64,000 nucleotides of DNA from NCBI GenBank assembly GCA_013204585.1, contig JABMNL010000038.1:21498-85497 (forward strand), in the 5' to 3' direction. The number at the start of each line of letters is the position of its first letter. Position 1 is the first letter of the stretch. This DNA is from SAR202 cluster bacterium. GTDB lineage: Bacteria > Chloroflexota > Dehalococcoidia > Lucifugimonadales > UBA3495. Under the pieces are notes generated by a model. The model was given only the letters and a program-made list of their open reading frames with translations. It was not told the origin of the DNA and searched no databases. Shown one piece after another: positions 1 to 64,000 of this stretch. The translations under genes were made by a program, and so were the position numbers.

Positions 1-439
1 AGGCCAGGATGGTTGCGCCGGAACGGATGCTGTTGCCGGTCCCTTCGGCGTTGGCGGTGCCCAAGGTTAGGCCTGGGGCTTCGTAGGTGTTTTGGGCGTC
101 GGGGGCGACTGGAATGATGAACCAGTTGGTGCCGTCGGAGTAGTAGGACTTGGACTCGTAATTTACGTTGATGACGTCGGTGGCGGCGCCGTCGATGGTC
201 TCTGCGCCTTCGGTGGCCACGGTGATGTTGTTGGTGGCGGCTGCGCCGGACTCGTCTTTGATGCTGTAGATGCGACCGGGTCTAACTTGGGTGGTGGGGA
301 GCGTGACGGTGACTATTCCAGCCCGGTTGACACCTATTAAGCTATCGCCACCTTTGGCCGTGTACGTGGCTCCTGTGACGGCGGTGTAGGTCTCACGGTT
401 GGAGTTGATGGGTGGGTGAGTTCTGGTTTTGGGAGGCAT
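1..439 (-). CDS. Phage-structural-like protein, C-terminus beyond window
   Basis: Reading the minus strand from ATG 437-439 gives an uninterrupted frame to the window edge, about 146 residues, so the 3' end is missing. The ORF track does not list it because it has no stop in the window. The protein contains YTAKGGDSLIGVNR, TVTLPTTQV, IYSIKDESG and NITVATEGAETIDGA, a beta-rich pattern I associate with phage tail, fibre or decoration proteins and related environmental phage ORFs. Its start directly follows the stop of the next gene (TAA then ATG), so the two are translationally coupled. It is probably a structural component of a prophage, tailocin or phage remnant extending left of the window. 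The exact role is not assignable. Confidence 0.65.
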   Translation of the reverse strand, partial: MPPKTRTHPPINSNRETYTAVTGATYTAKGGDSLIGVNRAGIVTVTLPTTQVRPGRIYSIKDESGAAATNNITVATEGAETIDGAATDVINVNYESKSYYSDGTNWFIIPVAPDAQNTYEAPGLTLGTANAEGTGNSIRSGATILA

Positions 440-712
440 TTATTCCGTCCCAATGAAATCTACTTGGTCGTTGTTGTTGGCGGCATCAGCCCAAAATTGA
501 GATGTGGAAATAGCGTTCTTGAGCTCCAACTGAATGGACTCGCCAGGGACCAGAGACATCCCGTCAGTGGCAGAAACGTCGTCGCCTCCCAGATAACAAG
601 TTCCTGTGTTGTCGTTACGGGCTTTGAACACCAGCGACCTGGCATTGCCCTTGTTCACGGTCTGGACCGAAGTTCCTGCGGTTGTAACCTTGATGGTGCC
701 GGAGATAGCCAT
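440..712 (-). CDS. Small phage-like structural protein
   Basis: This 90-aa ORF starts MAISGTIKVTTAGTSVQ and continues with LVFKARNDNTG and VPGESIQLELKN. It is a small, beta-strand-rich protein without Cys pairs or membrane segments. A clear Shine-Dalgarno (AGGAG, six bases before the ATG) supports the start. The stop codon abuts the start of the downstream phage-like gene, so they form one transcription unit. Composition and size resemble small capsid-decoration or adaptor proteins, but I do not recognise a named family. Confidence 0.6.
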   Translation of the reverse strand: MAISGTIKVTTAGTSVQTVNKGNARSLVFKARNDNTGTCYLGGDDVSATDGMSLVPGESIQLELKNAISTSQFWADAANNNDQVDFIGTE

Positions 713-1214
713 GCAGTTCTCCTAATCGAAAATGACGAACTTCTACGCTATGAAGTTTGTCGATTCGCTTTCCGGGCCGTCAACGGACTGTTTTCATCCG
801 GAGCGAATTTTACGAAAATTAGGGAACGAAAATTGGCGTAGAAAATCCTATTGATGACTTCTGGGTCGGAGAAGGAAACAAAAAAGGCGCTACGGGGCTC
901 TCAGCGCGGCAAGTAGGATTAACAGCGGCCCCGCCGAGCGGGGGGAGACCTTGGGGAGTACAGAAATACGTAAGGAGGAAGAAGTAGAGCAGCCAACAAA
1001 AATAGACAGTGGTTCGCACAAGATACGTTATGTAGTGTTATCCACGCTGGCTGCGAGGTCTGTTTACATAATCACGTTGATGCCCTTATTTAAATTCGCG
1101 CCGGTCAGAGACGCGCATTATTAAGTTACACCAACGCGTTGAACAAATTTCTCGTTCACTCCATTGGTGTTATTCTAGTTAGGCATAAAATTCCGACTTT
1201 TTCGAGTGGTGGGA
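713..1214. other. Intergenic region between phage-like genes and cyclase gene
   Basis: About 500 bases without a convincing gene. The 66-aa minus-strand ORF at 819-1019 has no Shine-Dalgarno or recognisable motif and looks spurious. The region must hold the divergent promoters for the phage-like unit and the cyclase. I see no strong hairpin. A TAGGCATAAAA string near 1180-1190 matches a motif that also follows tRNA genes elsewhere in the window; this may be chance. Confidence 0.5.
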
Positions 1215-4200
1215 ATGGTCTGTCCCAGTTGTAAAAACGAAAATCCAGACGGCGCCAAGTTCTGCATGTCCTGCGGAAGCGCTCTAGTCAATCGCTGCCC
1301 TGAATGCAACACCGAGTTGCCAGGTGCGGCGCGCTTCTGCTTAAACTGCGGCCACCAGTTGGCGCCAGCCGGGACTGAAGACACGGCTGCTGAAGCTTCT
1401 CGCGCAAATCTTGAGCGGTATATCCCAGCCGAACTACTGAACAAGCTGGAGGCTGCCAAGGCTGGCGGAAAGACCGAGGGCGAGCGCCGCATCGTCACCA
1501 TGCTCTTCTGCGATGTTAGTGGGTCTACCGCCGCCGCTGAGAAGCTAGACCCAGAAGAGTGGGCACAGATAATGAACGGGGCATTCGAGAACCTGATTGC
1601 CCCGGTGTACCGCTACGAAGGGACGTTGGCCCGCTTGATGGGAGACGCTATTTTGGCGTTCTTCGGTGCGCCAATCGGCCATGAAGACGACCCACAAAGG
1701 GCCGTTATGGCGGGGCTGGAGATTGTCCGGGATATTGCGCCTTACCGGGGAAAAGTGAAGGCTGAGTGGGACCTAGACATAGAAGTCCGGGTCGGCATTA
1801 ATACCGGTTTGGTGGTCGTGGGCGAGGTTGGGTCTGACCTCCGGGTGGAATACACCGCCCTAGGCGACGCCATCAACCTGGCGGCCAGAATGGAACAGTC
1901 TGCCCAGCCGGGAACGGTACAGGTATCATCGGAAACCCACCGTTTGGTTGAGCCACTGTTTGAATTCGAAGACCTAGGCTTAATCAAGGTCAAGGGCAAG
2001 TCACAACCCGTCCGTACCTACCGGGCCTTGGGCCCCAAGGCCGCACCAGGTAGTCTACGTGGTATCGCAGGAGTACGGGCGCCACTGATTGGCCGCGACA
2101 AAGAAATCAACACGTTACGTCAAGTGGCCGCCAATCTTCGTGAAGGACGCGGCGGTATTGTCTCGATTATTGGCGAAGCCGGACTTGGCAAAAGCAGGCT
2201 CGTCCATGAACTAAGGGACGAACTTTCGGCTGGGCCTGGGGAGAAACTCCAATGGCTAGGGGCCCAGGGTGTTTCCTATGACACCTCGCGGCCCTACGCG
2301 TTCTTCTCCCAGCAACTCCGTCAATCGTTTGGCATCGAAGAGAATGACACCGTCGTGGAGACGCGGCAAAGGGTTAACCAGTCGCTCGACGGCCAGTCCC
2401 AAGACGAGAAGGACAATGTTGCCGACGCCGTCGAGTTCGTCCTTTCCAACGGTAACAATTCCGGTGTAAACGCGGAAGGCGCGACCGCCAAGCGGAAAAT
2501 GTTCGAGGCTGTACTCCGGGTCTGGCGTCAGACAACCACTCCAACCGTAATATTCTCCGAGGATTTGCATTGGGCCGATCCGGCTTCGGTTGAACTGTTG
2601 ACGCACTTGTTCCAATTGGCCGAGCAGGCCCCAATTCTGTTCTTGTGCGCCTTCCGCCTGGATCGCCAAGCGCCTTCGTGGCAAGTAAAAAACACCGGCG
2701 AGACCGACTATCCCCATCTATATACCGAACTGGCGTTGGTCCCGCTTTCCAGCGAAGAAAGCGACCAGCTGTTTGGCACTTTGTTCGATGTCCCGGGGTC
2801 GCCGCCTCAGCTTCGCCAGATGGTACTGGACAAGACCGAGGGCAATCCGCTATTTGTGGAAGAATTCACTCGGACGCTAATGGACACCGGTGCAATCGTT
2901 CAAGATGAAAACGGGTCGCACTGGAACCCCGCAGTAAAGCTGGAAGAAACTCCAATCCCAGAGAACCTACAGGCCCTGCTGACTTCGAGAATAGACCGAC
3001 TTGAGGAAACTGCCCGGCGTACCTTGCAGTTGAGCTCGGTGATTGGTCGGTCTTTCTACCGGCGAGTTCTGGAGCGTATATCCGACCCTGCAACCGTCCT
3101 TGACCGGGAGATTAGCACTCTCCAACGTGCTGAACTAATAACAGAGGCCAGCCGGGTGCCGGAACTGGAATATAGTTTCCGCCACGACCTGACCCGCGAC
3201 GCAGCCTATAGTTCAATACTGCTCCGCGCCCGCAAGGATTTTCACCTGCGGGTCGGTGAGACCGTTGAGGAGTTGTTCGGCGACCGTCTAGAAGAGCAGG
3301 CCCACCGCCTGGCCTACCATTTCTATGAGGCTGGGGCAGATGAGCGGGCGCTGAAATATTCATTGATGGCCGGAAAAGCGGCGGCGCGGCTCCACGCCCA
3401 CCCGGAGGCCAACGCCCACTATGCCAGGGCGATGGATATCTTGGGACGGGTGGAGTCTAGCAACCAGCAACGAATCGACACTTATATTGCCCGTGGTCGC
3501 ACGCTGGAGCTGATTGGCGAATACGACGAGGCTTTAGCCAACTATCAGCAACTGGGCGACCTGGGCGGTTCTCGAGAATGCCCAGCCATGGAGTTGGCCG
3601 CTCTGGTGGCCCAAGCGACGATTCACGCCACGTCCAACCCCAAATTCGACGCCAAGCTGGGCCGCGAATTATCCAATAGTAGTCTGGTCCTAGCGCGGGA
3701 ATTGAACGACCACCAAGCGGAATCCAAGGTTCTTTGGAACCTGATGCTGGTTGAGTACTACGAAGGTCAGAATCGTGAATCGGCCGTAAGCTACGGAGAG
3801 CAGTCGCTGGCCATTGCCAGGGAGCACGGCCTTGAGGAGCAATTGGCCTACACCCTGAACGACATCGCCAAGGGCTACTTCACCCTGGGGAAGGGCGATG
3901 ATGCCTGGGCCGCCCAGCGTGAGTCCAGCGACTTGCTGCGTAAGCTGGGCAACTTACCGATGCTCATCGACAGTCTGATTACCTCCGCTGGCGGTCACTA
4001 TTTTCTGGGTGATTTTGCCGACGCCCTGGCATCGTTGGAAGAGTGCGACGAGGTGAGCAAGTCCATTGGCAGCGTCCGTGGCCAGGCGGTCAGCCTCTAC
4101 GTGTTGGGCGCGGTTTACATGGAGTTGGGCGAGACTGGCAAAGCCACCGCCGCCTTGCAAGAGGCCATCGTTCTCGCGAAGCAGATTGGTTTCTACCCGC

Positions 4201-4853
4201 CGGTGACGGCCCGGTTGCGATTGGCTCTATATTGCGGCATGGTCGGAGACACTAAGGGAGGCCTCGACCTAGCAACCAACGCTCTCGAAGATGGTGACAA
4301 CCGGCAATTCTCCCTGGCTGCTCAGGCTCAAGCCCATCTGTCCGCCGGGGACATTACTAAAGCCCAAGAACTGATTATCGAGGCCTGCAAAGAGTTCGAA
4401 ACTGGCGAGTCCGACCCTAAGGCTGGCTACTCCGTCTTCCAGGTCATTGAAGGCGACATCGCCCTGGCCAACCAGCGGTATGACGACGCCCTCGCCCTGG
4501 CGGAGCGTACCCTCGCGACGCTGGACGAAATGGGCCAGCGGGTTACCCTGCCGGACATTCTTCGTTGCAAAGCCGAGGCGTTGATTGGCCTGGGCCGACT
4601 CGAAGAAGCCCAGGCGGTGCTAGACCATGCATTGACCGAAGCCGATACTCAGGGCTCACTACGCGCCCTTTGCCATCTACTACCGGCGCAGGCGAAGTTG
4701 TCGGACCTGCGCCGACTGCCCGACAAAGCTAGCGAGTTCCGTCTGCGAGCGCGGAAAGTCGTGGAGTACATCGCCGACCGGACCGGGTCCGACGAGATGC
4801 GGGCCATGTTCCTGAACTCGGCCAAAATTAAGGAGTTGATGAGCGCGTCGTAA
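1215..4853 (+). CDS. Zinc-ribbon / class III nucleotidyl cyclase / AAA ATPase / TPR regulator
   Basis: A 1212-residue signalling protein. The N-terminus carries two zinc ribbons (CPSC..CMSC and CPEC..CLNC, residues about 1-50). A class III adenylate/guanylate cyclase domain follows (about 90-270), with LFCDVSGSTAA and MGDAILAFFGAP supplying the metal Asp residues and GDAINLAARM the transition-state Asn/Arg. Next is a STAND-type ATPase with Walker A GEAGLGKSR (about 320-330) and a long C-terminal TPR region (about 700-1190). Residue spacing looks intact, so cyclase activity is plausible, gated by the ATPase/TPR part. The ORF track begins at GTG 1206, but ATG 1215 directly precedes the first zinc-ribbon Cys. 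Length and architecture are usual for large bacterial cyclases of this class. The ligand is unknown. Confidence 0.85.
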   Translation: MVCPSCKNENPDGAKFCMSCGSALVNRCPECNTELPGAARFCLNCGHQLAPAGTEDTAAEASRANLERYIPAELLNKLEAAKAGGKTEGERRIVTMLFCDVSGSTAAAEKLDPEEWAQIMNGAFENLIAPVYRYEGTLARLMGDAILAFFGAPIGHEDDPQRAVMAGLEIVRDIAPYRGKVKAEWDLDIEVRVGINTGLVVVGEVGSDLRVEYTALGDAINLAARMEQSAQPGTVQVSSETHRLVEPLFEFEDLGLIKVKGKSQPVRTYRALGPKAAPGSLRGIAGVRAPLIGRDKEINTLRQVAANLREGRGGIVSIIGEAGLGKSRLVHELRDELSAGPGEKLQWLGAQGVSYDTSRPYAFFSQQLRQSFGIEENDTVVETRQRVNQSLDGQSQDEKDNVADAVEFVLSNGNNSGVNAEGATAKRKMFEAVLRVWRQTTTPTVIFSEDLHWADPASVELLTHLFQLAEQAPILFLCAFRLDRQAPSWQVKNTGETDYPHLYTELALVPLSSEESDQLFGTLFDVPGSPPQLRQMVLDKTEGNPLFVEEFTRTLMDTGAIVQDENGSHWNPAVKLEETPIPENLQALLTSRIDRLEETARRTLQLSSVIGRSFYRRVLERISDPATVLDREISTLQRAELITEASRVPELEYSFRHDLTRDAAYSSILLRARKDFHLRVGETVEELFGDRLEEQAHRLAYHFYEAGADERALKYSLMAGKAAARLHAHPEANAHYARAMDILGRVESSNQQRIDTYIARGRTLELIGEYDEALANYQQLGDLGGSRECPAMELAALVAQATIHATSNPKFDAKLGRELSNSSLVLARELNDHQAESKVLWNLMLVEYYEGQNRESAVSYGEQSLAIAREHGLEEQLAYTLNDIAKGYFTLGKGDDAWAAQRESSDLLRKLGNLPMLIDSLITSAGGHYFLGDFADALASLEECDEVSKSIGSVRGQAVSLYVLGAVYMELGETGKATAALQEAIVLAKQIGFYPPVTARLRLALYCGMVGDTKGGLDLATNALEDGDNRQFSLAAQAQAHLSAGDITKAQELIIEACKEFETGESDPKAGYSVFQVIEGDIALANQRYDDALALAERTLATLDEMGQRVTLPDILRCKAEALIGLGRLEEAQAVLDHALTEADTQGSLRALCHLLPAQAKLSDLRRLPDKASEFRLRARKVVEYIADRTGSDEMRAMFLNSAKIKELMSAS

Positions 4854-4910
4854 GCGCTTATGTAAACTGCATAGTTAGTCTGAAACATGTGGGCAGCTGG
4901 CTTTTAAATC

Positions 4911-4949
4911 CAGCGCCCCATCACAGCGCCCCATCACAGCGCCCCATCA
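4911..4949 (+). repeat. Three perfect tandem copies of a 13-bp unit
   Basis: The unit CAGCGCCCCATCA occurs three times head to tail, immediately before the AAGGAG ribosome binding site of the next gene. It lies in the 5' untranslated leader or spacer. The copies are identical, so the array is recent or slippage-prone. Confidence 0.9.
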
Positions 4950-4964
4950 CAAGGAGAGTCTCTC

Positions 4965-6239
4965 GTGGAATCCCCAGTCAGGATCGAAAACCGGGCCCAA
5001 CTTATCTACCTGCTAACCGAGGCTGCCGAGCTAGAGCACGGAGTCATGTGCTGCTACATGTTCGCCGCCTTCAGCATGAAGCAAAGCACCAGCGAGGGCA
5101 TCACCGAAGAACAGGTAGCCATGATTCGCCGGTGGCGGGGTGTCGTCATGCAGGTCGCCGTCCAAGAGATGGTCCACATGTGTCTGGCCTGCAACCTGCT
5201 GACGGCGGTGGGCGGGACTCCCCACGTGCGCCGACCCAATATGCCTTCCAGCCCCAAGGCCTATGGGCCGGGTTTTAGCTTGGAACTTACCCCGTTCAAC
5301 CGGGAGACCATGGCGACCTTTGTGTTCATCGAGCGGCCAGAGTCCCACGAGACCGAGTGGACGCAGGGCGAGAACACCAGTTTGCCTTCGCTATCGGCGG
5401 GAAACTTCAGCGATATTTTCTCCAGTGAACGGCGTTATCAGACCGTTGGCCACCTTTATCGGGGCATTGAGGACGGCCTTCGGTACCTCGCGCAGAAATA
5501 CGGTGAGAAGGAACTATTCATCGGCCCGCCCAACGCCCAAATAATCGACCGGTATTTCAGCCTGCCCGGACTAATTCCGGTTACCGGACTGGAATCAGCC
5601 GTTAGGGCCATTGAAAACATAGTCGAGCAGGGTGAAGGGGCGAGGGTTGAAGACGAGCACTCCCACTACAACCGGTTCGTTGCCCTACTGAATGAGTACG
5701 ACGAGGTACTGAAGGAAAACCCAGGCTTTGTGCCGGGTCGCCCAGTGTTGCGGAACCCTTATTCCATGTTCCCCAACGATGTCCATGACGCCGCCGGGGT
5801 GAGCCTGATTGAAGACCCGGTGACCATTGACGTGTGCAACCTGTTCGACGGTTGTTACGAGATTCTGATTCAAATGATGGGACGGCTGCTGATGAGCGGC
5901 GGGGAAACCGATGCCCAGCTAACCGAGGTCGCAGACATGACGGTGGCCTTCATGATTGATGTCATTGGGCCTTTGGGCGACGTTATCACCACTCTGCCAG
6001 CCGGGCCTTCGTATCCGGGCTTAACTGCGGGGCCAAGTTTCCGGTTCTCCCGCGACGGACAGCCACCGCCCCACATGGGCGCGGCCTGGGCACTGTTCAT
6101 CGAGCGGTTGAAGGAAATGTCGGCCTACTGCGGCCTGATACAGGGAGACGCCGAACTTAAGGCGGTTTTGACCCAGGTCAGGGGAACGTTGTCCCAGTAT
6201 GCCCAACAATTGAGCAAATGGGAGCTTCCGGTTAACTAA
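4965..6239 (+). CDS. Ferritin-like domain protein related to VioB / iminophenyl-pyruvate dimer synthase
   Basis: This 424-aa protein begins with helices bearing ELEHGVMCCYMFAAFSMK and VAVQEMVHMCLACNLL. The E..H and E..H pairs are the metal-ligand pattern of the ferritin-like domain (PF12902-type) found at the start of VioB-type iminophenyl-pyruvate dimer synthases. In known systems the domain joins two imine units in violacein/rebeccamycin-type pathways. Here there is no VioA or VioC partner, so the substrate is unknown. The GTG start is well supported by AAGGAG eight bases upstream. The gene ends in front of a long perfect hairpin and faces the aldolase gene. Ferritin-fold membership is fairly secure; the biosynthetic role is not. 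Confidence 0.7.
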   Translation: MESPVRIENRAQLIYLLTEAAELEHGVMCCYMFAAFSMKQSTSEGITEEQVAMIRRWRGVVMQVAVQEMVHMCLACNLLTAVGGTPHVRRPNMPSSPKAYGPGFSLELTPFNRETMATFVFIERPESHETEWTQGENTSLPSLSAGNFSDIFSSERRYQTVGHLYRGIEDGLRYLAQKYGEKELFIGPPNAQIIDRYFSLPGLIPVTGLESAVRAIENIVEQGEGARVEDEHSHYNRFVALLNEYDEVLKENPGFVPGRPVLRNPYSMFPNDVHDAAGVSLIEDPVTIDVCNLFDGCYEILIQMMGRLLMSGGETDAQLTEVADMTVAFMIDVIGPLGDVITTLPAGPSYPGLTAGPSFRFSRDGQPPPHMGAAWALFIERLKEMSAYCGLIQGDAELKAVLTQVRGTLSQYAQQLSKWELPVN

Positions 6240-6279
6240 GCGAGGGATGCGGACGTACTGCTGGTACGGTCATTCGACG

Positions 6280-6328
6280 GGCTGCCTGCGTAGGGGCACG
6301 GCACCGCCGTGCCCCTACGCAGGCAGCC
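6280..6328. terminator. 23-bp perfect inverted repeat between convergent genes
   Basis: Arms 6280-6302 and 6306-6328 are perfectly complementary with a 3-base loop. It can act as a bidirectional terminator between the VioB-like gene and the aldolase gene, although no U-tract follows. The core GTAGGGGCACGG belongs to a dispersed repeat family also seen near 7150, 19172 and 30035. Confidence 0.8.
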
Positions 6329-6342
6329 ATTAAGCCGGAGAC

Positions 6343-7125
6343 TTAGTTATTCTTGGCGAAGTCTCTTAGCTGGCCGAAGTCGGCTTTGAAGCCTTCGGTT
6401 AGTGCGCGGCGGTCGGTGCCGTGGAGGATGAACCGCGCGCCCTGGGAGATCCAGTATTCGGAGAGGTCCGGGGTCTGTTGGTGCACCAAGGTGGCGATGC
6501 CGTGGGCCTCGGCAGTGTCGATGACCTTCTTGACCGTATCCTGGTAAATCTTCTGGTCGTACTGGTCGGGAATGCCCAGGGATATACTCATGTCGTTGGG
6601 GCCGACGAAGATGCCGTCGATGCCCGGAACCTGCAGCATAGCCTCCAGGTTGTTCACCGCCGCCACGCTCTCGATGCCGATGATGGCGATGCTATTCTTG
6701 TTGCGCTCTTCCAGGTAAGCCCTGGTAGCGTCGCTGACGTGTTCGCCTTGCTCCACCACCCGGTCAGCGGCCTCGCCTTTCAGGGGACGCCACTTGGCCG
6801 CGGCCACCACTTCGCGAACCTGGTCAACGGTCTCGCAGTAGGGAGCCAAGATGCCCTGGGCCCCAGCGTCCATCGCCATGGTGACGTAGTGGGCATCGGG
6901 GATGGGTATGCGGACAATTGGCACCACTCCGCTGGTGTTCATCATAATCAAGAAGTCGCCCAACTCACCGCGGCTGCGGTAATTGTGCTCGGTGTCGATG
7001 ACCACGTAGTCCAGGCCCACCCCGTCCAGGATGGGAATCCACTTGGGGTTTCGGGCGATGGAAATCATGGTGCCGAACACCCGACCGCCTGATTTTAGTG
7101 TCGCTTTAAGTTCTGCTCCGTTCAT
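6343..7125 (-). CDS. HpcH/HpaI family aldolase
   Basis: A 260-residue class II (metal-dependent) aldolase/citrate-lyase-type TIM barrel. Diagnostic strings are YVVIDTEHN, the catalytic/metal Glu in IGIESVAAVNN and the metal Asp in IFVGPNDMS. The family cleaves 2-keto-3-deoxy or 4-hydroxy-2-oxo acids to pyruvate plus an aldehyde, typically late in aromatic or sugar-acid degradation. Length matches the family. The ATG is preceded by AGGAAGGAAC. It lies 39 bases downstream of the M20 peptidase gene on the same strand, suggesting one operon. The aldehyde substrate cannot be deduced. Confidence 0.88.
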   Translation of the reverse strand: MNGAELKATLKSGGRVFGTMISIARNPKWIPILDGVGLDYVVIDTEHNYRSRGELGDFLIMMNTSGVVPIVRIPIPDAHYVTMAMDAGAQGILAPYCETVDQVREVVAAAKWRPLKGEAADRVVEQGEHVSDATRAYLEERNKNSIAIIGIESVAAVNNLEAMLQVPGIDGIFVGPNDMSISLGIPDQYDQKIYQDTVKKVIDTAEAHGIATLVHQQTPDLSEYWISQGARFILHGTDRRALTEGFKADFGQLRDFAKNN

Positions 7126-7164
7126 ATTGTTCCTTCCTCGTAAATATACGTAGGGGCATCCCGA

Positions 7165-8247
7165 TTATTGGTTGGGGCTCATGACGCTTTGGCAAAGGCG
7201 GGCGGTGGCCATCAGGTCGGGTATCACCACGTGCTCGTTGACGGTGTGCATCTCGTTGGTGGCCATGCCGACCACGATGCAGTCGATGCCGTTCAGGCGC
7301 ATGGCGTTGGCGTCGGTGCCACCGCCCGAGGGCCGGATGTCGGGTATCAATTTCATGTTCTTCAACATGTCGGTGACCAACCTGACCACCGGCTCGTTGG
7401 GGTCTAGGGTGTACATCTGGAACATCATTTCCAGTTCTTCCTTGATGGTGGCTTCCTGGTACTTGGCCCTAGCCTTGTTCAACACCTCGGTTACTTGCAA
7501 GCCCAGCAGATCGACGGTCTCGGTGTTCCGGCTGCGGAACTCGCCGCCAAAGGTCACTTCCAATGGCACAGCGTTGCGGACGGTGCCGCCAGAGATTAGG
7601 CCCACGTTGAAGGTAGATTCTTCGTCTAACCGCCCGTTGGGTAGGTCGTTAATAATCTCGGTGGCGATGCGGATGGCGGAGATACCCTTCTCCGGTTCCA
7701 CTCCGGCGTGCGCGCCCCGGCCCGTCACCGTGACGTCGAACTTCATGTAGGTGGGGCTAGCTCCCGTGATGGTGTTCACCGGGCCGTTGCCGTCGAAGAC
7801 CACCGCCTCTTTGCAGTGAATCATGGAATAGTCCAGGTTGGCCGCGCCCACCAAACCGATCTCCTCGCCCCTGGTGAAAACCACCTGCACGGGTCGGCGG
7901 GGCGAATCGTCCTCTTTGGCCGACTCCAGGGCCTCCATGATGGCGGCCACTCCGGCTTTGCAGTCGCCGCCCAAGATGGTGGTGCCGTCGGAGCGAATGA
8001 TGTCGCCATCGACCTGGGGCTTAATGCTCCGCCCCGGCTCCACGGTGTCCATGTGGGCCGAAAGCATCAGCGGGTTGTCCCCGTCCTCGGACGCTATCAG
8101 GTTACCGTGGGCGTCGCGGGCGACGTTAAAGCCGAGCGCGGTTAGTCGGTCGGTCAGATACCGGGCCACGTCCTCTTCTTCATCGGACGGGCTGTCTATC
8201 TTTACCAGCTCACAGAATGCGTTGACCAAGCGTTCCTGATTAATCAT
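7165..8247 (-). CDS. M20 family metallopeptidase, PepT-like
   Basis: A 360-aa di-zinc exopeptidase or amidohydrolase. Visible metal-site motifs are LSAHMDTVEPG (His, Asp), GGDCKAGVAA (bridging Asp), TRGEEIGLVGA (catalytic Glu-Glu) and MATNEMHTVNEH (final His). The dimerisation lid domain includes GRGAHAGVEPEKG. The overall pattern resembles peptidase T/YqjE-like members of M20. It is cytoplasmic, with no signal peptide. It starts ATG 8247 and is first in a probable two-gene unit with the HpcH/HpaI aldolase, hinting at coupled breakdown of an N-acylated or peptide-like substrate. That coupling is inference. Confidence 0.87.
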   Translation of the reverse strand: MINQERLVNAFCELVKIDSPSDEEEDVARYLTDRLTALGFNVARDAHGNLIASEDGDNPLMLSAHMDTVEPGRSIKPQVDGDIIRSDGTTILGGDCKAGVAAIMEALESAKEDDSPRRPVQVVFTRGEEIGLVGAANLDYSMIHCKEAVVFDGNGPVNTITGASPTYMKFDVTVTGRGAHAGVEPEKGISAIRIATEIINDLPNGRLDEESTFNVGLISGGTVRNAVPLEVTFGGEFRSRNTETVDLLGLQVTEVLNKARAKYQEATIKEELEMMFQMYTLDPNEPVVRLVTDMLKNMKLIPDIRPSGGGTDANAMRLNGIDCIVVGMATNEMHTVNEHVVIPDLMATARLCQSVMSPNQ

Positions 8248-8367
8248 CAGTCCCCTCTGCCCTTCCGTTAATTCCTGACCATCTGTTAATTAATAACGAA
8301 CCGCGCTTGGCGGCCCGTTTTAGGCTCCGAGTATTATACATTATGTCCAGCACTAACAGGCTCGAAA

Positions 8368-9243
8368 TTAGTCCGATAAGGCAATCATCACTAGGCCGCC
8401 AACTATAAAGCTGGAGCCAAGCAGCCGCCCGCCGCCAAAGGGTTCCTTCAACAGGTAGACGCCCATCAGCACGCCGATGACGATGCCAACTTCCCGGGCT
8501 GGCGCGACGTAGCTGACCCGCGACAGGGAGAAGGCGGTCAACACCAGGCCGTAAGCGGCGAAGGCCAGCAGACCGGCCATCACGATGGGAAAGGCGTTGC
8601 TACGCCACTCTTTGCTGACGGCAACAGTGCCTTTGTGCATCAGGATGTAGGGAGCCAGCATGATGGTCGTTCCAAAATTCAATAAATACATGTAGAGCAA
8701 TGGCTGAATATGGCCGACTCCCTCTTTATCGATGACGGAATACGTGGCAATAACCAATCCAGTAAGGATTGCGTAACGCATTCCAGCCGACTTAAGGAAC
8801 AGTAAGGGGCTTCTCAGGACTTGATGAAAATTGCCCCACCATGAGATTGTATATATCCCGCCGATGATGGCGGCGATTCCAACGATGGCCAGCGGCTCGA
8901 TGGTCTCGTGCAAAAAGATTACGGCCAGCACCGGCACCAGCATTGGGCCGATGCCCCGCGCCACGGGATAGACCAGCGACAGGTCTCCTTGGGCGTAGCC
9001 CCGACCCAGCATGATGAAGTAAAAGACGTGCAGGACCATGGTGGCCAAGGAGAACCATAGGCCGGGGAATCCCACCGAGTTGAACAGCAGCAGAGCGATT
9101 CCCAAGGGGGCCAGCAGCGCGGTGGATACAGCCAACATGCACCAGGCGAAAACCTCGGGGTCGCCGGCACGTTTCAATAGCAGGTTCCACGATGCGTGGG
9201 CGACGGCGGACAGCAAAACTAGGGCCAGGGATAGGGCGGTCAT
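8368..9243 (-). CDS. EamA/DMT-superfamily transporter
   Basis: A 291-aa integral membrane protein with about ten hydrophobic helices arranged as two five-helix EamA repeats. Typical strings are VAHASWNLLLKRAGD near the N-terminus and VPVLAVIFLHETI at the end of the first repeat. DMT proteins export or import small metabolites such as amino acids, but the substrate is not predictable. The ATG has no Shine-Dalgarno. Instead a TATACT element sits seven bases upstream, so the mRNA may be leaderless. It is divergent from the uracil-DNA glycosylase gene. Confidence 0.82.
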   Translation of the reverse strand: MTALSLALVLLSAVAHASWNLLLKRAGDPEVFAWCMLAVSTALLAPLGIALLLFNSVGFPGLWFSLATMVLHVFYFIMLGRGYAQGDLSLVYPVARGIGPMLVPVLAVIFLHETIEPLAIVGIAAIIGGIYTISWWGNFHQVLRSPLLFLKSAGMRYAILTGLVIATYSVIDKEGVGHIQPLLYMYLLNFGTTIMLAPYILMHKGTVAVSKEWRSNAFPIVMAGLLAFAAYGLVLTAFSLSRVSYVAPAREVGIVIGVLMGVYLLKEPFGGGRLLGSSFIVGGLVMIALSD

Positions 9244-9250
9244 GGGCCGG

Positions 9251-9256
9251 AGTATA
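9251..9256 (-). promoter_or_regulatory. Candidate -10 element for a leaderless EamA transcript
   Basis: TATACT on the minus strand ends seven bases before the transporter ATG. That would place the transcription start at or next to the start codon. No Shine-Dalgarno is visible in this gap. A -35 element is not obvious. Confidence 0.4.
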
Positions 9257-9315
9257 GCACCGGGTCTTGCTCAGGCTTGGCGACTCCCAAGAGAAATTAT
9301 TTTCCGGAGCAATTT

Positions 9316-10011
9316 GTGGTAAATAGTCATCGAACGCAGCTGGCGGCACTTACAGATGAGATTGTCGCCTGCCGCATGTGTACCCGCTTGGTCGATTGGC
9401 GGGAGAAGATTGGCGAACAAAAGCGGGCATCCTACCGGGACTGGGACTACTGGGCCAAACCCGTCCCCAGCTTCGGCGACCCCGACGCTTCCTTGGTGTT
9501 GCTGGGCCTGGCCCCGGCCGCCCACGGCGGCAATCGAACGGGCCGCGTGTTCACGGGCGATGCGTCAGCCACGTTCTTGACCTCGGCCATGCATCAGGCC
9601 GGTCTTGCCAACCAACCCAACTCTGACCACCGTGACGACGGCCTGGTCCTCTGCGGTGCCTACATTGGCGCGGCGGTGCGGTGCGTGCCCCCCGGCGACC
9701 GGCCCACCCCCGAAGAACAAAAGGCCTGCCTGCCCTACTTGGTGCGGGAGCTCAAGATTCTGCCCAATCTGAAAGTTATTATGGCCCTGGGCCATATTGC
9801 GTTCCGGGCCACGCTACAAACGTTGAGCGATATGGCCGGCGCAAAACTGCGCGGCAAGTTCCGGCACGGCGAGGTCTACCGTTTTGGTTCGTCGCTGCCG
9901 ATAATGGTCGCCTCGTACCACCCCAGCCCCCGCAACACCAACACCGGCGTGCTTTCTATGGAAGCGTTGGTGAAGGTGTTGAACCAGGCCAAGGAACTCA
10001 GCCAGAACTAA
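9316..10011 (+). CDS. Uracil-DNA glycosylase, family 4/5 (Fe-S type)
   Basis: A DNA-repair enzyme that excises uracil (and in family 5 sometimes other deaminated bases). N-terminal CRMC plus later Cys residues (AVRC, KACLPYL) are the four ligands of the [4Fe-4S] cluster of family 4/5 UDGs. The catalytic-region motif is LLGLAPAAHGGNRTGR, and the C-terminal motif is VASYHPSPRNTNTG. The GLAPA-HGGN..TGR form is closer to family 5 (UdgB). The ORF track opens at TTG 9277. GTG 9316 has CGGAG seven bases upstream and gives about 231 residues, so I prefer it. The DsbA-like selenoprotein follows 47 bases later and could be co-transcribed. Confidence 0.85.
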   Translation: MVNSHRTQLAALTDEIVACRMCTRLVDWREKIGEQKRASYRDWDYWAKPVPSFGDPDASLVLLGLAPAAHGGNRTGRVFTGDASATFLTSAMHQAGLANQPNSDHRDDGLVLCGAYIGAAVRCVPPGDRPTPEEQKACLPYLVRELKILPNLKVIMALGHIAFRATLQTLSDMAGAKLRGKFRHGEVYRFGSSLPIMVASYHPSPRNTNTGVLSMEALVKVLNQAKELSQN

Positions 10012-10058
10012 GCCAGAACTAATTCAGAGCTAATTCCAGGAACCGTCCCCGGAAGAAG

Positions 10059-10673
10059 ATGACCGACATGCCCTCTACCTTGGTCACCGTTTGGTTCGAT
10101 TACACCTGACCCCATTCCCATATCGGGCTAGGAATGCTCGAAGAACTGGCGTCCACAGTGGACTTTGAAATCGACCGCCGACCATTTCTGCTGCGACCAG
10201 ATGCCGTTGAAGACGGCATTGGTTCTATGGATTCGTCTATGGATTCGCAGGAACGCGAGAGCAACGGACGCCGACCGCCCCTCTACCGACCCGGCGAGGG
10301 CTTGTCGGATACTGAACCAGCATCCAACCGGGCGCTTAGCACCCTACTCGTCCATGCGGCAACGGCCTACGCCAAAGAGAGCGGTCTAGACGGCCAGTTC
10401 TACCGGTCAGCCGCCAAAGAGTACTGGGAGCAAGGCACTGACCTTGGGCTTTTGTACACCATACGCAGAATCACCGTTTTGGCTGGGTTGGACTGGGGGG
10501 ACCTGTGGCCCAAGCTACAGTCCGGCAGCTACCACAACCTGGTACTGGCCCAACACGCCGAGGCCAAAGCTGCGGGAGTTACCCAGACGCCTTCGTTTCA
10601 GGTAAACGGAAGGCTGCACTCCGGGGCCATAACCAAGGATGAACTTCGCGCGGCGGTTCAAACGACCAGATAA
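10059..10673 (+). CDS. DsbA/FrnE-like selenoprotein (in-frame TGA = Sec17)
   Basis: The ORF track lists only 10134-10673. Reading upstream in the same frame reaches ATG 10059 (or 10068), interrupted by a single TGA at 10107-10109. Decoded as selenocysteine (U), the N-terminus reads TVWFDYT-U-PHSHIGLGML. This is the first beta strand and active-site helix of DsbA/FrnE-family thioredoxin-fold oxidoreductases, where C-P-x-C/S is expected, so U replaces the nucleophilic Cys and the resolving position is Ser. The C-terminus has the cis-Pro loop GVTQTPSFQVNG and the following SGAI..DEL helix, so the fold is complete at 204 residues. The role is probably thiol/selenol redox or isomerase chemistry in the cytoplasm, with no signal peptide. 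A hairpin follows the TGA and tRNA-Sec is in the same window. The alternative is a recent nonsense mutation. Confidence 0.8.
10107..10136 (+). promoter_or_regulatory. Sec UGA codon and candidate bacterial SECIS hairpin
   Basis: TGA 10107-10109 is followed by CATTCC (10113-10118) and GGAATG (10131-10136), which pair as a 6-bp stem with a 12-base G-containing loop. The loop is closer to the UGA than in classical SECIS models. A second hairpin, GTCC-ACAGT-GGAC, lies at 10151-10163. Either could be the SelB-binding element. Confidence 0.45.
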
Positions 10674-10829
10674 CCCGTCGCATAAATCTAATAGGCAACT
10701 GGAACTGGTACCTGCCAAGCTGGCTGGAATGGCTGCCAAGGGTGGCACCGCAGGAGGGCAAACTCGCTCCGGTTGCGGTTGACGACTAATCAGCGCATCA
10801 GGGTCGTAACCGGGACGTACAACAAGTTG

Positions 10830-11663
10830 TCAGCCGCCGACGAACCTACGGCCAAAACCCACGGCTAACGCGGGGTTGCCGTCGAAGGTCAAACGGCCCT
10901 CTGCCAAGGCGATATAGACCTTGAGCCTCCCGTACATCACCAACACGTAGGTCTCGCCGTCGCATTGGAAAGTCACGTCCGGCTCTCGATTGCCTGCCGG
11001 TCCCACTTTGGCCCCTTCCGCCGTTATGACAATGTCCCGTCTGGTGGCAACAGGACCGTCAACAACAAAGCGGTGAGAGAGTGGTTTCGCTAGGGCCGGG
11101 TCAGGCCGAAATGCCCGGCGCACAGCCCGGTCTACAGTGTCGATGAGCACCGCAACGCTATCACAGGAAAGATGGTATTGGTCGTCCAGTACGGAACCAA
11201 TGTCCCAAGCGTGCATGGTCAGTTCGGCGATGCGCATGTCCAGCAGAGTGCGCACCGGCTCCGGGCCGGGAGGCCAATAGCACAAGGTGTCCCATTGCGT
11301 AGGGCCGACGTTATTGAAGACCGCCACGGTCTCATCCAGCCGTTCGCTGAGAACTTCGACGAGCCGTTCGCCGTGTTGCTTGCGAGTGGTATGGGCGCGA
11401 TCAAAAATGTTTTTGGCGAACTGGTCTTCGTCGTGAACGGCTACTGCGGGAGCCCCTTCGGGCGGCGATATGTCACCCTGCAGGCCCCTAGTCACCCGTA
11501 GCGCAAAGTCTTGGCCAACCAAGTGACCAACAACGTCCATCACCGACCAACCTTCACAGGCGCTGGGCTTTTGAAAATCATCGGGAGACAACGAGCCAAG
11601 GTAATTCTTGACCGCGGTAACCTCGTCGACCAAGACCTTGGCGCGAAATTCTGGCGTGTCCAT
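10830..11663 (-). CDS. Maleylpyruvate-isomerase/DinB-type mycothiol-dependent family protein
   Basis: A 277-aa protein. The N-terminal four-helix DinB-like domain carries ACEGWSVMDVVGHLVGQD, which matches the W-x-x-x-D-x-x-x-H signature of the TIGR03083/maleylpyruvate isomerase family, with further helices around MRIAELTMHAWDIG (metal-ligand His). The C-terminal 90 residues look like an SCP2-like or MDMPI C domain (VTFQCDGETYVLVMYGR). In actinobacteria such proteins act with mycothiol. Thiol use here is unknown. The gene stands alone, tail-to-tail with the DsbA selenoprotein gene. Family call is fairly firm; reaction unknown. Confidence 0.72.
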   Translation of the reverse strand: MDTPEFRAKVLVDEVTAVKNYLGSLSPDDFQKPSACEGWSVMDVVGHLVGQDFALRVTRGLQGDISPPEGAPAVAVHDEDQFAKNIFDRAHTTRKQHGERLVEVLSERLDETVAVFNNVGPTQWDTLCYWPPGPEPVRTLLDMRIAELTMHAWDIGSVLDDQYHLSCDSVAVLIDTVDRAVRRAFRPDPALAKPLSHRFVVDGPVATRRDIVITAEGAKVGPAGNREPDVTFQCDGETYVLVMYGRLKVYIALAEGRLTFDGNPALAVGFGRRFVGG

Positions 11664-11760
11664 CTAATTCATCCAAGGGTCAATATGGATGTTCTTGGTA
11701 GCCGCCCGCGTGACCATGAGGCTAACCGAAACCATCATACAGGAAGGAAACGAGCGAAAG

Positions 11761-11790
11761 AAAAAGCCTCTAGCTATCCTAGAGGCCCTT
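11761..11790 (-). terminator. Rho-independent terminator of the SulP gene
   Basis: On the minus strand GCCTCTAG and CTAGAGGC form an 8-bp stem (11766-11773 with 11779-11786) with a five-base loop, followed by a T-run. It overlaps the very end of the permease gene. Confidence 0.75.
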
Positions 11791-13340
11791 TAATGCCCCT
11801 CGCCAGACCCGCCCAACCCTGAACCTGCTACTCGTTGGCTTGAGCCAGCTTCGGCTTTGGGGTCTCTTACTCCGAGGATGTTGGCTTTTTCGAGCATGTC
11901 TTGGCAGTTGTCACTCAGGTGCAGGAGGTCGAGATGCTTCCCGGCGCGTTCGTAGCGGCGGGCGAGGTCTACGATGGCTTCCATGCCCGAATGGTCCCAG
12001 ACACGGGCATTCTGAAAGTCGATTACCACTTCGGCGGGGTCGAGTCTCGGGTTGAACAGCTCTTTGAAGGTGCTGACCGAAGCGAAACAGAGCTGCCCAT
12101 GTAGGTTGTAGACCTTCCGGTGGAGCGTGGTTCCGACGCCAGCATCAACGTAGATGTAGCGCGCGGTCTTCCAGGCGAATACCAGGGCGGAGACGATTAC
12201 TCCGGCCACCACGGCAATCGCCAGGTCGGTGGCCACGGTGATTCCCGCCACCAAAACCATTACCAACGCGTCGGAGCGCGGAACTTTCCGGATGATGCGC
12301 AGGCTGGTCCAGGAGATGGTACCCACCACGACCACAAACATCACGCCAACTAGAGCGGCGATGGGAATCTGTTCTATCAGAGACGACGCGAACAGGATGT
12401 AGAGCAGCAAGAATAGCGATGCCGCCAAACCTGATATTCGCAACCGAGCGCCAGACTTCATGTTAATCATGCTCTGGCCAATCATGGCGCAACCGCCCAT
12501 GCCGCCAAAGAACCCCGTTATCACGTTCGCCAAACCCTGGGCTGCACACTCACGGTTTTTCTGACCCTTGGTCTCGGTCATGCCGTCAATCAATGTCATG
12601 GTGAGCAGCGATTCAATCAGGCCGATGCCAGCCAATATGAACGCGTACGGCAGGATGATGCGCAGGGTCTCGAAGGTGTAAGGCACGTCCGGCACCCCGA
12701 ATATTGGCAGCCCACCGGCGATGCTCGAGATGTCGCCAACCGTGGTGGTGGGTATGCCTCCGAGAATCACCACTGCCGAGACAACTACTATCCCGGCCAG
12801 CGCGGCGGGAAACCGCTTGGTGAGCCTGGGCAGCAGAAATATCACGGCCATCGTTAGGGCGATCAAGCCGAGCATGATTCCCAGGTCAGGAATTGGCAGC
12901 CAGGTCTTGATTCCGTCCGCGCCTTCGATTTTGAAACTTTCTAGCTGGGCCAGGAAGATGACGATGGCCAGTCCGTTAACGAAGCCGAACATCACCGGGT
13001 AGGACACCATGCGAATTAGGTTGCCCAGTTTCAGCGCGCCAATCCCCATCTGGATGATTCCCATCAGAATCACGGTCATGAACAGATAGTCAACGCCGTA
13101 GTCTTTCACCAGCGTGACCATCACCACGGCCAACGCCCCGGTGGCGCCGGAAATCATGCCGGGCCGTCCGCCGGTTAGGGCGGTGACAAACCCAACAATG
13201 AACGCGGCGTACAGGCCGACCAATGGGTCGACTCCCGCGACGAAAGCGAAGGCGACGGCCTCTGGCACCAATGCCAGCGAAACAGTGAGTCCGGCCAAGA
13301 TTTCAATCCGAAATCTCGCCACTCGAGAAATTTCTTGCAT
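11790..13340 (-). CDS. SulP family anion permease with C-terminal STAS domain
   Basis: A 516-aa inner-membrane transporter. The N-terminal SulP signature ILAGLTVSLALVPEAVAFAF is followed by VGLYAAFIVGFVTALTGGRPG, with about 11-14 helices to residue 390. A cytoplasmic STAS domain (about 410-500) includes VVIDFQNARVWDHSGMEAI, the Ser-containing regulatory loop. Substrates of bacterial SulP proteins include sulfate and bicarbonate; the specificity here is unknown. A weak AGGA ribosome site precedes ATG 13340. Length is normal and the gene appears monocistronic, with its own terminator. Confidence 0.9.
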   Translation of the reverse strand: MQEISRVARFRIEILAGLTVSLALVPEAVAFAFVAGVDPLVGLYAAFIVGFVTALTGGRPGMISGATGALAVVMVTLVKDYGVDYLFMTVILMGIIQMGIGALKLGNLIRMVSYPVMFGFVNGLAIVIFLAQLESFKIEGADGIKTWLPIPDLGIMLGLIALTMAVIFLLPRLTKRFPAALAGIVVVSAVVILGGIPTTTVGDISSIAGGLPIFGVPDVPYTFETLRIILPYAFILAGIGLIESLLTMTLIDGMTETKGQKNRECAAQGLANVITGFFGGMGGCAMIGQSMINMKSGARLRISGLAASLFLLLYILFASSLIEQIPIAALVGVMFVVVVGTISWTSLRIIRKVPRSDALVMVLVAGITVATDLAIAVVAGVIVSALVFAWKTARYIYVDAGVGTTLHRKVYNLHGQLCFASVSTFKELFNPRLDPAEVVIDFQNARVWDHSGMEAIVDLARRYERAGKHLDLLHLSDNCQDMLEKANILGVRDPKAEAGSSQRVAGSGLGGSGEGH

Positions 13341-13861
13341 TAACAGTCCTGCAGGAAGTGACTAATCTACTAGCCGAAGAGGATGGCAGCACGGTCACGG
13401 AGCATCCGGAACCGCAACAGGCCTGTTAAAGCAGCCGTTGGGGACGTAATCAGCGCCGACCAGTAACTGGCCGAGACTAATCCGGGTGAAGCCGGTCTTG
13501 ACGTGGTTTGCGGACCTTAGTGGGGGAGAAGCGAATCCCCGACACTACAACAACGATTATCAAACGCAGAATGCGCTTAATCTTGGTGGCAGTGTTCGCG
13601 GGTTATCTAATCCGGTGAAGGCCAGATAGGCCGATGGGCGTATCTGGCAAATCTACCAAGGGTCTCTTCTTTAAATTGTCACTAAACAATTACTCAATTA
13701 CGAGCCAACGTTTGGCCGCCCGGCCAGGTAGACAGCTGCGAGAGCCGACTGGTCCAAGGCGTTAAAACCGCAGTTGCCATTAACGCTAATTTTAGCATAC
13801 GGCGAGTCCTAGTCTCGGGTTGCGGCCTGATTCTGGAGCGAGGTCGCCGTATAATTTTATT
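13341..13861. other. 520-bp region without a recognisable gene
   Basis: Both strands contain only short frames. The 68-aa minus ORF 13694-13900 is Arg-rich, overlaps the start of the next gene and lacks a ribosome site. No tRNA or strong terminator is visible. It must hold the promoters of the divergent SulP and membrane-protein genes. Confidence 0.5.
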
Positions 13862-14311
13862 ATGTCCAAGAACGAGATTTACTATAATCTGGCGCTGCAA
13901 ACCTTCGACGTGCAGTTCCGCAAGTATTCCCAGGTCAGGTTGATGGCTGCTGGGCTTGTTGGCGTCACCACCACGCTAGTCGGTTTGGCTGCGGTAGCGA
14001 GCAGGGACTGGTCTGGGGTTTACCTGATGGTCGGGTTTCTAATGATTGTTGCCTGGTTCGTCTCGTTGGGCTTTTGCGTTGCGATTCTACACAAGGATAC
14101 GTGGACTGCAGTCCGTATCCCTGCGTTCAAAAAACAGCTAGAAGATAAAGATGACGATGAGATTGCCCTGGCCGCTGGTGATGCCGTCATGGCTGCACTA
14201 AAAATCAATGTGCCCAAGGCGCGTGGGCATGCGGAAAAACTCAGTATTGCGGTCTATTTCTTTGCTGCGCAGGGAGTAATTCTAGGGTTCACATTCTTTA
14301 GCTCTAACTGA
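13862..14311 (+). CDS. Small membrane protein of unknown function
   Basis: A 149-aa protein starting at ATG 13862 (MSKNEIYYNLALQTFDVQ); the track's 13820 start is an upstream extension. Two hydrophobic segments lie around residues 27-45 and 52-75, an acidic cytoplasmic stretch (KKQLEDKDDDEIAL) follows, and a third hydrophobic segment lies at the C-terminus (YFFAAQGVILGFTFF). No signature motif is recognised. The layout of N-terminal amphipathic helix, two TM segments, charged loop and one TM resembles small SLATT-like pore or effector membrane proteins, but I cannot confirm that. Confidence 0.6.
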   Translation: MSKNEIYYNLALQTFDVQFRKYSQVRLMAAGLVGVTTTLVGLAAVASRDWSGVYLMVGFLMIVAWFVSLGFCVAILHKDTWTAVRIPAFKKQLEDKDDDEIALAAGDAVMAALKINVPKARGHAEKLSIAVYFFAAQGVILGFTFFSSN

Positions 14312-14367
14312 ATCTCGTGCCCCACTCGCCCATCCTAAATAACGTCCCCTGGGTGTTTAATCGGTGG

Positions 14368-15633
14368 TTAATCGCTAACGGGGTTTCCAGAAAGGACCAC
14401 GCCTTCTCGGCTTAGGATTTCCTGCATCTCGGACGGCAACGCCGTCAGCGCATTATTCGAAAGATACAGACGCTCAAGACTGGTTAAGTTAGCCATGGTT
14501 TCCGGGATTTCAGTTAAACGATTATTCGATATATAGAAGTCGAGTAGTTCGACCAAATTCCCTATCTCCATGGGCAACGACGTCAGCCGGTTATCGTTCA
14601 GATGGAACTCGTTCAGGTCCTTCAATTGGCCAATCTCCGGGGGCAACGACCGCAACCGGTTCTCGGCCAAGTCCAAGAAGATTAGGCCGGTCAAACTTCC
14701 GATATCGGCGGACAATTCCGCCAGACGATTGCTGCGCAGGTTTAGCTGGACCAAGCGGTTCAGACGGTGGAACCCGTCTGGCAATGCCACCAACTGGTTG
14801 CCTTCCATATACAGCCAGGTCAAGCCCGTCAAATTGCAAATCTGGGGTGGCAATTCCGACAGCTTGTTACCCTCCCCGTACAGACCTGTCAAACCTTCTA
14901 GATCGCCGATTTCACGGGGCAATTCCGTTAGTTCGTTGGCACCAAGGTATAACCAAGCCAGGCCCTTCAGGTTGCCAATCTCGGGAGGCAATGCGGTCAG
15001 CTTGTTGCCCTGCAAGTAAAGTTTGGTCAGGCCAGCCAGGCGACCAATGTCCGGCGGCACTTCCGTCAGCTCGTTCGAGTTCATATGCAGTTCGGTCAGA
15101 CCGCTCATGTTGCCGATGTTCGAGGGCAATGACTGTAGCTGATTATCTTGGAGGTAAAGCTCGGCCAAGGCGGTCAGGTTGCCTATCTCTGGTGGCAGTT
15201 CCGTTAGCTGGTTGCTGGCAAGGTAGAGCCAGGTGAGGCCGGTCAGATTGCCGATTTCGGGCGGCAGTTTCGTTAGCTGGTTGCTGCCCGCGTTCAACCG
15301 GGTTAGCTGGGTCAACGGGGCAATCGCAGCGGGCAATTCCGTCAGTTGGTTCTCCTGGAGGAACAACCGAGTCAGGTTGACCAGATTGCCAATCTCGGGA
15401 GGCAGCGCCGTCAACTGGTTCTCACGCAGGTTCAGCCTGGTCAGCCCGGTCAGGTTGCAGACCTCAGGCGGCACCTCGGTTAGGTGGTTGCCGGTCAGGT
15501 CAAGGTCGAGCAAGTTGACGAGGCCGCCAATCTCCGGCGGTAGGGACTCCAACCCTTGCCTTGAGAGGTCCAAAGTTGTGGCTTCATCGCTGAGCGCATC
15601 GGCGATGATTTCAGAAAGTTCGTCCTGGTTCAT
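14368..15633 (-). CDS. Leucine-rich-repeat protein
   Basis: A 421-aa protein that is almost entirely about 16-17 tandem 23-residue LRRs with consensus L..L.L..N.LT.LPPEIGNL, after a short N-terminal cap (ATTLDLSRQGLESLPPEIG). There is no signal peptide, membrane segment or fused kinase, Roc or nuclease domain, so it is probably a soluble protein-binding scaffold. The strong regularity shows expansion by internal duplication, and the DNA of this gene is repetitive. The ATG has only a weak AGGA upstream. Its position next to the tRNA-Glu-associated accessory region suggests it may itself be accessory. The partner is unknown. Confidence 0.85.
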   Translation of the reverse strand: MNQDELSEIIADALSDEATTLDLSRQGLESLPPEIGGLVNLLDLDLTGNHLTEVPPEVCNLTGLTRLNLRENQLTALPPEIGNLVNLTRLFLQENQLTELPAAIAPLTQLTRLNAGSNQLTKLPPEIGNLTGLTWLYLASNQLTELPPEIGNLTALAELYLQDNQLQSLPSNIGNMSGLTELHMNSNELTEVPPDIGRLAGLTKLYLQGNKLTALPPEIGNLKGLAWLYLGANELTELPREIGDLEGLTGLYGEGNKLSELPPQICNLTGLTWLYMEGNQLVALPDGFHRLNRLVQLNLRSNRLAELSADIGSLTGLIFLDLAENRLRSLPPEIGQLKDLNEFHLNDNRLTSLPMEIGNLVELLDFYISNNRLTEIPETMANLTSLERLYLSNNALTALPSEMQEILSREGVVLSGNPVSD

Positions 15634-15760
15634 AAAGAAATCCTACTATTAAAAAAGCGACCGGCCAACAAACGCTAGTGGCCCAACTATTTTCCCCAAA
15701 CAATAATTCAAGCTTGGAAAACCAGACCAATCTACAACAACAACAAGGCACAAGTATATA

Positions 15761-15795
15761 AAAAAGCCTCTTAATTATTTTTAAGAGGCTTTTTT
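15761..15795. terminator. Bidirectional terminator beside a tRNA-Glu fragment
   Basis: AAAAAGCCTCTTAA pairs with TTAAGAGGCTTTTT around a six-base loop, with T-runs on both strands. It sits just 3' of the tRNA-Glu remnant (minus-strand sense). This is the same arrangement as at the intact tRNA-Glu, although the stem sequence differs. Confidence 0.8.
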
Positions 15796-15800
15796 GATTC

Positions 15801-15851
15801 TGGTGGGGGTGGGGGCGATTTGCCCCCCTGATCTCCACCTTGAGAGGGCGA
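15801..15851 (-). pseudogene. Degenerate 3'-half copy of tRNA-Glu(CTC)
   Basis: On the minus strand this reads GCCCTCTCAAGGTGGAGATC then a degenerate T-arm and CCA. It aligns with the anticodon arm through CCA of the intact tRNA-Glu at 19263-19339. The 5' half is absent. Such 3'-half copies are the usual footprint of integration by a tyrosine recombinase using a tRNA gene as attB. Confidence 0.7.
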
Positions 15852-16138
15852 GGCGAAGTTAATTGGGCCATGTTGTCAGGCACGATATGAGGTTATCTTG
15901 TCCACGGTCAAAAATCTGGTTCGTGCCTGAACTGCTACTTGATGTTATCTAATGTTGCAGCGCTTGGTTGCAAATTGGTTGCAAAAACTCCCCTGCACCT
16001 AAATACCGGAGATTCGTGATTTGCACCCCTTTTCGCAAACCCTAATTAATATCGTTGCCCTGTGTCATCAGGTATTAGTTAGTCCAATGTTAAGATGATA
16101 GCATTCGGTAAGGTTCTTTCCCAAAAGAGGGTGTGATT
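15852..16138. other. AT-richer spacer at island edge
   Basis: About 290 bases with no supported gene, between the tRNA-Glu fragment and the PD-(D/E)XK-like gene. A short direct repeat, TTGGTTGCAAA (near 15964 and 15974), is visible. Promoter elements for the downstream gene are presumably here but not clear. Confidence 0.4.
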
Positions 16139-17326
16139 ATGTGGCCTGGACCCACATTCCAAACATATTATCTTCACATTTCAACATCGGTCCGCGAATA
16201 CCTTGATAAGCAGGATCCGTCATATCTTCTGTCGGTAGACTTCGAAGAATACCTAGATTACCTAGAGTCTGAATTTATTTGGGATACTCAGGATTGGTAC
16301 ATAGATCAGCTAACGGCAGACCCTTACGTTACCAAAGAGCGGCGGTTGGGCCGTGGTGGTCGTCAGATTAACACCGAAGAACATCGAATCAGGCTGCGTA
16401 TTCCCCTTGGTCCGCACCCTCAGCGGAAAGACTACTTTAATTTTGGTCCTTCCACGACACGTGGGGCTCAGCCGGATTTTAAATTTGACGGCGACACATT
16501 GATCTTAGATGTTGAAGCGACCGAAGCAGCCGTTCAACGTGGTCAAGAGGACGTTAACTTCTGGCTCGGCAACCGGAATAAGGATATTGAGAAAGGTAAC
16601 AAGAATTTACGTGCTCAGATTAAGGGAGTATGGGAGGTAAAAAGGAAGCAGATCGACGAAGGGTTCGGGACGACGAATGAAGTTCTGAAAAATCTAAATC
16701 TGCCAATCCACCAAGACCCCAACGCCAAAGCAAAGCCGGTGGAAATCAAAAGGCGCGTACTGCGGACTGTCCTGGAGAAGCCCAGTAGTTCGACACGGTC
16801 CGAACAAACATTAAGCAGGGAAGATGTTATCGGGCTGATTGACTTTGTCGAACAGTATGTCAGGCAATTTGAAACATCACCCAAAGCCTATTCAGAAATG
16901 GGCGAAGAGCACTTGCGAGATATTCTTGCGGGGATGATTAACGCTAATTACCCAGGTAGTACTACCGGCGAGACTTTTAGCAAACTGGGAAAAACCGACA
17001 TTTCGTTTAAGGTGGACTCAGGCCACGTACTCATCTGTGAGTGTAAGTTCTGGACGGGAGCACACGCTTATGGAGAAGCGATAGACCAATTGTTTAGATA
17101 TTTGACGTGGCGTCAAAATTACGGTGTCTTGATTCACTTCTCGAAATTGAAAGAACTGACCAGAGCAATTTCAGAGGCTTCTCGAGGAATTTCTGAACAG
17201 GAGACTTATTCGGCTGGATCATTGTCCAACCAAGGCGAAACCCGGCTAACCAGCCGACATGTTCACCCCCAGGATTCCGAAAAGACCGTTGAAATCTTCC
17301 ACCTTTTTGTGGACCTGAGCTTTTAA
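16139..17326 (+). CDS. Predicted PD-(D/E)XK nuclease-like protein, possible defence gene
   Basis: A 395-aa soluble protein with no named family that I recognise. Near the C-terminus the strings GKTDISFKVDSG and LICECKFWTGAHAYGEAIDQ fit the D...(E/D)xK core of PD-(D/E)XK nucleases (about residues 285-320), followed by a helix and a beta strand (YGVLIHF). The N-terminal two thirds may be a recognition domain. ATG 16139 is preferred over GTG 16133 because AGAGGG then has normal spacing. Base composition is more AT-rich than the flanks. It lies between two tRNA-Glu fragments, next to an integrase remnant, so it is probably island cargo, perhaps a stand-alone restriction or anti-phage nuclease. 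Activity is inferred only. Confidence 0.6.
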   Translation: MWPGPTFQTYYLHISTSVREYLDKQDPSYLLSVDFEEYLDYLESEFIWDTQDWYIDQLTADPYVTKERRLGRGGRQINTEEHRIRLRIPLGPHPQRKDYFNFGPSTTRGAQPDFKFDGDTLILDVEATEAAVQRGQEDVNFWLGNRNKDIEKGNKNLRAQIKGVWEVKRKQIDEGFGTTNEVLKNLNLPIHQDPNAKAKPVEIKRRVLRTVLEKPSSSTRSEQTLSREDVIGLIDFVEQYVRQFETSPKAYSEMGEEHLRDILAGMINANYPGSTTGETFSKLGKTDISFKVDSGHVLICECKFWTGAHAYGEAIDQLFRYLTWRQNYGVLIHFSKLKELTRAISEASRGISEQETYSAGSLSNQGETRLTSRHVHPQDSEKTVEIFHLFVDLSF

Positions 17327-17334
17327 TATCTACG

Positions 17335-17559
17335 GTCACACCGCAGTTTCGGAGGACAGCTAAACGAGCGAGTCTCGCTGATGCCCGGCTCCACGATTTG
17401 AGGCACACACATGCATCTTTGATGCTTCAGCAAGGGATCTACGTCAAAACCATCAGTACGAGATTAGGGCACTCGAGTGTTGCATTCACGATGGACACCT
17501 ATACTCATTTAATGCCGGGCATGCAGAAGCTGGCTATAGAAAAGAATGAGGATGGATGA
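17335..17559 (+). pseudogene. Tyrosine recombinase (integrase), C-terminal fragment
   Basis: This frame has no proper start and is missing from the ORF track. It translates to RLHDLRHTHASLMLQQGI, then RLGHSSVAFTMDTYTHL and an acidic tail. These are the box II H-x-x-R, the second His (LGHSS) and the nucleophilic Tyr (DTYTH) of phage-type integrases. Only the last ~75 residues remain; the DNA-binding domain and first catalytic Arg are gone. The stop TGA overlaps the ATG of the next gene (ATGA). It is the likely relic of the enzyme that targeted tRNA-Glu. Confidence 0.85.
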
Positions 17560-18005
17560 TGGAAGAGAAAGAAGCAGTGCGGCAAACCATGGCGTTAGTT
17601 TTCACAGCGCAGACCATAATAATCGCGTTAGGATTGACCTTACTGCGATCTGTATATTCCAATTTTGTGGATAGATGTCGCCAATTTAATTTGGATCCAA
17701 ATCTTCTTTTTTGGAAGACTTTCCCGAGGCCCTCGGCGCGTTCCTTTTGGATCATGTCGATTTTCTCGATTTGGACGCTTGCGGCTTCTGTTGTGGCGAG
17801 TACATGGGGCATCATGACAACTGCTGGCATAATCTTTAACATCGACCCCTCATCCTGGCTCGCTCTTTTGATAGCGGGCGGATTGACCATTCGCACTGCG
17901 GAAGTAACAGCATATTTCGGGGCTATGTTTTTCGCCATTGGATTGTTCTTGACAGGTTTATCAGTGTTCTTTATAACCGACAAATTGGACGATTCAATTG
18001 GGTGA
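17556..18005 (+). CDS. Small membrane protein, island cargo
   Basis: A 149-aa protein with hydrophobic segments near residues 8-28, 65-88, 98-112 and 115-138, separated by short basic loops (RPSAR). No conserved motif is recognised. The ATG overlaps the stop of the integrase fragment (ATGA), so translation may depend on readthrough from the remnant, or the true start may be the second codon (MM). A strong terminator follows at 18111. Function is unknown. Confidence 0.55.
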   Translation: MMEEKEAVRQTMALVFTAQTIIIALGLTLLRSVYSNFVDRCRQFNLDPNLLFWKTFPRPSARSFWIMSIFSIWTLAASVVASTWGIMTTAGIIFNIDPSSWLALLIAGGLTIRTAEVTAYFGAMFFAIGLFLTGLSVFFITDKLDDSIG

Positions 18006-18110
18006 CCGGTTCTTTGCGCTGGTTCGCCTTCTTTAGTATTTCCTCGGCATCGGCAACCCTCTCCCTTCCATAAGACAGTTCCAAATGCTTGGTTGCAAGA
18101 CCTAAAATAT

Positions 18111-18142
18111 AAATCCTCCTAAATTTTCTCAGGAGGATTTTT
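18111..18142. terminator. Terminator beside second tRNA-Glu fragment
   Basis: AAATCCTCCT pairs with AGGAGGATTT around a ten-base loop and is followed by T residues. It can serve the membrane-protein gene on the plus strand, and it occupies the position of the tRNA terminator relative to the adjacent minus-strand tRNA-Glu remnant. Confidence 0.7.
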
Positions 18143-18153
18143 GTGCCTAAATT

Positions 18154-18202
18154 TGGTAGGACGTAGGGAATTTGGACTCCTGTACTCCCCCTTGAGAAGG
18201 CA
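18154..18202 (-). pseudogene. Second degenerate 3'-half copy of tRNA-Glu(CTC)
   Basis: Minus-strand sequence CCTTCTCAAGGGGGAGTAC through TTCCCTACGTCCTACCA aligns with the 3' half of the intact tRNA-Glu, CCA included, with roughly ten mismatches. The next bases (AATTTAGGCACAAAAA) also match the intact gene's 3' flank. The 5' half is missing. Confidence 0.75.
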
Positions 18203-18257
18203 AACCTGCATTTCGGTTGTCTCGAATAAGTCTGCAATCTTAGGCTCCCTCATTAAG

Positions 18258-18950
18258 CTACCGCTGGACAATTTCTCCAATATCCGAGAGTTCGTCTAAC
18301 CCTACGATGGGGAACCCGTTCTGTTCGGCGGCGGCGTGGAGTTTTTCCCTGGCCGCTCCCCTGATATAGATACCCGAGTCGACCAACAAAAACGGCATCC
18401 CCAGTTGTACCGCCGCCTCCATGTCGTGGCTAGAATCGCCGACATAGACGGTGCGGTTAACCTGCCCGCCCAGCCGGTCGACAGTCTTGGTTAAGATTTC
18501 TGGGTCTGGCTTACCTTGAGTCACGTCATCGACGGTCAAAATAGCGTCGAAATAGGCATTGATGCTGTGATAGCCCAAAACACTATCAACAACTACGCGG
18601 GTGCTCATCGTGGCCACGGCCAGCCGGTACTTACCATCCTGCAACAAGGCCAGAAGCTCTTTGACCCCCGACAGCAGCACCACTTCGCTGGTGAGGTCCA
18701 ACTGTAGACTGCTCCGCAACTGGACGGCATCTTCCAGTAGCTGGCCAGCCTGGTCTGAACCCAGGTCTCGATCCAAGAAATGGTGCAACAACTTCCTGGC
18801 CCCGCCGCCAAACACCTCCCTTAGCTCGGCGGCCGTCACCTGGACGCCGAACCGGGACAACGCCTCGATGGTTGCGCCCAGCGCCGCCGGTTGACTGTCC
18901 ACCAATGTCCCGTCCAAGTCGAAAATGACTGTGTCGATGTTGTTGGTCAT
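18258..18950 (-). CDS. HAD-superfamily phosphatase, phosphoglycolate-phosphatase-like
   Basis: A 230-aa cytosolic hydrolase. Motif I VIFDLDGTLVDSQ supplies the nucleophile and acid/base Asp, motif II is VATMSTRVV (Thr/Ser), motif III is the Lys in TQGKPDPEI and motif IV is YVGDSSHDMEAA. The helical cap between motifs I and II makes it a C1-cap HAD, like Gph, PgmB or PpaX. The substrate is uncertain. GGAG four bases before ATG 18950 supports the start. It lies between a tRNA-Glu fragment and the intact tRNA-Glu, so it could be the only cargo of a short island or a resident gene caught between two integrations. Confidence 0.87.
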   Translation of the reverse strand: MTNNIDTVIFDLDGTLVDSQPAALGATIEALSRFGVQVTAAELREVFGGGARKLLHHFLDRDLGSDQAGQLLEDAVQLRSSLQLDLTSEVVLLSGVKELLALLQDGKYRLAVATMSTRVVVDSVLGYHSINAYFDAILTVDDVTQGKPDPEILTKTVDRLGGQVNRTVYVGDSSHDMEAAVQLGMPFLLVDSGIYIRGAAREKLHAAAEQNGFPIVGLDELSDIGEIVQR

Positions 18951-19060
18951 TACTCTCCAAATTCACTGTTGGGCCAGTATATTGCCACCTGACCATGAAA
19001 TGGGGCGTTGCCTAAATAGTAACGAAAGAACCTAGTTTTAGGTTCAAACAGCCCTATCCG

Positions 19061-19150
19061 CATGTCACCCTGAGCGTAGCGAAGGGTCTGCCTAGGTGGT
19101 GCTTGGAAGATTCTTTCCCGATACGCCGGGACTTCACTCCTCAGAATGAC
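19061..19150. repeat. Dispersed repeat (CTGAGCGTAGCGAAGGGTCT family)
   Basis: This copy reads CACCCTGAGCGTAGCGAAGG, then a segment shared with 63911-63990 in the opposite orientation (GGTGCTTGGAAGATTCTT), then TCAGAATGAC. The outer ends are imperfect inverted repeats (GTCACCCTGAG / CTCAGAATGAC). It is an intergenic, non-coding repeat of the type found in many copies in some bacterial genomes. Confidence 0.75.
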
Positions 19151-19217
19151 AGCTTTACCGCACCCCCCCCACGTAGGGGTTACACGACCGTATTGTAGAG
19201 TCAGCAAAACGCAAAAG

Positions 19218-19250
19218 AAAAGACCCTTGGAGTTTACCAAGGGTCTTTTT
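19218..19250. terminator. Terminator downstream of tRNA-Glu
   Basis: AAAAGACCCTTGG and CCAAGGGTCTTTT form a 13-bp perfect stem with a six-base loop and T-runs on both strands. It lies just 3' of tRNA-Glu, which is transcribed from the minus strand. Confidence 0.85.
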
Positions 19251-19262
19251 CGTGCCTAAGTT

Positions 19263-19339
19263 TGGTAGGGCGTAGGGGATTTGAACCCCTGATCTCCGCC
19301 TTGAGAGGGCGGTGTCCTGGGCCGCTAGACGAACGCCCC
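19263..19339 (-). tRNA. tRNA-Glu (anticodon CTC)
   Basis: The minus strand folds as a standard cloverleaf. The acceptor is GGGGCGT with ACGCCCT (first pair G-U), discriminator A, and encoded CCA. The anticodon arm is CGCC-CTCTCAA-GGCG, with anticodon CTC decoding GAG. The T-arm is GGGG-TTCAAAT-CCCC. It is the intact parent of the two 3'-half copies at 15801 and 18154, so it is an integration hotspot. Confidence 0.92.
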
Positions 19340-19493
19340 ACAGATAGAGAGCCGGACCCTTCGGCCCACGAACGAGTCCAGCCCAAATATGCTACCAAAC
19401 CCCGCCTGGGATGTAAATCACGGGTAACTAAAAGACCGGCCCAGAATTCGGGGCCGGTCTTAACTTTGGACGTTCGTTTTTGCCGCGCCTAAT

Positions 19494-20060
19494 TTAATTG
19501 ACTACGAAATCACCGAACATGGTGAAGTTGTGGCCGGGGAAGGTGCAGACGAACTGGTAGGTACCCGCCGCCGGAGCGGTGAAGGTGGCTTCTCCGGACT
19601 GACCGGGGCCGACCAGAACCGTCGCGCCGATTACGCGAGAGTCGTCCACCGGCAGCCAGTTGTTGGTGGGGCCAGCGCCGGTGCCGTCAGCGGCCACCGC
19701 GTCCTTGGTGCCCGCCTCGACCAACGCCCAGTTGTGGGTGTTGACGCTGGAGGAGTTGTGGAAGTTCACCACAACATCGGAGCCTGCCGTTGCCGACATG
19801 CTGCCAAGGCTGAACGCTAGGGCGTCGCCGTTCACATCGATATCCAGGGTGTCCGCTCCGCCCGGCACAACGGGGGCCTTGGTCGCGGGAATCGCCGTGG
19901 GCGCAGCGGTCGGCTCAGGAGCCCGATCCGCCGGGGCCACCGTGCTGGGGCCAGCGGGAGTTGCGGTAGCGTTGGGGTTTGCTTCATCGCTGCCGCAGGC
20001 AATCGCCAAGAGCATGATTGCGCTCAAAATTCCAAATAATATTACGAGTGGCTTTCTCAC
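19494..20060 (-). CDS. Cupredoxin-domain lipoprotein (azurin/plastocyanin-like)
   Basis: A 188-aa exported blue-copper protein. The signal peptide (VRKPLVILFGILSAIMLLA) ends in the lipobox LLAIAC, so it should be lipid-anchored outside the membrane. A Pro/Ala/Thr-rich linker (about 50 residues) leads to the cupredoxin domain with copper ligands His in SVNTHNW and Cys-His-Met in VCTFPGHNFTM. GTG 20060 is preferred because GGAGG lies seven bases upstream; the track start at 20126 is an extension. It probably carries electrons at the cell surface. The partner is not in the window. Confidence 0.87.
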   Translation of the reverse strand: MRKPLVILFGILSAIMLLAIACGSDEANPNATATPAGPSTVAPADRAPEPTAAPTAIPATKAPVVPGGADTLDIDVNGDALAFSLGSMSATAGSDVVVNFHNSSSVNTHNWALVEAGTKDAVAADGTGAGPTNNWLPVDDSRVIGATVLVGPGQSGEATFTAPAAGTYQFVCTFPGHNFTMFGDFVVN

Positions 20061-20321
20061 CAAATGTCCTCCGTTATTCGCTGATTTAACTTTGTTATTT
20101 TTATCACAAGCCCTATATAGTGTCAACGCATTTGAGCACGATTAATCAGGCTCGATTAGACACCAGCCGTTAAAGGGGTGCGAAAGGTTTAGGAAATCGC
20201 AATTAACCGGAACGCAGACCTGGATACCGGCTGTCCAAGTGGACTATCATAACTCCGGCCATGGAGCCAGGTTATGTAATTCCCTGTTATGTGATTAACG
20301 ATAGCCTGGCCAGGAGTTCGC

Positions 20322-21326
20322 GTGGACATCGGCAAGTTCCCTCCCTTATTACTAGAGAAGCTGCTGCAAAAGACAGGGGTATCTGACCCCCGGGTGCTGC
20401 TGGGCCCCGGCGTGGGCAAGGACGCGGCGGTAATCGACCTGGGCGACACGCTGTTGGTGGCCAAGAGCGACCCCATAACCTTCGCCACCGACCGCATCGG
20501 CTGGTACGCCGTGCAGGTGAACGCCAACGACGTTGCCTGCACCGGGGGAATACCGCGCTGGTTCCTGGCCACGCTGCTGGTACCGGAGCGCTTCACCGAA
20601 GACCAGGCCGAAGAGCTGTTTAATCAGGTGCTGGACGCCTGCAACGCCATTAATGTCACCTTAATCGGCGGCCACAGCGAGGTTACCCACGGAATCGACC
20701 GTCCCATCGTGTCCGGCACCATGCTGGGCGAGGTGGCGCGGGACCGCCTAATTAAGACTGGCGGCGCCCAGGAAGGCGACAGCATCGTCGTGACCAAAGG
20801 AATCGCCATCGAGGGCACCGCGCTCTTGGCCCTGGAACGGGCCGACGATCTGCGGAAGGCCGGAGTGCCCGACAGCATAATTACACAAAGCGCAGAACTA
20901 TTAAATGTACCAGGCATAAGTGTAATAGAAGACGCTCAAATCGCCTGCGCTACTGCACAAGTACATTCTATGCATGACGTGACAGAAGGTGGCTTGATAA
21001 CTGGACTGCGGGAAGTCGCCGCGGCCTCGGGCCTGGGGTTGGCCATTGAGGAAGGGAGCGTGCCGGTGTTGCCGACTACGAGCCAGGTGTGCGCGGCCTT
21101 GGAACTGGACCCGTTGGGACTGCTGGCATCGGGAGCGCTCATAATTACGCTTCCGCCAGAGGACGTTACCTCTTTACTCACTGCATTGGAGAAAAAGGGA
21201 ATAGATGGCTGGGAGATCGGAATAATGATGGCGAAAGAAGAGGGGCTGGTATCCATTGGCCGCCAGGGCGAGGTTGAGCTTCCCCAGTTCAGCCGCGACG
21301 AACTGGCCCGTTACTTCAGCCAATAG
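20322..21326 (+). CDS. AIR-synthase-related protein (HypE/PurM-like)
   Basis: A 334-aa member of the PurM/SelD/HypE/ThiL ATP-binding superfamily. The N-terminal half has GPGVGKDAAVIDLG and YAVQVNANDVACTGG; the C-terminal half has MHDVTEGGLITGLREVA. It lacks the catalytic Cys/Sec-Gly-x-Lys motif of SelD, so it is not selenophosphate synthetase. It also lacks the C-terminal PRIC-type Cys of HypE. It is best called an AIR-synthase-related protein of unknown substrate. The GTG start has AGGAG upstream. It stands alone. Confidence 0.75.
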   Translation: MDIGKFPPLLLEKLLQKTGVSDPRVLLGPGVGKDAAVIDLGDTLLVAKSDPITFATDRIGWYAVQVNANDVACTGGIPRWFLATLLVPERFTEDQAEELFNQVLDACNAINVTLIGGHSEVTHGIDRPIVSGTMLGEVARDRLIKTGGAQEGDSIVVTKGIAIEGTALLALERADDLRKAGVPDSIITQSAELLNVPGISVIEDAQIACATAQVHSMHDVTEGGLITGLREVAAASGLGLAIEEGSVPVLPTTSQVCAALELDPLGLLASGALIITLPPEDVTSLLTALEKKGIDGWEIGIMMAKEEGLVSIGRQGEVELPQFSRDELARYFSQ

Positions 21327-21793
21327 GATGCGCCGTTGGTATTACTGAGAGACTACATTGGTACATGAATCGTATAGTGCATACTACTACAAATCTACGC
21401 TTTTATTAACTAGACTTTCAAATATACCCTTAAACGCAAGGAGTGGTATATATCGTTCTGCACCAGTATCAATTAGAAAGGTCATTTATTAAGGGTTCGA
21501 TTAGCTAAGGTGTTCTCAAGTAAAGTTCCGTATTAATTTTAGGTTTCATTAGGTTCGATGAGAGTAAATAATAGATTATAGTTCATCTATACCTAGTAGA
21601 TAAACTTAGTGCTAGTTACGAATACCATGGTTAATAGGATGCTCTCCGTTCCGACCATCTATTAACCACACCCTTCGCTAGCACCATTATTGATTAATGC
21701 TAATGACATTAATCTACCCTTCTGCCGTACGAAGTCGCCATAAACTACAGGTTTGGCATACTCAGCTATAAGCGACAGGAGGGGACCTGTTGG
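21327..21793. other. AT-rich 470-bp region without a gene
   Basis: Markedly more AT-rich than its neighbours, with many TATA/TTAA strings and no frame of note on either strand. No tRNA fold or strong hairpin was seen. It separates two convergent genes. Confidence 0.5.
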
Positions 21794-22441
21794 TTATGAA
21801 GCCAGTTCCTTGATTGCGTTTGCGGCCCGTTGCTGGGCCGGCACGGTCAGGGACCACTCATTACCCTGGGAAATGAACATGTCCCGCTGTTTCTTCATGT
21901 GTGAGGCAAAGTTAGGCGCATCGTAGGCGCCATACTCGCGACAGGCCTCGATTAGCTTCTCTTTGGAGAACACCGGCTGCTCCCCAACCAGAAGTCCGCC
22001 AATTCCAAGCAACAATGCCAGTTTTACCTGTTTCTTGGAATTGGTCTTTTCTTTCAGATCCTTCACGATAATACGATATGAGCTGCCATCCAAATGATAG
22101 ACCCGTGATATGGATGCGCTCGGTATTTGGTGTTGGTCCAAAAATACGAAGCCGCGTTCGCTGGCCTTATATTGGCGGTCAGTGCTGCCGTTGGTGGGGG
22201 GTTCATTGATGTAAGACCCGCTTGAAGACGATGCGGAGGTCTCGTCATTCCCATTGGTAGTGTGGCCGTGGCCGTTTCCGACGCCGATGCCAATATCAGC
22301 AGGAAGGGCGTCCGACTGGGCTAGCACACCGATTAATGCCTGGAAACAGGGAATCTGGTACTTCTCGGGGCATCGCTCCGCCAGCTTTACAGCCTCGTCC
22401 AGATGCTCCGCCACGTTCTCGAACACTACCGCCTCCTCCAC
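21794..22441 (-). CDS. Hypothetical protein with Ser/Asn/Gly-rich linker
   Basis: A 215-aa protein that I do not recognise. Residues 1-45 form a helical segment with two Cys (AERCPEKYQIPCFQALIG). A low-complexity linker follows (about 50-90, GNGHGHTTNGNDETSASSSS). The C-terminal region (about 95-215) contains VKLALLLGIGGLLVGEQP and SHMKKQRDMFI, resembling a winged-helix or helical-hairpin fold in layout. There is no signal peptide. It lies between two AT-rich non-coding stretches (a further 276 bases, 22442-22717, hold no gene). Function unknown. Confidence 0.6.
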   Translation of the reverse strand: MEEAVVFENVAEHLDEAVKLAERCPEKYQIPCFQALIGVLAQSDALPADIGIGVGNGHGHTTNGNDETSASSSSGSYINEPPTNGSTDRQYKASERGFVFLDQHQIPSASISRVYHLDGSSYRIIVKDLKEKTNSKKQVKLALLLGIGGLLVGEQPVFSKEKLIEACREYGAYDAPNFASHMKKQRDMFISQGNEWSLTVPAQQRAANAIKELAS

Positions 22442-22717
22442 CCATAAAGGTCTAGCTAATATATACCATTCAATTAACGGCCTGGTATATAAAGGCCGAC
22501 TTGTGGCGACCCTGACCTGGGCCCCTATCCATTGCTCAGTATAGCCCCGTTAAAAACGCTCTTCAATTATTAATGACCCGGCTATGGGCATAAATAACGA
22601 GTCCACGGAGGCGATTCTTTAATTTATTACAGGCCCGCGAACGTTACATTTATATCTCAATATAAACGATACCTAGATTTATAGTCCGATGGATTAATAT
22701 AAATTTATGCGGCAAGG

Positions 22718-23683
22718 TCAGGCTCGATACATTTCCAACGCCTGACGGAGTTGGTCCACGGTGGTGTTGGCACCGCTCACGGTAATCGCTACCTTTTTTC
22801 CTTTTACCTTTTCCGGGTACTTGATTGCGCCCGCCAAAGCCGTAGCTCCCGCGCCCTCGGCCAGGGTATGGGCCTTCTCCACCAGTGTGCCGATGGCCTG
22901 GCGGATCTCATCGTCGCTCACCAGTAGGAAGTCGTCCAGCAGTTCGCGCATTATCAACTGCGGCAGCTCGTATCCCGACCCGGTGGCCACGCCTTCGGCG
23001 AAGGTGGCCATCTCCGCCTCGACAATTTCACCCTGCTTCCACGACAGGTATCCGGCCGGCGCTTGCTCCGACTGAACCGCCAGAACTTCTATGGCAGGGT
23101 CAATACCCTTAGCCACGATGCAAGCGCCCGAGACGCCTGATCCACCACCCAGGGGCACCACCAGCACCTGGACATCGGGCAGGTCCTCGATAATCTCCAG
23201 AGCCGCAGTGGCAACTCCAGCAATGAGCAGCGGCTCGTTCACCGGATGCACGAACCGGTAGCCTTCTTCTCGGGCCAGACGCTCGCAGTGCAGCCGGGCG
23301 TCATCGAAGGCATCGCCGTGGAATATCAGCTCCGCGCCCAGGGCCTTCATGGCCGCCACCTTGTTGGGGTTGGCGTTCTTCGGCAGGCAAATCATGGCCC
23401 GGACGCCAAACATGCGGCAGGCGCTGGCCATCGACTGGCCGTGGTTGCCCGTGGACGCGGTAATCAACCCTCGCGCTCGCTCTTCGTCGGTCAGATTAGC
23501 CAGCAGATTAATGCCGCCCCGTTGCTTGAACGCGCCCAGAGGCAAGTGCTCCTCGTGCTTCAAGTACACTTCTGCGTTTAGCATCTCGCTGAGTCCAGCG
23601 GAATAATGTAATGGCGTACGGGGGAGATGCGGAGCGATGGTCTTCTTCGCTTGATAGACGTCGCGCAGCGTTGGGGCTTGCAT
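22718..23683 (-). CDS. Threonine/serine dehydratase (PLP, fold type II)
   Basis: A 321-aa PLP enzyme. The Schiff-base Lys lies in LGAFKQRGGINLL, the substrate Ser/Thr loop in TASTGNHGQSMA, and the phosphate-binding Gly loop in VVPLGGGSGVSGA. It deaminates threonine or serine to 2-oxobutyrate or pyruvate. It has no C-terminal ACT regulatory domain, so it resembles catabolic or short-form threonine ammonia-lyases (TdcB-like) and related serine dehydratases or racemases. AAGGCGGG precedes the ATG. It appears monocistronic. Confidence 0.87.
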   Translation of the reverse strand: MQAPTLRDVYQAKKTIAPHLPRTPLHYSAGLSEMLNAEVYLKHEEHLPLGAFKQRGGINLLANLTDEERARGLITASTGNHGQSMASACRMFGVRAMICLPKNANPNKVAAMKALGAELIFHGDAFDDARLHCERLAREEGYRFVHPVNEPLLIAGVATAALEIIEDLPDVQVLVVPLGGGSGVSGACIVAKGIDPAIEVLAVQSEQAPAGYLSWKQGEIVEAEMATFAEGVATGSGYELPQLIMRELLDDFLLVSDDEIRQAIGTLVEKAHTLAEGAGATALAGAIKYPEKVKGKKVAITVSGANTTVDQLRQALEMYRA

Positions 23684-23788
23684 TTGAACCCGCCTTATTA
23701 ATTAAATGAAGTTAGTTGATTTATAGTCAGCTTATGGTCCTGATATAAGAGAGTCAATGACACTCTTTATCACGACAAAGACCCCCTA

Positions 23789-24427
23789 TTAATGACTCCC
23801 TTCCTTCCGGATGGTCTTGATTCGGTGGTAGATGAACCAAATCACCACCACGACGATGATGCCAGCGATGGGGAAGTCGAAGGGCCGCATGACCGCACGC
23901 ATATCCTCCCAGTTCTCCCCCAGCTTGTAACCACCATAAGCCAAACCCAGGCTCCAGGGGTATGACCCGATAAAGGTATAGAAGCTGAACTTCCAGATGT
24001 TCATGCGGGCAATTCCGGCCGGGACACTAATAAAGGTACGGACCACCGGCAATAGGCGCGACGCAAAGACCGCCAGCTCGCCATATTTCTGAAACCATTC
24101 CTCGGCCCGTTCCACTTCATGCTGGGTCACCAGCACATATTTTCCATACTTCTTTAATAAAGGACGCCCGCCCTTGAGGCTGATCCAGTAGGCCACCCAC
24201 GATCCGATGAGATTCCCTAAGGCCCCATAGAAGCCCGCCATGGCCAGCATCCAGGCCGATTCACCCTTGGCCTCAATTAAGAGCCAGCCAGCCAACGGCA
24301 TGATTAATTCGCTGGGGAAGGGGATGGCGGCGCTCTCGATGCCCATTAAAAAGACCACGCCGGGCCAGCCCATAACGTCATAGACGTTCGTGATTATGTT
24401 TAAAAACCAGGTTTCTATGCCATGCAT
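23789..24427 (-). CDS. DedA family membrane protein
   Basis: A 212-aa SNARE-associated/DedA protein. Typical motifs are GIESAAIPFPSELIMPLAG, GALGNLIGSWVAYWIS and VVRTFISVPAGIARM, in which the paired Arg/Gly positions are conserved. There are four to six membrane helices, with a last helix near the C-terminus and a short basic tail. DedA proteins are phospholipid scramblase or flippase-like factors needed for membrane homeostasis. AAGGA precedes ATG 24427. Not clearly in an operon. Confidence 0.9.
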   Translation of the reverse strand: MHGIETWFLNIITNVYDVMGWPGVVFLMGIESAAIPFPSELIMPLAGWLLIEAKGESAWMLAMAGFYGALGNLIGSWVAYWISLKGGRPLLKKYGKYVLVTQHEVERAEEWFQKYGELAVFASRLLPVVRTFISVPAGIARMNIWKFSFYTFIGSYPWSLGLAYGGYKLGENWEDMRAVMRPFDFPIAGIIVVVVIWFIYHRIKTIRKEGSH

Positions 24428-24563
24428 GTCTTAACTGTCCTTATAAACAACGGAGGAGATACGTGATAAATACGACCAATCGGAATAAACTTATGGACGG
24501 ACCAGATTATTTAATGTTCTAGTCATTTCTTATATTAATTTAAAATAATGTTTAGATAAAGTA

Positions 24564-24592
24564 TTGACGTTAGTCAAAACGGGTGTTAATCT
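24564..24592 (+). promoter_or_regulatory. Sigma-70-type promoter of the small HTH gene
   Basis: TTGACG (24564-24569) and TAATCT (24587-24592) are separated by 17 bases, about 70 bases upstream of the ATG at 24660. This is one of the clearest -35/-10 pairs in the window. Confidence 0.6.
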
Positions 24593-24659
24593 AATGTTAA
24601 CCCGATGGCCCGGGCAGCAGTATAAAGCAGTACTAATACACCAAGATACGGAGGGAACC

Positions 24660-24884
24660 ATGGCTAGAAAGACAAAATTGATGCTACGAGTAGAAAAAGA
24701 ACACCAGCGCCCCCTAGAGCGCCTGTTGCCCGAGAAAGTTAATGAGGTCGGTCTTTCGGCCACCGCCGAGGAACTCGGAGTCAGCAAGGCCACTCTTGGC
24801 TACTGGCTGCTCAAGTTGGGTATAAATGTACGCCGCGTAGCGCTCGCCCCCGGCGAGACCTTGGAAGTTAAGCGGATTAGCTAA
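24660..24884 (+). CDS. Small helix-turn-helix DNA-binding protein
   Basis: A 74-residue basic protein (MARKTKLMLRVEKEHQRPLE). The segment SATAEELGVSKATLGYWLLK is a classical HTH, so it is probably a transcription factor or nucleoid-type regulator consisting of the HTH plus short tails. ATG 24660 has GGAGG upstream; the track start at 24564 would put the promoter inside the gene. It has its own promoter and a strong terminator. The target is unknown. Confidence 0.75.
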   Translation: MARKTKLMLRVEKEHQRPLERLLPEKVNEVGLSATAEELGVSKATLGYWLLKLGINVRRVALAPGETLEVKRIS

Positions 24885-24917
24885 CCCAACAGTTACTAGA
24901 AAATCACGCTCCTATCG

Positions 24918-24947
24918 AAAAGCCCCGCGTTAACGCGGGGCTTTTTT
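24918..24947. terminator. Strong terminator after the HTH gene
   Basis: AAAAGCCCCGCG and CGCGGGGCTTTT form a perfect stem around TTAA, followed by a T-run (TTTTTTGTTTTT). Confidence 0.92.
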
Positions 24948-25107
24948 GTTTTTGCCCAATCACAACCTCATTAGCGCCACTGCTAACCTTCCCAAATTCC
25001 CAGTGTCCTCTCGGCCTTTTTAAGGCCATTTTTATAACGCCGCCTGTCCCTGTCACCACCGCCGCTCTGAATCCCTTTGTTTTCTAACCACAATTTCCCG
25101 ACCAGTC

Positions 25108-26217
25108 TTAACCTTGGAAGATGTCCTCGGGCAAGAACGCCGAAACGGTGACGTTGGGCAGGTCGACCACGTTACTAATCTTGAGATCTACTGCGACGCT
25201 ACAGATAACGTAGGCCTGTTCCTTGGTCCAACCCCTTTCTTGCAGCAGGGCAATCATATTAATCAAAGCGTTGCGGGCCGCTAGGGTCAGGTGGTCCTCG
25301 CCTTCCTGGGTGCCGTCATCCCGGATGGGCATCCCCATGGTGGCGATGAAGTTTCGCGGCACCGCCCATTCCGGTGCAATGAAATATCCCGGATGGGAGA
25401 ACCGAGGGAAGGTTATGTTATTCCGGGCGGCCTCCCCCTTGCGCAGGTGAAACTTGACCACTGCGGTGGCCCCCATTTCGATGGCGGTGATGCAGCACTC
25501 GGAGTCCCCCTGGGCGAAGTGGCCGTCCCCCGCCGAGTAGAGGGCACCGGATACGTTAACGGGTATCAGTAACCGGGAACCCTTGGTCAGTTGCTTGGCA
25601 TCCACGTTGCCGCAGTTCTCCCGGGGCGGAATCGTGCGGAGTCCTTCGGCGGCTATCGGTCCTTCGGGCACCGCATCTTCGGCGTCGGGAGGAAAGGCCA
25701 CCCCGCCGCGTCGTACCAAGTCGGCTTCGCGTTCGGTCCAAGCCTCCATCTGCGCCCTGGAAGGCGCAATCCCTGCGGTACCCATGAACGAACCATTGGG
25801 TATCCTAACGCCGGGCAGGTCCTTGGATGTCGCCCAGCCGTCCTGCATATCCCAATGCACCACGAATGGCTCAGGAAACAGGTCGCGCAGAAACCCAGCG
25901 CCGGGTCGGTTGCGGGTCCATCCGTAGGACTGGGGAATTATGTCGACGTACTCAATTTCGAGCAAGTCGCCCGGCTCGGCACCCTTTATGTAAACCGGGC
26001 CGGTCAACGGGTGTCCCACCTTACCGGCAAAACCCGGAAAGTCGGCGACGGTCACGTTGGGCTGCATCTGCCCGTCCGAAGCGTCCCTGGTTTCCAACAA
26101 CACATCTTCGCCGGGGTCGGCCTCCAAAATCGGGGTGATGTCCGGGTGCCAGCGATTGTGCCCCTTGCCAGGGTCGTCCTTCAACCGTTTGCTGCGGTCT
26201 ATCTCAATGCTCTTCAT
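25108..26217 (-). CDS. Acetamidase/formamidase family protein
   Basis: A 369-aa FmdA/AmdA-type amidase with the family hallmarks HNRWHPDITPILEADPGE and TGPVYIKGAEPGDLLEIEY, and the later QGDSECCITAIEMG, AAEGLRTIPPRENCGN and GDGHFAQGDSE motifs that line the metal/active site. The family hydrolyses short amides such as formamide or acetamide to ammonia plus the acid. The real substrate may differ. GGAG five bases before the ATG supports the start. It is the second gene after the ThDP enzyme (21-base gap), implying co-transcription and a common catabolic route. Confidence 0.88.
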   Translation of the reverse strand: MKSIEIDRSKRLKDDPGKGHNRWHPDITPILEADPGEDVLLETRDASDGQMQPNVTVADFPGFAGKVGHPLTGPVYIKGAEPGDLLEIEYVDIIPQSYGWTRNRPGAGFLRDLFPEPFVVHWDMQDGWATSKDLPGVRIPNGSFMGTAGIAPSRAQMEAWTEREADLVRRGGVAFPPDAEDAVPEGPIAAEGLRTIPPRENCGNVDAKQLTKGSRLLIPVNVSGALYSAGDGHFAQGDSECCITAIEMGATAVVKFHLRKGEAARNNITFPRFSHPGYFIAPEWAVPRNFIATMGMPIRDDGTQEGEDHLTLAARNALINMIALLQERGWTKEQAYVICSVAVDLKISNVVDLPNVTVSAFLPEDIFQG

Positions 26218-26238
26218 GGAAACTCCAAGCTGCTAGGT

Positions 26239-27924
26239 TTAAATTGACCAGTCGTCAGGTACATTTGGCATGGCCATGGGCTTAATCATGACTTCTACCA
26301 GCGCAGCTTGGCCGTTTTCGGTAGCGGTGATGGCCCGCCGGAGAGCCGGGCCAACTTCTAACGGGTCTTCAACCCTTTCCGCATACGCGCCCAAACCTTC
26401 GGCCACTTTGCTCCAGTTGCCAGATAGTTTGGCCATAGCGGGCGGCGGGCCGTTGGGACCTTCCATGCCCATCAAGCCTCCGCCGGTGCCTTCATTGTTG
26501 ACAACTATGGTCAACGTCGGGAGTCCCATCCGCACGGCAGTCTCCAATTCCATGCCAACCATGCCGAACGACGCGTCGCCCAGCAAGTGAACCACCAACT
26601 TGTCAGGCTGCCCCAATTTAGCGCCGATGGCCCCGCCCAACGACCAACCCATGGCGGCCATACCGCCCATTCCCACATAGCTGCGGGGCTTAGTGGCAAT
26701 CCAGAAAGGCGACATATAGCCTCGACTTCCGCCAGCGTCGTGTAACGCGATGGTCTTGTCTAAGTCGACAATCTTGGCCAATTCGTTGACCACCCGGTAG
26801 CCGGTGGTGGGAGCAGACAAGTCGTTGAAAATAGGCTCCCATTCGCCTCGGAGCTTGTCCTTGGCCTGTTTAATCTCGGCGACCACTTCCTCTTTAAGAC
26901 CGCCCTTGCCCGGCCCAACTCGCTCTTTCACCGCATCCAAAATGGCCCGCAAGGCCAACTTTGCGTCCGCCAGGATGGGCACATCGGCCTGGTATTGCTT
27001 GTTCAGGTCATTCTCATCGGCGTTCACGTGAATCAGACTCACGCCTTCTGGGATAGGCCGTCCGTCGGTGCCGTTGGGCAGCCGGTAGGAATTGCCCACT
27101 GCCAGCACCACGTCGGCCTTGCGGTTAATATGCAATGAAGCCCCACTGGCATACCGGCTGCGCGGGTAACAACCCATGCCCATAGATAGGGGATGGTCCT
27201 CAGGAAATACGCCCTTGGCGACCAAGGTGGTCGCCACCGGCATGGACAGCAATTCGGCCAGTTCTTTAGCCTCGTCCCAGGCCTCGGCGGAAAGAACGCC
27301 GCCACCCAGGTTCAAAACAGGCATTTTGGCATTGACCAGCAGGTCGGCAGCCTTGGCGACTTCATCGGGCGCGGGGGCAGCCTTCCGTCCGGGGCCGACC
27401 GGCTCGTACTCCAACACGTCATCTGGAGCCTCGGTCATCAGCACGTCCTGGGGCATCTCCAACACCACCGGGCCAGGAGAGCCGGAGCGTAAGGCAGTGA
27501 AGGCACGCCGCATTATTGATGGGATGTCTTCGACTTTAGTCATGGTGCCCCGCCATTTGACCAGGGTGTCAAAGATGCTGGCGGAAACTTCTTGTTGCAC
27601 CTCTTTGCCCAGTTGCGCGAGCGGGTGTTGTCCCATCAATAGAAGCACGGGAATGTTGTCGGCGTAGGCACCGGCGATGCCGGTCAGAGTGTTGGTTGCG
27701 CCGGGTCCGGTGCCGGTCATGGCCACGCCCACCTTGCCGGTAGCGCGAGCATAACCGTCGGCAATCTCCACACCCAGCCGTTCGTTTCTGGCAGCGAAAA
27801 CCTTGATGGTCTCGGAGTTTCTCAGGCCGGTCCAAAGGGGGGCTAAACCGCCGCCTTGGAACCCGGCGATATACTCCACTCCTTCTTTTTCCAGGGCGCG
27901 AACTACAGCATCGGCACCACGCAT
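26239..27924 (-). CDS. ThDP-dependent enzyme, acetolactate-synthase-like (paralogue 1)
   Basis: A 561-aa three-domain ThDP enzyme. The N-terminal pyrimidine-binding domain has the catalytic Glu in FAARNERLGVEIADGYARA. The central transhydrogenase-like domain spans about 190-320. The C-terminal PP-binding domain has HLLGDASFGMVGMELET then IVVNNEG (GDx..NN motif). It lacks features that would fix it as anabolic IlvB, and no IlvN regulatory subunit is adjacent. Candidates are sulfoacetaldehyde acetyltransferase, oxalyl-CoA decarboxylase, glyoxylate carboligase or benzoylformate decarboxylase-like enzymes. It is transcribed with the formamidase gene and divergently from paralogue 2. Confidence 0.82.
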   Translation of the reverse strand: MRGADAVVRALEKEGVEYIAGFQGGGLAPLWTGLRNSETIKVFAARNERLGVEIADGYARATGKVGVAMTGTGPGATNTLTGIAGAYADNIPVLLLMGQHPLAQLGKEVQQEVSASIFDTLVKWRGTMTKVEDIPSIMRRAFTALRSGSPGPVVLEMPQDVLMTEAPDDVLEYEPVGPGRKAAPAPDEVAKAADLLVNAKMPVLNLGGGVLSAEAWDEAKELAELLSMPVATTLVAKGVFPEDHPLSMGMGCYPRSRYASGASLHINRKADVVLAVGNSYRLPNGTDGRPIPEGVSLIHVNADENDLNKQYQADVPILADAKLALRAILDAVKERVGPGKGGLKEEVVAEIKQAKDKLRGEWEPIFNDLSAPTTGYRVVNELAKIVDLDKTIALHDAGGSRGYMSPFWIATKPRSYVGMGGMAAMGWSLGGAIGAKLGQPDKLVVHLLGDASFGMVGMELETAVRMGLPTLTIVVNNEGTGGGLMGMEGPNGPPPAMAKLSGNWSKVAEGLGAYAERVEDPLEVGPALRRAITATENGQAALVEVMIKPMAMPNVPDDWSI

Positions 27925-28022
27925 GATTCCTCTCTTGCCTATTCAAATGGGACCGGGGGGTGAGTGATGGCCCAGCGGGGATACCCAAGCATGTTTCCGT
28001 GCCTGGCCCTTCTCAGGTTGAA

Positions 28023-28176
28023 GGGATGATACCCTGGCTCTCCATAGGGGTCAACCAGCAGTAATCAGTCGGCCCAGACCAACTCGCCCGACACAGTGTC
28101 GGGATACCTATAACTAGACTTAAACTAGGCGTGGAACCGCTTTCTTGACCGTGCTTTTTACGAAGGGTATCATCCC
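28023..28176. promoter_or_regulatory. Inverted-repeat pair in divergent promoter region
   Basis: GGGATGATACCCT (28023-28035) recurs as its exact reverse complement AGGGTATCATCCC (28164-28176). The pair flanks the centre of the gap between two divergent ThDP-enzyme genes (starts at 27924 and 28236). The spacing, about 140 bases, fits paired operators for one regulator acting on both transcripts, possibly with looping. Confidence 0.45.
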
Positions 28177-28235
28177 CCCAACATTCGCCGGGCCGAACTG
28201 CCCGCCGACCCCAAAACTACCAAGCGAGGACACCC

Positions 28236-29954
28236 ATGCCATCAGCCAGTGAAATGATTGTCCAGACCCTGGAGGAAGCCGGCATCGAGTACGTGTTCGG
28301 TATCCCCGGCGGCGCAACCGGCCAGATATTCAACATCTTGGAAGCAAGACAAGACCGCATCAAGACCGTGTTGGTCCGCCACGAACAGGTGGCCGCAATC
28401 ATGGCCGATGCCTACGGTCGGGCCAGCGGGAAACCGGCGGCAATCATGGGGCAAGGCTTGTTCATGGGCTCCAACGCCGCTTTTGGCATCATGGAGGCCA
28501 TGCTGAGCAGTTCTCCCATGGTGGTAATCACCGACACCTCCGACGGTGGCGCGGCCCAGCGTCCCGCCAACCAGTCTGGGGCTGGCGAATATGGCAGCAT
28601 CGACCTTCAATCCATCTTCAAGTCCATGACCAAGTACACAACCCTGGCCACCAATCCCAAAGAAGCCGTTTTGGGCACCCAGTTGGCCATAAAACACGCC
28701 GTCAGCGGCCGTCCCGGTCCCGCAACTGTGCTCATGCGCTCGGCAGCCGTCAGTGGGCAGGTGGACTTGGAATCCCCGCCCTTCATCCACAACGCCTCGG
28801 GGTTCTTGAACACGGTAAAACCCGCCAGCGCGGCGGTGGACATTGAACGAGCAATCCAGATATTAAACGAGTCTAGTAAGCCGGTAATCATCGCTGGTAA
28901 TGGCGTGCATGTCGCCAGGGCCCACTCCCAACTCCAGGAGTTTGCCGAGCAGTGGGGCATGCCGGTGGCCACCAGTTATAAAGGAAAGAGCGCCATCGCC
29001 GAAGACCATCCCCTTTCTTTGGGCATGGTGGGCACCTACGGCCAGGAGACCGCCAACAAGGCGGTGGGCGATGCCGACACCGTGGTCATAATCGGCGCTC
29101 TGCTCCGCTCCCAGGAGACCGTGGGCGAGCGTCCCGACATCTTCGACCCCAACCGCCAGCGCATCATCCAGATTGACATCGACGAGCGCAACGCCGGTTG
29201 GTCGTTCCCAGTGGAACTGGGCCTTATTGGAGATGCCGGGTCGATTCTTGACCAATTGGTGGAAGCATCCAAAGCCGCCGCGCCGGGCAACTCCGCCAAC
29301 CGCAAAGATTGGACCGATAGCATTCCTAGCCGACGTGACGCCGGTTCCTATTACGAGCTGCCGGGTATGCAAGAGGACAGCTCGCCGGTGACGCCTCAGC
29401 GGCTGGTGGCCCAGTTACAAGCAACAATGAGCCCGGATACCATCTTTGCCCTGGACGCCGGGAACAACCGCACCTGGATGGCCCATCTCTACAAGGCCCG
29501 CCAGGCCAATACCTTCTACAGTCCCGGCGGCACCGCCGGCATGGGTTGGGCGCTGCCAGCCGCAGTGGGCCTCAAGCTGGTCTATCCCAACCAACCGGTG
29601 GTCTGCGTGACTGGCGATGGCGGTTACATGATGACCGTTAACGCCATATCCACGGCAGTGCAGTATGACCTGCCCATCATTTGCGTGGTGTTCAACGACA
29701 ACGTGCTGGGCATGGTCCACGACCACCAACCAGAAGGCCACAAGATTGCCTCCGAGTTCTTCCCCACCAACAACGCAGCCGTGGCCGAGGCCATGGGCGC
29801 CTTCGGAATCCAAGTCAGCCACTCCAAAGACCTACCCGACGCGCTAATGGCAGCCCAAGCGTCCGGCAGGCCAGCGGTGGTTGATGTTCTAGTAGACCGT
29901 GGCCCCAGCCCCGACGACTGGCGTGCCAGCGCCCACAAGGCCGGTGAGACATAG
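28236..29954 (+). CDS. ThDP-dependent enzyme, acetolactate-synthase-like (paralogue 2)
   Basis: A 572-aa ThDP enzyme with N-terminal Glu motif VLVRHEQVAAIMADAYGRA, a central domain with VIIAGNGVHVARAHSQLQE, and a PP domain with VVCVTGDGGYMMTV and CVVFNDNVLGM (GDG..N). The HEQ/AAxxADxYxR form is closer to true acetohydroxyacid synthases and related carboligases than paralogue 1. No ilvN, ilvC or ilvD is adjacent, so a catabolic role is possible. GAGGAC upstream of ATG supports the start. It is followed by a hairpin-rich spacer. Confidence 0.82.
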   Translation: MPSASEMIVQTLEEAGIEYVFGIPGGATGQIFNILEARQDRIKTVLVRHEQVAAIMADAYGRASGKPAAIMGQGLFMGSNAAFGIMEAMLSSSPMVVITDTSDGGAAQRPANQSGAGEYGSIDLQSIFKSMTKYTTLATNPKEAVLGTQLAIKHAVSGRPGPATVLMRSAAVSGQVDLESPPFIHNASGFLNTVKPASAAVDIERAIQILNESSKPVIIAGNGVHVARAHSQLQEFAEQWGMPVATSYKGKSAIAEDHPLSLGMVGTYGQETANKAVGDADTVVIIGALLRSQETVGERPDIFDPNRQRIIQIDIDERNAGWSFPVELGLIGDAGSILDQLVEASKAAAPGNSANRKDWTDSIPSRRDAGSYYELPGMQEDSSPVTPQRLVAQLQATMSPDTIFALDAGNNRTWMAHLYKARQANTFYSPGGTAGMGWALPAAVGLKLVYPNQPVVCVTGDGGYMMTVNAISTAVQYDLPIICVVFNDNVLGMVHDHQPEGHKIASEFFPTNNAAVAEAMGAFGIQVSHSKDLPDALMAAQASGRPAVVDVLVDRGPSPDDWRASAHKAGET

Positions 29955-30037
29955 GCGGTGGCAAAACGCCCCGCAAAACACAGGTGCGTCACATCTTTGC
30001 CGGGTCTCATAATGTGGGAAACCGTCCACCACCGTAG

Positions 30038-30058
30038 GGGCGGGTTTCTAACCCGCCC
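30038..30058. repeat. GTAGGGGC-type hairpin repeat
   Basis: GGGCGGGTT pairs with AACCCGCCC around TCT, preceded by CACCGTAG. It is a member of the short hairpin family also seen at 6280 and, as half-units, near 7150 and 19172. Confidence 0.7.
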
Positions 30059-30144
30059 TGGCACTCGTATTCCACGCTCCTACCGGCCAATATCCTTGCG
30101 GGACGATATTTCTTCGTTTCGTTAAGCGCCGTTGAAAGACAACA

Positions 30145-30170
30145 GGGCACCCCGATGCATCGGGGTGCCC
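30145..30170. terminator. 26-bp perfect palindrome after ThDP paralogue 2
   Basis: GGGCACCCCGATG and CATCGGGGTGCCC are self-complementary with no loop bases. It lies in the 417-base gap (29955-30371) before the CHAT-like gene, which otherwise has no gene. It may be a terminator or a protein-binding palindrome; no long U-run follows. Confidence 0.6.
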
Positions 30171-30371
30171 CTAAGATGTTCGACTGTCATACCCGAGCCA
30201 CCACCCCTAAAGTTTGTTATAACTCAGGTTTAATTGGACGCGGTATTTGGCCGGTGATAGTATGATTCGGAGATTAAATCTCAGGCTGAAATTAAGCTTT
30301 TTCCCGACCTGTTAGCCATCGAGAGTTGGCCACGGGCCGGTCTCACCCCTCGATACCACCCGGAGGCCCCT

Positions 30372-33300
30372 TTGTCTGACTTACTGCAAATAGTGGACCT
30401 GGCCGATTCGGGCCAGGTGCAACTTTCTTTATTAAGCGACTCCAACCAGGAGACCGCCCCACCCACCAGCTTCCCGTTGCCCCTCACCAACGCCGAACTG
30501 GCAGAGATTCGTTGGTACCTGACCGAATACCCAGAAAACACCTTCGGCGAGGCTAAAACCCGCGCCGAGAAGGTGGAAGCCGGTCTGAAGGATTTGGGCC
30601 GTCTGCTGCACGAAGCTGTGTTTAACTCCGGTGACGAGGCCAAAGCACTGCTGACCAAAGCTACCGGAACAGGTTCGGCCCAGCTTTCCATCGTCTCCAC
30701 CCGGCCCGAATTCCTGGGCCTGCCGTGGGAACTGCTGAACCACGACGACACCGGCTACCTGGCATCCCAACTGGGCGGCATCTCGCGCCGGCTATTCGCC
30801 AAGCCTCTAGCAGCGTTCTCCGGGCAGTTGCCCACGGACCAACTCAATGTGCTGCTGCTCTTGCCGACCTCCGGTAAGGGCTCCGGGAGCATCGCCACCG
30901 AAGCATTGACCGCGCTTGAATCTCTGACCGTGGAAGCCGAATTGGACTGCTTGCGTCCCTCTTCATTAACTAAGCTGCAAGAGCAACTAACCGCGAAGTC
31001 GGGGCACTACCACCTGGTTCACTTCGACGGCTTTACCATCGACAGCCAAGGCATATTAATGGAAGACGGCTCTGGCGGGGCAAGCTCCGTTGACGCCGCT
31101 ACATTGGCCAAGTCATTGACCGATGCCCAGACCCCCGTTGTATTAATCAATGCCTCATCCTCCAGCGCTCTGAACGACGTTATGTCATTCTGCGCCGGAC
31201 TGACCCAAGCTGGTGTTGCTCAAGTGGTAGTCACGCCGCTCCCCATCGCCGGAGCGGGCCGAGTGCTGTTCTGCGAGAATTTCTTTAAAGGCCTAGGCGC
31301 AGGCACGCCCATCGCCCAAGCCGTGGCCACTGTGCGGCAGGCCATGATGGACCATCCCCAGCGTCCCTCAGCCACCGGCCCCTTGGTCTCCTGGGATTGG
31401 ATCCTACCGGCAGTATTCGAGTCCCGTGAGTATGCACCGGCCGCCATAGTGGTGGAAGAACCAGCCGCGCCTGTTCCCGGACAGCCCCAACCCGCGCCGG
31501 AGTCGATGGGAACCGACCTACCTAGGGGTGGGCCTTACGGTCTGATTGGCCGACACGCTGAGCTGTTGGATTTGGAACGCCAATTTCAGCAATCGACCGT
31601 GGTCATGCTCTCTGGAGACGTTGGCATCGGGAAATCCGAATTGGCCTTGGGACTGGCCGCGTGGCTGCGCAAGACCGGAGCGCGACCCGGCGGCGTATTC
31701 TATTCAGCATTTGAAGTGGGCGCAGGGCTGGAGCGGGTGCTCCACGAAATTGGCACCGCCCTGGCCGGACTGGACTTCGCCGATTTGAGATCTGACGAAC
31801 GCCGCGCCTGGGTCGTGGAATACCTAACAGAACACCCAGCATTGCTCGTCTTAGACAGCCTCCAGAACCTGGCCGGGTTCCCCACCGGCGCGCCGGGCCT
31901 GCTCGACGAACATGAAATGGCCGACCTGGACGCCTTCTTAAAGGAAGTCGCGGAGGGTGGTCAAACTTGGTCGCTGCTGGTCAACCGCCGTGACCACGAG
32001 CAGTGGCTAACCGTGCCCCACAGCGTCTACCAATTGGGCGGACTGGTTGGACAGGACCGCATCGTGCTCGGCACCCGTCTTTTGGAAGAGGCCGGGGCCG
32101 ACCCCATACGCCTTGGCCCAGAATACCTGGAAGTATTGGAATTGGTGAACGGCCACCCGCTGGCTATGGAAATTGCGCTGCCCATGTTAAAAGACATCCC
32201 TGCATCCATCTTGGTGGGGGAATTGCGGTCCCAACTGGAACAGTACCAGCCGGGAACCGACGAAGAGGGCCGCCCCGACTACCTAACCGTGGTCATGGAC
32301 CACGCATTTAGCCGAATGACCCACCGCAGCCGAACGCACTTGCCCTTCATGTCCATGTTCCGCAGCCGGGTGATGATGGACATCTTGACCCACATCACTC
32401 AGGAAGGTCAGGCCTACCGGTCGGTGACCGGCGAACAGCTTGGCTATGGCGCTTGCCGCACTTTGCTCCGCACCGCCCGTAACAGCGGGTTCTTGGAGCC
32501 AATCACCCCCAGCGTCTACCAGATACACCCGGCGCTGCCCTGGTTCTACGGACGCAGCCTCTACCGCCAGTTTTCCCCGAGTGCCATCCAACAACTGGAA
32601 CAGGAGGTGGTCCGGGTCTACGCCGACACCGCCGACTATTTCATGGAGACCCTCTACGAGAACCAAGACGCCGGAACCAACGCCATCTTGGCCGAGGAGG
32701 GCAACCTCACCCAGGCGTTGGCCCTGGCGCTGGAAGCAGGCCAGTGGGAGAACGCCCAATTGCTGGTGCAGCCCTTAGCCCAGGTCTTCCGCATGCAAAA
32801 ACGCTATCCAGAGTTGCGCCGTCTGCGCCGTCAGTTATTGGAGACTGCGGGGACAACTGCCGCTGAGGCCGAAAAGAGCGGTGGCATCCAACTGTGGCTG
32901 TACCTGATGGGCACTGAGGCCAGTGAGTACATCGAGACCAAGGAGTTCGACCGCGCCGATGAGCTAAACAAGCAACTCTTAGAGTATCTGAGTACTAAAG
33001 AAGACGGCGAGACCGACCCCCGCACCGCCGCAGTCTTTCATCAGATGGGCATGGTGGCCCAGAACCGCTGGCAGTTGGAAGAGGCTGAAGAGCTCTTCAC
33101 CAAATCGCTGGCCATCATCGAGGGCGGCGACGACGACGAAACGGTGGCCGACGACTACTACGGTCTGGGCCTAGTCTGCCAATACCGCCGCCGCTACACC
33201 GAAGCCAAAGAATGGTTCAGCAAAGCCCTGGAGATACACCAGCGGATTGGCGATGCCGAAGAGATGGTCAAGGACTATCGGTCTTTGGGCGTCTGCGCCC

Positions 33301-33998
33301 AGTACAAGTTCGAATACGACGAAGCCGCTAGCTGGTACCAACGGGCCAGGGAGATTCTAGAAGAGAACCGAGACGAGGAAACAGCAGTACTGGTCTACCA
33401 CTCGCTGGGCACCGTCTGTCACGCCCAATATCAGTTCGACGAAGCCCAGAACTGGTACGAGCAGGCACTGACCCTCAGCGACCGGATGGGGAACGACACC
33501 CAAATGGCCATCGAGTTCCATCACCTGGGCTTGGTTGAACAGGCCCGCGACATGTTTGTCCAAGACGCCGAGCACTGGTACCTGATGGCTATGGAGAAGT
33601 GGCAGAAGCTGGGCGACCGGCGTTCTGAGGGCGACGAGTGCCGTCAACTGGGCGTACTGTTCCACGAGCATAAAGACTTGGAAAAGGCTGAAGAGTGGTA
33701 CAGCCGGGCCCGTGATGCCTTCGAAGAAATCCAAGACGTCAGCCGCATCTGCCGCACCTACGGCCAACTGGGCATGGTGGCCGAGCAGCGGGACGACATT
33801 CCCGGCGCGTTGCTGTGGGCCGGGCGCACCTACCAACAGGCCCTGGGCAACAACCTTCCGGTGCTGATACAAGCCAAAGCCCACCTGGCCCGGCTGCGGG
33901 ACAAGCAGGGCGAGGAAAATTTTGCCACCTGGTGGCGCGAGTTTGCCGGAGAAGACCCGCCCACCGACCTGAACGTGGACGCCGAAACCGTTCTGTAG
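30372..33998 (+). CDS. CHAT-like (catalytically degenerate) / STAND ATPase / TPR protein
   Basis: A 1208-aa protein. Residues about 1-350 have the layout of a CHAT (caspase-like) domain (SRRLFAKP, HYHLVHFDG, GAGTPIAQAVATVRQAM). The expected catalytic His site (FDGHG-type) reads FDGFT and the Cys site (A-C-x-S/T) reads LINASSSS, so both catalytic residues appear lost. A STAND/NB-ARC-type ATPase follows with Walker A LSGDVGIGKSELA (about 415) and Walker B ALLVLDS. The C-terminal 450 residues are TPRs (EEWYSRARDAFEE-type units). TTG 30372 is supported by CGGAGG five bases upstream. It is probably a ligand-sensing scaffold related to defence/signalling STAND proteins. Confidence 0.75.
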   Translation: MSDLLQIVDLADSGQVQLSLLSDSNQETAPPTSFPLPLTNAELAEIRWYLTEYPENTFGEAKTRAEKVEAGLKDLGRLLHEAVFNSGDEAKALLTKATGTGSAQLSIVSTRPEFLGLPWELLNHDDTGYLASQLGGISRRLFAKPLAAFSGQLPTDQLNVLLLLPTSGKGSGSIATEALTALESLTVEAELDCLRPSSLTKLQEQLTAKSGHYHLVHFDGFTIDSQGILMEDGSGGASSVDAATLAKSLTDAQTPVVLINASSSSALNDVMSFCAGLTQAGVAQVVVTPLPIAGAGRVLFCENFFKGLGAGTPIAQAVATVRQAMMDHPQRPSATGPLVSWDWILPAVFESREYAPAAIVVEEPAAPVPGQPQPAPESMGTDLPRGGPYGLIGRHAELLDLERQFQQSTVVMLSGDVGIGKSELALGLAAWLRKTGARPGGVFYSAFEVGAGLERVLHEIGTALAGLDFADLRSDERRAWVVEYLTEHPALLVLDSLQNLAGFPTGAPGLLDEHEMADLDAFLKEVAEGGQTWSLLVNRRDHEQWLTVPHSVYQLGGLVGQDRIVLGTRLLEEAGADPIRLGPEYLEVLELVNGHPLAMEIALPMLKDIPASILVGELRSQLEQYQPGTDEEGRPDYLTVVMDHAFSRMTHRSRTHLPFMSMFRSRVMMDILTHITQEGQAYRSVTGEQLGYGACRTLLRTARNSGFLEPITPSVYQIHPALPWFYGRSLYRQFSPSAIQQLEQEVVRVYADTADYFMETLYENQDAGTNAILAEEGNLTQALALALEAGQWENAQLLVQPLAQVFRMQKRYPELRRLRRQLLETAGTTAAEAEKSGGIQLWLYLMGTEASEYIETKEFDRADELNKQLLEYLSTKEDGETDPRTAAVFHQMGMVAQNRWQLEEAEELFTKSLAIIEGGDDDETVADDYYGLGLVCQYRRRYTEAKEWFSKALEIHQRIGDAEEMVKDYRSLGVCAQYKFEYDEAASWYQRAREILEENRDEETAVLVYHSLGTVCHAQYQFDEAQNWYEQALTLSDRMGNDTQMAIEFHHLGLVEQARDMFVQDAEHWYLMAMEKWQKLGDRRSEGDECRQLGVLFHEHKDLEKAEEWYSRARDAFEEIQDVSRICRTYGQLGMVAEQRDDIPGALLWAGRTYQQALGNNLPVLIQAKAHLARLRDKQGEENFATWWREFAGEDPPTDLNVDAETVL

Positions 33999-34026
33999 AA
34001 CGACCCAATCTCGCGGGAGGCAATCA

Positions 34027-35979
34027 ATGGCCGTAACATCTATTGAAATCAAAGAGCGTGGCCCCTATGCCGAAGGCATGACCTTCGGCAACACCGGAGC
34101 CTACGAGCAATTGGACGGCACAGTTCACTTCGCCGTTGATTCTTCCAATCCCGCGAACGGCCTGATTACCGACCTGGGGCTGGCCCCCAAAAACCCGACG
34201 GGCCTGGTCGAGTTTTCAGCCGACTTCCGAATCTTAAAACCGGTTGACCAACAGAAGGGCAGCCACAAGTTATTCTTCGACGTGGTAAACCGGGGCAACG
34301 TCCTGGCTCTGGGCCGCATCAACAGCTCATCCGAAGGTATGGAACCGGGGAACGGCTTCCTGATGCGCCGTGGCTACACCCTTGCCTGGTGCGGTTGGCA
34401 GCACGATGTGCCCCAAAAGCCAGAATTGCTCAGGGTCAACGTTCCCAACGCCACCGGCGTAGAGGGTCGAATCGCCGTCACATTCCAACCCAACGGGCCA
34501 GTGACGACCCAGATGCTGTCCGACCGCGATCACATGCCATACTCGGCCAGCAGCCTAGACCAACCCAACGCCGAACTCACCGTCCGCGATCACGACACCG
34601 GCCCGATCACGGTCATACCTCGCTCCGATTGGACATTCGGACGCCTGGAACAGGGCAACATCGTCACCGACTCGAACCGCATCTGCATGGCCTCAGGATT
34701 TGAGGCGGGTAAAATCTACCAGTGCCTCTACACCACAGACGTTGCGCCCGTAGTAGGTCTGGGTTTCGCGGCAGTCAGGGACTTCGTCTCCCACCTCAGA
34801 TACTCCACCAGCCAAGACAACCCCTGCGCCGGGGACATCCAGCACACCCTGGCCTTCGGTTCGTCCCAGAGCGGACGGTTCCTCCGCCAAATGCTCTACC
34901 TGGCCATGAACCAGGATGAAGACGAGCGGATGGTCTTCGACGGCATAATCGCCAACATCGCCGGTGGCCGTCGCGGTGAGTTCAACCAACGGTTCGGACA
35001 GCCGTCCAGCACCATTGAGTCCAGCACTGCAAGCGTCTTTCCATTCGCCGACATCGAACAGACCGACCCCGAGACCGGCAAGACGGACGGACTGCTGTCA
35101 CGGCTCACGGCCATGGGCAAACTCCCCAAGCTGTTCTTGACCAATACCTCCAGTGAGTACTGGGGTGGTCATGCCTCCTTGACCCATATCGACTCCTCCG
35201 GTGTTAAAGACATCACACCGTCGGACAACGTCCGCATCTACCACTTCTCAGGCACCCAACATCAGGCCGGTGTTTTACCATTGGGGCACGTACAGGCCAC
35301 GGGCAACAAGGGTCTCCACCCATTCAACTGGGTCGACTGGCGCCCTCTGATGCGCGCCGCGGTCTCGCATCTGGACAACTGGGTCACCAATGGCATCACA
35401 CCACCGGCCAGCAAACACGCCCGCTTGGACGACGGCACCGCCGTGACTTACGAGTCGTTACACTCCGTGTTCAAGGACAACCCAAAAATCAAGTTCCCCT
35501 CCTACTTCCGGCACCTGTCGCGGCTCGACTTCGGGCCTGACGACGGCGTTACTGAAATCCTGCCTCCGGTAACAGGCAAAGCATATCCGGCGCTGGTATC
35601 AAAATTAGACTCCGACGGCAACGAATTGGCCGGCATTCGCCTCCCCGACGTAGCAGTGCCTCTGGCCACGGTAATGGGCTGGAACTTACGACACCCCGAC
35701 ACTGGTGGCCCAGGGCAGACCCATAGAATCATGGGTTCGACTGTGCCCTTTCCGTTCACCCAACAAGAACGGGAAGACACTGGCGACCCCCGGCCATCTG
35801 TTGAAGAGCGCTACTCCTCTCGCGAGGACTTCCTACAGCGGGTGGAAACCTCGGCCCAAGAACTGGTCTCCCAAGGCTACATGCTGGAAGAAGACATTCA
35901 AACAGTCGCCCAACAGGCGGGCAACCGCTACGACCTGCTTGAATCTCAGGTGAAACAGGTACAGCCCGCCGGAGACTAA
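34027..35979 (+). CDS. Alpha/beta-hydrolase-domain protein (Abhydrolase_10 type)
   Basis: A 650-aa protein. The N-terminus (IEIKERGPYAEGMTFGNTGAYEQLDG) and the nucleophile elbow FGSSQSGRFLRQML (G-x-S-x-S-G) match the large secreted or cytosolic hydrolases annotated as alpha/beta hydrolase domain-containing proteins. A late His (FSGTQHQAG) is a plausible triad member. No signal peptide is seen. GGGAGG upstream of ATG defines the start, 28 bases after the CHAT-like gene. The ester or amide substrate is unknown. Confidence 0.75.
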   Translation: MAVTSIEIKERGPYAEGMTFGNTGAYEQLDGTVHFAVDSSNPANGLITDLGLAPKNPTGLVEFSADFRILKPVDQQKGSHKLFFDVVNRGNVLALGRINSSSEGMEPGNGFLMRRGYTLAWCGWQHDVPQKPELLRVNVPNATGVEGRIAVTFQPNGPVTTQMLSDRDHMPYSASSLDQPNAELTVRDHDTGPITVIPRSDWTFGRLEQGNIVTDSNRICMASGFEAGKIYQCLYTTDVAPVVGLGFAAVRDFVSHLRYSTSQDNPCAGDIQHTLAFGSSQSGRFLRQMLYLAMNQDEDERMVFDGIIANIAGGRRGEFNQRFGQPSSTIESSTASVFPFADIEQTDPETGKTDGLLSRLTAMGKLPKLFLTNTSSEYWGGHASLTHIDSSGVKDITPSDNVRIYHFSGTQHQAGVLPLGHVQATGNKGLHPFNWVDWRPLMRAAVSHLDNWVTNGITPPASKHARLDDGTAVTYESLHSVFKDNPKIKFPSYFRHLSRLDFGPDDGVTEILPPVTGKAYPALVSKLDSDGNELAGIRLPDVAVPLATVMGWNLRHPDTGGPGQTHRIMGSTVPFPFTQQEREDTGDPRPSVEERYSSREDFLQRVETSAQELVSQGYMLEEDIQTVAQQAGNRYDLLESQVKQVQPAGD

Positions 35980-36022
35980 CGCCCCCATCCTAGCCTTCCC
36001 CCGCGCCGGGGAAAGGGACAGT

Positions 36023-36045
36023 CCCCTCTCCCTCCGGGAGAGGGG
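36023..36045. repeat. 10-bp hairpin, CCCCTCTCCC/GGGAGAGGGG
   Basis: Perfect 10-bp stem with a TCC loop, followed by TTAGGGTGAGGGG. It sits in the gap after the hydrolase gene and may terminate its transcript. It resembles common intergenic purine-rich hairpin repeats. Confidence 0.6.
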
Positions 36046-36147
36046 TTAGGGTGAGGGGAAATCACGATAGCCAACCTCGCTCAAATACGGTAGCCAAATA
36101 TCAAGACCAGAGCACCAGGAACCAAAATCGACACTGGAGAAACTAAG

Positions 36148-36993
36148 ATGAACGTTGGAACATCAGTACCACTGCCGGCCTATACCATCGACCCTGCATT
36201 CATGGCCAAGAAGGCCGAGGACCTGGGCTTCGAGTCCATCTGGTACGCCGAGCACGCAGCGGTGCCGGTTCACAGCGACAGCCCCTTCCCCGCCACCGGC
36301 GGCGAGATTCCCTGGACCTACTCCCACTTCACCGACCCTTACATCGCCCTGGCGCGTGCCTCCGGTGCCACCACCAAAATCAGGCTGGGTACTGGCATCA
36401 CATTGATTCCAGAGCGGAACCCACTCCTGTTGGCAAAGGAAATTTCCACCCTCGACCTGTTCAGCGGCGGACGGTTCATGCTTGGCGTCGGCACTGGCTG
36501 GCTCAAGGAAGAAACTGAATTGATGGGCGGCGATTTTGAACACCGCTGGACACAGACCCGCGAAGCCATCGAAGTGATGAAGGAACTTTGGACCAAGGAA
36601 GAGGCCGAGTACCACGGTCGGTACTTCGACTTCCCCTTGGTAAAGTCCTACCCCAAGCCCGCCCAAAAGCCTTACCCGCCCATCATCCTAGGGGGCATGG
36701 CTAAGAACGTGCTGCGCCGGGTTATAGCACACGCCGACGGCTGGATGCCCAACCGCATCACTCCGGCAGAGGTTGACGTGAGCCGCAAGAAGCTGGACGC
36801 CATGGCCGCCGAAGCGGGTCGCGACCCCAAGTCCATCACCATCACGGTTTACGGCCAGGCCCCAGATGGAGACATCGTGAAGTCCCTGCTCAACGCGGGC
36901 GCCGACCGGGTGGTGGTTCGCCCCGAACATGTGGACACCGAAAAAGAAATGGGAGACCAACTAGAGCGCATGGCCGAATCAGTAGGGCTCTAG
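36148..36993 (+). CDS. LLM-class flavin/F420-dependent oxidoreductase
   Basis: A 281-aa luciferase-like monooxygenase-fold TIM barrel. Characteristic strings are KAEDLGFESIWYAEHAAVPV, KIRLGTGITLIPERNP, LDLFSGGRFMLGVGTGWLKEE (G-V-G-x-G-W) and PPIILGGMAKNVLRR. The GTGW/DGW form points to the F420-dependent TIGR03619-like subgroup. It probably oxidises or reduces a small organic compound. GGAG lies nine bases upstream of the ATG. It is followed 34 bases later by MmgE/PrpD on the same strand, a likely operon. Confidence 0.87.
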   Translation: MNVGTSVPLPAYTIDPAFMAKKAEDLGFESIWYAEHAAVPVHSDSPFPATGGEIPWTYSHFTDPYIALARASGATTKIRLGTGITLIPERNPLLLAKEISTLDLFSGGRFMLGVGTGWLKEETELMGGDFEHRWTQTREAIEVMKELWTKEEAEYHGRYFDFPLVKSYPKPAQKPYPPIILGGMAKNVLRRVIAHADGWMPNRITPAEVDVSRKKLDAMAAEAGRDPKSITITVYGQAPDGDIVKSLLNAGADRVVVRPEHVDTEKEMGDQLERMAESVGL

Positions 36994-37027
36994 GCCTTAC
37001 AAGCCCGGCTTAAAGAGGAAATAAGCA

Positions 37028-38401
37028 ATGGACCAGACAACCGAAATGCTGGCGTCTTACGCCTGTAAGCTCAGCTACGAAGACCTGGGGCCCAAGACTG
37101 TGCACCAGGTCAAACGTACTCTGATAGATACGATGGGCTGCGCCATGGGCGGCTATGTCTCAGAACCGGCCAAAATAGCCCGAGGCATGGCCGCGTCGAT
37201 TACCAGCACCGCTCCGGCGCGGGTGTTGGGCACCACTGACTACACCTCGCCAGACATAGCCGGATTCGCCAACGGCGTAATGGTGCGGTACCTGGACTGC
37301 AACGATTCCTACTTTTCACCCGGCGGCGGTCACCCCAGCGACATGATTACCGCCGTGCTCGCCATGGCCGACCCAATGGTTGCCGACGGCCGCACGGTTA
37401 TAACAGCCATCGCCCTGGCCTACGAGGTCTTCTGCCGCCTCTCCGACGAAGTGGTCGCCGGTGACCTGGGCTGGGACCAAGGCATGTTCGGCGTCATCGG
37501 CGCGGCCTGTGGCGCAGGTAAGGTTCTCGGTCTAGACCAAGCACAAATGGGCCACGCCATCTCCCTGGCCGTTGCTCCGTCACTGCCGTTAGGGGTCACG
37601 CGCAGCGGCGAGCTCTCCATGTGGAAGGGCTGCGCCACCGCCGCGGCCACTCGGTCCGCCGTATTCGCCGCCATGCTGGCTGCCGAGGGTATGACCGGGC
37701 CCAACGAGCCCTTTGACGGCAAACGGGGGCTTTGGGAGCAAGCAGTTGGCAAGCCAGTAGAAATTCCAGCGTTTCCTCTAGGCGGCAGCCGAAGCGATGA
37801 CGACCCCTTCCGAATCACCCAAACCATCGTGAAAAGCTACCCATCCCAGATTCACACCCAGTCCCCCATCGGTCTGGCCATCGAACTGCGAAGAGAAGTG
37901 GCGTTGTCTGACATTAAGTCGATTCACATCGACACTTACAAGTCCGCGGCAAGCAGCGCCGCCAGCGAACCTGAGAAATGGGACCCGAAAACTAGGGAGA
38001 CCGCCGACCACTCCATACCTTTCCTGGTGGCAACTGCCCTTCAAGAGGGCGCGGTTGTTCCAGGTACCTTCACTCCCCAAGGGATTGCCGACCCCACCAA
38101 GCGCGAAACCTTGTCCAAGATGACGTTGGTGGAAGACCCAGAATTTACCGCCAAATACCCTGCCCAATACAATTGCCGAATTACCATCACCGACCGGTCT
38201 GGCGGCGTCCACACCGCCCACACGGCCTACTCTAAAGGCCACAATAACAACCCTCTGGACGACCGCGAATTGGAAGGTAAGTTCCGCAATTTCTCCGCTG
38301 GGGTTCTCTCGGACATGCAGTGCGACCAGGTGTTGGACACAATCTGGACGATAGACGAGGCCACCGACATGGATGACCTATTCGACGCCTTGGTGGTGTA
38401 G
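37028..38401 (+). CDS. MmgE/PrpD family protein
   Basis: A 457-aa member of the 2-methylcitrate dehydratase / immune-responsive-gene-1 family. Helical N-terminal features include TLIDTMGCAMGGY and NGVMVRYLDCNDSYF (conserved D-x-x-D), then GGGHPSDMITAVLA. The C-terminal alpha/beta part contains SYPSQIHTQSPIGLAIELR and HSIPFLVATAL. Family members dehydrate or isomerise 2-methylcitrate or related tricarboxylates, but many relatives have unknown substrates. No prpB or prpC is present, so propionate metabolism is not shown. AGAGG precedes ATG. A strong terminator follows. Confidence 0.87.
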   Translation: MDQTTEMLASYACKLSYEDLGPKTVHQVKRTLIDTMGCAMGGYVSEPAKIARGMAASITSTAPARVLGTTDYTSPDIAGFANGVMVRYLDCNDSYFSPGGGHPSDMITAVLAMADPMVADGRTVITAIALAYEVFCRLSDEVVAGDLGWDQGMFGVIGAACGAGKVLGLDQAQMGHAISLAVAPSLPLGVTRSGELSMWKGCATAAATRSAVFAAMLAAEGMTGPNEPFDGKRGLWEQAVGKPVEIPAFPLGGSRSDDDPFRITQTIVKSYPSQIHTQSPIGLAIELRREVALSDIKSIHIDTYKSAASSAASEPEKWDPKTRETADHSIPFLVATALQEGAVVPGTFTPQGIADPTKRETLSKMTLVEDPEFTAKYPAQYNCRITITDRSGGVHTAHTAYSKGHNNNPLDDRELEGKFRNFSAGVLSDMQCDQVLDTIWTIDEATDMDDLFDALVV

Positions 38402-38423
38402 ACCGCGTCCAAACGGAGACCAG

Positions 38424-38464
38424 AACGCCCGGCGGAGAAACTAATCATCCGCCGGGCGTTTTGT
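38424..38464 (+). terminator. Terminator after MmgE/PrpD
   Basis: AACGCCCGGCGGA pairs with TCCGCCGGGCGTT (13 bp) around an 11-base loop and is followed by TTTT. The opposing DUF4242 gene ends just beyond it. Confidence 0.9.
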
Positions 38465-38489
38465 CGTCCAAACTTGCCGTCTAGCCAGA

Positions 38490-38753
38490 TTACGGGGTCA
38501 GGTCCAATGCTTCCACGATTCCGTTGAAGGGCAGACCGGCAGTCTCATTCACGTCCTTCACCAGTCCCTGACTGTCGGACTCGAATAGGCACATGCACCG
38601 GGAGTCGCCGGGAACGAAGGTGCTCCGGATATAGCGGACCGGCTTTCCTTCAGCGGTGAATCTCTGCGACGTCTCGATTGCGGCTTTCTGCGCTCCGGCC
38701 AATTGGTCCATGGTCAGCCCCGTTAGGTCTCTCTCCACCATATAAACAGCCAT
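38490..38753 (-). CDS. DUF4242 family protein (copy 1)
   Basis: An 87-aa ferredoxin-like-fold protein (MAVYMVERDLTGLTMDQLAG) with the family's RYIRSTFVPGDSRCMCLFES motif. Its Cys pair and following acid residues are the conserved core. Related proteins (SCO4226-type) have been described as nickel-binding, but many are uncharacterised. GGAGG upstream selects ATG 38753 over 38768. A second copy lies at 40724 on the same strand, with a TPR/LuxR regulator between them, so the three may act together. Confidence 0.8.
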   Translation of the reverse strand: MAVYMVERDLTGLTMDQLAGAQKAAIETSQRFTAEGKPVRYIRSTFVPGDSRCMCLFESDSQGLVKDVNETAGLPFNGIVEALDLTP

Positions 38754-38870
38754 CTCAGTTCCTCCCATCTAGTTTGTAATTCCGCCGTATCGGCGGTGTA
38801 GATGGATAGTAACCGGGCTGGAAACCCGCGCCATCGGCAGATGTTCCCCTCTTTTGGCTACAGCGGCTTT

Positions 38871-38902
38871 TCCTGACATGGGAATATGTTCCCATGTCAG
38901 GA
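38871..38902. repeat. 14-bp perfect inverted repeat downstream of the LuxR regulator
   Basis: TCCTGACATGGGAA and TTCCCATGTCAGGA are separated by TATG. It lies between the end of the TPR/LuxR gene and the DUF4242 gene. It may be a terminator or operator; T-runs are short. Confidence 0.65.
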
Positions 38903-38946
38903 GTGGACCTAAACGACCAGATGCAGGTGAAGTGGAAACCGGTGAT

Positions 38947-40584
38947 TCACGAGACCAGACCGTTGCGGTTGGCGTAGGCAGCGGCCTCGGTGCGGTTTCC
39001 TGATTTGGTTTTGGTCAAGATGCTGGTTACGTGGTGGGCGACGGTCCGGAGGCTGATAAATAGCTCGTCCGCCACGTCCTGGTTGCTCCGGCCTTGGGCC
39101 ACCAGCCTCAGGACCTCTATCTCTCGCGGAGTTAGTCCGTCCGTCTGCCGTAACGAGGCATCCCCTGAGTCTGCCTCACCCTGCCGCGCGGACAGCCACT
39201 CGGTTGGGGCCAGTTCTTGCGCAGTGGTGAGGTGTTCGTCTGCTTCGGATTCCCGTCCTTGGGCCCTAAGCAACAGGCTGAGATTGTAATGGGTCGCTGG
39301 GTCGCCGGGTTGCAACCGCAGCACCTCCAGGTAATGCCCTTTAGCAGCCGCAAGGTCGCCACGGGTCTGCAACAAGACCGCCAGGTTGTTATGGGCTTCG
39401 GGATACTGGAGCCTGAGGCGAATCGCCTCCTGGTAAGACGCCTCGGCTTCATCCATCCGACCAGCAACCTCGAGGGCGAGGGCAAAGTTGTAATGGGCCT
39501 CGGGGTAGTCGGGACGGATGCGCAGGGCTTCCCGGTAGTGGTCTTGGGCCCGCTCCGCCTGGCCAATATCGTCCAGAAGAATGGCGAAATTGTTGTGCAC
39601 CTCGGCATACTCCGGTCTCAGCCGGAGCGCCTCGGCGAAGTGTTCTTCCGACCGGCTGGCCGCGCCCGCAGCGCGCAGTAAGTTGCCCAAGCCATAATGA
39701 GCGTCCACGTAATCTGGCCGCAGCCGCAACGCCTCCTGATAATGGTCGGCGGCCCCTTTGAGATTCCCTCGGGAGTGCAAGAGCACAGCGTAGTTGTAGT
39801 GCGCCTCTGGATACCATGGTCGAATCTTGATTGCCTGGAGATAATGGTCGGCGGCGCGGCCTTCCTCTCCCTTGGCCCGCATCACCACACCAAGATTATT
39901 GTGGGCTTCCGCGTAGTCGGACCTCATCTCTAGGGCCCGAAGGTAGCAGCCCGTTTCTTCGTCCCCGTTTTCTTGGGCCGTCCCGATGTAACCAACGCCA
40001 GCCAGGAACAGGGTCTCTGCGGTATGCCGTTCTCCGATGATGCCAGGCGCGTTCTGGGCCGAGGGAGTGACACTATAGAGGGTCCTTTGGGGCAGGTGGT
40101 CTCCTTCTAACGTGTGGAGACCGGACTGTTGAAATTCGTACATCGCCAAGTCCGAGGCGTCAAGGACATTCTCTGTGACCAAGAATGTTCCCGCATCCGC
40201 AGCGCCAGCGATGTGCCGGGCCAGATCTATGGAGCGTCCAATCCAGGCGTCGCCGCCGTCCATGCGGGTTGCATCGCCGAAGTGGCAACCAAGGTGTAAT
40301 GGCAGGTCGGGCGGTTGTCCTTGACCGGTAGTCCGGGGTTTCTCGGAGTCCCACCGCTCAATCAGTTTCAAGCTGAACTGCATGGCGGCATCGGCGCTCT
40401 CAAAGATAAAAAGATGCCCGTCGCCCTGAAAATTCCGGTGCAGGCAACCGTGTTGGGACGCCAGCGATTCCGCCAAATACCGGTACTCCGCAATCAGACT
40501 CACTACCACGTCGCGCGGAATTCGGCCCCAGGGAGATGTCTGTCGTCCTAGGTCAGAAAATACAGAGGCGAAATATGAGGCCAT
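38947..40584 (-). CDS. Cyclase-like / TPR / LuxR-type regulator
   Basis: A 545-aa regulator. Residues 1-170 align in layout with class III cyclase domains ([10 protein letters not shown] for the metal Asp, [15 protein letters not shown]). The usual N-x-x-A-R signature is replaced by [10 protein letters not shown], so Asn and Arg are altered and cyclase activity is doubtful. About eight very regular TPRs follow ([13 protein letters not shown] and YREALRLRP-type units, 200-470). The C-terminus is a LuxR HTH ([20 protein letters not shown], about 480-540). It would be a DNA-binding regulator whose TPR region senses partners. DUF4242 genes flank it. Confidence 0.83.
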
Positions 40585-40723
40585 ATGTTGCCCCTTGAAT
40601 GGCTAGTAAGCAGGACTGGCAGGGGAGTTCCCGAGGGTTTTAGACAGGAGTCCTAGACGGGTATTTCAAACGGGTGTTTCAATAGGGACTGTCTATCGGC
40701 GCGATTCGGCCCCTTGCGGGGAC

Positions 40724-40999
40724 CTAAGTAATCTCTTCCGTGGTGATGGACAGCGCCTCGGAAATGCTTTCGACGGGCAACTCGGCCCTCTGGTTGGCCA
40801 GCAATACCGAGTCCGGGTTCTCGCCCTCGAAAAGACAGTAGCACTTGTCTTCACCTGGGATAAAGATTGAGCGCATATACCGGACAGGCGTGCCCTCCCG
40901 GGTCATCTCGAACGTGGTCTGTTTAGCCCGCTTGGCCGCGGCCGCGACCTGTTCGCCGGTGAAGTTGGGCAGATGCCGTTCCACTACATATTGGGGCAT
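40724..40999 (-). CDS. DUF4242 family protein (copy 2)
   Basis: A 91-aa paralogue of the protein at 38490-38753. It starts MPQYVVERHLPNFTGEQVAA and carries RYMRSIFIPGEDKCYCLFEG, with the same Cys-x-Cys core. The two differ through most of the sequence, so the duplication is not recent. It is upstream of the TPR/LuxR gene on the same strand and may be co-transcribed with it. Biochemical role unknown; metal binding is possible. Confidence 0.8.
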   Translation of the reverse strand: MPQYVVERHLPNFTGEQVAAAAKRAKQTTFEMTREGTPVRYMRSIFIPGEDKCYCLFEGENPDSVLLANQRAELPVESISEALSITTEEIT

Positions 41000-41233
41000 T
41001 CCGGGCCTCGCTTACCGAATCCGCTGTACAAGTCTAGAGTCTGTGGAGTATAGATGGGCCGATTGCGCCAGTCAATCAAGGAAACCGGCCCGGATGCCCA
41101 ACTGGCCATGCTATAATCCGGGCGGCTTCAAACAACTGTTTCAGGTAGTTTTCACGCCTAGATTCCCGATATTAACGTAAATACTATCCGGCCTGATGGA
41201 CAGCCTCCGCGATGGCCGGACTTTTGGACTTCA

Positions 41234-42073
41234 ATGAGCACCTACGGCAGCGCTGATTTCCGAACCCTGTTCACCCAGACCATCCACAAACCCGAAGAGG
41301 ACCTACAACTGGACTTGGCGGCCCTGTACATTGCCGGAGAAGAGTATCCAGAGATTGACGTCGCCTCACACCTGGCGGAGCTGGACTCATTTGCCGCGCA
41401 GATATCCCAATCGGTGGGGGAGGAAACCGCTCCCGCCGACCTGGCACGAGCCATTGCCGCTTATCTATTCGACGAAGTTAGGTTCCACGGCAACTCCGAC
41501 GATTACTACAACCCCGATAACAGCTTTCTCAACCGCGTCCTAGCAACGCGCACGGGGATACCCATTGCCCTATCTCTGGTTTTTCTCGAGGTGGCACGCC
41601 GCCTGGGCCTCCGCTGCTCCGGTGTAGGTTTGCCGGGTCACTTCATCGTCGGACTAGACGACTTGGGAGAGTACTTGGACCCCTTCAATGCAGGTACGAT
41701 TCTTTCGATTTCAGACTGCCACAACCTGGTACGGAGAATGTCGGCAGGGGAAATGGAATGGACTGACGAATTTCTAACCCCGTGCACCAAATACGACATT
41801 CTGTTCCGCATGCTGAACAACCTGAAAGCTATCCACATGCAGGCCAAGGAGTTCGCCAAGGCCGTAGGCGACATCCAGCGAATGACAATCATCAGTCCGG
41901 GCCTGCCGTCGCTGTACCAAGAGCAGGCATGGTGCCACGCCGAGCAGCAGGAGTTCCGGCTGGCCATCGCAACCCTGGAAACCTACCTGGACACGGCCAA
42001 CAATCCTAATGACGCCCAGCGGGTCAAATCGCAGATTGACGGACTCTGGGCCTCCCTCAGTAAACTCAACTAA
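41234..42073 (+). CDS. SirB1-family transglutaminase-like/TPR protein
   Basis: A 279-aa protein of the SirB1/UPF0162 family. The transglutaminase-like core contains NSFLNRVLATRTGIPIALS, RRLGLRCSGVGLPGHFIVG (Cys, His) and EYLDPFNAG (Asp), so the triad-like residues are present. The C-terminal 90 residues form TPR-like helices (PGLPSLYQEQAWCHAEQQEF). Function in bacteria is poorly known. It precedes the ECF sigma factor, with TATAAT-like sequence (42110s) in the gap, so the sigma gene probably has its own promoter. Confidence 0.85.
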   Translation: MSTYGSADFRTLFTQTIHKPEEDLQLDLAALYIAGEEYPEIDVASHLAELDSFAAQISQSVGEETAPADLARAIAAYLFDEVRFHGNSDDYYNPDNSFLNRVLATRTGIPIALSLVFLEVARRLGLRCSGVGLPGHFIVGLDDLGEYLDPFNAGTILSISDCHNLVRRMSAGEMEWTDEFLTPCTKYDILFRMLNNLKAIHMQAKEFAKAVGDIQRMTIISPGLPSLYQEQAWCHAEQQEFRLAIATLETYLDTANNPNDAQRVKSQIDGLWASLSKLN

Positions 42074-42184
42074 CTGCCCCATGACCAAATCCAACTGGGC
42101 ATTCCCACCGTATATAATTATGGACATGAAATTCATGTCTACCGATTGTCTTGGACTCGGTTGCCTTAAAGTCGGGAGAGCCCT

Positions 42185-42760
42185 GTGGTCGACTACGAGT
42201 CATTAGACGACCACCAAATAATGCAGCGGGTCTCCCAGGCGGACAAGGACGCTCTTGAGGCCCTGTACACCAGGTATCGCACTCAGGTGTACTCCCTGGC
42301 TATGTTTATGCTAAAACAACCGGCTTTGGCGGAAGAGGCCACCCAGGATATATTCCTGAACGTCTGGTTAAAGGCCTCGAGTTTCAACGCGGAGCGCGGT
42401 CAGCCGAAGGCCTGGATTATGAGCGTGGCCCACCACAAGGTTGTGGACGTAATCCGGTCACGGCGGCGGACAATAGTTAATACGGACCCAGCCGACTACG
42501 AGACATTAGACCTGCTGCCCGCTGACGGCGCTTCCACCGAGCAACAGGTAGAGCAGACCTTGGAGCGCGAACGAATCATGCGGGCGTTGAAAACCGTGCC
42601 GGAGTCACAGCGTGAGGTAATCATGCTGGCTTACTTCGAGGGATATACACAATCTGAAATGGCCGAGAAATTAGACCAACCTTTGGGTACGATAAAGACC
42701 CGAGTGCGGCTGGCGATGCAAAAGCTGCGGACAGCATTGGAAAACGATGGCGACGAATAA
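42185..42760 (+). CDS. ECF-type RNA polymerase sigma factor
   Basis: A 191-aa sigma-70 family protein. Region 2 contains YTRYRTQVYSLAMFMLKQP and AEEATQDIFLNVWLKA (-10 recognition, core binding). Region 4 contains VPESQREVIMLAYFEGYTQS and GTIKTRVRLAMQKLR (-35 HTH). The layout resembles the SigK/ECF19-like group. GTG 42185 with GGGAG upstream is the start. It overlaps the anti-sigma gene by 14 bases, giving coupled synthesis of sigma and inhibitor. Confidence 0.92.
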   Translation: MVDYESLDDHQIMQRVSQADKDALEALYTRYRTQVYSLAMFMLKQPALAEEATQDIFLNVWLKASSFNAERGQPKAWIMSVAHHKVVDVIRSRRRTIVNTDPADYETLDLLPADGASTEQQVEQTLERERIMRALKTVPESQREVIMLAYFEGYTQSEMAEKLDQPLGTIKTRVRLAMQKLRTALENDGDE

Positions 42761-43691
42761 TCAAATAGACCGACCTGGGGACTCCGTCCATCCAGAAGAT
42801 ATGCTCGAAGCGTTCGCCCTGGACGCCCTGAACATGGACGAGGAAGAACTTGTCATAGACCATTTGGACGGCTGCGACCAGTGCAGCGACGTAGTCCATC
42901 AATACCAAGCAGCTGTCGTCCTATTGGCCCAGTCCGTGCCTACAGAAGAGCCGCCATCGGCCTTACGGGCGCGGCTTATGCAGGCTGTCTCGCGGGCGGA
43001 ACCTAAGGCCCCAGCACCTCCCAAACCGCAATTGGTACCATCATTTGGTGATCGGCTGGCCGACAGTCGGCTAATTCGGGTAATGATTCCGGTGGTCGCT
43101 TCAACCGCCATGGTGTTAGTAGTCATGGCAGTTGCTATGAATGTGCGCATCTCTAGCCAAGTTGGCGACCTACAACAGGAAAACGCCACGCTACGAGCAA
43201 ACCTGGATGCCAACGTCGCCACTGTCACTGCCCAGATGAACGACGCCGCCAATGTCGGGTCGGAAGTCATGGACACCGTGTCTAGTCTCCAACAGGCCAG
43301 TTTTGAAATGGCCCAACCGAACAATATGTCCCTTGAACTGCGGTCTCCCTTCGCAGAAAGCCGCTCCCAAGGTATCTTGTTGGTGAGCAGCGACGGCAAC
43401 CGCGGGGTAATCATGGTGGCAGGCATGGACTCGCCCAGCCTCTCGACCGATTACCAAGTGTGGCTGATGCGCGGTGAAGACAAGATGTGGGCCGGGCAAG
43501 TCAGTGTCGACTCCCAGGGTCGGGGCACAGTCTCATTGCAGCTACCGGAACCGATTATGCATTTTGAAAAAGTGGAACTGACCACCAGCGCCGACCCAAA
43601 TGCTTCTCAAGCCAAGACCGACATGGTGCTGCAAGGAAACCTGGTGTCGATGAACACGCCTCGACTGGTGTCTTACGCCCCCTGGCGGTAA
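42747..43691 (+). CDS. Anti-sigma factor, RskA-like, with zinc-binding (ZAS) domain
   Basis: A 314-aa partner of the preceding sigma factor. The cytoplasmic N-terminus bears VIDHLDGCDQCSDVV (H-x3-C-x2-C), the zinc anti-sigma motif. One membrane helix is at about 112-133 (VVASTAMVLVVMAVAM). The extracytoplasmic C-terminus is an RskA-type beta domain (TDYQVWLMRGEDKMWAGQ). Such proteins hold the sigma factor until regulated proteolysis; the signal is unknown. Overlap with the sigma gene supports the pairing. Confidence 0.9.
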   Translation: MATNNQIDRPGDSVHPEDMLEAFALDALNMDEEELVIDHLDGCDQCSDVVHQYQAAVVLLAQSVPTEEPPSALRARLMQAVSRAEPKAPAPPKPQLVPSFGDRLADSRLIRVMIPVVASTAMVLVVMAVAMNVRISSQVGDLQQENATLRANLDANVATVTAQMNDAANVGSEVMDTVSSLQQASFEMAQPNNMSLELRSPFAESRSQGILLVSSDGNRGVIMVAGMDSPSLSTDYQVWLMRGEDKMWAGQVSVDSQGRGTVSLQLPEPIMHFEKVELTTSADPNASQAKTDMVLQGNLVSMNTPRLVSYAPWR

Positions 43692-43776
43692 CACCCTCAA
43701 CACTTTAGTCCAAAATCCTCAGGCTAGCCTTCTTGGGTACCGATTCAACGGGCTGGTATACTCCGCGCAACCTCTA

Positions 43777-43944
43777 GTGGATGATGTGGTGCGCGTGTTG
43801 ATTAAACCAACTTCGGATAAGTCCTACGAACTGAACTGTGAAATCTGCGGCTTTACGATGATTGAGCACAGTTGCAAGATAAAATGCCCCAACTGCGGGT
43901 TCACCCGCGACTGCTCAGACCCTTATCGCCAGTCTGCGTCCTAG
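43777..43944 (+). CDS. Small zinc-ribbon protein
   Basis: This ~55-residue ORF is too short for the ORF track. It reads LNCEICGFTMIEHSCKIKCP then NCGFTRDCSDPY, with CxxC-x(n)-CxxC plus further Cys, a rubredoxin-like zinc knuckle. The start is uncertain: in-frame GTGs lie at 43777, 43786, 43789 and 43795. TATACT at 43757-43762 suggests a short-leader transcript beginning near 43769. The stop overlaps the 3' end of thyX by four bases. Conserved Cys spacing argues that it is real; function unknown. Confidence 0.65.
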   Translation: MDDVVRVLIKPTSDKSYELNCEICGFTMIEHSCKIKCPNCGFTRDCSDPYRQSAS

Positions 43945-45410
43945 TCTTCGGTCGAGTGGGGCCACCACTCTGGATAATTCCGAAGCTTCAAATGGCGGAA
44001 CAACTGGGGCTGGACCTCCACCGCTAGACGCAACGCTTCGCTTATCGGCTCCCTAATCGAGAAGTGGGCTTCCTCTGAGGTCCGCATCTTGAACAGATGG
44101 TAGCACTCCCGCAGGTTGAACTTACTGACCACCCGCCGGTTATGGGCGTGGGTCACCAGGTATTGGGCCGCCAGGGGCGAAACTTCTTGCACCTTCCAGT
44201 AGGCTTCTTCCGCCGGGCGCACCGTCGCTTCGAACTCTGCCGCCAATCCCGCGTCGGCCACCACGGAAGGAATGCGATAGCCGTGAACCACCGTCAAAGG
44301 CTGAGGCAGGTAGGACATCATCCGGTGCCGCTTGAACTCACGGTAAGCGCCGTAATCCATCATGAACTCGAAGCTGTAGTCCATAACCTCAAACTCCCGC
44401 AACGGAGCGTCGTGTGGGCCTAGGCCAGCCGTGCACTCGGCAATTATCGCCTGCCTAGACTCTGGCCCCAAATTATTCACCCGCTCCCAGACCTGGTCAT
44501 AAGACAGGTTCGAATGGCGATAAAGCAGCGCCGTCGCCAATTTCTCCTCGCCCTTCCGGTCCCAATGCACCAGCCTTACTTCAGGCGCGTTGTCCCCTGA
44601 CACTGCCGCCGCTACAGCCGGTTCTTCGGGCGGGAAACCATACTTGCGGGACAAATCTAGTTGCTGCCCAGACGCGCCCGCCAGATATTCATTCTTGTCG
44701 GCGTATTTGATGAGCGTCGGAATGATTTTCCGGCCCTCATTTCTCACTTCGTCGCCCAAGAGCCGTTCCTCAATCAGTGCCGAGGACACCAGCTTGGAGA
44801 TGGCGTGTTCCAGGGTGCGTGCGTTGGCTGTGACTCCCACGTTGGTCAGGGTCGCCGCCGGCAAAACTGCCCGGCAATGGTCGGTGGCAACCCGTCGCAG
44901 CCGCATGTTGTAAGCCCCATCGCGTTCACTCACGATTCGGGGTGTTGTTTCTTTCAGGTGCTCGATGCAGCCGTCCATCAGCTTCATGTAGCCTTGGAAT
45001 AGACCCTGACAGGCAGCGTCGTATTCTTTCTTGAGGGCTGGATGATTTGCCAGTTCCTCGGGGACGTAGTAATAGTCTTCCGGCATCACCTGGTAGCGGG
45101 ACGACTTTTCGGTGTAGGAGGCCAGCCGGTTGTCTTCCAAGGTGTCGCAGGCCAACCGAGACACGTTCTCCACTGCCATGTGCACCACCGCATGCTCGGC
45201 AACCGAGGCGTGGCCGTAGCCAAGCACCCAACGCTCGTTGAAGGCAGCGGCCTTCTCCAGGCTCACCTGCTCGGCGATCTCGTCGAAAGCCTCTGGGCGA
45301 CGGGAGGTCATGGCGAAGGCCACGGCAATCTGCTCTTCGCTCAATTCGTGGGCGTCCATGGGGTAAACGCGTCTGGGGTAAAGCTGTTCGGATGTCTCGC
45401 TATCGGTCAT
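43941..45410 (-). CDS. thyX: FAD-dependent thymidylate synthase, long tandem-ThyX form
   Basis: A 489-aa protein, about twice the usual ThyX length. Each half resembles a ThyX unit. The first has WVLGYGHASVAEHAVVHMAV and DNRLASYTEKSSRYQ with a degenerate ThyX motif. The second has FKRHRMMSYLPQPL (the R-H-R-x7-S signature region, partly kept) and RVVSKFNLRECYHLFKMRTS. ThyX makes dTMP from dUMP using methylene-tetrahydrofolate and FAD, normally as a homotetramer, so a fused double unit could assemble as a dimer. Alternatively one half may be non-catalytic and this may be a ThyX-like protein of other function. No classical thyA is in the window. Confidence 0.8.
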   Translation of the reverse strand: MTDSETSEQLYPRRVYPMDAHELSEEQIAVAFAMTSRRPEAFDEIAEQVSLEKAAAFNERWVLGYGHASVAEHAVVHMAVENVSRLACDTLEDNRLASYTEKSSRYQVMPEDYYYVPEELANHPALKKEYDAACQGLFQGYMKLMDGCIEHLKETTPRIVSERDGAYNMRLRRVATDHCRAVLPAATLTNVGVTANARTLEHAISKLVSSALIEERLLGDEVRNEGRKIIPTLIKYADKNEYLAGASGQQLDLSRKYGFPPEEPAVAAAVSGDNAPEVRLVHWDRKGEEKLATALLYRHSNLSYDQVWERVNNLGPESRQAIIAECTAGLGPHDAPLREFEVMDYSFEFMMDYGAYREFKRHRMMSYLPQPLTVVHGYRIPSVVADAGLAAEFEATVRPAEEAYWKVQEVSPLAAQYLVTHAHNRRVVSKFNLRECYHLFKMRTSEEAHFSIREPISEALRLAVEVQPQLFRHLKLRNYPEWWPHSTED

Positions 45411-45894
45411 CGAGCGGTGAAAACTCCAAAGAATCTCGCCAGTGAATATTCCAGCAAATATTTCGAGGTAAAGTTGCCTAAGCCATTAGCCTGGAATCCA
45501 CTACGGTGTGTCAAGGATTCTCACTCCCAGCTTTATGTCAATTGTGTCTGCCCACTGGGCAATACACAAGGGCCGTGCCAACTTATTCCAAAAGACCTAC
45601 GAAAGGAGAACCCGAGAGAATCGTCAGCGCGCATTCGTCATTCCGGCGCGGGCCAGAATCCAGGAACACTGAAGTCCGGGCAATTTCTCTTAAACCGCTC
45701 ATCCTGAGATCCGACCGGGGTCGAGAGTCTCGATAGGACATGCACTAGCCATATCCTTGGTTTGTCCAATAGCAGTGGTTCGACAAGCTCACCATGAGCG
45801 GAGAATAGTTGCCGTGATGCCAGAAAGTTAAAGGCAAGTTTGGTTTCTGGGTTCCGGCGGAAGCCGGAACCCATAGGTAAGTCTTAACGTATGG
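45411..45894. repeat. Repeat-rich intergenic region
   Basis: No gene is supported in these 480 bases. The stretch 45630-45880 contains several recognisable repeat-type segments: CGTCATTCCGGCGCGGGCC, TGGTTCGACAAGCTCACCAT and GGGTTCCGGCGGAAGCCGGA. The last is a 7-bp hairpin, TTCCGGC-GGAA-GCCGGAA-like. The ORFs listed here in the track are frames through repeats. Confidence 0.55.
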
Positions 45895-47535
45895 CTAAAC
45901 CAAGGACCCGAACCCGTCTGGCGTTTGTACCTCTACCAAGTGGGTCTTGCCCGAGGCTATCGCGGTCTCGAGGGCCTTGCCCAACTCGGCGACGGTGGAC
46001 ACTTTGGTGCCTCCGAAGCCATAGGACTCGAAGAGCTTCACAAAATCAGGGTTCACCAATCCAGTGGCGAACTGACGGGCTTCGCCAAAGCGGTCGCTTT
46101 GGTACTTCTTCAGCACGCCCCAGGAGCTATCGTTGAACATCAGCACCACCGGGTTGATGCCGTACTGGGCGCAGGTGGCTAGTTCCTGAAGGTTGTACTG
46201 GAACCCACCGTCGCCAGTGACACAGACCACCGGGCTGTCTGGCTTTCCCACTTTGGCACCCATACCCGCAGGGAAGGCGAACCCAAGGCCAGCCCAACCG
46301 TGGGGGTGCATGAAGGTACGTGGCTCGTAGATGTCCAAGCAGCGGCTGGCGCGGCTGGTGGCCACCGTCGGGTCCAGCGAGAAGATGGTGTTCCTGGGCG
46401 TAACTTCCCGCACGGTCTCGAAGACCTTTAGTTCGTTACCCCAGGTTTCTTGCAGCTTTTGGTGAATCTCACCCTTCATCGACGTGATTTCGTTCTTGAA
46501 GGTATCGCCCTTGTAGACGTCCTGGTCGCCGATGACGCTCAGCCACTGTTGCACCACGGCTTGGGAGTTGGCCACTATGGGAACGGTGGCATCATAGTTC
46601 TTGCCGATGGCATCGCCGTCCAGCAACACGTGAACCAGGTCTTTGGGAAGCTGCAATTGCACGCCGGTGGTGGAGCGCTGGGGCAAAATTGCGCCCAACA
46701 CAATTACCAAATCACAGGTGCCCAGCCATTCCTGAACTGGGTTCTCGCCCCAGATGCGCCGCCCCAGAGTCTGACCCAGGGAGAGGGGATGGTCTTCGGG
46801 GAAGGCCCCTTTGGCCCCGTCGCTGGTAACCACCGCTGCGCCCAGTTTCTCGGCCAGTTCGATGATTTGTTGGGTGCCGCCCTGCATTTGGACTTCTTCC
46901 CCCACCAAGATGGCCGGACGCTTGGCCTTGAGCAGCATCTGCAAAGCCTGCTCAACCTTGTTCGGGTCACCCTTGGGGATGTCCGGCTGTCGAGCGGTTA
47001 GAACCTCAACGTCCGCCTCTTCGCCCAGCAGATTGGTCGGTATCTCCAACGCCACTGGCCGGGGTCGGCGGGTCTGAAATCGATTGAAAGCCTCCATAAC
47101 GTTGTCCGGAATGGACTCTACCTGGTTAATCGCGGCGCTCCAGTCGGTTACCGCTTCGAGCATCCCAAGTTGGTCTTTGGTCTCGTGGGTCGAATTCTTC
47201 CCGCTACCGATGAACTCCTGCTCCACGTTGGTCGTAATCTCCAGAATCGGAGTTCCAGAGAAGTACGCCTCACCAAGAGCGCCTACCGAGTCTGCAGCGC
47301 CGGGACCAGTGCTGGTTATCAGCACCCCAGGCTTCCCGGTGGCCCTGGCGTAGCCGTCGGCCATGAACCCGCAGCCCAATTCCAGGCGACCCCCAATGAA
47401 TCGCATACTGTCTTGGCTCGCGAATAGGGAATCAAAAAGATCCAGGTTATGAATCGATATGATGCCGAATACGGTATCCACGCCCTGGGCTTTGAGCGAC
47501 TCGATTACGGTCTGTCCGCCGGTTAGTTTAGGCAA
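45895..47535 (-). CDS. ThDP-dependent enzyme, acetolactate-synthase-like (paralogue 3)
   Basis: A 546-aa ThDP enzyme starting TTG 47535, supported by AAGGAG upstream. The pyrimidine domain has GGRLELGCGFMADGYARATG with the catalytic Glu. The central domain has RPAILVGEEVQMQGG. The PP domain has VVCVTGDGGFQYNLQELAT and MFNDSSWGVL. It is divergent from paralogues 1 and 2. Its position right after the E2 acyltransferase gene on the same strand raises the question whether it feeds that complex, although it is not an E1-type sequence. Substrate unknown. Confidence 0.8.
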   Translation of the reverse strand: MPKLTGGQTVIESLKAQGVDTVFGIISIHNLDLFDSLFASQDSMRFIGGRLELGCGFMADGYARATGKPGVLITSTGPGAADSVGALGEAYFSGTPILEITTNVEQEFIGSGKNSTHETKDQLGMLEAVTDWSAAINQVESIPDNVMEAFNRFQTRRPRPVALEIPTNLLGEEADVEVLTARQPDIPKGDPNKVEQALQMLLKAKRPAILVGEEVQMQGGTQQIIELAEKLGAAVVTSDGAKGAFPEDHPLSLGQTLGRRIWGENPVQEWLGTCDLVIVLGAILPQRSTTGVQLQLPKDLVHVLLDGDAIGKNYDATVPIVANSQAVVQQWLSVIGDQDVYKGDTFKNEITSMKGEIHQKLQETWGNELKVFETVREVTPRNTIFSLDPTVATSRASRCLDIYEPRTFMHPHGWAGLGFAFPAGMGAKVGKPDSPVVCVTGDGGFQYNLQELATCAQYGINPVVLMFNDSSWGVLKKYQSDRFGEARQFATGLVNPDFVKLFESYGFGGTKVSTVAELGKALETAIASGKTHLVEVQTPDGFGSLV

Positions 47536-47551
47536 TGTTTACTCCTTAAAA

Positions 47552-47625
47552 TTTGGCCATCAGAAATCAGCTTTCAGTCGTCAGAATATCGTCTCGGCAG
47601 AAAGCTGACTGCTGATGGCTGTTCG
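47552..47625. repeat. Imperfect inverted repeat between E2 and ThDP genes
   Basis: CCATCAGAAATCAGCTTTC and GAAAGCTGACTGCTGATGG form an imperfect ~19-bp stem with a ~35-base loop. It resembles short dispersed repeats (CTGACTGCTGATGGC type) and may attenuate transcription between the two genes. Confidence 0.5.
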
Positions 47626-47628
47626 CTT

Positions 47629-48834
47629 TTAAATCACCAGGCTTACTGGGTTCTCCAGCAGTTTTTTAATCTCTACCAGGAATTGGGCCGCTTCCGCTCC
47701 GTCGGCCACACGGTGGTCAGTAGAGAGGGTGGCTTTCATTATCCGGGCCACGGCCAATTCGCCGTCCCGCACCACCGGCTGTTCTTTCACCGTTCCCACC
47801 GCCAGCACTGCGGCGTGGGGCGGGAAGATGATGGCGGTGAAACTGTCGATGTCGAACATGCCAAGGTTGCTCACGCTAAAGGTTGTGCCGCTGTATTCCT
47901 CGTTGCGCAGGGTGCCGCTGTTGGCCCTGGACACCAAGTCGCGGCTGGCGGTGGCGATTTCCACCAAACTCATGTTCCCACAGTCGCTAATGCCCGGCAC
48001 GATTAGTCCTGACTTCAGGGCAATGGCGATGCCAACGTTGATGGACGCGTTCATCTGGAGATGGTCGTCCTTGAAGAAGGAATTGAATTTGGGGTGTCGC
48101 CCGATGGCGATGGCCGACGCTTTCACAATCAGGTCGTTTACGCTGACCCGTTGCTCGGTGTCCACTTCTTCATTGATGTCATGCCGGAAAGACATGGCCT
48201 TGGTCATGTCAACATCGACCGCGACGTAGAAGTGGGGGGCTTCCCGCTTGCTGTCCACGGTGACCCTGGCGATGGCCTGGCGCATCCGAGACAGTTCAAC
48301 GTTTTCGGACGCCATGGTCGTCGAAGCGGCTGATGCAACCGGGGAAGAGGCCGTTGGCGGCGCACCCTGTTCCGGTATGTCTGACTCGACGATGCGGCCA
48401 CCAGGGCCGGTGCCCGTGATGGTGGTCAAGTCAACTCCGCGCTCCCGGGCCAAGCGGCGGGCCAATGGCGACGCCCGTACTTCTCCGGAATTGACCATTG
48501 GAGCCGAGGTTGGCACCGGAACCTGGACTTCCGCTGGGACCGATGCAGTTGATTCAACGGTCGGTGCCGCACCGATATGATCTGGAACGGCCTCACCTGG
48601 CTCGGTAATCACGGCAATCAGTTCGCCGACCGGGATGGCCACACCCTCGCTAGCCACAATCTTTCCCAGGACGCCGCCGGTGTAGGCCTCGAATTCAACT
48701 GTCGCCTTATCAGTCTCAATCTCGGCGATGACCTCGCCACGGGCTATATTATCGCCCTCTTTCTTGAGCCAGCGGACCACCTTACCCTCGTGCATGTCGT
48801 AACCCATCTGGGGCATGACTATCGATGTGGCCAA
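47629..48834 (-). CDS. 2-oxoacid dehydrogenase E2 (dihydrolipoamide acyltransferase)
   Basis: A 401-aa acyltransferase. The N-terminal lipoyl domain has the modified Lys in AEIETDKATVEFEA (about residue 42). The peripheral-subunit-binding domain is ASPLARRLARERGVDL. The catalytic domain ends with LSTDHRVADGAEAAQ, which holds the H-x3-D-G active site. It transfers acyl groups from lipoate to CoA. TTG 48834 has a perfect AGGAGG five bases upstream and starts right at the lipoyl domain (ATSIVMPQMGYDM), so it replaces the track start at 48864. No E1 alpha/beta genes are adjacent; OFOR genes lie upstream instead. Confidence 0.88.
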   Translation of the reverse strand: MATSIVMPQMGYDMHEGKVVRWLKKEGDNIARGEVIAEIETDKATVEFEAYTGGVLGKIVASEGVAIPVGELIAVITEPGEAVPDHIGAAPTVESTASVPAEVQVPVPTSAPMVNSGEVRASPLARRLARERGVDLTTITGTGPGGRIVESDIPEQGAPPTASSPVASAASTTMASENVELSRMRQAIARVTVDSKREAPHFYVAVDVDMTKAMSFRHDINEEVDTEQRVSVNDLIVKASAIAIGRHPKFNSFFKDDHLQMNASINVGIAIALKSGLIVPGISDCGNMSLVEIATASRDLVSRANSGTLRNEEYSGTTFSVSNLGMFDIDSFTAIIFPPHAAVLAVGTVKEQPVVRDGELAVARIMKATLSTDHRVADGAEAAQFLVEIKKLLENPVSLVI

Positions 48835-48950
48835 CTCTGCCTCCTGGCGAGACTCGCAGTTCAATTTACCTGGCGAACCTTACGCTCCATAGATATTAAT
48901 GCACCTCCAGTAGCGGGGCAACCTCCGGGGCGTCCTTCCGGCCAGTCCTA

Positions 48951-48990
48951 AAAGAACAAGGGAGCGGACATAGTCTCGCTCCCTTGAAAA
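48951..48990 (-). terminator. Terminator after OFOR beta
   Basis: CAAGGGAGCG (48957-48966) pairs with CGCTCCCTTG (48977-48986). On the minus strand it is followed by TTCTTTT. It separates the OFOR genes from E2. Confidence 0.8.
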
Positions 48991-49019
48991 TGTACCTGTA
49001 ATCTGACCGGTTCGCCGGG

Positions 49020-49904
49020 CTACATTATCCGGTCGATAATCTTTTTGGCCTGTTCTTTGTCCAGTCCTAACTCCCGCATGGACAATGCTCCCCCGGTCTT
49101 CAAGACTGGCTCGACATCCTCCAAGGAAGGCCGGTTGCTTTCGAAGAACAGCCCGGTGTAAATCGTGTCTCCAAACAGCATTGCCTTCTCGCAGGCGGTC
49201 TTCCAGTCGCTGGTGTCATGGTTATCGTCTTCCAGCTTCTTAATCCGCTCCTTGAAGAAGTCGTGGGTGTTGTCCAAGTTAAAGGTAACGCAGGGGCTGA
49301 ACACATCAATGATGGCGAATCCCTTGTGTCTAATGCCCTGCTGTATCAGGTTGGTCAAGTGCACGACATCTCCGCTGTAAGCGCGGGCGACGAACGTAGC
49401 CCCGTTCATGATTGCCGAGGTTATTGGGTTGATTGGCTGTTCGACGTTGCCAAAGGGCGTGCTCTTGGTGGTCATCCCCAGGCTGCTGGTCGGCGATACC
49501 TGGCCGGTGGTCAGCCCGTAAATCTGGTTGTTCATCACTATGTAGGTCAGGTCGGTGTTCCGCCGGGCGGTGTGGGTGAAATGGTTGCCACCAATACCGT
49601 ACCCGTCACCGTCTCCGCCGGTCACAATCACTGTCATTTCGTGATTGGCCATCTTGGCTCCGGTGGCCACCGCCAGAGAACGGCCATGCAGAGTGTGCAT
49701 GCCATAGGCGTTGAAATACCCGGGCAGGTTGGAAGAGCAGCCAATGCCGCTAATCGCCATGATTTCATGGGGACGCAGCCCCAGTCCAGCGACGGCCCGC
49801 TGCAGAGCTGCCAGCACGCCGAAGTCGCCGCACCCAGGACACCAGTCCGGGTCTGATTTGCCCTTAAAATCCCTGGGCGTAAGGTTTATTGCTGTAGTTG
49901 CCAT
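49020..49904 (-). CDS. 2-oxoacid:ferredoxin oxidoreductase, beta subunit
   Basis: A 294-aa ThDP-binding subunit. WCPGCGDFGVLAALQRAV holds the CxxC and ThDP-contact region, and VTGGDGDGYGIGGNHF with YIVMNNQIYGLTTGQ is the GDG..N pyrophosphate/Mg motif. It pairs with the alpha/gamma fusion encoded just upstream (41-base gap) to oxidise a 2-oxoacid, probably 2-oxoglutarate or pyruvate, to acyl-CoA with reduction of ferredoxin. GAGGTGA before ATG 49904 makes that start better than 49922. Confidence 0.9.
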   Translation of the reverse strand: MATTAINLTPRDFKGKSDPDWCPGCGDFGVLAALQRAVAGLGLRPHEIMAISGIGCSSNLPGYFNAYGMHTLHGRSLAVATGAKMANHEMTVIVTGGDGDGYGIGGNHFTHTARRNTDLTYIVMNNQIYGLTTGQVSPTSSLGMTTKSTPFGNVEQPINPITSAIMNGATFVARAYSGDVVHLTNLIQQGIRHKGFAIIDVFSPCVTFNLDNTHDFFKERIKKLEDDNHDTSDWKTACEKAMLFGDTIYTGLFFESNRPSLEDVEPVLKTGGALSMRELGLDKEQAKKIIDRIM

Positions 49905-49945
49905 GGTTTCACCTCGCTGCACACCAGTCTCAGAATAGTTACCGG

Positions 49946-51724
49946 CTAGACAGTTATTTCCTGGTAGGGGATGTACTTATCGGTCTCCCCGCTGACCTGG
50001 GCCTTCACCCCATCGACTATGTGATGGGGCATGAAGGGTTCGCCGTCATATTTACGAATGTGGCCGTTGGCCGAGAACCCGGTCTCGCTCCGCATGTAGC
50101 GGGCAAACTGGCCTGAGAAATTGTTCTCTACAATTATTGTACGTTTAGCTTTCGTTAAAATCTCCATAATCTGTGCACCATGGAATGGGACCATCCATTT
50201 AATCTGTAAATAGTTGGTGGATGTTCCAGCGGCGTTCAATGCAGCTGCCGCTTCGGCAATTATATCGAGGGTAGAACCCCAGCCAATCAGGGTTACGTCG
50301 GCGTTGGCTGGCCCTTCCAGAACGGGCGGCGCAATATCTGCCAAGATTGTATCGAACTTCCTAGCGCGTTTCTCCACCATCGCGCGCCGTTTGTGCGGGT
50401 TGGTGAACTCATCGCTCAAAAGGGTCGAATCCTCGTCATGTTCGTCAGTGGCAGCCAGGTGGACGTACCCCTCCAGCCCCGGTAATGCCCTGGGCGAGAT
50501 GCCGCTTTCGGTGTCCTTGTAACGTAGGAACCCCTCGGTATCGGACGATTCGGTAATCAGTGCGCCCCGATCAATCTTGGGGTGCATGTTTATCTTATCG
50601 GGATCAACGCTGAACCGGCCCTCGGATATATAGAGGTCCGAGATAACTATGGCCGGGCATTGATATTTGTCGGTCAGGTTGAACACCTCGGCCATGGTGT
50701 TGAAGGCATCCAAGCAATCGGTGGGTGCGACTATGATTCGCTCAAAATCGCCTTGACTGGCTCCCAGTGCTTGCCAGAGGTCACCCTGCTCCGTCTTGGT
50801 CGGCACACCGGTGGACGGGCCAGCCCGCTGTACATCAATGAACACGCAGGGAATTTCCATCATGGCCGCCGCGCCCACGGCCTCGGTCATCAGGGCAAAA
50901 CCGCCGCCGGACGTGGCACACAAGGAACGGGTACCGGCTTGGCCTGCGCCGAGCACCATATTGGCGACACCAATCTCATCCTCTACCTGCCGAACCATTA
51001 TCCCCAGGTTACGAGCGTTGGCGGCCATCCAGTGCAAAACTCCGGTCGCCGGGCTCATGGGGTAAGCAGCGTAGAACTTGACTCCCGCAGCGGCCCCGCC
51101 CATGGCCAAGGCCTCGTTGCCCGACCAAACAGCTAGGGGCTTCCCGCCGGTGGGGGGAGACTGCTCGAAAGGCTTGAAATGTTCCTGGGAGTAGTCGTAA
51201 CCGGCTTTGGCGACGCTAATGTTCTGGTCTACCATCGCCTGGCCTTGCCGTTGGAAACGATGGGCCAAGCTTTCTTCCAGAACCGCGAAATCGATGCCCA
51301 TCAGGGACGCCGATGCCCCCATGGCGATTGTGTTCTGAACGAGTCGATTTCGGCTATCGGTCAGTTCTGACACTGGCAGACCGCAGAGGTCTGCCCCATT
51401 GTCTTCAGTACCTGGTTTAATCAAGTCGCTGTTGTAAACGATTCGAGTGCCCGGCCCCATAAGTCGTTGGTGGCGGTTCATGGTGTCTTGATTCAGGCAG
51501 ATGAGCAGGTCCAACTTGTCGCCGTGGTTCTGGACCTCGACGTCGCTAATGCGCATAGTCAAAAAGATGTGCCCGCCCCGGACGATGGACTGATAGGAGT
51601 TGTAGGTGCTCAGGTGCAGCCCGCGGCGGACGATTATCCGTGCCAGAATGTCCCCCGGCGTAGCGATACCCTGACCCGCTTCGCCACCTATCGCTAGTGC
51701 GAAATCATACGTTCCCAACCCCAT
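49946..51724 (-). CDS. 2-oxoacid:ferredoxin oxidoreductase, fused gamma-alpha subunit
   Basis: A 592-aa subunit. The gamma domain (about 1-190) begins GTYDFALAIGGEAGQGIATP, typical of KorA/VorA-type fusions. The alpha pyrimidine-binding domain starts near 200 with GNEALAMGGAAAGVKFYAAY and PMSPATG, then QVEDEIGVANMVLGAGQAG. The C-terminal domain III carries DVTLIGWGSTLDI and FHGAQIMEIL. The two-subunit alpha-beta form without a separate delta ferredoxin is common in aerobic and marine lineages. Good AAGGAG before ATG. Terminators on both sides of this gene pair mark one transcription unit. Confidence 0.9.
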   Translation of the reverse strand: MGLGTYDFALAIGGEAGQGIATPGDILARIIVRRGLHLSTYNSYQSIVRGGHIFLTMRISDVEVQNHGDKLDLLICLNQDTMNRHQRLMGPGTRIVYNSDLIKPGTEDNGADLCGLPVSELTDSRNRLVQNTIAMGASASLMGIDFAVLEESLAHRFQRQGQAMVDQNISVAKAGYDYSQEHFKPFEQSPPTGGKPLAVWSGNEALAMGGAAAGVKFYAAYPMSPATGVLHWMAANARNLGIMVRQVEDEIGVANMVLGAGQAGTRSLCATSGGGFALMTEAVGAAAMMEIPCVFIDVQRAGPSTGVPTKTEQGDLWQALGASQGDFERIIVAPTDCLDAFNTMAEVFNLTDKYQCPAIVISDLYISEGRFSVDPDKINMHPKIDRGALITESSDTEGFLRYKDTESGISPRALPGLEGYVHLAATDEHDEDSTLLSDEFTNPHKRRAMVEKRARKFDTILADIAPPVLEGPANADVTLIGWGSTLDIIAEAAAALNAAGTSTNYLQIKWMVPFHGAQIMEILTKAKRTIIVENNFSGQFARYMRSETGFSANGHIRKYDGEPFMPHHIVDGVKAQVSGETDKYIPYQEITV

Positions 51725-51850
51725 TTGGTCCGCTCCTTCCCGTCAGTATTCTTTCGATCCCGGATAATACCGAGGGCTAATCATATTATTAAATCATCTG
51801 AATGCCCAACTTGGCCTGTGTCCAGGGGTCGGGCCTTGCGAAGTTTACAA

Positions 51851-51878
51851 TTAAAAAGCGCCGCTTGTGAAAGGCGCT
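51851..51878 (-). terminator. Terminator overlapping the end of lpdA
   Basis: On the minus strand AGCGCC and GGCGCT form a stem around a ten-base loop followed by TTTTTAATT. It suggests lpdA is a separate transcript from the OFOR genes. Confidence 0.65.
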
Positions 51879-53262
51879 ACATGTGAATCGTCCTGCCCTG
51901 GGCGCTAAGCGCCGCCTCTTTTATCATTTCGGAGAGCGAAGGATGGACATGGACCGCCCAGCCTAGTTCCAGGGTCGTCCCCTCCAGTATCCGGGTCATG
52001 GACAGTTCGCCCAGTAACTCCGTAACCTCAGGGCCAATCATATGGCCGCCAAGGAGTTCTCCGTACTTGGCGTCCACCACCAGCTTAACCAGTCCGGCGG
52101 TTTCGCCCATGGCCAGGGCCTTGCCGTTGGCCTGGACGTTGAACGTCCCCACTTTAATATCTTTGCCCTGCTCCCTAGCCTGGGCCTCGGTCAGACCGAA
52201 GCTGGCTATCTGGGGCATGCAGTAGGTGGCGCGGGGCATGTAAGTGTAGTCCAACGGCTGGGTTTCTAGCCCGGCAATGGTCTCCACCGCCACGGTAGCC
52301 TGGGCCGACGCCACGTGGGCCAGCGGCATCTTGCCGTTCACGTCCCCAATCGCGTAGATGCCCGCCACGTTGGTGGCCATTTTCTCATTTACTATGATGC
52401 CGGTCCGGTCGGTGGCGATGCCTACGGTCTCTAGGCCCAGGTCTTCCACGTTGGGCTGAACCCCGATGGCCACCAGAACTTTGTCGCACTCCAATGTCTG
52501 GGCTGCGCCGTCTTTGTCCACCGTGACCGTCACGCCTGAGCCTGAAGTATCCACGCCGGTGACCCCAACGCCGGTCAATAACTCGATCCGGTGGCGCTTA
52601 AAAGCCCGCTCCAGTTGGGCGCTAATATCCTCGTCTTCGTTGGGCACCAACCGTGGCAGCATCTCGACAATGGTGACTTTGACGCCGTACATCTTATAGA
52701 TGTACGCGAACTCGACCCCAATTGCCCCACCGCCGACAATCACAATTGAGGACGGCAGGTCGCGGAGAACTATGGACTCCCGGCTGGTGATAACTTTGTC
52801 GCCGTCAATGGGCAGAGGCGGGATGCTACGGGGGCGGGCCCCGGTGGCAATGATAATGTTCTTCGCCTCGATTACGTTGCCTTCGGGCGCGACTTCCACC
52901 TTGCCAACCCCGACTATCTTGCCAGTGCCCTGGATGTGGTCGCCCTTGTTCTTGTCCAGCAGGAAGGCCACGCCCTTGGTGTTGCGGTCAACTACCTTTC
53001 GGCTCCGGTCGATGGCGACTGAGTAGTCGGCGTGAAAGTTGTCCATCTTCAGGCCAAACTCTTCGGCCCGGTTCAGGTAGGACAGAATCTCGGCGTTCTT
53101 GAGCAACGACTTGCTGGGTATGCAACCCCAGTTCAGGCACACACCGCCCAGGGCTTCCTTCTCAATAATGGCGGTTTTCAGGCCAAGTTGGCCCGCCCGG
53201 ATTGCGGCCACATAACCGCCCGGCCCCGAGCCAATCACCACCAAGTCGTAATTCGATTCCAT
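51877..53262 (-). CDS. lpdA: Dihydrolipoyl dehydrogenase (E3)
   Basis: A 461-aa flavoprotein disulfide reductase. The FAD-binding motif is LVVIGSGPGGYVAAIRAGQ, the redox-active pair is GGVCLNWGCIPSKSLL, the NAD motif is IVIVGGGAIGVEFAYI, the second FAD site is GIYAIGDVNG and the catalytic His-Glu is VHVHPSLSEMIKE. It reoxidises dihydrolipoyl groups, here probably on the E2 encoded about 4 kb downstream. ATG 53262 follows AAGGTGG; the track GTG 53268 is two codons earlier. Length is normal. Confidence 0.93.
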   Translation of the reverse strand: MESNYDLVVIGSGPGGYVAAIRAGQLGLKTAIIEKEALGGVCLNWGCIPSKSLLKNAEILSYLNRAEEFGLKMDNFHADYSVAIDRSRKVVDRNTKGVAFLLDKNKGDHIQGTGKIVGVGKVEVAPEGNVIEAKNIIIATGARPRSIPPLPIDGDKVITSRESIVLRDLPSSIVIVGGGAIGVEFAYIYKMYGVKVTIVEMLPRLVPNEDEDISAQLERAFKRHRIELLTGVGVTGVDTSGSGVTVTVDKDGAAQTLECDKVLVAIGVQPNVEDLGLETVGIATDRTGIIVNEKMATNVAGIYAIGDVNGKMPLAHVASAQATVAVETIAGLETQPLDYTYMPRATYCMPQIASFGLTEAQAREQGKDIKVGTFNVQANGKALAMGETAGLVKLVVDAKYGELLGGHMIGPEVTELLGELSMTRILEGTTLELGWAVHVHPSLSEMIKEAALSAQGRTIHM

Positions 53263-53607
53263 TTCCACCTTATGGTTATGTTACCTAAAGACGACCCAGA
53301 CCCCATGAATTACCGGAGCCCGGTGTTTAACATAAAAAGGGATTATAGCGGCGGCCCTTTATCGTTACAACATATTTTGAGCGTGTTCAATCACGCCTGG
53401 AAAACCGGTTGCAATCCTGGTTATGTTGACTGACCCAGTTCACCGGGTCAAGTGTGGCTATAGGCGCGGGTCGATATACCTGAACGTCAGGCGTGGGCTG
53501 TAGGCGTGATTCATTGTTGTGCTAGCCCGTTTCTGCTAACATTTAATCGACTAAACGCTCTGGCCCGGCAGAAGGGCCACCGAGTCGCCATTGGCGCGAG
53601 GAGAGAC

Positions 53608-53814
53608 ATGAGAGTAGGACCTTTGGGCATGCCTGAACTAATTGCAATACTTCTCGTCGTACTCCTGGTCTTCGGAGCCCGCCGCCTGCCTGAAATTGGC
53701 TCTTCCATGGGCAAGGGTATCCGCACCTTTAAGACCGCACTCATGGGCGAAGACGACCCAGAAGAAGCAGAAAAGCAACCGACAGCCGGCGGTAAAGACG
53801 ACAGTAGCGCCTAG
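53608..53814 (+). CDS. tatA: Sec-independent translocase protein TatA
   Basis: A 68-aa TatA. One N-terminal helix (MPELIAILLVVLLVFGARRL) is followed by the conserved FG-x-x-x-LP-E-I-G hinge, an amphipathic helix GSSMGKGIRTFKTALMGED and an acidic tail. It forms the twin-arginine translocation pore with TatC and TatB, encoded on the opposite strand just downstream. GAGGAG before ATG 53608 sets the start; the track start at 53506 adds an implausible N-terminus. A terminator follows. Confidence 0.92.
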   Translation: MRVGPLGMPELIAILLVVLLVFGARRLPEIGSSMGKGIRTFKTALMGEDDPEEAEKQPTAGGKDDSSA

Positions 53815-53838
53815 ACCTCTGTATTAGTTAGTAGCTAG

Positions 53839-53872
53839 AAAAAGGACCGGAGTAAATCTCCGGTCCTTTTTT
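53839..53872. terminator. Bidirectional terminator between tatA and tatC
   Basis: GGACCGGAG pairs with CTCCGGTCC, with A-run before and T-run after (AAAAAGG..CCTTTTTT). It ends transcription of tatA and of the convergent tatC unit. Confidence 0.92.
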
Positions 53873-53905
53873 ATTGTCCTGGCTTCTCGCCTAGATTATC
53901 TGGGG

Positions 53906-54658
53906 TTATGCAGACGTTATGGCTTGGGACTTTCTCCGGCCGCGCGCGGCGATGCGGGCCAAAAGGATACCCACCTCGTAGAGCACCAATAACGGTCCGG
54001 CCACGAGGCCCTGGTTGACCGGGTCAACCGTCGGCGTAATGATGGCCGCCATTACGAAAGCCACAACCACCCAATAGCGTCGGAACCGTGACAACGACCC
54101 GACGGTAACAATCCCCAACGTGGCCAGCAGATACATCACCAACGGGGTTTCAAATGCCAATCCCATCCAGAACAGCAGCCTAATCATCAAGTTGATGATG
54201 TTGCTCACTCGGATTAATGGCACGGCCACGTCACCGCCGAAGGTGAGCAGAAAGTGCAGCGCAGGAGGAGTCAAAATGTAGTAGCCGAAGGCCACTCCGC
54301 CGGAGAAGGTAAGGATTACAGCGGGCATGAAACCGAATAGGTACCGCTTTTCGCGTCCGGTCAGACCAGGGGCAATGAACATCACCACTTGCCAAAGGAT
54401 TACCGGCGAGGCCAGCACAAACCCGCCCACGAATGAAACCTTTATGGCGGTGGTCAACAGTTCGGTGACTTCGGTGTAGATCAGCTCCCCGCCGGTCCCT
54501 AGTCCTAGGTCGCGGGCGGGACGCACCAATATTTCGATGATTTGCTCAAAGAAAACGAAGGCAACGGCGCTGCCCACCAAAACGGCCAAAACGCAGATGA
54601 AAACCCGCTTCCGCAGCTCGCCGATGTGCTGCAGCATGGTCTGTTCCCGAGACCTCAT
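53906..54658 (-). CDS. tatC: Sec-independent translocase protein TatC
   Basis: A 250-aa polytopic receptor of the Tat system with about six helices. The conserved N-terminus is LQHIGELRKRVFICVLAV, and the later family features are SPVILWQVVMFIAPGLTGREK and GLAFETPLVMYLLA (Phe-Glu-x-Pro). It recognises twin-arginine signal peptides with TatB. Its ATG overlaps the tatB stop (ATGA), giving tight coupling. Last gene in the RlmD-Maf, tatB, tatC chain. Confidence 0.94.
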   Translation of the reverse strand: MRSREQTMLQHIGELRKRVFICVLAVLVGSAVAFVFFEQIIEILVRPARDLGLGTGGELIYTEVTELLTTAIKVSFVGGFVLASPVILWQVVMFIAPGLTGREKRYLFGFMPAVILTFSGGVAFGYYILTPPALHFLLTFGGDVAVPLIRVSNIINLMIRLLFWMGLAFETPLVMYLLATLGIVTVGSLSRFRRYWVVVAFVMAAIITPTVDPVNQGLVAGPLLVLYEVGILLARIAARGRRKSQAITSA

Positions 54659-54987
54659 CCTTTGTTCTCCGAACTGGCGGCCGTATCAACGGGCTCGTCG
54701 GGCTCGTCGGCGTCTTCTGGCGGCGTTTCCGGCCGCATGGGTACTCCAGGGGCCGTGTCCGATGAGGCCGTATCCACCGAAGCTTCTTGTCTCCGGGTTG
54801 GTGTCGTGCCTAATTGCTCCGCCTCAACGGAAACGGCTTTGGTCACGTCGTCCATTGTCCGGCGCAAATCACCCAGCAATTTCCCAGCGCTGCGGGCCAT
54901 GTCGATGGAACGGCTAGGGCCGAGAACCAAGAACGCCACCAGCATGATTACGCCAATCTCGGGGACGCCCATGCCCATAAAGTTCAT
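54655..54987 (-). CDS. tatB: TatB/TatA-like translocase protein
   Basis: A 110-aa protein beginning MNFMGMGVPEIGVIMLVAFL, with VLGPSRSIDMARSAGKLLGD as the conserved G-P hinge and amphipathic helix, then an acidic, Ser/Pro-rich tail (PETPPEDADEPDEPVD). The longer tail, polar start and pairing with tatC argue for TatB rather than TatA. ATG 54987 overlaps the stop of the upstream fusion gene by four bases (ATGA), which fixes the start; the track's 55092 is inside that gene. Confidence 0.87.
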   Translation of the reverse strand: MNFMGMGVPEIGVIMLVAFLVLGPSRSIDMARSAGKLLGDLRRTMDDVTKAVSVEAEQLGTTPTRRQEASVDTASSDTAPGVPMRPETPPEDADEPDEPVDTAASSENKG

Positions 54988-56903
54988 CGGCTTTTTTCTC
55001 CGGTACCAATACCCGTCCCGCTGCCAGTCCCGCTCCCCGTACCGCTGATTAAACAGTCTTCGCCGCATCCTAAATCGCTGGGCACGGTCCAAACCTGGGG
55101 AGGTTGGTAGCCGAGTTCCTCCAGCATCTCCAGCAGGCGGCAGACCGGCAGGCCGACGATGTTGTTGTAGCAGCCTTGCCAGTCGCTGGCAGGCCGGAGT
55201 TCGGGGTCCTGAACGGCGTAGGCCCCGGCTTTGTCCCTGGGGACGCCCGAGGCGATGGACGCCTCGATTTCCTGGTCGGTTAGGTCACGTAGGGTAATCT
55301 CGCTGGTCATGGTGTCGCTAACAGTGCGGCCCGACGCCGCGTCCACCACCGTAAGTCCGGTTGAAACATGGTGGGTGGTGCCGCTCAACATCCGCAGCAT
55401 TCGGCGCGCATCGTCGTCGTCCACGGGCTTGCCGACGGCTTGGCCATCGAATACCACCGTGCTGTCGGCCCCGATGACCAATCCCGAATCCATGCCCTCG
55501 GCAACGGCCTGGGCCTTCTCCTTGGAGAGCCGCTGGACCATTTCCTGGGGAGTTTCGCCAGCTATCGGCTCTTCGGGTAGGTCGGCTGGCTTAATGCTGT
55601 ATTTCAGTCCCAAAGCGTCCATCAGTTCGCGCCTGCGGGGGGACGCCGATGCCAACGTCAGACTTTTGAAATCAGTGTTGAGCGAAAGTAGGGCCACGCA
55701 TTCGACATGGTGGGTCTGGGGGAACATGTCCAGCGGCACAACCTCCTCTAGCCGGTAGCCACCTTGGCACAGAATTTTCAGGTCGCGCCCCAGGGTTTCG
55801 GCGTCACAGGAAACGTAGGCCAGTCTCGGCGGGGCCATTTCAACCAGGCTTTCTAGGGCGCGAGGCTGGCAGCCGGAGCGGGGCGGGTCCAACACCACCA
55901 CGTCGGGCTTCTGATTTAGGTTTTTCAGGACGTCTTCGGTACGACCGAGCACAAAGTCCAGGTTCTTTAGCCCAGCGGCGTTCTGCTTGGCGTCGGCCAC
56001 CGCTGCGGAAGACTCCTCCACCGCGATGACCTGCTTAACCGATGGAGCCAGCAGGATGGCAAAGGTGCCGACGCCGGTGTAGGCGTCTAGCAGCACGTCA
56101 TCGGGGCCAAGTTGCAGGCGGTCGCGCATCACATGGGCGGCGGCGGCGGCCTGTTCCACGTTTACTTGGAAGAAAGAGGGCGACGACACCAAGAAGTCAT
56201 GGCCGTCCACCGACTCGGTGTACCGCTTTTGTCCCGTGGTGACGGTAATTTCGGGGTGCACAAGATAGGGCTGGATTAGGTAATCGCCAGTAATTCCGCC
56301 AGAAATCTCGTCTGTTATAGCCACGTTTTTTGCGGCCCTAATGGAAAGCTGAGTAGTCTCGGCGCAATGGCCTTGCAGGTCGTCCAGCAGTGTGTTGACG
56401 CCGTCGTGCATTATCAGGCATTTGTCGATGCGCACAAACTGTCGTGTCTCGCGGTTAACGAACCCCAGCGCACCCTCTCGTTTGATGGTAAAACGGGCGT
56501 GGTTGCGGTAACCGTATTGATTGGGAGAAGGTCGTACTTCAGAAACTGGCGGATTTTGGAATCCGCCAACACGCTCGAGGGCGTCGATTACTTTCTCGCG
56601 CTTGGTCTTGATCTGGACATCGTAGGAAAGGTGCTGCCATTGGCACCCGCTGCACTCGCCGTAGTAGGGACAGGGAGGCTCAACACGGTCGGGAGACGCC
56701 TCTAGCACCGCCACCACCTTGGCGGAGACGTACTTGCGGTGGACCTTCACGACCTCGGCCACCACGGTTTCGCCGGGGATGCCGCCAGACACGAACACGT
56801 TTTGTCCGTCAAAGTCGGCCATAGCCTCGCCTAGTCGCCCCCACGACGTTAACGAAAGGGTGACCCGGTCGCCTTGCTGGGTAATGCGTTCGGCTATTTC
56901 CAT
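54984..56903 (-). CDS. RlmD-type rRNA uracil methyltransferase fused to Maf pyrophosphatase
   Basis: A 639-aa fusion from ATG 56903 (MEIAERITQQGDRVTLSLTS). Residues about 1-65 form a TRAM domain. Cys residues PPCPYYGECSGCQWQH bind [4Fe-4S] as in RlmD/RumA. The SAM domain has LLDAYTGVGTFAILLA, LDPPRSGCQPRAL and the catalytic Cys in LAYVSCDAETL. From about 410 a full Maf domain follows: LASASPRRRELMDALGLKYS, IGADSTVVFDGQ and RDKAGAYAVQ. RlmD makes m5U in 23S rRNA; Maf hydrolyses non-canonical or modified NTPs. The C-terminus ends in a SGTGSGTGSGTG tail. The gene is chained to tatB by an ATGA overlap. No strong ribosome site is seen at 56903; the track start is 57005. Confidence 0.87.
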   Translation of the reverse strand: MEIAERITQQGDRVTLSLTSWGRLGEAMADFDGQNVFVSGGIPGETVVAEVVKVHRKYVSAKVVAVLEASPDRVEPPCPYYGECSGCQWQHLSYDVQIKTKREKVIDALERVGGFQNPPVSEVRPSPNQYGYRNHARFTIKREGALGFVNRETRQFVRIDKCLIMHDGVNTLLDDLQGHCAETTQLSIRAAKNVAITDEISGGITGDYLIQPYLVHPEITVTTGQKRYTESVDGHDFLVSSPSFFQVNVEQAAAAAHVMRDRLQLGPDDVLLDAYTGVGTFAILLAPSVKQVIAVEESSAAVADAKQNAAGLKNLDFVLGRTEDVLKNLNQKPDVVVLDPPRSGCQPRALESLVEMAPPRLAYVSCDAETLGRDLKILCQGGYRLEEVVPLDMFPQTHHVECVALLSLNTDFKSLTLASASPRRRELMDALGLKYSIKPADLPEEPIAGETPQEMVQRLSKEKAQAVAEGMDSGLVIGADSTVVFDGQAVGKPVDDDDARRMLRMLSGTTHHVSTGLTVVDAASGRTVSDTMTSEITLRDLTDQEIEASIASGVPRDKAGAYAVQDPELRPASDWQGCYNNIVGLPVCRLLEMLEELGYQPPQVWTVPSDLGCGEDCLISGTGSGTGSGTGIGTGEKSR

Positions 56904-57296
56904 TGGTTCGTGACTACTATAATTCCCCGCTAAAAATCCCCGGTAAATATCGGGCCGAGTAATGGACTCGGCTACCGCTATAGACTGGTAACTACTATAA
57001 TTCAAGCTAGGTGATAAACCAAGAAGGGACGGCCTTTACACAGGCTCGTACCACGCCTAGCATCGCCAGCGTAAGGCTACCCGCATAAATTCGTAGCTGG
57101 CCAATTTAGTATCAGGTGTAATCGGGACTTCGGACGGTTGACCTTGCCGTATGCGCCCATTAAACTGATTCGGAGCCAACACCCGCGCCTGAACCTTTGG
57201 ACCAGGGTTTAAAGCGCCTCGGAAGAACCCCAAAGTTACCAACCGCATCTAAGTTATTGCGCAACCAAAATTGCGTGAAAATTCCGGAGGATTAAC

Positions 57297-57626
57297 ATGG
57301 CAGAACCAATAGAAGTAAACGACGATACTTGGGAAGAACTGGTACTAAACTCGAAGACACCGGTCATGGTGGACTTTTGGGCCGAGTGGTGTGGTCCCTG
57401 CAAAATGATTGCCCCTGCGGTCCACGATATGGCCGTAGATTATGACGGTAAGATGGTTGTCGCCAAGCTAGACGTGGACGCTAGCCCCAAAGTGGCCATG
57501 CAATACAGCGTACGCAGCATCCCGGCCTTGATCTTCTTCAAGGGCGGACAGCCCGTCGACCAAATCATCGGCGCAGTGCCCAAGGGCGCGCTGAAGAAAA
57601 AGGTCGACTCCGTACTAGAAAGCTAG
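57297..57626 (+). CDS. trxA: Thioredoxin
   Basis: A 109-aa thioredoxin with canonical active site VDFWAEWCGPCKMIAP and the cis-Pro loop YSVRSIPALIFFKGG. It is a cytoplasmic disulfide reductant. GGAGG six bases upstream of ATG. The 290 bases before it (57006-57296) hold no gene. A strong terminator follows and then tRNA-Sec. It uses ordinary Cys-Gly-Pro-Cys, not Sec. Confidence 0.95.
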   Translation: MAEPIEVNDDTWEELVLNSKTPVMVDFWAEWCGPCKMIAPAVHDMAVDYDGKMVVAKLDVDASPKVAMQYSVRSIPALIFFKGGQPVDQIIGAVPKGALKKKVDSVLES

Positions 57627-57650
57627 TCCCGTCGGGGAACAGGTGTTAAT

Positions 57651-57680
57651 AAAGACGCCGCCGCCCGGCGGCGTCTTTTA
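57651..57680 (+). terminator. Terminator of trxA
   Basis: AAAGACGCCGCC pairs with GGCGGCGTCTTT around GCCC, followed by TTATTT. Confidence 0.93.
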
Positions 57681-57717
57681 TTTGCGATAATCCCGTGTCG
57701 CTAAAGCGGACGCACAT

Positions 57718-57814
57718 GGGAGTGGATGGGGCCCGGTGGCTCTTGCGGACTTCAAATCCGTTATGCCTCGTGACGAGCGGGGTAGGTGGGTTCGACTCCC
57801 TCGCACTCCCGCCA
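57718..57814 (+). tRNA. selC: tRNA-Sec (anticodon TCA)
   Basis: About 97 bases including CCA, much longer than ordinary tRNAs. The acceptor GGGAGTG pairs with CACTCCC; an extended eighth position is present, as in bacterial tRNA-Sec. The D-arm is GGGCC-CGGT-GGCTC. The anticodon arm is GCGGA-CTTCAAA-TCCGT, with anticodon TCA reading UGA. The variable arm is long (GCCTCGTGACGAGCGGGG region). The T-arm is GGGTTCGACTCCC and the end is GCCA. It matches the known bacterial selC layout. It implies that the host inserts selenocysteine at UGA, consistent with two TGA-interrupted genes in this window. Confidence 0.93.
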
Positions 57815-57826
57815 GACAAAATCTAG

Positions 57827-57871
57827 GCATAAAACAAGGCCCTGGAACTCTTCCAGGGCCTTGTTTTATGC
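57827..57871. terminator. 21-bp perfect hairpin after tRNA-Sec
   Basis: GCATAAAACAAGGCCCTGGAA pairs exactly with the following TTCCAGGGCCTTGTTTTATGC around CTC. It contains a T-run on the descending arm and would terminate selC. Confidence 0.88.
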
Positions 57872-58115
57872 GGGTGGCCGGAGTGGTGATTTGGGGCCGA
57901 TGTGCACAGGGCGTGCCAAGACCCAAAAACAGGTGGTAAGCTAGAATTTAATGCATTCGAGTCTTGCTGAAGGCATAGCGTCAGCCGAAATGGAGAATCT
58001 CGGATAATATGTCATCCCTGACTATAGTGGCAGTCCGCTTCCGGTAACCCCATCCGGCTTAAACCTGGGGATGCCTGGGGGCGTTAGAACATTCACATTC
58101 AAAGGAGCAAAAGTA

Positions 58116-58223
58116 ATGGGTGAAAAGAATGGTAAAAAAAATAAATCCCAAAAAGAAAAACAGACCGCTGCAACGCATACGCTAAAGGAAAAACGTAAAT
58201 TGAAAAAAGAGAAGTCGCTCTAA
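58116..58223 (+). CDS. Lysine-rich 35-aa peptide
   Basis: Too short for the ORF track. ATG 58116 has AAAGGAG upstream, and the product is MGEKNGKKNKSQKEKQTAAT then a second basic run, with about a third Lys. Similar tiny basic proteins occur in phage and island DNA and may bind nucleic acid; this is speculation. It lies just inside the tRNA-Sec island. Confidence 0.5.
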   Translation: MGEKNGKKNKSQKEKQTAATHTLKEKRKLKKEKSL

Positions 58224-58306
58224 GGAGCTTTCACTACGCGGACGAGGGAACGAGTCTGTTGTTCGGTGGGGCCAAGTGGTGTCGCTGGGAATGCCGTCGG
58301 TATGGC

Positions 58307-58888
58307 TTAAGACGTACCCGCTTTCTCCAGCAACGCCAGGGCCAACTCTGCCGTTTTAGTGGTGTCATAAAGGGCATCGTGGGCCAGGCCACGATCAAAT
58401 GGTACTCCGTAATAATCACACGCTTCACCTAAACCCAGGTATTCCGTGAGACCCAACCTCGCTCGCGGAAGATGGCCCAGGCTACGCACGTCAATCACCT
58501 TGAAGGTGAACGGTACAACTCTGTCAATACGCCTGAATGCATCTTGGAGAAACTTGGTCTCGAAGTCCGCACCCCAAGCGGCGAGTACTGTTTCGTTCCA
58601 ATTCACCCCACGGCCAAAGTCTTCCAATGCCAGCTTGGCCGAAATCCCCTCGGCTTGAAGCTTTTCAATGGTTAGCCCGTTCACTTTCATTGCCGCCTGA
58701 TCTCGCTGATCCCACCGCGTGGGTAGGATGTACTCGGACATCGTCAGGCCGGGAATTATGGTTTTCTCTACGGTGTCTATTACTACCCGGGCAATCTGGA
58801 TGATTTCATGCCTCTCAGGTTCAAGACCGGTGCACTCTAAGTCAGTAACACACCAATATCTAGCATTTGTCGGTTTATATGTGACCAC
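58307..58888 (-). CDS. DEDDh 3'-5' exonuclease
   Basis: A 193-aa exonuclease of the DnaQ/RNase T (Exonuc_X-T) class. ExoI motif WCVTDLECTGLEP gives D-x-E. The ExoII region AWGADFETKFLQDAF contributes an Asp. ExoIII is RGLAHDALYDTTKTAEL with the H-x4-D signature. It is a stand-alone domain without polymerase or helicase parts and may act on RNA or on DNA ends. It lies between intact tRNA-Sec and its 3'-half copy, so it is likely island cargo. The start ATG 58888 (MVTYKPTNARYW) has AGGGAC upstream. Confidence 0.85.
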   Translation of the reverse strand: MVTYKPTNARYWCVTDLECTGLEPERHEIIQIARVVIDTVEKTIIPGLTMSEYILPTRWDQRDQAAMKVNGLTIEKLQAEGISAKLALEDFGRGVNWNETVLAAWGADFETKFLQDAFRRIDRVVPFTFKVIDVRSLGHLPRARLGLTEYLGLGEACDYYGVPFDRGLAHDALYDTTKTAELALALLEKAGTS

Positions 58889-59169
58889 GCGTTAAAGTCC
58901 CTCAAGGCCGAGTCAAAGGCTCCAATCGATTTATAACACACTTAGCTTTGATTGTTCTCAGTTAATTTCATATATATCGTCAGTGCCGCCTGATCTTTCC
59001 TGTTGGCCGGTCCCTCGAGTTCGACCTTTTATTGGGCCGTGGGCAACTATTTTTTCTGGCTCCAGAATGTGCACGTTCGTTGCAACTTCGATTGTGTTGG
59101 CGGGTGCTTTTAGCTTCAACCAGAGAACGGTACAACATCGTCCGCCACTCCTAAACACGGTTTATAAGT

Positions 59170-59236
59170 GACTTCGAATCCGTCATACCTCGTGACGAGC
59201 GGGGTCGGTCGGTTCGACTCCCTCGCACTCCCGCCA
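59170..59236 (+). pseudogene. 3'-half copy of tRNA-Sec with anticodon TCG
   Basis: Sixty-seven bases match tRNA-Sec from the anticodon loop (GACTTC) to CCA with five differences. One changes the anticodon from TCA to TCG. The 5' half is absent, so it cannot be a functional tRNA. The downstream flank (TTTAGGCACGAAAAGG, then a hairpin AGACCCC..GGGGTCT) also parallels the intact gene. It is best read as the distal attachment site of an element integrated at selC. Confidence 0.85.
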
Positions 59237-59602
59237 GCATTTTTTAGGCACGAAAAGGTGTTTTTGAGACCCCTGCTCTGGAAACAGATGTTGGGGTCTT
59301 TTGGTTTTTGCCAATATGCCCACGGATTGTCCACCAACTATTTCTGAGGCCGGTTCGCTCGGCACAAAAATCCAATCGGTATGATTCGGCAGGTATTTAT
59401 ATTATCCCAAGTCACCTGTCGTACCGTATCAAACCGCGTGACGCATAATTTCGCTTTGATTTAGTTAGTCTGTAGTCATTGACTGATGCATCTTAGTATC
59501 CAGTGGCATTCCGAAGCTGTAAGATTCGGGCTAGAAATCAAACTGCCGATACGAGTATACTTCCTAACTAAATTGATAATTGCGCGAGGGTGCTCAGAAT
59601 AA
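59237..59602. other. Spacer after the tRNA-Sec copy
   Basis: Contains a terminator-like hairpin near 59257-59304 (AGACCCC..GGGGTCT, then TTTTGG). Otherwise AT-rich, with no supported gene on either strand. Confidence 0.45.
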
Positions 59603-60037
59603 ATGACAACTTTCTTGGTTCTATCTCGACGATATTGGTTTATCGCTCTTGCTTCCCTGTTAGTCATCAGTTTCGGGGCCTGTGCTGCTCAAAATACTGG
59701 GAATTCTAATAATTCGTCGTCTTCATCTAAGCAGGGGTCTGCTGAGACCTCGGTTTCAGTTAATTGGTACGAGGGTGGAACCTTGCACCGGGCCACGGTA
59801 TCTTCATGGAGAAGCGCAACCTATGGTAACAAATTGGCAACTGCAGCAGACTTTTTGACGGCTACCCTTTGGAAGGGACAACTTAAATCTCCTGACGATT
59901 TCGATAGGTTGAAATTAAAAGCAACAATGCTAGTTGCAGCGATTGATGATGTGGCAACGGTAGAACTAACCGCTTCGTTAGACGTCGCCGAAATCGCGTC
60001 GGGCATATTTCTATTAGGAAATGACCTCGGACCATAA
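59603..60037 (+). CDS. Putative lipoprotein, island gene
   Basis: A 144-aa protein with a signal sequence (SRRYWFIALASLLVISFGAC). The lipobox Cys lies at about residue 27, followed by a Ser/Asn-rich linker (NSNNSSSSSKQGS) and a ~95-residue globular part (VSVNWYEGGTLHRATVSSWR). Low GC compared with core genes. No family recognised. Domain layout suggests a membrane-anchored extracytoplasmic protein, possibly an exclusion or accessory factor of the element. Confidence 0.6.
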   Translation: MTTFLVLSRRYWFIALASLLVISFGACAAQNTGNSNNSSSSSKQGSAETSVSVNWYEGGTLHRATVSSWRSATYGNKLATAADFLTATLWKGQLKSPDDFDRLKLKATMLVAAIDDVATVELTASLDVAEIASGIFLLGNDLGP

Positions 60038-60138
60038 CACTTGTCGATGAATATCGGTGAGCCAGATTGGTCTCCTCTCGGATTGCACGTTAAATAAACG
60101 CGTCAGAAGGCCTTTAGTGTAAACATGGGGTAGGGGAG

Positions 60139-60528
60139 TTGGTTTTCGATTTGTTCGGTCCGGTCCGGGGAAGTTCTAGGCCCAGTAAAGCTGAAAAGGA
60201 CGCTCTCAGCGCGAAACAAAAGGACCGCTGCAATTACTGCGGGAAACGCGGGTTGGCGTACTTGGAAGTCGACCACAAGAATCCTGTGGAGAGAGGTGGT
60301 TCGAATGGAATCGCCAACAAACAGTTGCTATACGGTCCGTGTAACAAAAGGAAAGGGGCCATGACAGATGGGGAGTTTCGCCGACGGTACAAGCTACCAG
60401 GTGTACGAAGTGTAGGCGGCCCCCCGGCCAGAACCATTCCGCAGTCGTACTTTGAAGAAATCAGCAAGGCCGTTGGCAAACGGAAAGCTACAGCTCGGAA
60501 GAAAGCAGCAGATGATTGGTGGTGGTGA
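60139..60528 (+). CDS. HNH endonuclease
   Basis: A 129-aa protein with DRCNYCGKRGLAYLEVDHKN and LLYGPCNKRKG. It shows CxxC, the V-D-H catalytic pair and a Cys/His-Asn C-terminal part of HNH/McrA-type zinc-stabilised nucleases. C-terminal basic tail (KRKATARKKAADD) may bind DNA. The TTG start is uncertain, since the purine-rich GGGGAG abuts it. Such nucleases occur as restriction, homing or phage packaging factors; no terminase is near. Confidence 0.82.
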   Translation: MVFDLFGPVRGSSRPSKAEKDALSAKQKDRCNYCGKRGLAYLEVDHKNPVERGGSNGIANKQLLYGPCNKRKGAMTDGEFRRRYKLPGVRSVGGPPARTIPQSYFEEISKAVGKRKATARKKAADDWWW

Positions 60529-60608
60529 TGTTTACCGTGTGGCCTTGAGAGACGGTATTCCGAGCCAGACCCGCACAAAATTGACTAGTGTGACGTTAGG
60601 TGTGAACG

Positions 60609-61190
60609 ATGAGACGATTCCACACTAGGGTTCCAGTAAATTTCAATATGGCGGCCTCGGTCGCTGTTACCACGCTCCTTGTTCTCCTTTCCATTGTGTT
60701 GATTTGGCTAATCAAATGGGGTGACTGCAACCTCCACGAATCGGGCCATTACGTAGTAGGCCGTTTACTCGGAATCCCTATCGCCGATATTGATTGGTGC
60801 GGCCCAAGGTCGTTGAAAGGTGAGGTCATCCCGAAAATCAGCGAGAATTCGGTCCGATTTAGTTTGTTCTATTTTTCTGGGGGCTTGATTTCGGGTGCAG
60901 GATTACTAGCCATCAATTTATTTATATTCGCTAATGTGAACAAGGAGACCCGGAGTCTAATCTGGCTCTTCTTCGGACTTCTCATTACTATCATTGCGAC
61001 GACCGAGCTCTTCTTAGGGCTCTTTGAAGGCATTGACCATGTTGCCTACCAACAAAGTGGAGGCAAGCCCGCTCTCTGGGCGATTCCCATAATTGTCGGC
61101 ATTGCGCTCCACGGGTTGACCATAAGGAATACGACATGGGGTAGGTACTTCAAGTACTTGTTCAGGAAACGTAATACCTCCGAGCCATGA
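60609..61190 (+). CDS. Membrane protein with HExxH motif (M50-like)
   Basis: A 193-aa protein with about four hydrophobic segments (about 18-36, 92-108, 118-138, 158-172). After the first helix is CNLHESGHYVVGRLLGIP, an H-E-x-x-H zinc-protease motif in the place expected for M50/SpoIVFB-like or M48-like membrane proteases, followed by GIPIADIDWCGP. The usual distal N-P-D-G Asp motif is not obvious. It may therefore be a degenerate or divergent member. Island neighbour of HNH and GIY-YIG proteins. Confidence 0.55.
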   Translation: MRRFHTRVPVNFNMAASVAVTTLLVLLSIVLIWLIKWGDCNLHESGHYVVGRLLGIPIADIDWCGPRSLKGEVIPKISENSVRFSLFYFSGGLISGAGLLAINLFIFANVNKETRSLIWLFFGLLITIIATTELFLGLFEGIDHVAYQQSGGKPALWAIPIIVGIALHGLTIRNTTWGRYFKYLFRKRNTSEP

Positions 61191-61223
61191 ACAGCCAGGA
61201 CACCAGAAGAGGAGAATTTGGAG

Positions 61224-61778
61224 ATGGTTGAAGAGTCTCATTGCGCTAAAATCCATTGCGATAAACCGGGTACCTACGCCAAACCCCTCTGCTACGAGCA
61301 TTGGAGAGACTTCGACCGCTTCTACATCCACGAATGCGACCGGTGTCATCGGTTCCACGAGATGGTAGGAGAATTCAACGAAGAGGACGAACCCCAGTTG
61401 TGTTTCGACTGTAACCGGGGAGATGCCGTTGAGGTCGTAGCGCATGGTCCGGTAGAACACGAAACGCGTTACCTATACATTCTTAGGCTCAATAATGGCA
61501 AATTCTACGCGGGTCAAACCGATGACTTGGAAATGCGCCTACGAGAACACCAAGATGGTTCGAGTAGGTCGACTGCCGGGAAAGCTGGCAAGCTTGTATG
61601 GTTTGAGCGTTGGTATGGCAACAAGAAAGAATTAGACGCCGAAGAACGAGAGTTAAATAGGGACGCGGTCAGAGCACCATGGTCGATTAGCCGGATGGTG
61701 ATTGAGTGGCAGCGACCATTGCGTCTAGTGGACTTGAATGAGCTATCCGTCGCGCCGCCTGGTCCAACCACAAATTAG
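61224..61778 (+). CDS. Zinc-knuckle plus GIY-YIG nuclease-domain protein
   Basis: A 184-aa protein. The N-terminal ~75 residues are Cys/His-rich (HCAKIHCDKPG, HECDRCHRFHEM, LCFDC) and probably bind two zincs. The GIY-YIG-type core follows: RYLYILRLNNGKFYAGQTDD and LEMRLREHQDGSS (catalytic Arg/His region), then a Glu in AEERELNRD. Such stand-alone domains resemble the UvrC/SLX1-like nucleases. ATG 61224 is favoured, with AGGAG nine bases before. It ends 22 bases from the convergent rhodanese selenoprotein gene. Confidence 0.8.
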   Translation: MVEESHCAKIHCDKPGTYAKPLCYEHWRDFDRFYIHECDRCHRFHEMVGEFNEEDEPQLCFDCNRGDAVEVVAHGPVEHETRYLYILRLNNGKFYAGQTDDLEMRLREHQDGSSRSTAGKAGKLVWFERWYGNKKELDAEERELNRDAVRAPWSISRMVIEWQRPLRLVDLNELSVAPPGPTTN

Positions 61779-61800
61779 TTATCCGCCCCTCCACTTTTGG

Positions 61801-62202
61801 CTAAATACCCATTTCAATCGTCGGCAACCCCGCTGCTTTCCAGCCGCGCATGCCGCCGTCCATGTAGGTTACGTTGGTGAATCCCATTTGTTTGAGCACT
61901 TGAGCCCCAAGCGCGGCCATTTGGCCGCCCCCTCAAGTGACGATGACCTGTCGCGAACGGTCCGCCAAGCGCGGGTCACGCAAGCGCTCGGCTATCTCCA
62001 GGTCGGCACGCATCGGCAGCGAGCCCAAAGAAATCATCGCCACGCCAGGGGCCCTATCTTGCTGCGGTACAGACTCGGCGTCTCGCACCTCAATCAGCAT
62101 CGCTTCCTGGTCGTCCTGAAGCCGCTGTTGCGCCTCGGCGGGGGAAACTCCCACCACTTCGGCCTTTGCCTCGTTCACCATATCGGTCCAGCTCTTGGCC
62201 AT
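61801..62202 (-). CDS. Rhodanese-domain selenoprotein (in-frame TGA = Sec90)
   Basis: The ORF track stops at the TGA at 61933-61935, leaving a rhodanese fold cut at its catalytic loop (RQVIVT). Reading TGA as Sec gives IVT-U-GGGGQMAALGAQVLKQMG, then YMDGGMRGWKAAGLPTIEM and a TAG stop. That is the complete C-terminal half of a single-domain rhodanese, including the G-F-x-N-V and GG-x-x-x-W motifs. U falls exactly at the catalytic cysteine. ATG 62202 with AGGAG seven bases upstream gives 133 residues. It lies 58 bases after threonine synthase on the same strand. Likely a sulfur- or selenium-transfer enzyme. A nonsense mutation is the alternative, but the downstream frame is intact. Confidence 0.85.
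61913..61935 (-). promoter_or_regulatory. Sec UGA and candidate SECIS hairpin (rhodanese)
   Basis: On the minus strand the UGA is followed after four bases by GCGGCC-AAAT-GGCCGC, a perfect 6-bp G/C stem (61913-61928). A longer alternative pairs CCAA with TTGG further on. The hairpin position just after UGA fits a bacterial selenoprotein gene, though the loop lacks the usual early G. Confidence 0.45.
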
Positions 62203-62260
62203 GGTCATACTCCTGAATCAAACTTTGCCTGAGTATTTAAGTACCTGAGTATAAGACGTA

Positions 62261-63394
62261 TTACCGGGGCGGCTCATCCTTGAGGCCAAAGCCAGTGACC
62301 GGGACGAGTACCGTATCGCTTTCCTGGATGACACCTTGGCTGGCCAGTTCCTCGAGTCCCGCGAACGCCGCCGCCGACGTCGGTTCGGCGAAAATGCCTT
62401 CCTGCTCGGCCAAGTCGCGCTGCATGCGCAGGATGCTCGATTCGTCCACCGCCACCGCAGACCCGGCGGTCAGTCGCAGTATCTCTAGAATCTGCCACTG
62501 ACGGGACGGCGCGGCCACCGAAATTCCCCCGGCAACCGTTTTGGTGGCGTCGGCCAGACTCCATGTCTCATTGTTAAAGGCAGCGACCAACGGCATGACG
62601 TTGCGGGCCTGCACGGCGTGGAGCCGGGGGATCTTGTCAATTATTCCCGACGCTTGTAGCTCCCTAAACCCCTGGAACGCCCCAATCAAAAGGGAGCCGT
62701 TGCCCACCGGGAAAACAACGTGGTCGGGCATCGCTCCATTTAACTGCTGCACGACAAACTGCTGGACAACCTCGTAGCCGAAGGCCTTGGTGCCCTCGGC
62801 GAAGTAGGGGCTCAACATATGGGACGCGTAGACCAGACCGTGCTGCTGGTGGAATGCCACGGCCGCGGAGGTAACGGCCTCCCGTGTGCCTGCGATGGGA
62901 TGTATCTCGGTGCCATAGGCCCTAATCTGCCGGAGCTTCGCCTCAGGGGCGTCGGCGGGCACGAAGATGTGCGACTTGATGCCAGCGCGGGCGGCGTAGG
63001 CCGACACCGACGCCCCAGCATTGCCCGACGAGTCTTCAACCAACTCGGTGACGCCGTGTTCCCTGGCGACGGAAACCATGGTGGCAGTACCCCGGTCCTT
63101 GAATGACCCGGTCGGATTAAGAAATTCTAGCTTGGCAAATAGCTGACTGAGCGGCAGGCGTCCGCCAATGGTCAGCAGCTTGACGCAAGGCGTGTTGCCC
63201 TCCCCCAGGGATACCATCGAACCTGGCTCGTGTATCGGCGAGGGAATCGCATTAACGTCCGCCGCCAACCCTGTTTCGTCGTGAGTAATGTACGCAACAT
63301 CCAATGGCAATCCACAATCCAGGCAGACCTCCGCCGACATGTCCGCCGGGCGGGACTTGCCGCACCTCGGGCAGCGTAACTCGATGTGTGACAC
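62261..63394 (-). CDS. thrC: Threonine synthase
   Basis: A 377-aa fold-type II PLP enzyme. It starts with a Cys-rich zinc-finger-like N-terminus (LRCPRCGKSR and VCLDCGLPL), typical of the ThrC group with CxxC pairs. The PLP Lys lies in NPTGSFKDRGTATM, the phosphate loop in PVGNGSLLIG, and substrate residues around EDSSGNAGASVSAYA. It converts O-phosphohomoserine to threonine. GTG 63394 has GGAGG eight bases upstream. It is followed by the rhodanese selenoprotein gene, probably in one transcript. Confidence 0.88.
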   Translation of the reverse strand: MSHIELRCPRCGKSRPADMSAEVCLDCGLPLDVAYITHDETGLAADVNAIPSPIHEPGSMVSLGEGNTPCVKLLTIGGRLPLSQLFAKLEFLNPTGSFKDRGTATMVSVAREHGVTELVEDSSGNAGASVSAYAARAGIKSHIFVPADAPEAKLRQIRAYGTEIHPIAGTREAVTSAAVAFHQQHGLVYASHMLSPYFAEGTKAFGYEVVQQFVVQQLNGAMPDHVVFPVGNGSLLIGAFQGFRELQASGIIDKIPRLHAVQARNVMPLVAAFNNETWSLADATKTVAGGISVAAPSRQWQILEILRLTAGSAVAVDESSILRMQRDLAEQEGIFAEPTSAAAFAGLEELASQGVIQESDTVLVPVTGFGLKDEPPR

Positions 63395-63607
63395 TCAACC
63401 GCCTCCGTATTGAAATTGCTGGGCCATGCTCATTCGCAATTGCCCATAGCATACCCCGCCATTGCCGATGCCCGAAATGGCCTATAATCTGTGATGCCTC
63501 GACAAGATAAGGCGCGGTGTCTAGGATTCGCAGACCCGCCCTTTAATTGCTCGAAAATCCTCGGGCGCGCCGCCGGTGCGACCCGTTAAATATACCAAGG
63601 GGAAACT

Positions 63608-63856
63608 TTGACTTACGTAGTTACCAAAGCCTGCATTGGCGTTAAGGACGCATCCTGTGTAGAGGTTTGTCCGGTACGCTGCATCGCCACCACCGAAAAG
63701 GAGGAAATGTATTTCATCGACTCGGAATCGTGCATCAACTGCTCTTACTGCGAGCCGGTCTGTCCGGTGAACGCCATCTTCGACGAATACAAGATGCCTT
63801 CCGACCAGCGTGAGTTCCTCCGCAGGAACCGCGAGTTCTTCAAAAATAATCCCTAG
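63608..63856 (+). CDS. 2[4Fe-4S] ferredoxin
   Basis: An 82-aa ferredoxin. The N-terminal cluster motif is CIGVKDASCVEVCPVRCI and the second is CINCSYCEPVCPVNAI, together with the downstream helical tail DQREFLRRNREFF. The spacing is like bacterial 7Fe/8Fe ferredoxins. TTG 63608 is preceded by AAGGGG. It could serve the OFOR in this window as electron acceptor, but it is about 12 kb away, so that is only a suggestion. A perfect hairpin follows at once. Confidence 0.9.
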   Translation: MTYVVTKACIGVKDASCVEVCPVRCIATTEKEEMYFIDSESCINCSYCEPVCPVNAIFDEYKMPSDQREFLRRNREFFKNNP

Positions 63857-63857
63857 C

Positions 63858-63904
63858 GTCATCTCATCGGGCAACATGATTCTCATGTTGCCCGATGAGA
63901 TGAC
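63858..63904. terminator. 22-bp perfect inverted repeat after ferredoxin
   Basis: The left arm (63858-63879, GTCATCTCATCGGGCAACAT then GA) pairs with the right arm 63883-63904 around TTC. It begins next to the ferredoxin stop. No U-run follows, so it may be a repeat element that also terminates transcription. Confidence 0.75.
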
Positions 63905-63910
63905 ATTGCC

Positions 63911-63999
63911 TCAAAACTGTCATTCTGAGCGTAGTGAAGAATCTTCCAAGCACCGCCTTGGCAGACCCTTCGCTACGCTCAGGGTGCCATGCGGCTAGG
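63911..63999. repeat. Second copy of the GAGCGTAGCGAAGG dispersed repeat
   Basis: CATTCTGAGCGTAGTGAAGA, then TCTTCCAAGCACCGCCTTGG, then CCTTCGCTACGCTCAGGGTG. Both ends are inverted copies of each other, and the whole is the reverse-oriented relative of 19061-19150. It runs to the window edge. Confidence 0.75.
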
Positions 64000-64000
64000 G

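Follow-up and report, generated by a model that had tools for sequence, protein, structure and literature searches.

Short, mostly integrase-free gene modules stacked at the tRNA-Sec gene of SAR202 bacteria

The tRNA-Sec gene (selC) in a 64,000-nucleotide stretch of DNA from a SAR202 cluster bacterium (the window) is followed by a displaced copy of its own 3′ half, and the same gene recurs in relatives as a dock for short modules that carry no integrase. The best explanation, to which we assign a probability of about 0.88, is integration by a tyrosine recombinase at the anticodon region of selC, the module at this site being now devoid of an integrase, a second one lying behind it and the dock having been reused genus-wide. 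A preliminary description of this DNA had proposed the remnant of an integrated element at selC; integration stands, and the single relic is replaced by two tandem modules in a dock that serves the whole genus.

The source genome is a 3.1-Mb draft of 92% completeness. It encodes SelA, so that selC is probably in use. A genome-wide search with selC returned two matching places only, the second of which (E = 3.2e-22) covers tRNA positions 31–97 (Table 1). The two copies share the strand and agree at 62 of 67 bases up to the CCA, which confirms the previously described repeat of 67 bases with five mismatches, running in the same orientation from the anticodon loop to CCA. A repeat search reported it as a 68-nt direct repeat (57748–57815 and 59170–59237, 93% identity, spacing 1422), and this tRNA half is the sole long repeat of the region. 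One of the five mismatches changes the anticodon from TCA to TCG, and the loss of the Sec anticodon is expected of a piece that is without selection. As a control for chance, 38 distinct tRNAs of the genome were examined over up to 15 kb downstream of each, or less where contigs end. A displaced 3′ half on the same strand was present for three of the 38, namely Sec (one), Glu (two) and Asp (one, 25 nt), and a minus-strand one for none of them within the same distances. The displaced selC half is thus not a product of chance.

The two copies had also been said to have the same flank, and the shared sequence is real: the motif TAGGCAYRAAA and a GC hairpin follow the CCA behind both. Being of the tRNA trailer and terminator type found at several tRNA genes, this flank is by itself no evidence for integration. 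TTTAGGCACGAAA and then a GC hairpin stand behind several tRNA genes of the genome (L173–L202 and the window), as a shared trailer of terminator-like appearance. The sequence TAGGCACGAAA after the CCA was considered as an integrase arm site and rejected, since it is a common tRNA trailer before a terminator (34 tRNAs checked).

Table 1. Features of the selC and tRNA-Glu docks in the window
Feature	Position	Strand	Remarks
Second displaced tRNA-Glu 3′ half	15801–15850	−	84% identical; closes a 2.3 kb module
Integrase C-terminal remnant in second tRNA-Glu module	17329–17511	+	PF00589, E = 1.1e-10
Displaced tRNA-Glu 3′ half	18154–18201	−	83% identical; closes a 1.06-kb module
HAD hydrolase gene	18258–18950		Sole gene of first tRNA-Glu module
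tRNA-Glu(CTC)	19263–19339	−	Only other tRNA of the window; second dock
Intact selC (tRNA-Sec, anticodon TCA)	57718–57814	+	ARAGORN and Rfam RF01852 (66.4 bits); 3′ half, from about 57746–57748, is the attL copy
First module	57815–59169		Between selC and displaced half; 1.36 kb
tRNA trailer hairpin	57827–57871	+	Perfect 21-bp arms; terminator-like; type also found after other tRNAs of the genome
Left-arm-like sequence ATGTGCACAGGGCGTGC	57897–57920	+	Resembles, by eye, left arm GATGTGCACAGGATGTGCACAG of tRNA-Lys element L118
Lys-rich ORF, 35 codons	58116–58223	+	Putative; gene status without support
DEDDh 3′-5′ exonuclease (RNase_T)	58307–58888	−	Cargo; PF00929, E = 2e-17
Right attachment arm (GTGCACGTTCGTT...TTAGCTTC...CTCCTAAACA)	59063–59157	+	80% identical to L118 11387–11481; kin in L066 and L063
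Displaced selC 3′ half (attR)	59170–59236	+	93% identical; begins in anticodon stem
Left end of second module	59237–59341	+	Trailer, hairpin and arm-type repeat pair ATGCCCACGGAT/TGTCCACCAACT at 59316–59339
HNH endonuclease	60139–60528	+	Second module
GIY-YIG domain protein	61218–61778	+	Second module
Right edge of low-GC stretch	61819–61820		Relative-alignable DNA resumes abruptly: rhodanese-like gene, then thrC

The GC content is 0.497 in the first module and 0.492 at 59238–61930, as compared with 0.572 before and 0.587 after the two modules. The preliminary description had placed two genes between the selC copies, and they fared differently. The DEDDh exonuclease is matched by its Pfam profile; it is patchily distributed, occurring in 8 of the 50 genomes of the family if that of the window is counted, and its counterparts in the others are 75–93% identical and lie at other loci. 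The Lys-rich peptide gene exists as an open reading frame, to which none of the other retrieved loci showed a DNA match and which nothing supports as a gene. No integrase is left between the copies, as had been stated: PF00589 has no match at 57815–61819, and integrases were found only in related elements. On the left side of the first module, BLAST gave no match to L118, so that the likeness of the two left arms is one seen by eye.

An arm-style repeat pair stands behind the displaced half, and the second module thus begins there and extends to about 61819. Matches to a third selC half that would close it were at chance level only (best local score 28, with shuffles reaching 31). In the DNA to its right (61820–63413), the order of the rhodanese-like gene and thrC is opposite to that in G008 and G002, so that the right flank of the island must have undergone a rearrangement. 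thrC with ferredoxin was considered as the ancestral right flank of selC and rejected, as these genes are located elsewhere and ordered differently in relatives. A tandem array of two modules, similar to that at selC, is also present at tRNA-Glu(CTC) (15801–19339).

Conserved arms of at least two kinds lie upstream of the selC halves. The right arm of the first module matches an arm of the tRNA-Lys element L118 of genome G001 with an E value of 7e-20, and L118 connects this arm to an integrase. It starts with a complete tRNA-Lys(CTT) gene (9730–9804) and a GTGCAC repeat pair and continues with an integrase C-terminus (HELRHAHATLL...LGH...Y), after which come two small ORFs, the arm and a displaced tRNA-Lys half of 48 nt. 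Many integrases in the relatives end just upstream of a direct-repeat pair, a hairpin and a tRNA 3′ end, and repeat pairs of this style also stand behind selC copies that lack an integrase, such as the one at 59170 of the window.

Elements that combine a selC site with an integrase, which the preliminary description had proposed to seek, occur in two relatives. In L052 (G008), a PF00589 integrase gene begins 27 bp from a selC half, and in L127 (G017), an intact P4-type tyrosine integrase (14342–15559; PF13356, PF22022 and PF00589) is located 145 bp behind an intact selC, with no displaced half found within the fetched stretch. A relative of the L052 integrase in G002 (59% identical) has its start near a half of tRNA-Leu(UAA), the anticodon region of which resembles that of selC; no tRNA half was seen beside an L052-like integrase in G013 (L104). 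The contig of L052 ends in CRISPR-like repeats (GGTTCACCCCCACAGGCGTGGGGAAGAC, 4420–4585), which the integrase module adjoins. The shared right arm and these integrase-bearing cousins carry the tyrosine-recombinase reading, and the enzyme that acted on the window modules is, judging from the integrases of the relatives, likely to have been of this class.

Sixty genomes of relatives were searched with tRNA-Sec. Most are metagenome bins, with part of the extra copies being on short contigs and possibly misbinned, and some selC copies are cut by contig ends or runs of N. The order tatA-tatC-trmA/maf-trxA-selC is kept in the genus and in much of the family, and trxA-selC is kept at the level of the order, with the genes downstream of selC varying between genomes. 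Conserved synteny of 57815–59236, named earlier as the finding that would speak against integration, was not observed: the window's genes for the DEDDh, HNH and GIY-YIG proteins adjoin no other selC among the relatives compared. In relatives with a single selC (e.g. G035), the downstream DNA does not align with the window from 59238 onward, element-like ends excepted, and no close strain showed the exact empty site.

Extra selC 3′ halves or pieces beyond the intact gene occur in 10 of the 11 other genomes of the same genus and in several genomes of other genera (G013, G016, G028, G029, G034), with up to five extra copies per genome. Many genomes have a single selC copy, including single-contig ones such as G035. 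The halves usually start at tRNA position 29–36, in the anticodon stem-loop, and many are 96–100% identical; some selC copies end early, after positions 49–81. G005 and G047 each have a tandem array of two modules on one contig, the halves in G047 being short and of the T-arm type. The selC cores in L037, L039, L062, L063, L065 and L066 stop after 21–27 bases, several of them behind typical arms, and the same sequence follows the broken-off core in L065 and L066. In L040, L046, L047, L048, L051 and L061, the selC half and the arm repeats are followed by part of the tRNA-Lys anticodon region in inverted orientation, 83–96% identical. No viral contigs carrying a 30-mer of the selC core were found.

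Nine modules have selC or its half on both sides. They contain one or few genes each and span 0.75–6.2 kb (window, 1.36 kb; G001, 1.05; G005, 6.16 and 1.07; G029, 2.87; G016, 3.64; G034, 2.01; G047, 2.64 and 0.75), and a PF00589 integrase is present in none of the nine. Their cargo includes genes for an exonuclease, an alpha/beta hydrolase, a lanthipeptide dehydratase and cyclase, a monomeric isocitrate dehydrogenase, an amino-acid permease and a PemK-like toxin. An enrichment of luciferase-like monooxygenases in the cargo was considered and dropped, the numbers (3 of 47 module genes, none listed for 95 controls) being too small. One module is shared by two bins (L035 of G002, 1427–3027, and L148, 4081–5709), with 98.8% identity over 1.6 kb and a different position in the array; in L148 it is located directly at selC. 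There, selC is interrupted after tRNA position 81 and ARAGORN detects no tRNA-Sec, so that the gene was apparently damaged by the insertion. L048 and L061, 3-kb contigs from bins of two genera, share 1.67 kb that includes the selC 3′ end at 99.8% identity, which points to either recent transfer or misbinning.

Combining these data, we suggest that a small integrative element would have entered the anticodon region of selC by phage-type integration through a tyrosine recombinase. A tRNA segment running from the anticodon stem to the CCA would have come with the element, together with the trailer and terminator; selC (57718–57814) was thereby restored, while the original 3′ half was displaced to the far end (59170–59236), where it drifts freely. 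The first module retains its arms and one recognisable cargo gene, that of the exonuclease, without an integrase, and a second, similar module (59238 to about 61819) lies behind it. In the SAR202 genus, the selC dock is used repeatedly by short modules of cargo genes, the end sequences of which are of at least two kinds. The data show the restored tRNA with its displaced half, the right arm in common with an element that has an integrase remnant, the recurrent use of selC and the lack of integrases in the modules; we infer that strands were exchanged within the anticodon loop, and likewise the order of events. Such modules most likely descend from elements that once had an integrase and lost it, an original lack being the alternative, and related integrases encoded elsewhere in the cell may have mobilised some of them in trans.

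A segmental duplication of the selC 3′ half without any integrase, through slippage during replication or through homologous recombination, would also fit the absence of other long repeats from the region. We regard this origin as highly improbable. It is contradicted by the conserved arms upstream of the halves, which share their tRNA start position across many genomes, enclose unrelated genes and occur together with integrases, and the control with 38 tRNAs argues against it as well.

Under integration by a tyrosine recombinase, the present state of the modules can be read in two ways. The identical halves and the shared module point to recent movement, and the truncated integrases and the five mismatches between the selC copies of the window point to decay. 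It is nearly an even bet that the modules are scars of ordinary integrase-bearing islands, the genes of which were deleted and none of which is mobile now. The integrase C-termini left in L118 and in the window's tRNA-Glu module agree with such scars, as do the five substitutions in the displaced half, but the many halves with 96–100% identity, the single coherent gene or operon in each tandem module and the 1.6 kb module that is 98.8% identical at different array positions in two bins do not. We consider it possible, and hold this tentatively, that genus-specific integrases actively shuffle integrase-less modules in trans with selC as a main platform. The lack of an integrase in nine modules out of nine, the up to five extra copies per genome, the variable array position of the shared module and the near-identical 1.67 kb of module DNA in bins of two genera would all be expected of such a system; however, that last match sits on 3-kb contigs that may be misbinned, no excised form was seen, and the acting integrase is only putative.

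In enterobacteria, P4-type islands use selC. The window, in contrast to these islands, has no adjacent P4-type integrase (Arm-DNA-bind_3), whereas its relative L127 (G017) does have one. Integron cassettes and Xer-mobile dif modules are short one-gene modules that are stacked at one site without a recombinase of their own; the repeat of the selC modules differs in being a tRNA half flanked by arms. The Pf-tRNA-Sec prophages of Pseudomonas use selC as attB with a 27-bp site in the T-arm (PMC7549136), whereas the window modules use the stretch from the anticodon stem to the CCA and have no integrase. In the Islander work (PMC4383910), an island is delimited by a restored tRNA and, oriented alike, a displaced 3′ fragment, and anticodon-centred sites are one of two common classes. 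The selC modules resemble such islands in the restored tRNA, the displaced 3′ half and its start near the anticodon. Islander, however, requires an integrase for each island, tandem arrays included, and the selC modules, which are 0.75–6.2 kb long and have none, would be missed by a search of this type.

Closer in taxonomy are the ssrA islands of Dehalococcoides (PMC3146451), which are arranged in tandem behind one RNA gene, contain an integration module in 16 of 31 cases and include CRISPR arrays as cargo. The SAR202 elements share with them the class Dehalococcoidia, the stacking behind an RNA gene and, in L052, CRISPR-like repeats. The ssrA islands target tmRNA, with a crossover in the T-loop, 20-bp repeats and the serine recombinase DsiB, whereas the SAR202 elements target selC at the anticodon stem, with repeats of 67–69 nt and tyrosine integrases of PF00589. 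Tycheposons, as described in PMC10872708, are 4–200 kb in size and have a recombinase; by that description, they are similar in being marine and tRNA-anchored and in their tyrosine recombinase and metabolic cargo, and the selC modules differ in being bounded at 0.75–6.2 kb with no recombinase. Islands at tRNA genes, selC as a target and islands stacked behind one RNA gene were thus known already, and the new element is the short, mostly integrase-free selC arrays in SAR202. No description of such arrays in SAR202 was found in the literature searched, which covers few of the subscription journals. The SAR202 pangenome paper (PMC6946804) makes no mention of integrases or tRNA sites and prefers gene duplication as the source of its enzyme families.

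Arrays of this kind are overlooked by island finders that demand an integrase. With them, the theme of stacked islands known from Dehalococcoides comes to include a further RNA gene and a different class of recombinase, still within Dehalococcoidia, and the repeatedly used selC dock is a concrete place to study gene gain in an abundant and hardly cultured ocean clade. A broader cassette-like exchange in SAR202, in which selC and a few other tRNAs would be the platform and integrases would act in trans to stack and shuffle integrase-free modules of one or few genes, each ending in a tRNA half and arm repeats, and to spread them among species, seems to us rather unlikely; if true, it would feed the enzyme diversity of the clade.
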